36,527 nt of DNA, from the NCBI GenBank assembly GCA_003693705.1, contig RBZT01000216.1, positions 1 through 36,527 of the forward strand, in the 5' to 3' direction. Positions 1 to 36,527 of this stretch are shown in pieces; position 1 is the stretch's first letter, and each line of letters opens with the position of its first letter. Made by a program: the position numbers and the translations under genes. The notes below the pieces were generated by a model. That model was not told the DNA's origin and ran no database searches. It worked only from the letters and a program-made list of their open reading frames with translations. The stretch is from Polymyxa betae. Lineage: Eukaryota; Endomyxa; Phytomyxea; Plasmodiophorida; Plasmodiophoridae.

Positions 1-1172
1 AGAATCCTTTGAATGCATCCAGCTTGAACCAGTGCCTGGATCCCGCTAAATGGTTGACTATGGATTCTAAAAATGGCATAGGCCACGCTGTGCTCTCGCT
101 GATCGCGTTGACTGCTCTTAGATCGACGCACATTCTTTTTCCACCGTCACCTTTCTTCACTACAACTACAGGAGAGGCCCACTTTGAATTTTGATTTTCA
201 TAGACCAGTCCATATTTCATCAATTCTTCTACGAATTTCTGTAGGAATTCGCTATCTTCTGGTTTGTATTTTCTTGCCGGGCATTTGTAAGGTTGTGAAT
301 TGGGCTTCAGCTGAGTCACGAAAGGGGTGACCTTTGCTGGCGGTTCTGGCCCTAACTTCATCTGCCATGCTTTTTCAAATTTGTATAATAAATTCTTCAG
401 TTTATTTCGCCATTCTTTGGGGAGACCATTTTCTTCTGCTCTCTTCAGCATTTCTTCAATTTCGGACCGCACCTCCGTTTGGTCCACGGACCCAATTACT
501 GCGCCCTCTTCCTGGTCACTCCCTTCTTCGATATCACTGTTTGGCGATTCTTTATCAGCTCTCTGGGTGCCATTAGCTTCGTTTCTGACATTCTTCCGCC
601 CAATAAGTGCGTCGAGCGCAGTTTTTGGCTCTATTCCCAGTTCTTCAAGCAGGTCGCTCCCCAGTATGATTTCGTCACTGGGTACATCCCATATCAGGCA
701 CTTCCGTCGGCGTGATACGACTTCACCCGCACATGTCCGTTGTCTAATGTCTAGAGTTACGGCGTCCGTGACGACTACCTCTGTAACATTATCGCCCAGA
801 CGTAACCGCACGGGCTCTGCGAGCTGTATCTTCTCTATGGTAGGGTCAATTTTCATAGCACGATCGGCTATTATTTTTGGTATTAGAGACACCGCCGTGG
901 CGCCGCTATCTAGGATACCTGGTACGTATAAACCTTCACAGATCCTAACATCTATTTGTTTGTCATCTACCTACTCCCAATTTGGCAAACCAATGGATAC
1001 TGGGAATGTTTCTTCTTGAATTTATTATCATTCTCCATCAAAAGTGCGCGAATTTCAGCTTTAGTCAAGGGATGGGCTGGGCACAGAAAGGCCGGATGCC
1101 CAATTTTGTGACATCTGAAACATTGTTGGCCGACGCTCCATGTGAGGCTCTGCACCACGCCGTGGAAAGCTC
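1..1172 (-). pseudogene. Ty3/gypsy-type Gag-Pol fragment (zinc knuckle, protease, start of RT)
   Basis: On the minus strand a continuous reading frame runs from about 964 to the window edge. It starts with an aspartic protease carrying D-S-G-A-T at 896-910, continues through an acidic linker and enters a reverse transcriptase with the blocks KWASPVVVVKKGDGG, RMCVDLRAVN and, at the edge, WFKLDAFKGF (RT motif A region). Upstream, in another frame (967-1158), is the Gag zinc knuckle CFRCHKIGHPAFLC (CX2CX4HX4C). A stop just after VCQIGSR and the frame change show a small indel between knuckle and protease. In the related copy at 10.6-11.8 kb the same junction is in one frame, so this copy is broken there. 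Beyond about 1172 the Gag frame hits a stop. The rest of RT, RNase H and integrase would lie left of the window. The family copies RNA into DNA for retrotransposition. Family call is firm; activity is unlikely. Confidence 0.9.
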
Positions 1173-1234
1173 AACAGTAAATTTGTGGAAGTTGTTGGCC
1201 AAGGCGACGTTTACGTCGTTCCACATCTCAAAGC

Positions 1235-1643
1235 GTGCCACCTTGCCATGGAATTGTTCCTTATGTTGTCTCGATGTGGAATCACACGAAAGGCGGACAG
1301 GACGTTATTTCCAGGCAACTTAAGAACGTTAAGGTAGATTTCCGTTCGTTGACACCTCGCGGATACATTTTCCTGCGATTCATCATGTCGGCTATCATCA
1401 ATGCTCATCATCTTTACCGACTTCTAGAAAATGAACACAAACTCGACAGCATTGGCAGTTATCAGAAATGGAAAAGTCACTTGAACCACGAACAATCGTT
1501 TCTTCAGTTCCTTGCGAGAATGGTTCAAGAATGGATTCCTTCGTCACGGTTTTCGGACAACAGCTCCAACGAAATCGTTGGACGCAGATCATCATTATCA
1601 GAGTCGTCCCGTCAGCAGTCTGCCACAGGAGGACCTGCTTTAA
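1235..1643 (+). pseudogene. piggyBac-like transposase, C-terminal catalytic part (first piece)
   Basis: The frame reads MWNHTKGGQDVISRQL, then RGYIFLRFIMSAIINAHHLY. This matches the block after the last catalytic Asp in piggyBac-type (DDE_Tnp_1_7) transposases, where a GG-D motif is followed by an R..P helix and an I-x-NA-x-x-x-Y segment. The N-terminal half and the first catalytic aspartates are missing: the Ty3 fragment abuts at about 1172. The frame enters the insertion at 1644 and becomes noise. It resumes in phase at 2695 after the inserted element, so this and the piece at 2695-3068 are one gene. No upstream ATG belongs to the frame. Identification rests on motif spacing, not on an alignment. 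Confidence 0.72.
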
Positions 1644-2694
1644 GAGCAAGTACAGCGGTGTGTGCTAAATTCCGTGAGCTAAAACATCAATAGGCACCAA
1701 ATAACGTATGAAAAGGTGCGGGAGACTCGAAGCTGTTGGAAATGCACCGGTGACCTCTGTAAGGGTTGCAACTCCTGGTAACTGGGACCAGCCAGACATT
1801 CATCACAAGGAAGGGCGGGCGAACCTGAGTTGCGAGGGTGAACAAGGGAGACCGGGCTGACACTGTGGAGGGTGGCAAGAACACTGGAAGGTGGAAAGTC
1901 CGCCGCGGAGTTTTGACACTATATGGAAGTCCCCTAGTATGCATTATCCTATATAATTCTCATTTCATAATAATACAATTCATTCTGTTATTGGTTGTCT
2001 AACCTCAGGATCAATATTCGTAGTTCATGTCAGAAGAACAGAAGCTCCCAGCAGTGCTTGCAGGTCCATACTGTCTGCTATTCCTGATTTTGTAAAATGT
2101 CAGTTCCCCAGCAGCAGATGCTGGCGCTCTTTGCTCAGTATGCAATGGCGTTGGCCCAGGAATGTGAGGCGGAGCTTCCTCAGCTTCATCAAGCTCTGAC
2201 GACAGCGATGAAGACCTCTTCATCAATATTCGACCTTGGAAAAAACACATCCCAAATCTAAATAGGCACGAGTTTTGTTTTCAAAACTTTTACTGGATGA
2301 TTATTGGGGAACCCAAACAATTATTCAGCAAAGCAGTTCAGCACCCATTTTTCGGATATCTCTGGAGCTTTTATATATAATACGAAAATTAGCGTTACGA
2401 AACGAATACCTTCCTCTGAAATGGGACTGCTCGGGACTTCCAATATTTACAGCAAAGCAAAGATTGCAGCAAGGGCCTAGACAAAGGAGAGAGATAGACA
2501 GGGAGAATGAAATGGAGATGAATGGATGTTTATTCCGTGCGGTATTCGATGCGCCAAATTTGGCGCACGAGAAAGCGCAGGAACAAAATAGCGTATTGAA
2601 TGCCTCACGACTGGAAAACCGAGAAAAAGCGCAGCGCTATTGCGCGGCCTTTTTAGCTCATAAACTGCGTTATCACACACCGCTGTACTTGCTC
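1644..2694. mobile_element. 1,051-bp MITE-like element with 25-bp TIRs and TAA target duplication
   Basis: The ends are inverted repeats starting GAGCAAGTACAGCGGTGTGT (1644-1668 and the complement of 2670-2694; 24 of 25 bases match). Both ends are flanked by TAA (1641-1643 and 2695-2697). A 3-bp TWA duplication is the signature of PIF/Harbinger-type insertion, and Harbinger transposases occur at 3.5 and 12.6 kb, so a trans-mobilised Tourist-like element is the natural reading. The interior has no recognisable transposase. It contains a short Cys-rich stretch SCWKCTGDLCKGC (plus, near 1730), a Ser/Asp-rich stretch with SSSSDDSDEDLF near 2190-2230, and a perfect 18-bp palindrome at 2550-2567. 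Neither peptide is assigned. Confidence 0.88.
2550..2567. repeat. perfect 18-bp palindrome inside the MITE
   Basis: TGCGCCAAATTTGGCGCA is its own reverse complement. It lies 127 bp inside the right end of the MITE and could be a subterminal binding site or cruciform. No function can be assigned. Confidence 0.8.
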
Positions 2695-3068
2695 TAAGTG
2701 TCCCTAAATACCGAAAGGAGGATTTCTATAACAAGCCAGAAAACGCTCTGGTTCGTTTGACAGTATCGGCAGAACGGCCACATGATAGGTCATCGCGTTC
2801 CAGCAGACGTTGCGTGCTGTGCGATGGAAGGACGACCGCCTTTTGTACAACATGCGATGTGAATATATGCTCGTCAGCACATCATCGACAGCGCAAAACC
2901 TGTTGGGAAAAATTCCATACAGTGGCAAAACTGCAGAAAGTCGTGCAGCCAGTTGCGACAGGGCATCGGGGCCGTTTAGGAATGAGATCTCTCCCTCCCA
3001 CTCCCACCTGTCAGCCACCATCCGATCAAACAAATGCAAGCGGTATGCTGTTTCGCCCCATACAGTGA
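2695..3068 (+). pseudogene. piggyBac-like transposase, C-terminal Cys-rich domain (second piece)
   Basis: Read from the TAA duplication, the frame continues the first piece (…PAL then SVPKYRKED) and passes into RRCVLCDGRTTAFCTTCDV, then CSSAHHRQRKTCWEKFHT. This ordered C-x2-C, C-x2-C, C, H and C pattern ending in FH is the cross-brace zinc domain found at the extreme C-terminus of piggyBac transposases, where it binds the element ends. After FHT the frame runs to a stop at 3066-3068 over sequence that looks non-homologous. Together with 1235-1643 this makes the C-terminal third of one transposase, interrupted exactly by the MITE. Confidence 0.82.
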
Positions 3069-3475
3069 GGTTAGTAACAATAACTTCGCGTTAGGAGGAA
3101 GATCCCGGCGGCGGTCTCGTTCGCCAGTGTCAAACTGAAACGAACTGAGTCGAATTGAGGTGTCTCATGCTGTGTTTACCTTATCACAAATGAAATGATC
3201 AATATCTTAAGCGGCGGTATATACTGTATACCGCCGTATACAAATATGCGTGGGGTAAATTGAGCGAAAATGGTCATTATCGAGAGAGTGCTTGATAGCA
3301 ACGCAAATTTTTTTCTGTGCGATTGTTGGTAGATCCAGATAGGAAATCTCATGTTCTACACTTTATTGTTAGAAAAGTTTTCTGTAAACCCAATATTTTT
3401 GGCTGCGCTCTACGGACTCCGTCGGTTTTGCTGTCTGTTCGTTCGCTCTGGACGCAGCTGATACGACTCGTCAAC
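3069..3475. other. spacer with a 10-bp-stem hairpin
   Basis: No gene is seen between the piggyBac remnant and the Harbinger ATG. The one clear structure is an inverted repeat at 3212-3236: CGGCGGTATA, a 5-nt loop, then its exact complement. It may lie in the 5' region of the Harbinger element, but I could not find matching element termini. Confidence 0.5.
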
Positions 3476-3784
3476 ATGAATCAAGCCCTCGTTGATCCGG
3501 TTGGGTTTTCTGATGGCGAAACCAGCGATGTCGACTACGCTCTGGTGCAAGCTATATCGTTTTTTGTGACAAGTCATAATTTGAATGCGCACGCATGCGC
3601 CCTAGCGAAAGAATTGCAAGATCTCGATGACGACAAACTGCCGGATCACCTTGGAGGAGAGTTCAGCGTTGACATCCGTTATCCTGTTTATGATGTTCTA
3701 GAAAGGATCGATTCTGGACCTGCGTCCATATTCTATAACCAATCTGGTTTCACTTTGAATGAGTGGCGTGCTAGTGAAATTTTT

Positions 3785-3819
3785 GTGTAGTTTATATAAG
3801 ATGTCTAATAAATTTCCAG
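3785..3819 (+). other. 35-nt GT-AG intron in the Harbinger transposase
   Basis: GTGTAG…TTTCCAG between codons ending GAAATTTTT and beginning GAGCTTTGTGAC. Skipping it removes the in-frame TAG at 3788 and continues the same reading frame. Very short for a spliceosomal intron, but the phase fits exactly. Confidence 0.65.
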
Positions 3820-4447
3820 GAGCTTTGTGACGTCATGTGTCCTGTTATACCCAATACCTCGCGTCTAACGAGAGTGCAGCATATTAAACGTGGCCGCCCT
3901 CCGAAACTTACTGTCGAGCAGAGGCTTCTATCTACAGTTCTGTTTCTGCGAAAAGTGAATGTGCTTTCTCTGTATTCCAGCAACTCTCAGCTGTATGTAG
4001 AAGGAAACGTGTCGTGATGAAGCAGCGCGATGGTATTTCTCCAGATCCTCTGCATCTGATGACTCTATCTTTATCGCTGAGTTGATTAATCGCACTTTGG
4101 CAAACGAAATAGAATGGCCAAACGAGCAGAGACGCCCTGAGCTAGCTCTTAGAGAGCCTATCTTTTATGGATGCATCGGGTTCATTGACGGGACTCTGGT
4201 GAAGATCCACCGGTCGGCATGTATCTACGAGCATCTCTCAAGACGATACTATACCAGGCGAAAAAAGATCTATGGCTTTAACAACACCATTGCAGTGGAT
4301 CATGATGGATTGATTCTCACATTGACCCAGGTTACGCTGGATCATATCATGACGTCACCATTCTCAAGCAATCCGATCTGTATCGTAACAGGCGTCATCA
4401 TTTCACGGTCGGCGATGAAGATTATTTTGAATACCTCTTGAGAGACC

Positions 4448-4494
4448 GTAAGTAAGCTGATTTTTTATTCTGGTTTATCCATAATATGATGCAG
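4448..4494 (+). other. 47-nt GT-AG intron in the Harbinger transposase
   Basis: Donor GTAAGT at 4448 and acceptor GATGCAG ending at 4494. The split codon C/CT gives the conserved Pro of the Harbinger D-P-G-Y motif, so the intron is supported by protein conservation as well as splice consensus. This is the clearest evidence in the window that the genome is eukaryotic. Confidence 0.9.
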
Positions 4495-4949
4495 CTGGAT
4501 ATATCGGGGTAGACATGTTTATCATGCGCCTAGTGGACCAAAGGGAAGATGTCGGACCCGTGCTGAATGCATTCAACAAACGTCATGCTGGCAAGCGTAT
4601 CCAGGTGGAATGGGGTATCGGAGGATTGAAGATGAAATCGCGAATCCTACAATGTACCTTTCCAATGCAACGGCCCAAATTCGACATCATCATGCGCTGT
4701 TGCTGCGTTCTACCGAATTTTGAACATCGGATGAGAATGAATCTTCAGCTGATTGATTGAGGTCTTACTGATGGCGGCGCTTGGGAAGGAGATGATGAAG
4801 ACGATGCGTAATTGATATATTGTGGTGGTATAAAGAGCTCCGGCTAATTAAGCATTTTGCTTGAGCCTGGAATTCTTCTTCAGTAAGCAAATTGTGTCGC
4901 TTTTTCAAAATTAGGACTTCCAAAGCTGCCTTGTTCAGAATTTCATTTT

Positions 4950-5674
4950 TTAACGCGTTTGGAGCCGTGACGCTTTCTTCACAAGCTCATGTTTTTCGGC
5001 CAGGTCCCGAAAAAACTTCTCCTGTAACGTGGTTTGCGACAGGGAATTATTCTCTATAGACTCAATTGCTATCGTGGACCGTGAACGACTCTCTTTCTTA
5101 GTCATATCGATATCAGGCTCAGGCTCAGCATCGTTGGCGTCGTCAGAATTATTACTAACGACGTTGTTCGTATCCCTTTTAGGCCGTTTAGGAGAGGGGA
5201 CTGTAATCAGGTCGAACCGCGTTTGGTGCATGACCCTAGAACGGTAGGTATCAGACTCTTTTAGACCTTTAAGAATTTCGATGTTTTGCAATTCAGGCTT
5301 GGCATCGTTTTCTCCGTTCGCGGTACCGGTGTTGAACGATTTCAAGTATCAACAAAGATTATCTTTCATCTGACGGATCCGTTTCGAATCGGTGATTTCT
5401 TTTCCATCAAAAAACTCTTCGGAGACGTCTTTCATCACGCGTTCCCAATCCTTGCTGGGAAAGGCTTGTTTGGGACGTCTGTCGGATTCTAAAATAAACG
5501 CAAGTGATATCGTTGCTTTAGACGGAATATTGATATATTTACTTTTACAGAATTCGGAAAAATGCTGCCGGTAAGCCTTTACAAGGCCTTCCAAAAGTTC
5601 GGACTTTTCGGAGCAGCCCGAGCTGAAACAGCACTTGGTTGGACTTCGACGCAATCTTGGTCAACTCCTGACAT
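4950..5674 (-). pseudogene. Myb/SANT-like partner protein of the Harbinger element
   Basis: The minus-strand frame reads SELLEGLVKAYRQHFSEFCK, then KDWERVMKDVSEEFFDG and RIRQMKDNL, a Trp-containing helical DNA-binding fold of Myb/trihelix/MADF type. An acidic and basic linker (KRPKRD, DDANDAEPEPDID) follows, and a C-terminal helix LQEKFFRDLAEKHELVKKA. A TGA at 5349-5351 interrupts an otherwise continuous frame. A possible ATG at 5672-5674 (MSGVDQDCVEVQPS) is in another frame, so a second break lies near the 5' end. Harbinger elements typically carry a second gene of this kind that brings the transposase to DNA and the nucleus. Position and convergent orientation next to the transposase support that role; the fold call is by pattern only. 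Confidence 0.65.
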
Positions 5675-6157
5675 TTTAACGTGAATAAAGGGATCCGGAG
5701 GCGACCAGGAAATGGTGGAGACCGAGTTCCAGCAATTTTACGGACGCCGCAAGCGTGCTGCGACTAACGTAATTTTCCAAAATCTTACAAACGTATCTTT
5801 TTAGGCCATTTTAACTTTCGATTGAAGATATGTTAGAAGGCTGCGCCCAGCAATTCCTCCCGCGCACTTCTCCAAGTCCGCAACGTATCTTTTCAAGCTC
5901 TAACGTATGATTACCCTACTTTGCGGACGTTTCTGTTGCTTCAGGATTTCTTCAACATCCTCTGAATGCCTGCAGCTTGATAACTTTCATTATCCAATAT
6001 TCTTTAGAATACGCATTTCTTCTCTCTGTACATATGGCCGCATCACGGGCATGACAAGGCGCATCACGGATCACCGAACGCATTAACGGAGGCGCAGCCC
6101 TTCGCTGAAAAGAGCGAACTCGGTCCAGGGCGCGTCGTACCGACATTTGTGCCATGG
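5675..6157. other. spacer, no gene seen
   Basis: Nothing coding is convincing. The string AACGTATCTTTT occurs twice (near 5794 and 5882), with further TAACGTA strings near 5766 and 5903. These may be subterminal repeats of the Harbinger element to the left. Confidence 0.35.
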
Positions 6158-7015
6158 AACGTACTATAGCTGGAGCTGTTCTTTCTGAGCGTTTCGTGAA
6201 CAAGCGTTTCAGGCTCACCCAAGCTCAACTTGAGCTCGCAGATAAGGGAATTGCAACCGCTTTGAAAGGATGAATTTAGTTCGACTCCAAAGCATTCCTC
6301 AAAGCCGAAGTTGGGTGGATGGGCTTGCTGTCGAGCCGAACGCTAAGAGAGCTTACGACAAACACCTTCGCGGTTTGTTGTATTTCTTCCGAATGACTGG
6401 GGATTACAGATCTCAAATTATACTGCTTCCGGATGCTCCGCCAAACGTTCCCGCGATGAGCGTTGACTCGATACGTAACCATCTGAATGGCTCTTTTATT
6501 GAAAATTAACTCTCCATTCGCAGTATTATCTCTTGATTTGGCGGACCTTGGAAGAAGGAACTCAATTACTAAGAGCCGACGGGACAGCCTTGCTTAAAAC
6601 GTTCGGCGCTCAAGTCCTGGCGTCTGGAACCTGGTCAGATCCAGACAAAATCACGCATCTTGGCTCAGTTATCAAGGCGATTCATCAGAAATTCGATCAT
6701 CGGGCGCTTACCAGGGAGTATGCCCTGATTGTTTGAAAGAACAATCTTTGACGACTCCAAACCGTTTTGGATGCGATAGTCATTCACCATCACCAATGAT
6801 CTGGGAAAAGGATGCCGACCGAATCCATTCCGTTTGAAAACAGCTTCAAACGATTAAAAAAAGAAATGAAGGACTACAAGGCAAATGGGGATACACAGCT
6901 GAGACAGGTGTTCGTTCTTCGAGATTACTGTATGATAGAGAACGATCCCTGTTACTTTTTGATCTGTAGTGCTTCAATCTCTGGGAGCTGATTCTAGTCT
7001 TTAAAAGGGAATCGC
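6158..7015 (+). pseudogene. Crypton-type tyrosine recombinase, N-terminal half
   Basis: Several plus-strand frames line up in order. They are MERTIAGAVLSERF (ATG 6158); AYDKHLRGLLYFFRMTGDYR with LLPDAPPNVPAMSVDSI; TFGAQVLASGTWSDPDKI with SVIKAIHQKF; a C-P-D-C plus G-C-x-x-H segment near 6720-6790; and FKRLKKEMKDYKANGDTQLR followed by VLRDYCMIENDP. This is the layout I know from Crypton-like recombinases of fungi and protists: a core-binding domain with a GDY motif, a GtW block, a small zinc-like C-x2-C…C-x2-H element, then the YKxxGDxxL segment before the catalytic domain. The catalytic R..HxxR..Y part is absent here. At least three frame changes show it is dead. The family assignment is from memory of motif order, so it needs a profile search. 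Confidence 0.6.
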
Positions 7016-7092
7016 GGAATGTGAAACTCAATAAAACGTGTTAGACGTTATAATCGTTTCTATTATGAAATTTGAGTGGTAGGCTGAGCCGA

Positions 7093-8822
7093 TCAGAAGG
7101 GCGTCAGCAAGGGGGTCACGCCAACGTCAATTCTGTAGCCCATCATGTCACAACGCACACCTCTAGTCCGAGCGCCGCACAGGCGCGATGGACTCGCAGT
7201 CGAGTTGGTGTTCCGAGGCCGCGCCGCAGAATTTAGTTCTCCAAATGAGTTATCGTGGTCACTATCGTCCACCGATGTAGCGAAGTCGGCCGGGTCGTAG
7301 GGCTCGAACTCTTGGTCGTAGACCGGGCCTTGGGCCGACTCCGCGACGTCGGGGACTGGAGTAGACCCCATAGACGCGAGCCAGCCGGCTCGTCATCCAC
7401 ATTGGTCGTCAGGTCATCGTCGATTTTGAGCTCGACGTCGCCCTGCGCCTTGTCGCTGTCGCATTCATTCGTGTCAGAGGTACGAAGGGGGATGATCTGG
7501 TCCATGTTGAAGGACGATTCGCGGCCCGTATTCACGTGACGCAGTCGATACGCATCTGGGGCATTTTCGTGCCGGAAGAAAACCGCCATGGCCCCGAAGC
7601 CGTGGAAGAAGTCGCCTGGATTGCCGCTTTTCCAAGACCGGTTCTGATGCCTCTCGAGTTACCCAGACGTGGTGGTCGACCTGCAACTCGAAGTCTGTCT
7701 TGCCTTCATTGGCGCGCACCGCCGTTGACCGATATGCTTCGGCCGCGACCTGCTCCGCAAGCCGCCATGCTGCCCTTATCCGGCTCCGTGGTTGCGCCAG
7801 ATACTCGCGATACGATGGTGGGCTGATAGTGGAAGCTGAACATGATATTGAGTTGGTCCTCGTAGGTCTCGACCGAACTCCAGAAAGTGCGGTGTCTGGC
7901 TTGTTGTCTGGCAATAAGCAAATGTCAAAACGTTAAGTTCTCGATCCCATCGCGAGTTGTCATTAGGCGATAGTGTTCACTGGAGGTTCCGGTGTGGGTG
8001 CTCCGCCATCCCATTCGCCTGGGCCCGGTGAACGACTGTTATCGCCAATCGTATCCCCAACATCCCGCATATCGAACTCCATAAATCGTTTCGCCATGAG
8101 GTGATTCGATCTGCCACTAACTTTTCGGGAAACCCTCGTGTCAGGAAGATGCCATTGACCAGGGCTTCGCCCGTCTTCATTGCCGACAACGATTCGACCG
8201 GTATGAAAATTGTATCGTATGTGAAGCGACACGTTGGTCACAATACATGTTTTTGATCAAGTGTTGTGGTCGGCAGGTTCACGACGTGGTCGATGTGCAC
8301 GATCTGCCACTGTTCGCCGACAATGTCTGGATCAAATACATGCAGTCGTCCTCTCCGTACACTCGTCGTCAATTTCGCCTGCTGACACATAAGACAATTC
8401 CGAACGTAGTCCGCAACGTCCCTGGCCATTTTGGGCCTGTACGCCTCCTTCTGAAATCGATCCAACGTTCGCCGCTCCCCGAAGTGCGCCCCGAGAAGGC
8501 CGTCGTGTGCTGATCGGACTCGCTCGCTTCGATCACCTGCTGGTATTCATACTTGCATTAGTGCCGGACGCCCATCGACTGCTGGTTGTACTACGGTCAG
8601 GATGCAGTTGTCATCTAAGATGGTCTCCTTGTCCATTCGTCCATGTCCATGATCACCTTTCTCTCTCGCCTCGATGATACGTCGCCAGGTTTCATCGTCG
8701 CGCTGCCGCTGCCGTAGCTCCTCATACGCGGTTGTGGCACTGTTGACGGCCCAAGATATATCCATGATGTCGCCATCGTTGTCAGTTTTCAGGCCGTCTT
8801 CGCTTCCCGCGCCAGAACGCAT
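7093..8822 (-). pseudogene. Ty3/gypsy Pol 3' part: integrase and C-terminal tail
   Basis: Reading down the minus strand: a linker with ELRQRQRDDETWRRIIEARE (8547-8822); the integrase zinc domain with GAHFGERRTLDRFQKEAYRP and DYVRNCLMCQQAK (about 8300-8500); the start of the catalytic core at QIVHIDHVVNLPTT; TGEALVNGIFLTRGFPEKLV with the following Asp; GMLGIRLAITVVHRAQANGM, a degenerate form of the ST.HPQ.DGQ block; then EAYRSTAVRANEGKTDFELQ with HHVWV, and DAYRLRHVNTGRESSFNMDQ, the post-integrase domain. The pieces fall in several frames, so the copy is dead. RNase H and RT would lie at higher coordinates but are absent: a copia fragment on the other strand takes over at about 8940. Integrase would have joined the cDNA to the chromosome. 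Confidence 0.87.
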
Positions 8823-8939
8823 TTTTCTCCCGTAATCTTACTCACATTTTCCGCATCTATCAATACTTTAGTGCTGTGTCCAATTTTGAAAATGTCAAAT
8901 GTTAGTTTTGTATCCAGTTTTTGTCCACGTGCCAAACAC

Positions 8940-9195
8940 ATTGGTACCTGTTTTCCAAAGACGGAAATACTCTTTTAACTTCGTTTCATGGGACAATGAA
9001 GACAATGCCGGTTGTCTTGCGCTCGTAAACGGCCGCCGCACTCCTGCTGGAACAAAGCAAATCGCCTCAAGAATTGGCTTCATCCGCGATCTCGTCAAGT
9101 CTAAAGTGATCAAAGTTAGCAGCTGTCCGACAGCCGACATGCTCGCGGACCTTCTTACCAAGCCCCTGGTGGCCGTCGACTCCAAAGGAAGATAA
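8940..9195 (+). pseudogene. Ty1/copia RNase H C-terminal fragment
   Basis: The frame gives EDNAGCLALVNGRR, GTKQIASRIGFIRDLV and VSSCPTADMLADLLTKPL, then a stop at 9195. This is the end of copia-type Pol: DN.ga..L, a tKHI..r..fiR block (here KQI), and the diagnostic AD.LTKpL. Only the last 85 or so residues remain; the 5' part is lost at the junction with the minus-strand gypsy Pol. Opposite polarity to its left neighbour shows they are separate insertions. Confidence 0.88.
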
Positions 9196-9463
9196 CGAAA
9201 CGATGGCGGCCTGCAACACGACGAAGGACAATAATGACAACGACGCCGACACCCTCGCAACTATTATGACGACACGGAGTGCGCGTCCGACGACCCCGAG
9301 GTCTCCGGCGGCGACAGCGATGACGAAGAGATCGCCCAAGACGACCTTGATGCCGACAAGGGAGAGAGAGACCGGATGCAAAAAGGGCGTACACTCATCG
9401 CGAGGAAGAGTGCTGAAACAGTCATCGTCGACAGCGGCACGTGCACCTGATAGCAGGTTCATG
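9196..9463 (+). pseudogene. retroelement protease remnant with acidic leader
   Basis: After a short degenerate stretch the plus strand encodes a very acidic segment (ASDDPEVSGGDSDDEE) followed by AETVIVDSGT; in the next frame the reading continues VHLIAGS. Hydrophobics before D-S-G-T and the downstream H-L match a copia-type aspartic protease active-site region (DSG..xHL). It follows an RNase H end directly, so Pol order is not that of one element; this is probably the 5' part of another copy. Evidence is a short motif only. Confidence 0.4.
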
Positions 9464-9826
9464 ACTCACACTTTGATCGAGCTGGTGTGTTTAACATTAT
9501 CTCAATGAATACAACATCATTCCTTTAGTTTCTCACAATTAGTTAAAGCAGCAAGTAGCGTCCCTACTTCCACAGTTCAAACACAGAAAATCATCTATAA
9601 ATTCTCGGCACAATGGCTTCCAGGCACAGTTTCGAATCCCGCGTCTGTAGATGAATTCTATAGATATACATGTACACAGAAATTGGGAATTCTATCGAGG
9701 CTAGATTTGGTCAGGGCTTCAAAAAGCTGCATTCGTTTAAAATAGCCAGCTTTTCACTATTGGATCACAGCAATTCGAATATTTTATTGGGTTTTAATAG
9801 ATCAGTGTCGACTGAGCGACACTGAT
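9464..9826. other. spacer with a 10-bp-stem hairpin at 9801-9826
   Basis: No gene seen. An exact inverted repeat, ATCAGTGTCG with a 6-nt loop and its complement, lies at 9801-9826, ending one base before the stop codon of the minus-strand gene at 9827. It could mark an element end or a 3' processing structure of that gene. Confidence 0.55.
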
Positions 9827-10450
9827 TTATGGTTGTGCTTGCTTAGAAGCCAATACCTTTCTGACCGTCGCTTGAAATGTCGTGCACATCTGCAGCACCA
9901 TTTCTTGGAACCTCTTCTCTCTAGACTCATCAGCGCAAAGTTGGCGCTCATGTCGTTCCTCATCCATCTGCCTACTCAACTCCATGATTTCACAAAAATC
10001 TACCGCGCGCCGACGTTTGCAAACCGGAGTGTCGCAGTCAGGGTCTGCATCTACGGATTACGCCCTTTTTCGCTCTGCCATCGTTTTCACGGCTGCTTCG
10101 CGTAACACGTTTGCTGTTTTCTCATCTTGTTGCTCATTCGCCCTTTTCGCCTGTTTGGCTTGTTTAACGGAGTGGCTGTCCGCGTCCATGAGCTGGAGGA
10201 ATTCTTCGAGTAGCTCGGTCTTCTCATCAAACTCTTCGTCGACACCGCTTTTGCGAAGAGCGGCCTGATTGTTTTCTTTCATTTTTTTCACGACTTGAAG
10301 GAGACGTGTTCGCAGGCTCCGTCCTTGCACTTTACACACGAAGTTCTTTGTACTCATGAGTGTTGGTGCTATCTGATCGTACAGCGCCTCTGTGTTTTTA
10401 CTTTATTGGGGCTCCCACGGCTGCACTTTAAAAACTTCCTGATACAGCAT
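9827..10450 (-). pseudogene. Myb/SANT-like protein of mobile-element type
   Basis: A single minus-strand frame from ATG at 10448-10450 (MLYQEVFKVQPWEP) to TAA at 9827-9829. It contains YDQIAPTL, the core RSLRTRLLQVVKKMKENNQA, then RKSGVDEEFDEKTELLEEFL, and a basic and helical tail with CKRRRAVDFCEIMELSRQMD and FQEMVLQMCTTFQA. The R..R…L…asGv-E-E-E..LLee pattern is a family I know from oomycetes and other protists, related to Myb/SANT DNA-binding domains and often linked to DNA transposons. Two in-frame TAA codons (10403-10405 and 10058-10060) break it without any frame shift. No transposase partner is adjacent. Confidence 0.6.
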
Positions 10451-10632
10451 TATGAATCAACAGCGTTCAGATTGCGTCGTTGCGTTCCTTTGCCAACAGC
10501 AATCGTTTGTGGAGCGAAGAAATCGTTTCCAAAGATATCCTAAATTATTGGATTCACTAGGATCTTCATATTTTACTTACTTGAGAATTACAGGGGTAGC
10601 ACTGCGAGGTAGAATGTTTGGAACTTAAGTAG

Positions 10633-11792
10633 CTATCTTGTACCGCTGTCCAGTATCGCAGGTACGTAATTTCCTTCATTTATTTTTGCCATAATTCGAC
10701 CATTCGCAATTCCTTCGCATCTAGCGAGTCGACACACCAACAAATAATCACTCTTCTTATTCTGTTTATTATCAACAGCCTTCTTGCGATCCTTTAGAAT
10801 CTGCGCAATCTTCTCCTTGCTGAGATTCTGCGGACATGCGTTGGCGGGATGTCCTATCTCCTCGCAATGATAGCACTCGATATTCTTCCCCCGTTTTTCA
10901 TCGATCTTCGGGCGCTTTTGAGGAGGCTGCGCTCCGCGTGACTCCGTACTGGCCCGATTCTTATTGCCATTCACCTCCTTGTTGGCACTCCAGCCGGGCT
11001 GCGCGCGCGCCTTCTTTGCGGGCTGCTCTTCACAGTCTTCCCACTCCTGATGACTGCAGACCTTGTCTTTCAAAAATTTCAGGAATTCGTCTGGGCTCTT
11101 CTGCAAACTGGGCTGGTTGGCATTGGCCAACTTCTTCATCTTGTCTCGCAGCTTAAATGGCCGTAATGCCTCAAGATAAAATTTCACCTCGAGCTTGCGT
11201 CCATCTCGGCCTTGAAAGAGTCTTCCCACCCGAACTTCGTTACAATGTCCATGAAGTCGGACTGTAGGGAGAGTACTCGTCCCAGCGGGGTTCCTTCAGT
11301 CTTCATTCTGAGTTTCCTCATCTCTTTGGCCATATCGGCCCCGTCTGTTCGATCCCGTTCAATTTGAGATTTCATCCAACTGTATAAAGCAGATGCTGTC
11401 ACTTCTGACGGGTCAATGCCTTCAAGTTCGTATCGGCAAATGGCCTTCAGCAAACTTGGCTTAATTATGGTCTTCAGTGAGCGGGACTCCATCCCATCTG
11501 CTCCAGCCTCTTCAAAAACTTCTAGATATCGCTTGTACTCGTCCAAAAACTTCACCAGGTCCTGGCGATCGGCTTCCTCGAGTCTTGGGGCTTTGTTAAC
11601 TTCAAAAGCCATCGTGCTGATCTTTTTCTTGACAGCTTGTTCTTCAATACTTGTGGAATTTGAGCTGGAATCATCAGGTACTTCCTCAGCTGCTCTGACG
11701 GCGTGGTCCAGCTCGCTTTGTTTGTTGTCCGTTGTTTTACTGCTCCGTGTGGATCTTCGAGATCTGGATTTTGGTGATGTTGTGTTCGCCAT
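10633..11792 (-). pseudogene. Ty3/gypsy Gag to protease fragment, truncated at the active site
   Basis: ATG at 11792 opens a Gag frame: basic Ser-rich N-terminus, MAFEVNKAPRLEEADRQDLV, DEYKRYLEVFEEAGADG, then KTIIKPSLLKAICRYELEGI, ending in ASSR at 11184. A second frame overlapping at 11184-11229 continues as FYLEALRPFKLRDKMKKLAN, DEFLKFLKDKV, the zinc knuckle CYHCEEIGHPANAC (CX2CX4HX4C) and the start of the protease, YVPAILDSGT, where it stops at 10633. The overlap is either a one-base indel or a Gag frameshift site; I see no clear slippery heptamer, so decay is more likely. Truncation falls within three residues of D-S-G-T, so almost all of Pol is gone. It belongs to the same family as 1-1172. 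Confidence 0.9.
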
Positions 11793-12255
11793 TAAGGCTA
11801 GCTTTATAGCACTTTCTTCTAAAGAGACAGACTTTTGTAACAGTGCTGTAAATGGAATCTGTATTTTTACAGCTAGTCAGGACCAGGGTAGTCTCGGTAT
11901 CTCGCAGTCCGTGACGCAGCTTCCGCCGGAACGTGAATCTGGCCTTTCCAGCTTGTAGTCCAGGGCTTTTGACAATGGAGACATTCATCTAGATACTGCG
12001 CGAGTTTCGCACTTCCTTCTATTAGCGCACTTTTTTTCTACTTAGAGAGAAAATATACAGGAGGTAGGATCAATATGCTCGAACTGCATTGTCATAGCTG
12101 GATTCAAAATTGCCATCTTATGTCACAAAGCGCTCTCAATTGAAGAATGAATCAAGAATCTGCTTCGAAACTGCCTGAGTGCTGCAGCTCTGATCATCAG
12201 TGCTGATCACCCAATATCTCTCTCGTGGCCACTTTCGTTACAATTGTTGAGACTT
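11793..12255. other. upstream leader of the Gag element and unassigned sequence
   Basis: This is upstream (minus sense) of the Gag start at 11792 and should hold its primer-binding site and 5' LTR. I found no terminal TG…CA boundary or tRNA-complementary site I could defend. No gene is seen. Confidence 0.3.
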
Positions 12256-12480
12256 AGAGCTGCACCAAAAAACCTCTCCAAGGAATTGATTGCCGTTACA
12301 CTGTTACAGTTATTTTGACGCAGCTGTTGGAAATATCTTGCCAGTATAATGACGTTACAGCTGCAGCTTCTAGAGCTGCACTGAAAAATCTTTCCATTTT
12401 ACTGGCGTTGCAACTGCATCTTGGAGAGCTGCACAGAAATATCTTTCCAGGACTTAGTTATTATTGCTGTCATCTGAACA
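12256..12480. repeat. diverged tandem repeat, about 53-bp unit, four copies
   Basis: Units begin near 12256, 12320, 12372 and 12425 (spacings 64, 52, 53). Shared core: AGAGCTGCAC, then GAAA-ATCTTTCCA, then a CGTTACA-like string and CTGCA near the end. The first unit carries about 11 extra bases; the second has lost the start of the core. It abuts the second Harbinger remnant and does not read as protein. Confidence 0.6.
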
Positions 12481-12633
12481 CATGGAAGCGCTGGTTAACA
12501 GGGCAATGTTTTGCCTTTCCACGTTTTAAGAGCTGATCTCGTTGTACTTTGCTGATATCATTGACTGTGATCAGTTTCGGAACTATGCATTGTTTCTGTA
12601 TGATCATAGCATTTTTAGCTAGAAGACCTCGTT

Positions 12634-13060
12634 GTGCGGAGATCAATGGACGTTCCAACACCTCTCTATATCCCGAATGTCAGGTTTGATCTGTCCACTA
12701 TTAAGGATCAAAATGCTCTGCATGATTTCCGCTTCACAGCTCATCAAACTGCGCAGATTAGCATCCATTTACAATTACCAGCGGTTATCATAACTTCGGA
12801 GAGAGATCGAATTCTTGCTCCAGAAAGGTTAGCTTTGGTGTCATAATCCAGCGGACAGCCTCTCGCTGGCGCAACCAATAATGCAGCTCCAGCCAATAAC
12901 TGACTGTACCTACCTACCATCGATAATACAACTAGACGTTGCAGCTGCCGAACTGGGGATAGCCCAGTTCGATTAACGCATGTTCTGGACCTAAATCTTG
13001 TTTGTTCTCGATTCGGTTCTAACTCCCCTCCTTCGGTAGTCTTTCGTTTAATGTTCCTCT
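12634..13060 (+). pseudogene. second PIF/Harbinger transposase remnant (N-terminal part)
   Basis: The plus frame gives VRFDLSTIKDQNALHDFRFT, then HLQLPAVIITSERDRI and ERLALV. After an in-frame stop it continues as SSGQPLAGATNN and LYLPTIDNTT. This resembles the N-terminal region of Harbinger transposases (FRF…L..L..P.vi.t.er…..e.aL..lL.rls.P.r….fg.s.s.lS.i.n). No catalytic block is present, so it is a 5' fragment. The AT-rich island begins about 100-150 bp downstream. Confidence is moderate because only weak motifs support it. Confidence 0.55.
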
Positions 13061-13245
13061 TCGTCCTGCCTCCATCTCCCACGATTGCGCTGTCCAAGTC
13101 TCACATATTCTCCATTATCTTATACTTGTGTATTTGTTTACATTCTTGGTTCATAACAGTGTAGCCTGTCAAGACAGTAGAATGGCTAATCGTTAGTAAA
13201 TCGTGGGCGTTTTGGGAACAATAAAAATGATTAATGCAAAAACAG

Positions 13246-13400
13246 ATTAATAACCCTAACCCCAAAACCCTAATCCCAAAACGATATTTTCAAAACCAAT
13301 TTCAACAATATCACTCCCATACCATTCCTGCCCATCCCAAAAAAAATACAACACCCATCCCAAAAAACCAATTCCCAAAAACCCTAATCCCAAAAACCAA
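13246..13400 (+). repeat. telomere-like C-rich repeats
   Basis: Irregular CCCTAA-type strings: AACCCTAACCCC, ACCCTAATCCC twice, with CCCATCCCAAAAAA spacers. They lie at the left edge of the AT-rich island with the C-rich strand on plus, the sense expected at a left chromosome or plasmid end. Too irregular to be a working telomere. Confidence 0.55.
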
Positions 13401-13485
13401 AACAAAAAATATCACCAACAATCAACCCCGCCCGCCCCAATATATATTCTTATTATCATTTACAATATTGTCCGCAAAATAATAA

Positions 13486-13776
13486 TTACAATTCAAAATA
13501 TGTTTTATCAAATCTATTCACTACATCACTGAATACATATATCGGACAACAATCATCATATAAGTCTTCGTAATCAAAACCATTTCCGTAATCTTCAAAA
13601 TACGAATTATCCACGATGATGAAATCAGACGTATTCGTGGATTTGTCTTTTATGAAATAAGCACGACAAAAGCCGTTTTCAATCAATTCGATTTTCTCAC
13701 TTTTCTTACTTCTGTCAAATGCTATTATGATGTCGTCAGTTTCAATTTTATCGGTTTCATTACCATCTTTTATAAA
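13486..13776 (-). pseudogene. island ORF A: acidic protein, no start codon
   Basis: Open from 13776 to 13486: ETDKIETDDIIIAFDRSKKS, then ENGFCRAYFIKDKSTNTSDF, YFEDYGNGFDYEDLYDDCCP and VVNRFDKTY. Acidic, Tyr/Asp-rich; I recognise no family. There is no in-frame ATG. ATGs lie just upstream in another frame (near 13797-13804), so a single-base indel near 13775 may have split the 5' end. The recurrent motif TTGCGGAAAATRTTGAAAAT (minus sense) sits both upstream (13803-13823) and downstream (13456-13479). Product and function unknown. Confidence 0.5.
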
Positions 13777-13824
13777 TAAACATTACAATACACTCTCATT
13801 TTCATTTTCAACATTTTCCGCAAT

Positions 13825-14046
13825 TCATTCACTACCCATAAAATCTTCAAATGGGATTTCTAAATGTTTCAAAACAAATTTTGCTATGCATAATCTACAA
13901 CAATATTTAACATCACGTTTTATATGAAAACTTAATAAATAGTCATCATCATACCCAGCGCAATCAATACAATAAATTTTCTTACAAATAGAGCAGATAA
14001 AGTCGTGTTCGTTTTCAAAAGTCTCATCACATCCAGAACAATCCAT
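13825..14046 (-). CDS. island ORF B: small RING/PHD-like zinc-finger protein
   Basis: 73 residues from a real ATG at 14044-14046 to TGA. Cysteine pairs are regularly placed: DCSGCDETF, FICSICKKIYCIDCAGY, then KYCCRLCIAKF, with a His between (SFHIKRD). This could bind two zincs in a RING/PHD/FYVE-like cross-brace, a fold common in small proteins of large DNA viruses and in eukaryotic regulators. No catalytic or membrane segment. The motif GCGGAAAATATTGAAAAT (minus sense) lies about 25 nt upstream of the ATG and about 22 nt downstream of ORF C, so it could be the promoter of B or the 3' signal of C. Confidence 0.72.
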   Translation of the reverse strand: MDCSGCDETFENEHDFICSICKKIYCIDCAGYDDDYLLSFHIKRDVKYCCRLCIAKFVLKHLEIPFEDFMGSE

Positions 14047-14119
14047 TTTAATAATTACTATAAACCCCTATTTACATTTTCAATATTTTCCGCAAAACGA
14101 TTTCCATAATGTAAGTAGT

Positions 14120-14326
14120 TTATTCATCGTCTTTCTTGGGGTGATTTCCGCAGGTTCGGCGATTACAATTGGGTTCTTTGCAATTCTTACAATGTTTTAT
14201 ATGTTTCTTTTGTTCTTTAACTTTCTTGTTTGGATTGAGAGGACACTGTTGAATGTTATGCCCGGTCTCACCACATAACGAGCACTTATACCCATTGGGA
14301 AATCGCAGTCCTTTTTTGTGCACCAT
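14120..14326 (-). CDS. island ORF C: zinc-knuckle protein
   Basis: I prefer ATG at 14324-14326 (MVHKKGLRFPNGY); an upstream ATG at 14377 adds 17 hydrophobic residues of unclear value. The product carries KCSLCGETGHNIQQCPLN, a CX2CX4HX4C knuckle, and a second Cys-rich unit HCKNCKEPNCNRRTCGNH, separated by a Lys-rich linker. Such knuckles bind single-stranded nucleic acid, or occur in zinc-knuckle Myb and transposase proteins (GHN-x-x-C). It ends in acidic KKDDE. Function is unknown beyond likely nucleic-acid binding; no retroelement frame surrounds it, unlike the Gag knuckles elsewhere in this window. Confidence 0.72.
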   Translation of the reverse strand: MVHKKGLRFPNGYKCSLCGETGHNIQQCPLNPNKKVKEQKKHIKHCKNCKEPNCNRRTCGNHPKKDDE

Positions 14327-14422
14327 CTTGACTATGAATAACATATACACGCGCGCTCTACTAATATCTAAAATCATATCTCACAAACAAAAAATTTATT
14401 GAAAACAAAGGAAATTTTCGTC

Positions 14423-14983
14423 TTATTCGGTCGGGTCAAAATCGTTTTCATTGTCATCGTCCTTTTTCTCATCATCATTGTTATTGCCCTTATCACGTTT
14501 AGGTGTTCGTGGCGGAGGTTTCGGAAAAACTATATTCCATAAAGTCTCAACAAGTTCCTGATATTCCTCTTCTTGCTTATCGGGACAAAAATATTTGACT
14601 TTGGATAATATTGCTTCACGTTTAGATGTTAAGGGTGTATCATCCTTACTACGATTAAACCTTGACCTTTCCTTCGTTGCTTGTTCTGGTGTAAGGTTTT
14701 TGTTCTGTATGAATTTCATAAATTTTAATTCTTCTTGAAGTGTTTTGATGAAATCCTTGATCTTCTGTATGTTGGTATTCTTATCATCCTTCCCATTCAC
14801 TTTTAAATTCTTGGGATGAGAGTGCCCGTAAAATAATGCGACAATAGCACGTTGACCCTGTTTAACAACGTTAAAGTTGATGTCTTCAATCCAATTTTGT
14901 AAGTCATCAATTTGTAATTGTAGAGTATCAATCAGTTCATCCACATCAGTCTTTTCAACGGTCTTCTTGTCATCTTCACTCAT
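14423..14983 (-). CDS. island ORF D: coiled-coil protein with acidic tail
   Basis: 186 residues from ATG at 14981-14983. N-terminal MSEDDKKTVEKTDVDELIDT leads into heptad-like helices (LIDTLQLQIDDLQNWIEDI; IQKIKDFIKTLQEELKFMKF), then TPEQATKERSRFNRSKDD, a segment with YFCPDKQEEEYQELVETLW and a Pro-rich patch KPPPRTPKR. It ends in a very acidic, Asn/Asp-rich tail. No Cys pairs or membrane helix. It resembles no family I know. It faces ORF E across a 188-bp divergent promoter region with repeated TCAGTCAA sites, so the two may be co-regulated. It is the longest and best-formed ORF of the island. Confidence 0.75.
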   Translation of the reverse strand: MSEDDKKTVEKTDVDELIDTLQLQIDDLQNWIEDINFNVVKQGQRAIVALFYGHSHPKNLKVNGKDDKNTNIQKIKDFIKTLQEELKFMKFIQNKNLTPEQATKERSRFNRSKDDTPLTSKREAILSKVKYFCPDKQEEEYQELVETLWNIVFPKPPPRTPKRDKGNNNDDEKKDDDNENDFDPTE

Positions 14984-15171
14984 CGCGTCGAATTCGTTTT
15001 GACCGCTAATCAGTCAAACAATCAGTCAAGACCCTACGTTGACTGAATGATGTCTAACGCAAAAATACCCACTGATATGACTGACAGCACAAAATTCGGT
15101 CGTTCTTGAACTACTTTTTGAAGTAGTCGTTTAGTCATTTATTCAAATACGGACGACATCAACTATTCAAG
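14984..15171. promoter_or_regulatory. divergent promoter region with iterated TCAGTCAA sites
   Basis: Between the starts of ORF D (minus) and ORF E (plus). ATCAGTCAA occurs twice in tandem (about 15008-15027), followed by the inverse TTGACTGAA near 15039, TGACTGACAG near 15079 and TAGTCATTT near 15132. Two direct copies plus an inverted one is typical of an operator bound by a dimer. An im/perfect arm pair (CTACTTTTTGAAGTAG, about 15111-15126) lies near the ORF E side. Confidence 0.5.
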
Positions 15172-15375
15172 ATGGACGACCTCAATAACACAATTCAGTT
15201 GCTTCGTGAAGAGGGAAGATATGGATATTTGGAGGATATCGTTATTACTATCATCTGTATACTCTACGAAGATGACAAACTTCAAGAAATAGACACAATA
15301 TACAGCACGGCAAAAGACTATCTTAAACGTGTTGGTTTCGTTTCAACTCAAGAAGAACCGACACAAACACCCTAA
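15172..15375 (+). CDS. island ORF E: small acidic helical protein
   Basis: 67 residues from ATG at 15172 to TAA. Sequence blocks MDDLNNTIQLLREEGRYGYL, EDIVITIICILYEDDKLQEI and YSTAKDYLKRVGF suggest a compact all-helical protein with a hydrophobic second helix; the tail is Thr/Gln/Pro-rich. No family recognised. It is the only plus-strand gene of the island and shares the divergent promoter with ORF D. CAAACCCTAAT, a telo-box-like string, lies just downstream near 15410. Confidence 0.62.
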   Translation: MDDLNNTIQLLREEGRYGYLEDIVITIICILYEDDKLQEIDTIYSTAKDYLKRVGFVSTQEEPTQTP

Positions 15376-15442
15376 TCATCATTCAATACAAATTCATTTT
15401 TGTTTCCACTCAAACCCTAATACCCTTATGATAGTAATACAT

Positions 15443-15904
15443 TCACATCTTTATCAAAATCTTAAATAAACACGCTTTAATTTTCATCAAATCCTTTATC
15501 ATTTCGGCAAGTTCCTTCTTGATATCAATATCATCGTCATCTTTATCCTCCTCTTTCGGTGTAATAGGTTCTGATGATTGAACCGAGACGACAGGGATAC
15601 ACGGGATCAGCACCATAGGAACAGCGTTTGAGCGGTCAGCTGGTGCCGATGATGTTCCCTCTAACATGTTCATAGATGCCAATTTGCGGACAACTCGGTT
15701 AAGGTCATCTCGTTGGAAGTTTTGAGTTGGGACAATAGTAGTTTCAGTGTGTTCGTCAGAAGACTGGGAAATTTGTCGCTGAACTGGACGACGAACTGCT
15801 TTACCTCCTCCGTGATAATGGCATTTGGAACCTCTAACCTTAACCTTATTACGGCAAGGGGCTCCATTACTTTTTTTGGTCGCTCCACAACGAGTAGTTG
15901 GCAT
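15443..15904 (-). CDS. island ORF F: Cys/His N-terminal domain of the phage/virus 'C-x-H-GG' type
   Basis: ATG at 15902-15904 gives MPTTRCGATKKSNGAPCRNK followed by SKCHYHGGG. The spacing C-GATKK…G.PC…C-x2-H-G-G matches a small zinc motif I know from many phage and some algal-virus proteins (CGA.TK.G.pC….C..HGG). The rest is low-complexity: RRPVQRQISQSSDEH, NRVVRKLASMNML, an IPCIPVVSVQSSEPITPKEE segment, acidic EDKDDDDIDI and a C-terminal helix ELAEMIKDLMKIKACLFKIL. It may bind DNA through the N-terminal motif. TTGAAAAC just upstream of the ATG resembles part of the recurrent island motif. Confidence 0.7.
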   Translation of the reverse strand: MPTTRCGATKKSNGAPCRNKVKVRGSKCHYHGGGKAVRRPVQRQISQSSDEHTETTIVPTQNFQRDDLNRVVRKLASMNMLEGTSSAPADRSNAVPMVLIPCIPVVSVQSSEPITPKEEDKDDDDIDIKKELAEMIKDLMKIKACLFKILIKM

Positions 15905-16865
15905 CGTTTTCAAGATTTTGATGAATGAAATGATGACACGCGAACATTACATTAGGGTTTGTATTGACACACACATAACGAGGTGATGGCACACACTTGA
16001 CACACACTTGACAAAACGTAATCACCATCGCCGTCCAAGGTAATCGTCTCATTTCGCTATTCTAATCCTACTCGATACTCCCAATCAGTAGTGATACAAT
16101 CTTATCTATATCATCTCTGCTATTTTAGCACTGATACAAATATTATCTTAACAGATATATTATCTTAACAGATTACAAGATACAAGGCAAGCAAAGGGGT
16201 GGGGGTTAATCAAGGATTAGGTAAATTTCTATTTAATGTATGTTCTGTTTTCAATTCGGCGAATTTCGCTGATAATCGTTTTTAGGTAATCCCAATAAAG
16301 ATACTACTCACATCTAACCCCCCCCCCCCCCACGCCAATGCTACTGCCAGCGAAAGAACTCCCCCGAATTCTCTCATCGCTTCGGCGATTATCGCTTCGT
16401 GCGATTGTCTTTATTTTCTACGGAACCTCTGCTGGGGTTGTTTGTTTTTCCAATAGTGCGGAGGCACTTTAATCACTCGTGCGCGGGCACTATAATCACC
16501 GGTTCCTCATCATTTTCTATGATATCTAAAAAATAAGCAATAATGGCATATCCGCCGTTTTGTTTTTCCCCAGCATTTCCCACTTCAAAAAAAATAATAA
16601 ATAATTGAACGCCTTAAAACCTTATGAATGTGTAATATAAAGTAGCAAAAGGGTAGGTGTTTGAATACCAATATTGACCCTCTTTATGGACGGAGACTGT
16701 TATGGCAATCTGAGACGTCTTACATATAGCGCCTTTAACCAAGAACAATACCTATTATTAACATTTCAATAGACTGCGCGCAACTTTTGTTTCAACTTTG
16801 GGAAATCCCAACGTCGTTTCCGATTTGTGCAACCCAATCCATATTAAAGTTCCATCCAAAAAACC
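15905..16865. other. gene-poor right part and edge of the island
   Basis: Direct repeats: ACACACTTGAC twice in tandem (15991-16012) and two copies of TATTATCTTAACAGAT (16141-16156 and 16158-16173). G-rich telomere-like strings are at about 16195-16225 and a run of 14 C at 16318-16331. A Cys-rich minus-strand ORF (15867-16052) overlaps the ORF F start and is probably spurious. From 16332 to 16865 composition is more mixed and I see no gene. Confidence 0.5.
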
Positions 16866-16945
16866 CACAGTCTCCAAGCGGATTTGAACCCACGACCTCA
16901 TCGATACAGCGCAAGCACTATATCAACTCAACCACAGTCTGGTGT
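16866..16945 (-). repeat. tRNA-derived (SINE-like) remnant with A and B boxes
   Basis: On the minus strand TGGTTGAGTTG (16924-16934) fits the pol III A box (TRGYNNARNNG). GGTTCAAATCC (16880-16890) fits the B box, with a tRNA-like separation. The acceptor and T stems do not pair, so it is not a working tRNA; a SINE head or tRNA pseudogene fits best. The plus-strand ORF across it (GFEPTTSS) is the usual artefact of a reversed T-arm. Confidence 0.55.
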
Positions 16946-17244
16946 ACACGTCATGTGGGCGCAGGGTAACTTGGCTCGAGTCGTGCATGGCCACGAACCA
17001 CAGGACTTCTCAAGCTCCGAACCGGAGTTGCTATAGCACACAGAGACCCAGTCGACTATGGCAGCTCCCCACTGGTGTAAGACAACTCCGCCACGGAGAT
17101 TCCATATATATGAATCTGCGTTAATCTTATTTTACTATATAACAGCCATCCGGGCCATCAATACAATCACTTCTTAAACTGACTGCTTGTCCAGACATTG
17201 ATCGCTGTTGCCTCTCTAGTCTCAACATAGCCGAACTAGAAAAA

Positions 17245-17256
17245 TGGTATCGAGCC
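17245..17256 (+). promoter_or_regulatory. retroelement primer-binding site (initiator tRNA-Met type)
   Basis: TGGTATCGAGCC is one base short of the common TGGTATCAGAGCC site complementary to the 3' end of initiator tRNA-Met. It lies 56 nt upstream of the Gag ATG at 17312, where a primer-binding site should be. The 5' LTR would end just left of it; I cannot fix its far edge. Confidence 0.55.
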
Positions 17257-17311
17257 AAGATACTTAGTCATCAGGTAATTTCCAAAACATCGTACACTTT
17301 CACAACTGCCA

Positions 17312-18605
17312 ATGCAGACTGAGATTCCGAATATGCCGATTTCTAATCTGCCCGAGAATGCGCTCACTGATATTACCTCACCTTCTAAGGTCTCAACTCG
17401 AAATGAATTTTATGACTGTAATACAAACTCTGAGGAAAGAGATTCACATCCTTCAGGCCCAGTTGATTGACTCACGTTCTGTTCGCTCCAAAACCACAAC
17501 TTCGCCAACCTCTACTAGTTCACAGCACACAGCGCAATTACCTTTAGATAATTATCGCTCTAACGGTGGCACCGTTGCATTACCTCGACCACCTCAGTTT
17601 TCGGGAGATCGCGTTAGATTCCGATCATGGTTCTGTCAAGTAGACAACAACCTTCGGATGCATGCAGCAACATTTACTTTAGATACAATGCGACTGGGCC
17701 TGTTTTCTAGCCTGCTAACTGATTCAGCGGTATTTTTGTTAATGTCATTCGTTGAAAGTTGATCACCGGTTTTGGAGAATAATCCAATGTTCGTCACGGA
17801 ATTGCGTCGGTCTTTCGATGATCCAAATCGCATTAGAAATTCCGCACAACGGTTAAAAATCTACGACAGCATCAATTTGCATCCATCGCAGAATATGAGT
17901 CGCATTTCCGGTTGTTAGCACACGATGTCGACTGGACAGACAGCTCCAAGTCGGAACAATTTCGTGAGGCTTTTAGATCCATCTATTGAGCATGCTTGTT
18001 AGTGCGGAAACCTGTGGTAGTGCGATATTTAATAATTTAGGCGACGTTATCCGTACAGCATCCTTAGTAGCGACTCGAATTCCTTCACCTACTCAACCAC
18101 TCACCGCTTCTAACTCTGTAGAGTCCGCATCTACGTCGAATTCCAGAAGTTCAGGTCAAGGCCGCCGTTGTCAGAGGAGGAAAGGGCTCGAAGGCGCAAA
18201 GAAGGACTTTGTTCTGCGGTGGAAGCCTTGTAATCGCTCAATGTCCAATTCTCTCCAGCCGTAAATCTGCTACTAAACTCAGCGCTTCCACTTCGCTTTA
18301 TTCCGGAAATGTTATATCGGGTTTGATGCAATTAGACAAGCCCACAGCTGTCGATGTTCTTATAGATAGTGGCGCCGGCGGTCATCGCGACGCCAATGCA
18401 GGTAACCTCATTCGACGGCCAAATTACGACATATGACTCGTTCGGAATTTCCCTGGACCTAACAATTTACAGTTTCGACTTCAAAATAGCCCTATTTGTG
18501 CTCGACAACCTGAGTTTCGATATTATTCTGGTTTCGATTAGCTGAGAAAACATAACCCTGTTATTGACTGGAATTCAGGCGTTATCACGGGAGGAATTAA
18601 AATGA
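17312..18605 (+). pseudogene. LTR-retrotransposon Gag-protease
   Basis: ATG at 17312 (MQTEIPNMPISNLPENALTD) starts Gag. After a frame change it reads RKEIHILQAQLIDS, a basic Ser/Thr linker, LPRPPQFSGDRVRFRSWFCQ and FVTELRRSFDDPNRI, then EYESHFRLLAHDVDW, the classic Gag order. A degenerate zinc knuckle follows (FCGGSLVIAQCP near 18211-18250). The protease comes next: VDVLIDSGAGG with the active Asp, and downstream LFVLDNLSFDIIL with LRKHNPVIDW, the protease C-terminal flap region. At least four frame changes and stops make it dead. Pol is cut off at about 18605, where a TGACCTAC-rich stretch begins. The primer-binding site at 17245 marks it as an LTR element rather than a DIRS element. Confidence 0.82.
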
Positions 18606-18775
18606 CCTACGATTGACCTACGCACAACAATTGATCAACTTCGTCCGCAGTATTTTTCACTTACAAATTGACCTACTTTCTGGGTAATGACCAAATTTTG
18701 ACCTACATTCCGGACAATTTACTGCGTCCTACACATTGACCTACACTCACCATTTTGACCTACAAAGTGACCTAC
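18603..18775. repeat. cluster of seven TGACCTAC octamers
   Basis: Exact TGACCTAC at 18603, 18614, 18669, 18699, 18737, 18756 and 18768, all on the plus strand, with irregular spacing (11, 55, 30, 38, 19, 12). A partial copy (TGACCA) is at 18688. The sequence between copies is not conserved, so this is not a simple tandem repeat; it looks more like a protein-binding array. Confidence 0.75.
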
Positions 18776-19219
18776 AAACCCTAAAACCTATCGAGTCCAT
18801 GAAATAATTTGCAGATCGTTCCGTACAAATCAATTTTTAAATTTTGGATTGGATTTCAGAGGCTCTTTTTCTTTCATTGTTATCAGTCGCTGCTGCGTTT
18901 CTTTATTATCCATGTTATGTAAAGTTCTAAATATTTTCGAGGCACCAATGCTAGGGTAGGACCCTATGACAGCACAATTTGTGAATAACGAGCTTTTCGA
19001 AGGTCGAGTATCTAATCGTTTGAGCATATGACAACTCTTTGACAAATTTTCGTGTTAGCGCCGTCAAACAGGAGCTCGAGCAAGGCCGACTTTCATTGGT
19101 AAAGACGCAGTTCTGCGGTATGTACAAGGAACACCACTTTCTATTGTCTTATCTGCTCGTCAGAACCCTATGATAGGATTCGCTTGAAAGACAGCGGATG
19201 TTTGACCAGTTAAAGGGGA
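18776..19219. other. spacer, unassigned
   Basis: A minus-strand ORF at 18830-19045 (CAVIGSYPSIGASKIFRTLH) reads like protein but matches no family I know. No other feature seen. Confidence 0.3.
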
Positions 19220-20037
19220 ATGAAGCTGGGACTCGAGCTGGAAAAAAACACAATTCATTACGATCTGACCGAAGTGCTGCCAGATTTTGTAGTAACCCTG
19301 ATAGCACTCCGTGAGGGTATATATTATATACCCTCAACTTTGAAAAGCTGTAACTCGAAAGCGGTAGGGCTTCAAAAAAATTTCATTATGAGTCTTCGAA
19401 AGAACAGTGGAAAATTTTATGAATATCTCGTCCTTCCGCAATGTCCGGCTTCGGCTCCGGCTTATTTAGAACAGTTGACATCGGCACTCTGTAACGTAAT
19501 TCACGTTCGTTGGCGTTTGAAGGCATCTGTTTATCTTGAAGATTTCTTATTTCGTCATTCGGACGCTTCTTATTTATCAGAAGCTACTGAGCAGATAGGC
19601 CAGTTTCTACCGGTCTCCGGGTTTGTTATCAGCCTCGCAAATCTAATTTTGTCCCAACTTGTCGTTTTTAATTTTTGGGTCTTATGTTTGACACAGAAAA
19701 GCTTCAGACATGTTTGACTGAATCCAAGCGCCAGGTTTATGCAGCTAACATCAATCGGATGTTGGAGTTGAAGACTCTTACAATCCGTCAACTCGCTCGC
19801 TTACGTGGGCAGCTTAACTTCGCCAATCTGGGCAGTTTGTTCCAGCCGCAAGCACGTCTGTCTGCTCTACACACTCTAATCGGCTCTCCAAACTGGCGGC
19901 AGCTGGAAGTCAGGCTGTGGACGAAGGAAGCTCTGAACGAACTTCTTTGGAGGTGCGATTCTGGTTTCTTTCAGTCGGTTACTTGTAACCTTAGCAGAGA
20001 ACCAAGCTGTGCCACTTTGATTGCATCTGTAGGGTAG
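19220..20037 (+). pseudogene. DIRS-like reverse transcriptase / RNase H fragment
   Basis: The frame includes GKFYEYLVLPQCPASAPAYL, then KASVYLEDFLFRHSDASYLS (the catalytic Y-x-D-D box here reads YLED) and EATEQIGQFLPVSGFVI. After a one-base shift near 19670 in a T-rich run it continues as GLMFDTEKLQTCLTESKRQV, then TLTIRQLARLRGQLNFANLG and RLWTKEALNELLW. LPFG..AP…VYLDDFL…GF.i and the later T-R-LA-x-x-x-G-x-L helix are typical of DIRS/Ngaro elements, which integrate through a tyrosine recombinase instead of an integrase. No recombinase is seen with this copy. The right end meets a gypsy gag on the other strand at about 20030. A perfect 23-bp palindrome lies in the 5' part (19313-19335). Confidence 0.72.
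19313..19335. repeat. perfect 23-bp palindrome
   Basis: GAGGGTATATA, one central T, and the exact complement. It lies in the poorly conserved 5' part of the DIRS-like frame. Confidence 0.75.
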
Positions 20038-20692
20038 CGGTTCGGTTGAATTCGCCAGATGAGTCGTAATTGATTTAAAAACCCGCGAAGTGTTCTAGCA
20101 TGCGACCTCCCACTGACGGGCCTCCACATGATGCCGGCGGTCGCCTGCGGGCTAGCACGTGACCGGCCCTGGAGTACCGGATGATCTATGATACTAAACT
20201 CACTTTGGATTTGACCACTTATCGTTGACGTCTGAGTCCTGAGTAGCTGGATGGCGAACACTCGTGATGTATCATCTAAGGCAAGAGGCAGCGCGAACGG
20301 TTCAGCGGACAATGAAAGTTCGGACTCCGCGACAGTGAATATGCCGCAGCCGAGCCGCACTGAACCTTCCCAGAACCAGGATCACAACCGTATTGGTCAG
20401 GAAGCCGAACTTTTGGCTCCGGCTGGCTGGCAAATTCTGGTCGGTTCAATTGTAGACGAAGAATCTCTTGACTTTGAGCTTCAATTTCTGCCTGCGCTTG
20501 ATCATGCTGTGGTTGTAGAGATTGTTGTAATATTTGCTGATTACTGTTCTTGTCCTTGATAAGATCCTTGATTTTGTTGCGTTTGCTGAGCAAGTTGATC
20601 TTGAGACAAGGGATCAATGAGTGAAGGTTCTTGATTCGTAGGAGGGACCGATTCTGATTGCCTTCTCGCAAGGGTCGGGTGCTCTGGGCCAA
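20025..20692 (-). pseudogene. Ty3/gypsy Gag N-terminal fragment
   Basis: The minus strand reads a Gln-rich helical stretch (QAQAEIEAQSQEILRLQLNR), then PEPKVRLPDQYGCDP, matching the P.v.LPe.fdGd start of Gag. In a shifted frame nearer 20030-20110 it reads TLRGFLNQLRLIWRIQPNRY, then PTDAIKVAQLGSLL, the following conserved block (cR.FL.Q….p..f..d..Kv….sLL). About 200 bp between the two parts does not fit Gag and may be inserted or scrambled. It stops at the junction with the DIRS fragment. Only the N-terminal half of Gag remains. Confidence 0.62.
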
Positions 20693-20869
20693 TAACCAAT
20701 TGAAACGATCAAGTTACTAAGATGCTGAAGATAAACTAAGGATACTAAGATACTGAAACAGAGGTGTCTGAGTTAAATCAGTTAATTAGTTTCCAGAATA
20801 AATTGTGCATGGAATCACAACCATCAACAGACAAAGAAACCGCTTGAGTCAAGACATATACAGATTTGT

Positions 20870-22184
20870 CTTAAATTTGCGAATGACCAGACCGACGTAG
20901 AAACTTCTTACAAATTCCCTGAAGGCTCGTTGGGTAAAATGCTCCAGGCGGTCTATGAGGATTTGTCACATGCAAAAAAGAATCGACTGGGTCGGTTTTG
21001 ATATCGTGACTGCTACGGGCCGGAGTGTGAAGGTTGAGATAATTGAACACCTCAACAAGTGTTTTAGCGGAAATAAAGAAGTTAGCAAGTTAACTCGTCG
21101 GAAAAAATAAAAGAAGAGTGCAACGAAGCCGTTTTGCAAAGCCTCTTAAGAAAACCTTGCGGTGTACCTTTCGATAGTAGACACCACCACCTTCAAAGCC
21201 AAATAACTTTAGTCATGCGGTCCAGCTTCAAAAAAGGCACGGAGAATGGCAGGCTAAGACGATGTTATTGCAGAACATATGCTGGTGAAGTAGCTTGGGT
21301 CGATCCGCGAACTTTCAGAGCACATGAAAGTTGTGATCGGAAACGCCCAGACCAGTTGTTAGATGCAGTATTTTCTATATCTTCACATGACGACTTTCAA
21401 TAATGGGGCGCAGTCGCAAGAAGACGTATCTGTGTAGGCAGAAAGTTTGGACGCCCACTCATCGCCAATACAGTCTTTAAACCTGGAGCAAGATTCTGTC
21501 GCAGACCTGATGGATGACGATTCATGCTCGCCCAAACAAGCTGAGCACTACGAGTCCCAGACTCATCTGCAAAAGGAATATGAAAGCGACTTCGAAGCAC
21601 CTACCAGCTGAGAAGATGATAATGTATCAGACAGCTCGGGCTCAGCAAGTGTTGATGACAGCATTGGACCGCAGCATATAGACGATGTCGACATTGTGGA
21701 ACACAAATTCGAACGCACTGTGTTTAGCACTCTCAACAACGCCAGAGCTATGCTGTCGAATGCTAAAACAGTCCAACAAAACCAAATAGCGGAACAAGGC
21801 GTACCATCCCGAAAGCATTTGGAAAAGATAAAGATTAAAATTATGGAAATGGCCGACCAGCGCTTTCGTGCAGGGATAAATCATAAGACCTTTGACGATC
21901 TTCCGGAGATATTCTTTTTGGAGATGTCAACAACACCCGATCGAGTAAAAGGAGGCGTTGCTGTTTACACAGATTTCCCGAAACACTGGCTTGAAACCAA
22001 AAGGACAGTTCTTAGAGACATAATTTTGAAATTTAAACCTGTGGTCTTAGAATCCTGTCCAGAAGGACGTTGCGTTTTTGCTTTGGATCTAGAAGCTGAT
22101 GAAAGTCCAACCTGCTGTGCTTCTAGGCAAAAGGCACGAACTTTGCTCTACTGGCCACTTCCATATGACGGAGAAGTTCCTTAA
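20870..22184 (+). pseudogene. unidentified mobile-element-like protein with Cys/His N-terminus
   Basis: Frames in order: LKFANDQTDVETSYKFPEGS; RRCYCRTYAGEVAWVDPRTF ending in R-A-H, a C-x-C…H arrangement like the N-terminal zinc-binding parts of several fungal and protist transposon proteins; then an acidic Ser-rich stretch with DSVADLMDDDSCSPKQAEHY and DSSGSASVDDSIGP. From 21696 follows a helical part with ERTVFSTLNNARAMLSNAKT, KHLEKIKIKIMEMADQRFRA and CVFALDLEADESP, ending at 22184. A TGA at about 21610 is in frame; other breaks are frame changes near 21000 and 21400. I do not recognise the family. The pogo element begins 27 bp after the stop. Confidence 0.45.
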
Positions 22185-22210
22185 TTCTAATGCTGACTGG
22201 CGATTACCTA

Positions 22211-23993
22211 CCGTAAACCCCGTAGAGTTGGCCCCTGATACCTGGCCCCCCAACGGAACATTTGGCCTCGGACCATAATTTCATTACACGATGGTAGCAA
22301 TCGGAGATGGAGAAATAGTCGGCAATGCAAATACAAAAGGCCGATCCTGCGAGTCTTATGATGTTTGTGGCTCTTACATTTTGTTCCGGCGACCTAGTTC
22401 ACCTCTCAAGCCTGTGGTTGTCGACTTTGATGGTGTGACTCAATATGCAATTGCCAGTCACTTGATCCGTATTGGATTTGAAAGCTGTCGTGTTGGGTTC
22501 CCCTCCGGAATTATCATGCAGGCAGTAAAAGCGAAACGTTTGCCAATAATTTTGGCCAGATTCTGGAAAAATGTGAAAACTCTGAGAATGTCGCTAAACG
22601 AAGCAAAAGCTATCGGAATAAGGGAATGGCATCATTCCGTTTGCAGGAATGTCTTCCGATTTCAGAGTGAATCGGTGAGTTTGAATCCGATTCCCTTCCA
22701 TGTGCTAATGCGTGTCTGGTCAGAAATGTTCTGCGAAGATTGATCAACCCATTGGGCAACCAAAAGGCGCGTTGGCGATTTGTTTCAATATTTTGCAGCA
22801 TAAACGCTTCATATGATATTCGCAAGTAATCTTTGAATGGCTTGTTGATCCCAACATCCAGGATTTGTAATTTCCCTGTCTAACCGGGAAGAATGAATTC
22901 AACTTCGGTGCCACAGTTCTGTGACGCGGTCACAATGGAAACAACCATATGAACCTTGCGTCGATCCATGATAAGATACGCGTCAGGTTATTCACGACAA
23001 AAACCCTTCCATACTTTTTCAATGAGTTTGAAAGTTGATTCGTCAATCCATGCTTTCTCTTGAACAGTGTAAAAGCAACCTTCTGGAAAATTCTGTTCCG
23101 CACACTGTTTAAGAATTTTAGATTTCGGTCCCGGTTTCCCTTTGAAAATTAAGAAAGGTTTCAGCTTAACTCCGCTGAGGATAACCCCAAGCAGCACAGT
23201 GACTCGAGAAGAGCATCCGGTCGGTTTGATGTTGATTGTTCTTGAATCTTTTCGTGTCAGTGTTTTGTTGGCAGTCAAGTCGAAATGACATTTGTTTCGT
23301 CGAAAATAACAACGCAATCCGGCGCAGTACCAAGACGCTGGATTTGATCGTTAACATAACCAACAAATTGGTTGATTTGCTGCTGACAATATCTTATGTT
23401 CTGAGCCACATGTGTTGCTCTTCGCTAAACGTACTTCTCATGGGTTAAAAAGCGATAAATGCGTTTCCGAAGAATTTTCAAGTCAGTTCCAGTTTTAGAG
23501 GGATCGATTCTCTGTAATTTTTGACAGAGCATTCCTGAATGTGATGATGCGATCTTTTTCCTCTAACATTTTAATCAACTCTCGTAAGTTATCGTAAGAA
23601 GGATTATTTTTTGGCAAACGGCCTGTATTCAGAGCGTTCTTTCGCTTCAGGTGCTCAGTAGATTCGCTCATATCGAGTTCTGTTTCCTCCAACGTTTGAT
23701 CTGAGCAGGCTCCACTCTCCACTTATTTGCTGTTGGCTTAATGTTGTTTGGAGTGTTATACGCCTCGTCTACGATCATCAACTTCAAGGCCCATTCGAGG
23801 TATCGCTTCTTCATGATGTCAGAATGGAGCTATTTTTTCATCGTTACAATCAGGAGGACGCGCCGGTGCAGAATGCATAGTTTAAAAAGCCGCAAAAACT
23901 CATGGTAAAAAGTTTCCAGTAAACCTGGCCCCCTCATACAAAAAACTCACTGTAAATGGAACATGAGGGGGGCCAACTCTAAGTGGTTTACGG
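22211..23993. mobile_element. pogo-like DNA transposon with about 23-25-bp TIRs
   Basis: The left end CCGTAAACCCCGTAGAGTTG and the complement of the right end CCGTAAACCACTTAGAGTTG match in 18 of 20 bases and continue with GGCCCC. They bound 1,783 bp that carry a pogo-type transposase on the minus strand. TA precedes the left end (22209-22210); the right flank is AA, so the expected TA duplication is not clean. Confidence 0.78.
22600..23814 (-). pseudogene. pogo/Tigger-type transposase (DDE_1)
   Basis: From ATG at 23812-23814 the minus strand reads MKKRYLEWALKLMIVDEAYN and TANKWRVEPAQIKRWKQN, a helix-turn-helix. A spacer follows, then RRATHVAQNIRYCQQQINQF, CVVIFDETNV (first catalytic Asp with DET), and in a shifted frame VTVLLGVILSGVKLKPFLIF with FKGKPG, then AYLIMDRRKVHMV (second Asp region) and FILPG, TGKLQILDVGINKPFKDYLR, the block that precedes the third acidic residue. 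Stops at the RE|PD and PG|TG positions and at least three frame changes kill it. Order and spacing are those of DDE_1 transposases. It lies inside matching TIRs. Confidence 0.85.
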
Positions 23994-24149
23994 AATTGCT
24001 CTAGGTTAGAGTTGTATTTCATGGATTTGCTGAATTGTTTCGGATGGGGTTTCGGGACGTGGACCATCTAGCTGACAAATTCATAATGACGTAATGACGG
24101 ATTGGCTACATGGGGATCTCTTCTATGACCATTACGTTCTAATCCTTCT

Positions 24150-24900
24150 GACGCGAAGCAGGACTTGTTGTTAATGCATTCAGGTGGGCAGCCTCTGCTT
24201 AAAAATCAAGCCATGCATCTCTGAACTGTTGCAGATAAAGAGGTGATCATTATTGCATTGAGCCGCTGTTTCGATGAAGCACGAGTTCACAATTCTTCCA
24301 AGATATCAGTTTGGCCACCTATTTTCAGTTACTTGACTTTGCCTCCTTCAATTCGCTGCAAGCCATCGTCAGTTGTCATGACATCTTCCTCATACTTTTC
24401 CAGTCAGCCTTATTTTCGGCTTGTTGCACATGAGCTGAATTTGATCAACCGTGAAGGCCTATGCATCTTCGACACATACTCCAATTCGTTAATCCAGGTA
24501 TCTACCTTTTGAATGAGGTCAATGTCTTATGTCGGAATTTTGGTGAAAAGAATGTTGATCAGCACCATGTCAGATCTGCCAGCATTTGTTAAGGCCATGC
24601 GTAAGGCTGGATCTTTCAATATCTATGGAGCATGCATCAGAAGCGCATTTGGAGTCACAGCTTGTGAAAGGACCTGTCGGTTAGGTTCATACCGATTTTT
24701 TCCAATGTCACATCCTCTTCGTCGAAAAACATGGATTCCAAAGTGTTTGGACTTACATTCAAGATCTCCAGCCCCCACTCTTCGGTCCAAAGAAGAAATC
24801 GTTGAAGCAGGTTTGGGAGATCTGCAATGTGATCGGTCATGAATATGAATGTGTTTTGACCTCATATAGGAGCGACAGCGGCGAATTATGAACAAAATCA
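24150..24900 (-). pseudogene. unidentified decayed coding sequence
   Basis: Minus-strand reading gives LPNLLQRFLLWTEEWGLEIL with LESMFFDEEDVTLEKIG, and in another frame ALRMALTNAGRSDMVLINIL, VDTWINELEYVSKMHRPSRL, YEEDVMTTDDGLQRIEGGKV and TRASSKQRLNAIMITSLSAT, separated by isolated stops. The first part could be the W…WgL.lN..K segment after the Y-x-D-D box of a non-LTR reverse transcriptase, but it also fits a leucine-rich helical protein. Nothing upstream resembles the rest of an RT. I leave it unassigned. Confidence 0.35.
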
Positions 24901-25065
24901 AGTAGCAGAGAGAATCGAAGAATTCAAGAGATTTTTTGGAAAAGCCTACATCTGCAAAATTGCGAACCTATCATCGCTCCCTGGACCGTCATCATCCAAA
25001 CAAGGCACCTGGGGGACCCGGCCAATATGGAATCGATTTGCGAACAGAAAAGCTGAGCTGCGGTT

Positions 25066-26585
25066 TTGACCCGTCGTTGCAGTTCAAATCTGGTCCTGGT
25101 GGAGGCAGTGGACTGTGAAAGCAGAGGAGCGGGACTTGCATTTGACAAAGAAGCTAGTGTTGCTGAGATGGAGCTTAACTGGCTCCCAAAGGTTTGGAAA
25201 GACAATGCAGATTTGCTTTGGGAGCTATCTCGAAGAAGCCGGAATGAAATATTTCGTCATCTCGTCAATTTGATGCCCCCAGAGACTATGCTATCGGTTA
25301 AAATCTATTGCGGTTAAATCAAATGATCCCAGAATGCGAACAGCTCTTCAATCATAATGTCAAATCGCATGTTTTAATCAAGAATGCTCAATGGCACTCT
25401 TTACTATATGGCCTATTCAAGTATTCCACGCGAGGGCTCTTCAACAATAAGGATGCACATTCGACTAGGTTCCAACAGGCTTTGTATGAATGACTTTTAC
25501 GATCCTATATTGAAAAGGTCCCAGCTACGAAAGCTTTAAATAGGCATAACCGAAAGCCTTGCGTGTCTTGAAGAGGATGTTCCTAACATACACGAAAATT
25601 TCAAATAATTACACTGTCCTTTCAGTTTCAGAAAATTACTACCGTCTTCACCCGAATACAGCGCCTAGGTAGGCGCTCTAATCAAATAGAGCGCCTATAG
25701 GCGCACTATTTGAATACGACGCCTAGGCGCTGTATTCTAGGGTGTGGGCATCAGCTTTTCTCTCCAGAAGCCAGATAGGCGTTGTATTCGAATACAGCGC
25801 CTATTCGCGAATCCCTATACTTCAGTTACATGGATCTGCTTAGATGATACAGTAAAATTTTCTTGAAATGAACAATTTATAGAGTGGAATCAGAACAAAA
25901 TATGATTTTGGACAAGTATTTTATGGTCCTTTATTGCATGGTCCTTCATTGCATGTTTTGCAATTCCATGGTGAAGAAATCGCCAAAGCGCTGTAGATGC
26001 AAGTGCTTGATATCCGAATGCTCGACATCCCCTTCAAAGGTAAGCTGTGATAGGACTTTAGCGTTATCGTCGAGCGTGGATACCAAGATGTTTAGCTCGT
26101 AAGATATTTTTATTGCCACAGAATAACGAGCTCCATAAAAACCCGAGCCTGTTTAATACCCGATATGGGACCTCCGACCAGGCTCATTGTAGAACTGATG
26201 CATTCAAATGCAACGCCTAGGCGTCTTCAAATACAACGCCTAGGCGTATTCAAATACAACTCCTAGGCGTTATATTTCACTAGGCGTTGTATTCGGGTTT
26301 TTGTACCAACTTTCTTCTTCGCCAGTTTTCAGAGAAACTCAAATACAGCGCCTAGGCGCTGTATTCGGGTGAAGACGATAGTATGCTGATGACGTTGCCG
26401 GTACATTTCATGCTACATATCGTTCCACATATTCTGGAAGTTTTGTGACCTCTAACTGGAATAGCATGGAGCTTCTGGTCAGAGCGTTTCATGCGGCCGA
26501 TGAACTCAATGAACCATGCTACTCGTGGACAGTCTGTGAATATCATGAAGAATTTCTCAGAGCAAGTCGTTATATCTTGTTTCAG
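25066..26585 (+). pseudogene. unidentified gene, split by a MITE, ending at a GTAAGT splice donor
   Basis: Plus-strand pieces in order: WLPKVWKDNADLLWELSRRS; after a shift IPECEQLFNHNVKSHVLIKN and QWHSLLYGLFKYSTRGLFNN; an in-frame TGA at 25491-25493; LLRSYIEKVPATKALNRHN; a shift; and LKRMFLTYTKISNNYTVLSV up to the MITE at 25639. After the MITE the frame resumes with ADDVAGTFHATYRSTYSGSF, LLVRAFHAADELNEPCYSWT and EEFLRASRYILFQ, directly followed by GTAAGT at 26586. The protein-like pieces and splice donor suggest a real spliced gene, perhaps host or transposon-borne. No family is recognised. It is broken by at least two shifts, one TGA and the insertion. Confidence 0.5.
25639..26381. mobile_element. 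743-bp MITE with TA duplication and CGCCTAGGCG palindrome arrays
   Basis: TIRs begin CTACCGTCTTCACCCGAATA on the left and CTATCGTCTTCACCCGAATA on the right; they extend to about 31 bp with one mismatch. TA flanks both ends (25637-25638 and 26382-26383), as for Tc1/mariner-type insertions. Near each end are several copies of an imperfect palindrome built on AATACARCGCCTAGGCG and its complement: at least four at 25656-25806 and five at 26208-26368. No coding sequence is credible inside. A palindromic array at both ends is unusual for a MITE. Confidence 0.88.
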
Positions 26586-26782
26586 GTAAGTGATTTTATG
26601 ACCTATCAATTGACTACTGAAAATTGGGGCCATCTCTAGATGAAAAGCGAAATACTGGTTATAATTATCAGTTATCTTCCATCTATTAATATGGGTCCAA
26701 GACCTGGGTCTTACGCATTTTTTGGACCTCAGCGTAATAACAGACCCCCGACTCGGGCCAATTCAATGGCAGGTTTCCGGCA
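26586..26782. other. probable intron start and spacer
   Basis: Starts with the GTAAGT donor of the preceding gene. No acceptor or downstream exon could be picked; the hAT remnant begins at 26783 on the other strand. Confidence 0.35.
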
Positions 26783-28160
26783 TCAATCTGATTTCAAACC
26801 GACTTTCTTCAAGTGTTTGTCGTAAGCTCTCGCTAACCGAATCGATGCCACTTCCGACTTCGCAATAAATGACATCATTTTATATTGCTTATTGAAATAA
26901 AGCATTCTTCCTCTATATATTCTTACAAATTCCTCGAAAGCCAATCAAGCGACTGTTCTATTTCGTTTCCTGTCTTGCTCAAGAATCTCTGCGGCAGCGA
27001 AGCTGTTCTGTTTCGTATTGCCACCCTCCATCAACAAAGCAAGCTTTACGATCTCGTCAACTATTTTCTTTCTGTGTAGCAGGAGAAAGGAATTCAGCAT
27101 AGACCATGTACTGTTCCATCGCGTTTCGACGTCCAACTCGAGGTTTCGCCAAGTTATATTGAGAGAGGTACATAACGCCTTCAAAGCCTCCAACAGCTTT
27201 GGTGAGTCGGAACTTTTTTGATGGTATCCCGAAAACGACCGATAGCAACATCAAGATTTCGACAGCACGACATTCCATGTTTGATGCCAAGCTGCAAAGT
27301 ATGGGCCATACAGGACAGAAGAAAAGCTGTATTCGCAACCCCCGATCCACCACCCATTGTGTACATCGTAGTTTGATGGTGATCTGCAGATGCCTCGTCA
27401 CGAATTGCTGAGATATTTGCTTCATCAATGAGATCTTGTAGTCGGCTGTTAATCCGCTGACACATTGTCTCGTTGTTGGAGGCGTTATCTGTAGTCAGAG
27501 CCCAAACCGAACTCAGTAGTCTGGAATCCATGTCCACAACTACAGCTAGTAGATGGTCACCGAACCTTTCACCAATGTGGGGATACAGAACCCTGACGAA
27601 TCCGATTAAAACAGATTTCATTTCCCATGCATGATCGACATAGTGGGCGGTGACTACCATGTACACTCGTTTAGCTGCTGATGTCCACATATCCGTTGTT
27701 AATCCCAATCTACCACCAGCAAGATCCTTTAGTAATTGTTCTCTCACAACGACTTAAAATCAGCCCATCTCTTCATGTTGCGATCTCGTACAATGCTGCG
27801 TTTAGGTAGCACATATTCTTCTCTCAGGGCCTCACAGAATTCGATGAAATCACTCTGCTCTACTACGTTAAATGGTTGGGAATGGTTTACAATCCAGTCG
27901 CAAAGCTTTCGGTCTGCATACTCTTTTTCGGCAGAAGACATGCTCGAGGAATTGAATTTACGTTTCAGAGGATTTGTAGACTTGTCAAAGTGCTTCATGC
28001 TTGCTTGATTGTTTTGCGCAGGTTGAAATATCTCGGAATGCTTTTGGCGCAATTGCAGGCCGAAATTCCCTGTATTCTTGGTCTTCCATTTTTGATCCAG
28101 CTTGTTTTCCTTGCAAATGGTGCAGAACCATGGCTTGTCACTGTCTAATGGATCTTTCAC
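26783..28160 (-). pseudogene. hAT-family transposase, copy 1
   Basis: Minus-strand parts in order: a BED-type zinc finger (WFCTICKENKLDQKWKTKNT with LQLRQKHSEIF), KLCDWIVNHSQPFNVVEQSD, then in a shifted frame LGLTTDMWTSAAKRVYMVVT (first catalytic Asp region), SVWALTTDNASNNETM (second Asp region), AFLLSCMAHTLQLGIKHGM (the C/D-x-x-H-x-L-Q-L block) and VAIGRFRDTIKKV. After another shift come LCTSLNITWRNLELDVETRW with NSTWSML (catalytic Glu region), and past a TGA at 26945-26947 LAFEEFVRIYRGRMLYFNKQ, ending at 26783. This is nearly full length and dead only by two shifts and one stop near the end. It would cut and paste its element; six CTGCG/CGCAG strings lie upstream. Confidence 0.9.
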
Positions 28161-28165
28161 CGGAA

Positions 28166-28280
28166 CTGCGTGGACCTGCGTTTACCAACGTTTTTGTCCT
28201 GCGAATTTTCACGGCCACTTTGCAAGTTCACGCAGAACTTTGCACATGGAATTGCGTGGGATCGCAGGTTCTGTTCGCAG
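28166..28280. repeat. subterminal CTGCG/CGCAG cluster upstream of the hAT gene
   Basis: CTGCG at 28166, 28176 and 28199, then the inverse CGCAG at 28231, 28263 and 28276. hAT transposases bind short repeated subterminal motifs next to the TIRs, so this is a plausible binding region; the exact element end is not found. Confidence 0.5.
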
Positions 28281-28440
28281 ATATTGGCGGAGCATTGCAG
28301 ATATTTGCATGAAAACTAATTCGCTTTTAGGATAGGGCATTAATTGTAATTATATTAAACAGAGATTTCTTTTCGAGTTTATTACGTTAGTTAGAACGAA
28401 GCACCGAAAGCAAAAAATCCAAGATTAGTTTAGCAAAAAA
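28281..28440. other. spacer, nothing seen
   Basis: Short AT-rich stretch between the hAT upstream region and an Ala/Gln-rich reading frame. No motif recognised. Confidence 0.3.
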
Positions 28441-28654
28441 CAGCAGCTGTACCAGTACAGCATCTGGCCGCCCCAGCTGCATCAGCACAAAAAAACAGCA
28501 GTATAGATTGCCATCCGCTCCAGCAGGTTCAGCAACTTCAGCACCACGAGCAACAGCTCGGGCACGTTCAGCTCAAACAGCAACGACCCGTGCAAAGGGA
28601 GCAGAGCAACGACCATTGAAAGCAATAAAACGTTGGAAGAAATTAAAAGCATGA
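28441..28654 (+). CDS. possible Ala/Arg- or Gln-rich low-complexity reading frame
   Basis: From about 28510 to TGA at 28652 one plus frame reads PSAPAGSATSAPRATARARS, then RAKGAEQRPLKAIKRWKKLK, basic and Ala-rich like a linker-histone tail. An overlapping frame reads a Gln/His-rich repeat (QQVQQLQHHEQQL). There is no clear ATG. GCA/CAG-type repeats can create such frames by chance, so a real gene is uncertain. It directly precedes the tandem satellite. Confidence 0.25.
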
Positions 28655-30428
28655 ATAAACTAAGAAGGGAGAAAATTTGATAAATGGTCAGCATCCACAC
28701 TTGTGAAAAATCTTGCAAGATTACCATCGATTCGATAACTACATCGCTATGAAAACGCGAGTCGCCCAGCGTTAGCACGAGAACAATCAGCTAGCACAGG
28801 GTATAAGATCTATAGAATATATAAATAAACGAATTGAAATGATATAAGGGCCCAGAACGCCCTGCCCTGCAAGCGAAAAGGAGAAACCGTGAGTCCCATC
28901 AGCGACCGAAAAATAGAAAGATAAGAGCATTCGTAAAAACAGCCAACTATTCTAACAATTGCAGAGCACCTTAAAAAGCATCAATACACTGAGAAGTGAG
29001 AAAATTTCAAATGGGCAGCATCCATTCTAACCGAATATAATTTCCAAGTTTACCTTCAATTCGACCCCAATATCGTTTTCAAAACACGAACCGCCATGAT
29101 CTATGCGCGAGAGCAATCAGTGCAGTGTATACAAACAATAGAATAAACTAGCAGAAATGTTAGAAGTGTCAAGAAGGCCCTGCAGGTGAAAATGAGATCT
29201 CGTGCTTCCCATCAGCGAGGAGAGCCAAAAATATAGAAAGGAAAACGCATTCATATAAGCAATTAACAATTCTTAAACATACAGAAAATCTTCAAAAGCA
29301 TAAATAAATTGAAAGACAGAAATTTCTAAAAAGGGCACCATCCACCCTAGCCGACAAAATAGAATTAGAATACCTTCGATTCAATGTTATTTCAGCCCCG
29401 AACACTCGATCCGCCCCAATCTACACACGAGAAAGATCAGCGAAGGGTATACAAACAATATTGCAAACAAAAAACTATGTTAGATGGGCACAGAAGGCCC
29501 TGCAAGCAGAAAGGAGAAACATAGGCGTCCCATCAGCGGCGAGACCGAAAAAATCGAAAGAAACAATCATTGCTAAAAGCAACCAGCTATGTGAAATCAT
29601 AGGCATCCAATCAGAGATTCATATGAGCAGCCAACTGTTTTAATAAATGCAGAAAAACTTTAAAAGCATTAATGAACTGAGAACAGATAAAATTCAAAAA
29701 TGGGCAGCACCAGCCTCGCAGATAAAAATTTACAGATTACATTCGTTTCGGCACCATTATCCCCAAAAAAGCTCAAGCCACCCCGATCCATACACGCAAA
29801 TAGTCAGTACATTGTATACAAACTGCAGAGAAAATAATCAGTCGTGCTATACTGCCCCAAAAAGCACTTCAAGGAAAACGGATTTACAATCATATGAGTC
29901 CCATCAGCTGCGAGACCGAAAAACATGTACAGAAAAAGCATTCATAAAAGCAGCCAACTGTTTGAATAAACTCAGAAAACTTATAAAAACATTAATAAAC
30001 TGAGAAAAGATAAAACTTCGAAAATGGGCAGCATCCACCTAGCCGAAAAAAAATATACAGGTTACCTTCGTTTCGACGCCATTATCGCCACGAAAGCTCG
30101 GGCCACCCAGATCTGTACACGAAAACAATCAGCACAGGGTATATAAAATTACAGATCAAACAAACAGTCGTGCCATACTGGCCCAGAAAGCCCTTCAAGC
30201 GAAAAGATGGAATCATCTGCCTCCCATCAGAGACAAGACCGAAGAAAATGTACAGAAAACTCATTCATAAAAGCAGCCAACTGTTTGTATAAATTCAGAA
30301 AACTTATAAAAACATTAATAAACTGAGAAAAGATAAAACTTCGAAAATGGTCAGCATCCACCCTAGCCGAAAGAAATTATACAGATTACCTTCGATTCGA
30401 CGCCATTATCGCCACGAAAGCTCGGGCC
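28636..30428. repeat. tandem satellite, about 320-370-bp unit, 5-6 copies
   Basis: The anchor string GGCAGCATCCAC (or near variants) recurs at 28686, 29013, 29333, 29702, 30026 and 30349 (spacings 327, 320, 369, 324, 323). Shared blocks per unit include AAAGCATTAATAAACTGAGA, AATCAGCACAGGGTATA, AAGGCCCTGCAAGCGAAAA and TCCCATCAGC. The last two units are nearly identical over their AGCAGCCAACTGTTTG…TCGAAAATGG part, whereas the first three are clearly diverged. No long reading frame is shared between units. Confidence 0.85.
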
Positions 30429-31275
30429 ATTAAGAACTGTACCATGACTGATGGCGACAATCGATCTGGTGAGGAACATGTCCTCTTCCGAAGTCCATGA
30501 TTTTGCCTTTCCCATGCTATTGCAAAATTCGGAGAATAAAAAATGCGGAATTTTATAAGATTTGTTTGGAAAATCGAAGAACTTTCTGCATAGATTTCTA
30601 TTAGCTTTGAGAGCTATCGTGAGCAGAATAGCTCCGAATGACGCAAAATCAAATTTGATATTGTTTTTGGCTCGGCGGTGGGGCTTGTTTTAAAGCTAAA
30701 TTTTGCATTACCTCTCCGTTTAAGCTCCGAGGTGGAGACGCTCTTGGATTGCTAATTTAGCCCTCATTGCTGTTGCTGCCTCCAAACGACATCTGCCTCT
30801 CGTTGTTCTGGTTGCTGATTCTGGAGACCCTAGCTGTTGAAGTCGCTCCTTCCAACACAGCTGTCAAACAGGCACAAGCATGAATTGATACTGTACTGAC
30901 TTTTCATCAGCTAGATGCAGGCCCGACTGCTGCAGTTGCTGATGAAAGACCGGCTCGGGCAGCCTGTGTTGTTGGCCTTACCTAAATTAATGGATTCGCC
31001 ACTACCTAAACTCCTTCGCTAATTACTGCAAAGGCTGTTACTGAATCGGCTTCTATTTGCACCGGTTGATGCTCTAAGGCACTTGTTAAATTGGCAGTTT
31101 CCGATTTAGGTGTTGTTAGGGCTCCTGCATAGATTCTCGACTATATCGCTGCAGCCGAAAAGTATCCCGTCGATCTCGAAGGAATTCTGTTTTGTATTTG
31201 TAATCTCACATCAATTTAATTTGTCAATAAACATCGCTTAAGGCTCGTTTTGTTGCTGTCATCCCTTACATGTTA
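30429..31275. other. unassigned region with a decayed plus-strand reading frame
   Basis: Around 30830-31190 plus-strand pieces read like protein between stops: VEVAPSNTAVKQAQA, TVLTFHQLDAGPTAAVADER, TAKAVTESASICTG and ALVKLAVSDLGVVRAPA. Ala/Val-rich, no family recognised. The left 400 bp shows nothing. Confidence 0.3.
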
Positions 31276-31485
31276 CTACAACCTATATGGCAAATTTTTT
31301 GTCACAGTCAAACGCTTTATTAGATCCTTTGGTAAGATGGTTAACCCGTCCATCTTGTCTAACAAGCCTGATTGAATTGCAAAATATCCTGCGACGTTTT
31401 GAAATTTTCCCAGCATCACATTTGTTGGTGCGACAGTGTCCATGAAGACCCATCTGGACCAAGCATTGTTTTCTGGGTTCGTCAT
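31276..31485 (-). CDS. short ORF of unknown nature
   Basis: Minus strand: MTNPENNAWSRWVFMDTVAP, NVMLGKFQNVAGYFAIQSGL, LDKMDGLTILPKDLIKRLTV. It reads like protein but is overlapped on the plus strand by a hydrophobic frame (DQALFSGFVIGYIIGKRVSL), and I cannot tell which, if either, is real. Kept at low confidence. Confidence 0.2.
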   Translation of the reverse strand: MTNPENNAWSRWVFMDTVAPTNVMLGKFQNVAGYFAIQSGLLDKMDGLTILPKDLIKRLTVTKNLPYRL

Positions 31486-32608
31486 TGGCTATATCATTGG
31501 CAAACGTGTCTCTTTGCTATCGTTGATGCGGTTTTGGCCGAATCCAAAGACCTAAACCAGTCCACATACGCATGCATTATCGGCGGCTGATTCTGGTTTA
31601 CAGTTAAGATGCGAAACCATCTCGCTGCTGCAAACCAGATCAATGGCTTTGAAGATCGTCCCGTCGCAGCGAATTTAACTCTTAGCATGTGATTGCTCGC
31701 CTTTACTCCTTTCGAGTGTTCATGTTCACGAGAGCGGAACAGCTTTCCTTTATGGACAATTCTGTTGACGACCTCAAAACCACTTGATGCTGGTGATTTT
31801 ACGGTAATTTTTGAATTTCACATTATTTGACAAACAAAAACCTTCCAATTTTATTTCCTATAAATATTGCTTAAGTCTATCCAAACAGCTAAAATCTATA
31901 TGTTGCTACTTTTAAAGATCGAAATGAAGCAGTGTACATACACTGCCACGAGAAAACTAGGATCTACCTTTCAAAGCATTCAGGAGACATGAATCGAATG
32001 CGCTTGCTTCTCAATACTCCAAGAGCTGGGAATGATAGTTCTGGAAGAACTCGATAGGCTTCTCTTTCAAGCTTTGTAAGCTCATCGGTTGAGCGAATGA
32101 TGAGTTAAATTTCTCCACGCTTGCTCTGTAAGCGTCAATCTTGAGATATAGATCTTCACGAAATTTTCTTATCAGTTATTAACAGATAATGGCCCGAATA
32201 GTTTCGATGTCGGACCTAATTGCAGGACTTTATCTCGAAAGACATGAGTTCAATTGAGGATTGATCCATAAAGCTCTGCTCCTCCTCTCATGTTGCCCCG
32301 AACGTCCACATCCTTTGAGAGCTATTGGAAAACCGCTCATCATGGTACTGAAGCCTATAAGTGTAATTAACAGGATCGAAGGTCCTGGTTGGTCCCCAGT
32401 CCAGGACAGGGATCATTGTCAATAAGCGCAGTTTTCTCTCCGCAGACGCCAAAAAACCACCGTTATTTGACATCTGGGTCCTTGATAATGATACCATGGA
32501 AGAAAAACCGTGCGCTCTCAGTATCTACTTACTTCTTATAGTAGAGCTGAATCAGAGCGACAGTCGGTGCCCTTGATTCTTTCAGTGTCGGCTTCTAATA
32601 TAACTTCC
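31486..32608 (-). pseudogene. decayed minus-strand coding sequence, unidentified
   Basis: From about 32497 downward, three frames alternate: MVSLSRTQMSNNGGFLASAE; MRGGAELYGSILN followed by FRDKVLQLGPTSKLFGPLSV; and FREDLYLKIDAYRASVEKFN, QPMSLQSLKEKPIEFFQNYH and SAFDSCLLNALKG near 31960-32200. Each piece looks like real protein (amphipathic, conserved-looking Gly/Pro), but none matches a family I know. Between 31486 and 31950 I see nothing further. It lies just left of the Crypton start on the opposite strand. Confidence 0.35.
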
Positions 32609-34635
32609 ATGCAGTCCAGCAAAGATGCATCGTCCTCTCTGCCCGATGTTGGGATCGAGTAAAAGGTCCCCTTTTATCGGTTAGCTAAGCGGTGCGATGA
32701 CTCGGGAGCGAAGGGTAGGACGCGAGGGACCGGTGTCCTGCAACGGAGCGACGTCAAGGAGTCCTCAGATGCGGAGCGCCGGGGCACGGAATGGAACGGA
32801 GAGATGATCGGAGTGGAGCGGTGAGGGGATCGTAGTGGAGCGTAGGAAGGAAGGAGCGGTGCCGGTGAGACGGAGACGGAGCGGAGACGTTGGTCGGAGG
32901 GAAGACGGAGGTGAGGCGAGGCGAGAGAACGAAGCAATAGAGAGTCGGAGACGAGATGAAAAACGTATGAATTTTGGAGTTGATCGGTATGGTTGCGCGG
33001 AGGCCGCTCCTCGCCATTCATAGATGGGAGACGAGGGGACCCGCGCATTCCGTGACAGGGCTCTTCCCCTATAGGAGTCGTCAGCAGGGGCGCATCCCTC
33101 TGCGCAGCCCCTCAGGGAGGGCCTGTACGATTGCCTGGTGGTCGGCTGGGCGGCTGCGCGTACTGTCATGCTCAATGAGCATGACACCCGATCTTTCTTT
33201 GAACGTGCAGATGCACGAAGCAATTTACAGACGCATGCTCATAGCATCCTCATTAGGCCTAGTAGCACGTCAAATGCGTATTCTGCTCGCCATGAAGAAT
33301 CAAGAAATGGTGTATCGATAAAGGCTTCATGGCTGGTGTCACTGTTACCGGTGATAAGCTCCATCTCTTCTTGCACGAACAGGTTGTCGGAAGAGAATCA
33401 AAGAAGAAAAAGCGTAATGGAGAAGCTGCAACTCGGACCGTCGGGAAATCAACTGCTCTGGGCTACACCGCTGCCTTTGTTGAAGTTTGGCGACAGCAAA
33501 CAGCTAATGAATACCCATCTAAATCCCCGGGACTGCAACGTCAAACGACTCTTGACACATGCCGAACACGAAACGCAACAGCATCATAAGGCGAATTTTG
33601 TTGATCTGAGGCATCGGAACTCTTCTTGATGGATACACCACCACCCATCAGATGGTCAAGATTGCTGACGCCTTCTGGAGAAGAGAAAGGGATTTCGGCC
33701 AAAGTTTGAGGAACTGTGTGGCTTCTTCATTTCTCATTACGCTTTGCTACGAGGGCAGACGGTCCGGAATCTGGATTAGCCGAAATACACTCTGTGCTTT
33801 TGGAGAATGAAGGCTTCTCAACCTGTTATGCACTCGTTTTCGTTGTCCGGGTAGGGAAGACGAACCAATTCGGCCGCAATGAGCTCGGTGCTTGTAGTCG
33901 CACAAAAGACTTTCGAATCTGTCCTTTCGGAGCGTGCGCTCTGTATTTATTCTGGCGGTAACACTTCGAAAAGTATTGGTTTCCAGACCTTACAACAAGT
34001 GAAGACTGGTTTGACATAAAGCCCTTCAAAAGCGGACAAAATTCAACTACAGCCATTGACGATGGAACCCATAAAGCATCGATCGATATGTCGTTTAAAG
34101 AGGACGGATTGTCTACTAAATCGAAGACCCACGCTGATAGAGGCTCTGGAGCGAGCGAGAATGGCTGAATTGGCGGATGCCACAGAAAACCAGATACGTC
34201 GTCTCGGCCGTTGGAATAATCAATCAATGGAAAACTGTTATTTGACGAATCTACCGAGAGAAGCAATTAGTATCCGCCTAATTCTGGAAGTTCCTTTCTT
34301 CAGCGAGCCGCTATTGATCCTCCGTTGTCTCTCAAACGAATGATCTTTCCTGAGGTTGAAGTCAACCTCGAGAGAATAAATTCAGGCCAAATCAGGATAC
34401 GATCGCAGCCAGAGGCTTTCTGGAACTACTAGACCGACTCAAAACTGTTATATTACAAGACTCGGAATTACTTAAACAGCGGTATCCTTCACATCCTTTG
34501 TGGGGACATGCTCTGTTTTCTTCCGAGCTGTACCTTCAGTTTATACAAGACCTTCAACGAGCCCTAGATGTCAGCACTGACCCGACCGAACACATCTTGC
34601 AAACAGCTAGGGTTGATTTGTCGACTAAACGATGA
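32609..34635 (+). pseudogene. Crypton-type tyrosine recombinase, split by a solo LTR
   Basis: ATG at 32609 (MQSSKDASSSLPDL) is interrupted at 32647 by the LTR. Past it the frame continues as LNVQMHEAIYRRMLIASSLG, then after a shift MAGVTVTGDKLHLFLHEQVV, KSTALGYTAAFVEVWRQQTA, and in other frames LTHAEHETQQHHKANFVD, TTTHQMVKIADAFWRRERDF and VASSFLITLCYEGRRSGI (first catalytic Arg region). Next come KDFRICPFGACALYLFWR, then THADRGSGA with the H-x-x-R pair (34130-34141) and MAELADATENQIRRLGRWNN followed by MENCYLTNLPR with the nucleophilic Tyr. The C-terminal part GFLELLDRLKTVILQDSELL ends at 34635. All elements of a Crypton recombinase, which integrates circular DNA by Tyr chemistry, are visible; about six frame changes make it dead. 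Similar proteins are known from fungi and oomycetes. Confidence 0.85.
32647..33186 (-). mobile_element. solo LTR (540 bp) with CCCGA target duplication
   Basis: Begins TGTTGGGATCGAG and ends CATGACA (TG…CA), flanked by CCCGA at 32642-32646 and 33187-33191. It aligns along its whole length with the LTR at 35846-36392 at high identity, with a few indels. No internal region is present, so LTR-LTR recombination has removed it. The plus strand is strongly purine-rich, with iterated GGAGCG-type strings. Judged by the polypurine tract of the second copy, element sense is minus. Reading frames seen across it are chance products of composition. Confidence 0.95.
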
Positions 34636-34879
34636 ATACTGCATGAAGTTCTTCGTATAGAGGTAGAGTCGTATAGCGATAGGGTTTTCTTTGGAATGAC
34701 TCTGAGAATATGTCAGTAAAACTAATTGTTCATTGCTAGTCAAGGCCTCTCTTGTCAATCCTCAATATACTCTTCCCAAACTTTGTCTTCTGCTGTCGGG
34801 ATGTTCCTCAAGGCATCCCATCCCCACCCAGAATTGTCTTTCAATCGTTGGAAGAGAGTGTAGGAGCTACGCAGCTGGC
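34636..34879. other. spacer between Crypton and hAT copy 2
   Basis: No feature recognised in about 240 bp; it may include the hAT 5' terminus. Confidence 0.3.
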
Positions 34880-35845
34880 ATGTTTTGTTGCAAATGCTGT
34901 AAAGCTGCAATAAGAAAACAGCATGGAAGGATCGCAAATTTTAGAAGGCATTTGTTGAAGTTCCATCGTGAACATTTTGCTGTCAAGTCAAATCAAAGCG
35001 AGACTAGAAAATTTTGGAATAACGACGGGGGTGCAAAACGGAAACATCAAGGCACAGGAGTGACAGGACCTTTCACATCAGCAGACAAGGAATTTGCAGG
35101 CCAACGGCTGACAGCTTGGATTGTTCAGCATGGCCTGCCTTTCGCGGTCGTTGAGCAGGACAACTTTGCTGAATTTTGCAGCCATCATATCTTTTGCCAA
35201 CCCGTAAAACGGCTCGCAACCGGATCCTGAAACTTGGCGAGAGGAAAAGGCCAAAGTGAGAATTGTGTTGAGGAATGAGGTTGTGAAGCATCAGCGAAGA
35301 GTCGGTCTGACCACCGATATATATATATCTGCTTCCAAGAGAGGCTACATGATTATTTCCCTACTTTATATCGAAAATGAGTATTCTCGCTTTTATTCGT
35401 GTCATGTATCCTCATTCCGGAGAGCGTTTGGCTGAAAACATCATATCCAAGCAGTCGTTTTATGGACGGAACATTGCAGAAAAGCGTTTGGACAATTACT
35501 GGCGATAACGCCACTACAAACAGTGCTATGCTCACACATATTGGCAAGAAAGTTGCCAGATGCGATGTCTCAATACGAATAACACTCGATGGCAGAAGAC
35601 TCCTCAGCTCGGGATGAAAATTCTCCGCTTCATGATCGACATCAAACCGGTGGGCTATTGCGATGTATAATATAGATCATGTTTTACAGCTCGCTCATAA
35701 GGAGGGACTGAAGCACTGTCCTCCCATTGATGCTGCAATCGGGAGATTCAAAGAATTGGCCAAAATAATATCGGATGCTCCTAAGTTGCCTGAGGCCCTA
35801 TCAGCAGTATGTTCAAGCCTAAACATTAATTGGGAAGTTCCACAG
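34880..35845 (+). pseudogene. hAT-family transposase, copy 2, truncated by an LTR element
   Basis: From ATG at 34880: MFCCKCCKAAIRKQHGRIAN followed by FRRHLLKFHREHF, a BED-type zinc finger; KEFAGQRLTAWIVQHGLPFA and VVEQDNFAEFC; then in shifted frames VVKHQRRVGLTTDIYISASK (first Asp region), MDGTLQKSVWTITGDNATTN (second Asp region), NIDHVLQLAHKEGLKH (the H-x-L-Q-L block) and AAIGRFKELAKII with ALSAVCSSLNINWEVPQ. There the 3' LTR of another element cuts it at 35846. It parallels copy 1 block for block (AIGRF; C-S-L-N-I-x-W), so the two are one family in opposite orientation. The catalytic Glu and dimerisation region are missing. Several frame changes are present. Confidence 0.88.
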
Positions 35846-36392
35846 TGTTAGGATCGAGTAAAAAGTCCCTTTTATTGGTTAGATAAGCGGTGCGATGACT
35901 CGGGAGCAGAGGGTAGGACGCGGGGGACCGGTGTTCTGCAACGGAGCGACGTCAGGGAGTCCTCGGAGGCGGAGCGGCGGGGCACGGAGTGGAGCGGAGA
36001 GAGGGTCGGAGTGGAGCGGTGAGGGGATCGTAGTGGAGCGTAGGAAGGACGTACGGAGCGGTGCCGGTGAGACGGAGGCGGAGCGGAGACGAAGGTCGGA
36101 GGGGAGTCGGAGGTGAGTCGAGGCGAGAGAACGAAGCAATAGAGAGTCGGAGACGAGATGAGAAACGTATGAATTTTGGAGTTGATCGGAATGGTTGCGT
36201 GGAGGCCGCTCCTCGCCATTCATAGTAGGGAGACGAGGGGACCCGCGCAGTCCGTGACAGTTAGGGCTCTTCCCCTATAGGAATCGTCAGCAGGGGCGCA
36301 GCCCTCTGCGCAGCCCCTCAGGAAGGGCCAGTACGACTGCCTGGTGGTCGGCTGGGCGGCTGCGAGTACTGTCATGCTCAATGGGCATGACA
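35846..36392 (-). mobile_element. 3' LTR of a Ty3/gypsy (chromovirus-like) element
   Basis: TGTTAGGATCGAG…CATGACA, 547 bp, a close relative of the solo LTR at 32647-33186. A polypurine tract (minus sense AAGAGGGGGGCGA) abuts its right edge, and Pol C-terminal sequence follows, so this is the 3' LTR of a minus-strand element whose body lies to the right, outside the window. Its insertion cuts hAT copy 2 after CCACAG. The target duplication partner is outside the window. Confidence 0.92.
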
Positions 36393-36405
36393 TCGCCCCC
36401 CTCTT
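36393..36405 (-). promoter_or_regulatory. polypurine tract
   Basis: Minus sense AAGAGGGGGGCGA immediately precedes the LTR, the position of the plus-strand DNA primer in reverse transcription. It fixes the element's orientation. The Pol frame reads through it (KRGA). Confidence 0.8.
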
Positions 36406-36527
36406 AGGCCTGGAGCGATTAGTCAGAGCGGGTCCTGGCCGGTCAGGGTGTCGCCGATGGAAGGCATCGATCTCGTTCTGCAGTGCGGGAGTCGGGTCCA
36501 ATGATGCGGCGGGTTCCCAGGTTCGTT
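36406..36527 (-). CDS. Ty3/gypsy Pol C-terminus (chromodomain end), partial
   Basis: The minus frame entering from the right edge reads RTWEPAASLDPTPALQNEID and AFHRRHPDRPG. T-W-E-P..-L is the end of a chromodomain, the histone-mark reader fused to integrase in chromoviruses, followed by the usual short tail. The frame continues through the polypurine tract and into the LTR, stopping at 36220. This part shows no break, so the element may be younger than its neighbours. Only about 40 residues are visible. Confidence 0.75.

What the first reader, a model, noticed from the sequence alone, without database searches (positions are those of the whole stretch)
13200..16331. AT-rich island of six small intronless genes: candidate integrated virus or linear plasmid
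A sharp composition change, tight head-to-tail packing, absence of introns and of transposon motifs, a phage/virus-type C..HGG zinc motif, two other zinc-binding proteins, shared intergenic motifs and a divergent promoter set this apart from everything around it. No hallmark replication or capsid gene is present, so it is either a fragment or a small unknown replicon. This is the best candidate here for an undescribed system.
Basis: partly seen in the sequence, partly recalled or inferred. Interest (0 to 1): 0.85.

Follow-up and report, generated by a model that had tools for sequence, protein, structure and literature searches.

The report
Remnant of hairpin-ended DNA parasite
This AT-rich stretch holds worn remains of a repeated DNA element; better preserved relatives in the same genome end in palindromes that would fold into hairpins, and the element likely spread as a small parasite of a larger DNA virus that has not been found.

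Summary
The island is real but composite, and its right edge is not at 16,331. Its AT-rich part (A, B; about 13.24-14.1 kb) carries a promoter-like motif whose five best genome matches lie here and in two other AT-rich loci, against none for the reversed motif. A-like or B-like genes recur at C98, C239 and C541. C239, C541 and C359 share a terminal repeat of about 550-600 bp (C235 and C227 a diverged one) whose outer part is palindromic and occurs in both inner orientations. The one complete copy, C359 (2,918 bp), has it inverted at both ends, a 6-bp flanking repeat and an intact tRNA-His gene. The right part (E, F) is a second repeated module, seen on four other contigs, without the motif. 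No relatives of B, D or F were found among 5.8 billion proteins. I read the island as a decayed copy of small, likely helper-dependent, hairpin-ended mobile DNA beside or fused with a second module. The helper, the free form, the mover and the host's name are not shown; searches for hallmark genes were uninformative.

The parts
12839..13172 (+). LTR-like repeat bounding the island on the left (not part of it); end likely at 13158
   Evidence: Four other places in the genome (C196, C282, C199, C235); the C282 copy is flanked by ATCGA on both sides
13234..13450 (.). CCCTAA/CCCAAAA-rich left end of the AT-rich module
   Evidence: Matches C421 (0 of 300 shuffles score as well) and 48 bp of C432; similarity to the C227/C235/C359 ends is not significant (9 of 300 shuffles)
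13457..13477 (-). promoter-like motif, third copy, just after the end of A
   Evidence: the same order (A-like end, then motif) is seen at C98
13486..13776 (-). ORF A, open frame without an in-frame ATG, likely broken
   Evidence: A-like end at C98, 45% over 33 aa, E 3.7e-5
13803..13823 (-). promoter-like motif before A
   Evidence: 0 mismatches
13825..14046 (-). ORF B, 73 aa, cysteine-rich, likely zinc-binding
   Evidence: B-like 85-aa proteins beside the terminal repeat in C239 and C541, BLASTP 2e-5 for window-C239
14075..14095 (-). promoter-like motif before B
   Evidence: 0 mismatches
14120..14377 (-). ORF C, 85 aa, CCHC zinc knuckle plus a second Cys/His cluster
   Evidence: PF13696 E 6.8e-9; only itself found in its own genome
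14423..14983 (-). ORF D, 186 aa, predicted helical, orphan
   Evidence: 43-residue match to phrog_7158 (unknown function) E 5.5e-4; model pLDDT 55
14986..16390 (.). repeated E-F module with its flanks
   Evidence: C200 76%, C539 70%, F at C309, pieces at C480
15172..15375 (+). ORF E, 67 aa
   Evidence: intact ORFs also at C200 and C539; dN below dS in all three pairs
15443..15913 (-). ORF F, C..C..C..HGG protein (153 aa from the ATG ending at 15904)
   Evidence: window-C200 dN 0.13, dS 0.52
16928..17098 (+). dispersed 171-bp repeat bounding the island on the right (not part of it)
   Evidence: 14 other places

Best explanation
The AT-rich left half of the island is most likely a decayed copy of a small mobile DNA element that likely lived as a hairpin-ended satellite of a larger DNA virus and inserted into host chromosomes, while the right half is a second repeated module joined to it or lying beside it. 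Shown: relatives of A, of B and of their motif lie in other AT-rich loci of this assembly; C359, C239 and C541 share a terminal repeat of about 550-600 bp, and C235 and C227 a diverged one; the complete copy C359 is 2,918 bp, has the repeat inverted at both ends, starts AGT and ends ACT, is flanked by AGTTGT on both sides and carries a tRNA-His gene. The outer part of the repeat is a palindrome (about 170 nt in C359 and C541) whose inner piece is inverted in C541 relative to C359. Inferred: the free form was a short linear DNA closed or primed by terminal hairpins, and hairpin turnover during copying gave the two inner orientations; its few genes would be switched on through the shared AT-rich box by a helper's transcription machinery; replication would be by the helper, since no replication gene was recognised in it; an integrase or transposase acting in trans would insert it. 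The window copy has since lost recognisable terminal palindromes and the start of A.
For: Motif: 5 genome matches at up to 2 mismatches, reversed control 0; 9 against 2 at up to 3 mismatches, one of the extra ones at C235 beside the terminal repeat. A-like end plus motif at C98. B-like proteins beside the terminal repeat at C239 and C541. Terminal repeats on 17 contigs, 9 of them read. Arms of C359 95-99% complementary; 6-bp flanking repeat; ends start AGT in 8 of 9 read. Palindromes; inner piece of C541 scores 139 inverted against 80.5 forward, of C359 (left end) 138 forward against 75.5 inverted. tRNA-His: ARAGORN, Rfam 66.9 bits. C98, C259 and C235 share a hairpin unit; C259 and C235 also bear the terminal repeat. 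E and F changed mainly at synonymous sites.
Against: No helper virus, capsid, polymerase or integrase gene was found (the searches were uninformative). The window copy shows no terminal inverted repeat of its own, and its left end is not significantly like the C227/C235/C359 ends (9 of 300 shuffles). C, D, E and F lack the motif. In C539 the E-F module lies outside the end of an AT-rich element. The target duplication rests on one copy, in a GTTG-rich flank. Flip/flop rests on one clear inverted end (C541) against three forward (C359 twice, C196); C239 is mixed, C3 and C227 uninformative. The common early box AAAATTGA is in 1 of 18 upstream regions. The B match is short and cysteine-rich.
Confidence: 0.45

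Rival explanations
1. A foldback or MITE-like DNA transposon family with long palindromic terminal repeats that captured AT-rich DNA; no virus and no free hairpin form. Inversions of the inner palindrome arise by recombination between its arms.
For: Long terminal repeats, 6-bp flanking repeat, palindrome-only copies at C196 and C3. No viral gene recognised. A complete DDE_1 transposase ORF lies next to the AT-rich piece in C98.
Against: Different copies carry different small genes behind a shared box rather than one captured insert; an intact tRNA gene and 17-32% GC cargo; no transposase inside the one complete copy.
Confidence: 0.28
2. Scattered fragments of a large AT-rich DNA virus (giant virus type) that inserted in the past; the terminal repeats are that virus's own ends or repeats.
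For: Dense small genes, shared promoter-like box, tRNA gene, hairpin-type ends; flip/flop ends are described for Asfarviridae, Poxviridae and Phycodnaviridae (passage in PMC11788076).
Against: The complete copy is only 2.9 kb between two terminal repeats. Families PF04451 and PF04947 were not found, though the control was silent. No IMG/VR relative of the five queries tried.
Confidence: 0.15
3. A fast-evolving host gene cluster in an AT-rich region.
For: Intact ORFs; E and F changed mostly at synonymous sites.
Against: Copies at many loci, several decayed (F has stops at C200 and C309), and AT-rich relatives bounded by terminal repeats.
Confidence: 0.05
4. Misassembly or contaminant.
For: No read data; several AT-rich relatives sit at contig ends.
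Against: Related material on at least ten other contigs (C98, C200, C235, C239, C309, C359, C421, C480, C539, C541), embedded in repeats common in this assembly.
Confidence: 0.05

Closest known systems
Transpovirons of Mimiviridae, and the pacmanvirus transpoviron and 2-kb episome
   Same: Short AT-rich linear DNA with terminal inverted repeats (380-520 nt in Mimiviridae), few small genes, zinc-finger proteins, gene control signals like the helper's (PMC7031253 passages; PMC11788076 abstract, sections 18 and 26, passages).
   Different: About 7 kb with a helicase and found in virus particles; here the complete copy is 2.9 kb, without a recognised helicase, and known only inserted in chromosomes.
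Endogenous mavirus-like elements (virophages) in Cafeteria
   Same: Inserted elements with terminal inverted repeats, lower GC than the host, target duplications (mostly 3-5 bp; 5-6 bp for mavirus) and promoter motifs matched to giant viruses (PMC8547959 passages).
   Different: Most have capsid, ATPase and protease genes; none recognised here. Truncated ones are 5-15 kb; here 2.9 kb. No palindromic ends in the passages I saw.
Polintons/Mavericks
   Same: Long terminal inverted repeats, 6-bp target duplication, ends starting 5'-AG (the last recalled, not from a call).
   Different: 15-20 kb with PolB, integrase and capsid genes (recalled); none found here.
Hairpin termini of poxviruses and asfarviruses
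   Same: AT-rich ends, inverted and complementary forms called flip and flop (PMC8956199 abstract passage; PMC11788076 passage).
   Different: Here seen only as palindromes fixed in chromosomes; no gene of such viruses found.

Membership tests
Transpoviron | Terminal inverted repeats of a few hundred nt | tested here: met
   C359, about 550 bp each; not found in the window copy
Transpoviron | About 7 kb in length | tested here: not met
   C359 is 2,918 bp
Transpoviron | Helicase gene | tested here: not met
   No Pfam helicase in the 8 window ORFs or 9 relatives' ORFs scanned; ORFs not scanned could differ
Transpoviron | Zinc-finger protein | tested here: met
   C above cut-off; B-like proteins only weak
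Transpoviron | Episome carried in giant-virus particles | not testable with these tools
   needs cells and virus
Virophage / EMALE | Major capsid, ATPase, protease genes | tested here: not met
   none recognised by Pfam in the 17 ORFs scanned
Polinton | 6-bp target duplication, AG... ends, long TIR | tested here: met
   one complete copy; AGT in 8 of 9 ends
Polinton | Protein-primed DNA polymerase B | tested here: inconclusive
   PF03175 not found in the genome, control silent
Hairpin-ended replicon | Terminal palindromes in two inner orientations | tested here: met
   C541 inverted relative to C359 and C196; C239 mixed; C3, C227 uninformative
Hairpin-ended replicon | Free linear DNA with closed or self-priming ends | not testable with these tools
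   needs DNA from cells
Nucleocytoviricota fragment | Major capsid or VLTF3 gene in the genome | tested here: inconclusive
   PF04451, PF04947 not found, controls silent
Linear cytoplasmic plasmid of yeast type | Own DNA and RNA polymerase genes (recalled) | tested here: not met
   none in the ORFs scanned; the genome-wide PolB search was uninformative

The most novel reading that the evidence does not exclude
An undescribed class of about 3-kb hairpin-ended satellite replicons that insert into eukaryotic chromosomes, carrying changing sets of tiny genes behind a shared promoter box and sometimes a tRNA gene: a chromosomal reservoir of transpoviron-like parasites of a still unknown virus of this host.
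Probability: 0.3. Interest if true: 0.85.

Novelty: new variant of a known kind. Interest (0 to 1): 0.6.

Why it matters
If the satellite reading holds, such elements would be a host's record of viruses not yet seen and a link between the episomes of giant viruses and chromosomal transposons. Ends kept in both orientations in chromosomes would make their way of copying testable. They carry no hallmark gene, so scans for viruses by gene content would miss them.

Tried and rejected
Searches outside this genome covered three of the six proteins in the protein database (F, D, and an alignment of B relatives: nothing at E 0.01); A, C and E were not searched there. IMG/VR: no relative of F, D, the C359 112-aa protein, the C235 103-aa protein or the B alignment, and no exact match of the motif. 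PDB: nothing for D; F only at E 0.61 and 0.68. AlphaFold2 without an alignment: D pLDDT 55, F 57, too poor for fold searches, so none was run.

Rejected: that the window's left end is a C227/C235/C359-type end (9 of 300 shuffles score as well); that C539 holds a homologue of D (E 0.34); that C98, C235 and C539 hold a tRNA gene (a tRNA-like stretch is shared, but neither ARAGORN, nor Rfam, calls one). D's match to phrog_7158 (E 5.5e-4 over 43 residues) is to a family of unknown function and may only reflect helical composition. The bacterial promoter/terminator scan does not apply here. The two regular expressions were written after seeing the sequences. Of 17 contigs with terminal-repeat matches 9 were read; of 9 motif places at 3 mismatches, C199, C336 and C483 were not read. 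The titles listed by paper searches named no inserted 3-kb hairpin-ended element; these listings are capped, and preprints and most subscription papers are not held.
Full report
Setting. The window is contig C385 of an unnamed assembly of 24.4 Mb in 541 contigs, with no relatives held. Three of nine ORFs scanned from the window and C98 have transposon-type domains (DDE_1 twice, RVT_1 once and below its cut-off), and dispersed repeats lie on both sides. I take the host to be a eukaryote; I could not name it.

Observation. GC is 29-37% from 13.0 to 15.5 kb, 44% at 15.5-16.0 kb and 42% at 16.0-16.5 kb. B, C, D, E and F have ATG starts; A does not. Six ATG ORFs of 66 aa or more (one antisense) compare with a mean of 0.79 in 400 shuffles; none reached six or 186 aa. 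C has PF13696 above its cut-off. F's PHROG match is weak, E 0.017.

Edges. On the left an LTR-like repeat ends at 13,158-13,172. On the right the island runs past 16,331, since C480 matches 16,206-16,390. A 171-bp repeat with 14 other places starts at 16,928.

Module E-F. From 14,986 to at least 16,390 the sequence recurs at C200 (76%) and C539 (70%); F recurs at C309 (38%, six stops) and in pieces at C480. E is an intact ORF in three loci. dN and dS are 0.33 and 0.77 (window-C200), 0.28 and 1.45 (window-C539), 0.37 and 1.68 (C200-C539) for E, and 0.13 and 0.52 for F (window-C200, two stops skipped). Both were likely under selection before some copies decayed. The module has no motif.

Module A-B. 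The motif TTGCGGAAAATRTTGWAAATG has five matches at up to two mismatches in the genome: three here, one at C359, one at C98; the reversed control has none. At up to three mismatches it is nine against two. In 20 upstream regions GGAAAATATT fits better than in shuffles (p 0.05 or less) in nine. In 18 regions a regular expression for the box hits 7, one for a second block (GGTTnATTGTA type) hits 6, together 10; C, D, E and F are not among them. AAAATTGA is in 1 of 18.

Relatives. C98 has an A-like end (45% over 33 aa, E 3.7e-5) followed by a motif, as in the window. C239 and C541 have B-like 85-aa proteins beside the terminal repeat (BLASTP 2e-5 for window-C239). The repeat is shared by C359, C239 and C541 (84-92% over about 600 bp) and, more diverged, by C235 and C227 (83-87% over about 200 bp). 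C98 and C259 share the hairpin GGGCACTGCGAATAGGTGCCCG and C235 has it with one base changed.

The complete copy. C359 (L053 4415-7332) is 2,918 bp, begins AGTTGAAAACC, ends GGTTTTGTACT and has AGTTGT on both sides. Its arms are 95-99% complementary. The outer ~170 nt of each arm folds on itself at about -103 kcal/mol with RNA parameters. Eight of nine ends read begin AGT. The inner piece of the palindrome is inverted in C541 relative to both ends of C359 and to C196; C239 is mixed, C3 and C227 uninformative. Between the arms lie small ORFs (99, 59, 73 and 35 aa on one strand, 112 aa on the other, by my choice) and a tRNA-His gene at 17-32% GC.

Reading. Dispersed copies, and one with a flanking repeat, show movement into chromosomes. 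Palindromic ends in two orientations, a shared box and the lack of a recognised replication gene suggest, but do not show, a small replicon copied by a helper. The closest described things are transpovirons (PMC7031253, passages), the pacmanvirus transpoviron and 2-kb episome (PMC11788076, abstract, two sections, passages) and EMALEs (PMC8547959, passages). It misses their defining genes, so it is not filed as a member; it may work like them.

Open. Whether the two modules are one element: in C539 the E-F module lies outside the end of an AT-rich element (L016 about 8,493), which speaks for neighbours; in the window they abut with no palindrome between, which speaks for one. C and D found only themselves in their own genome. 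The window's left end matches C421 and C432 only. Searches for capsid, VLTF3 and PolB families were uninformative because the controls were silent.

Noticed in passing
window 28644-30442: Array of diverged repeats; a 323-bp unit repeats 2.5 times at 29617-30429.
   Followed up: no
window 32647-33186 and 35846-36392: Direct repeat of about 550 bp, 92% identical, GC-rich, with 22-bp tandem units inside.
   Followed up: no
window 1734-2037; L016 7864-8167: 304 bp, 95% identical, shared with the C539 locus between its E-F module and the AT-rich element; pieces also in C196.
   Followed up: partly
L021 280-442 and L064 1233-1353: Palindrome-only copies with a variant outer sequence, MITE-like, at C196 and C3.
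   Followed up: partly
L020 4004-5053: Complete DDE_1 transposase ORF (349 aa, E 1.5e-50) directly beside the AT-rich piece of C98.
   Followed up: no
L063 1-330: AT-rich, low-complexity start of contig C432; 48 bp match the window's left end.
   Followed up: no
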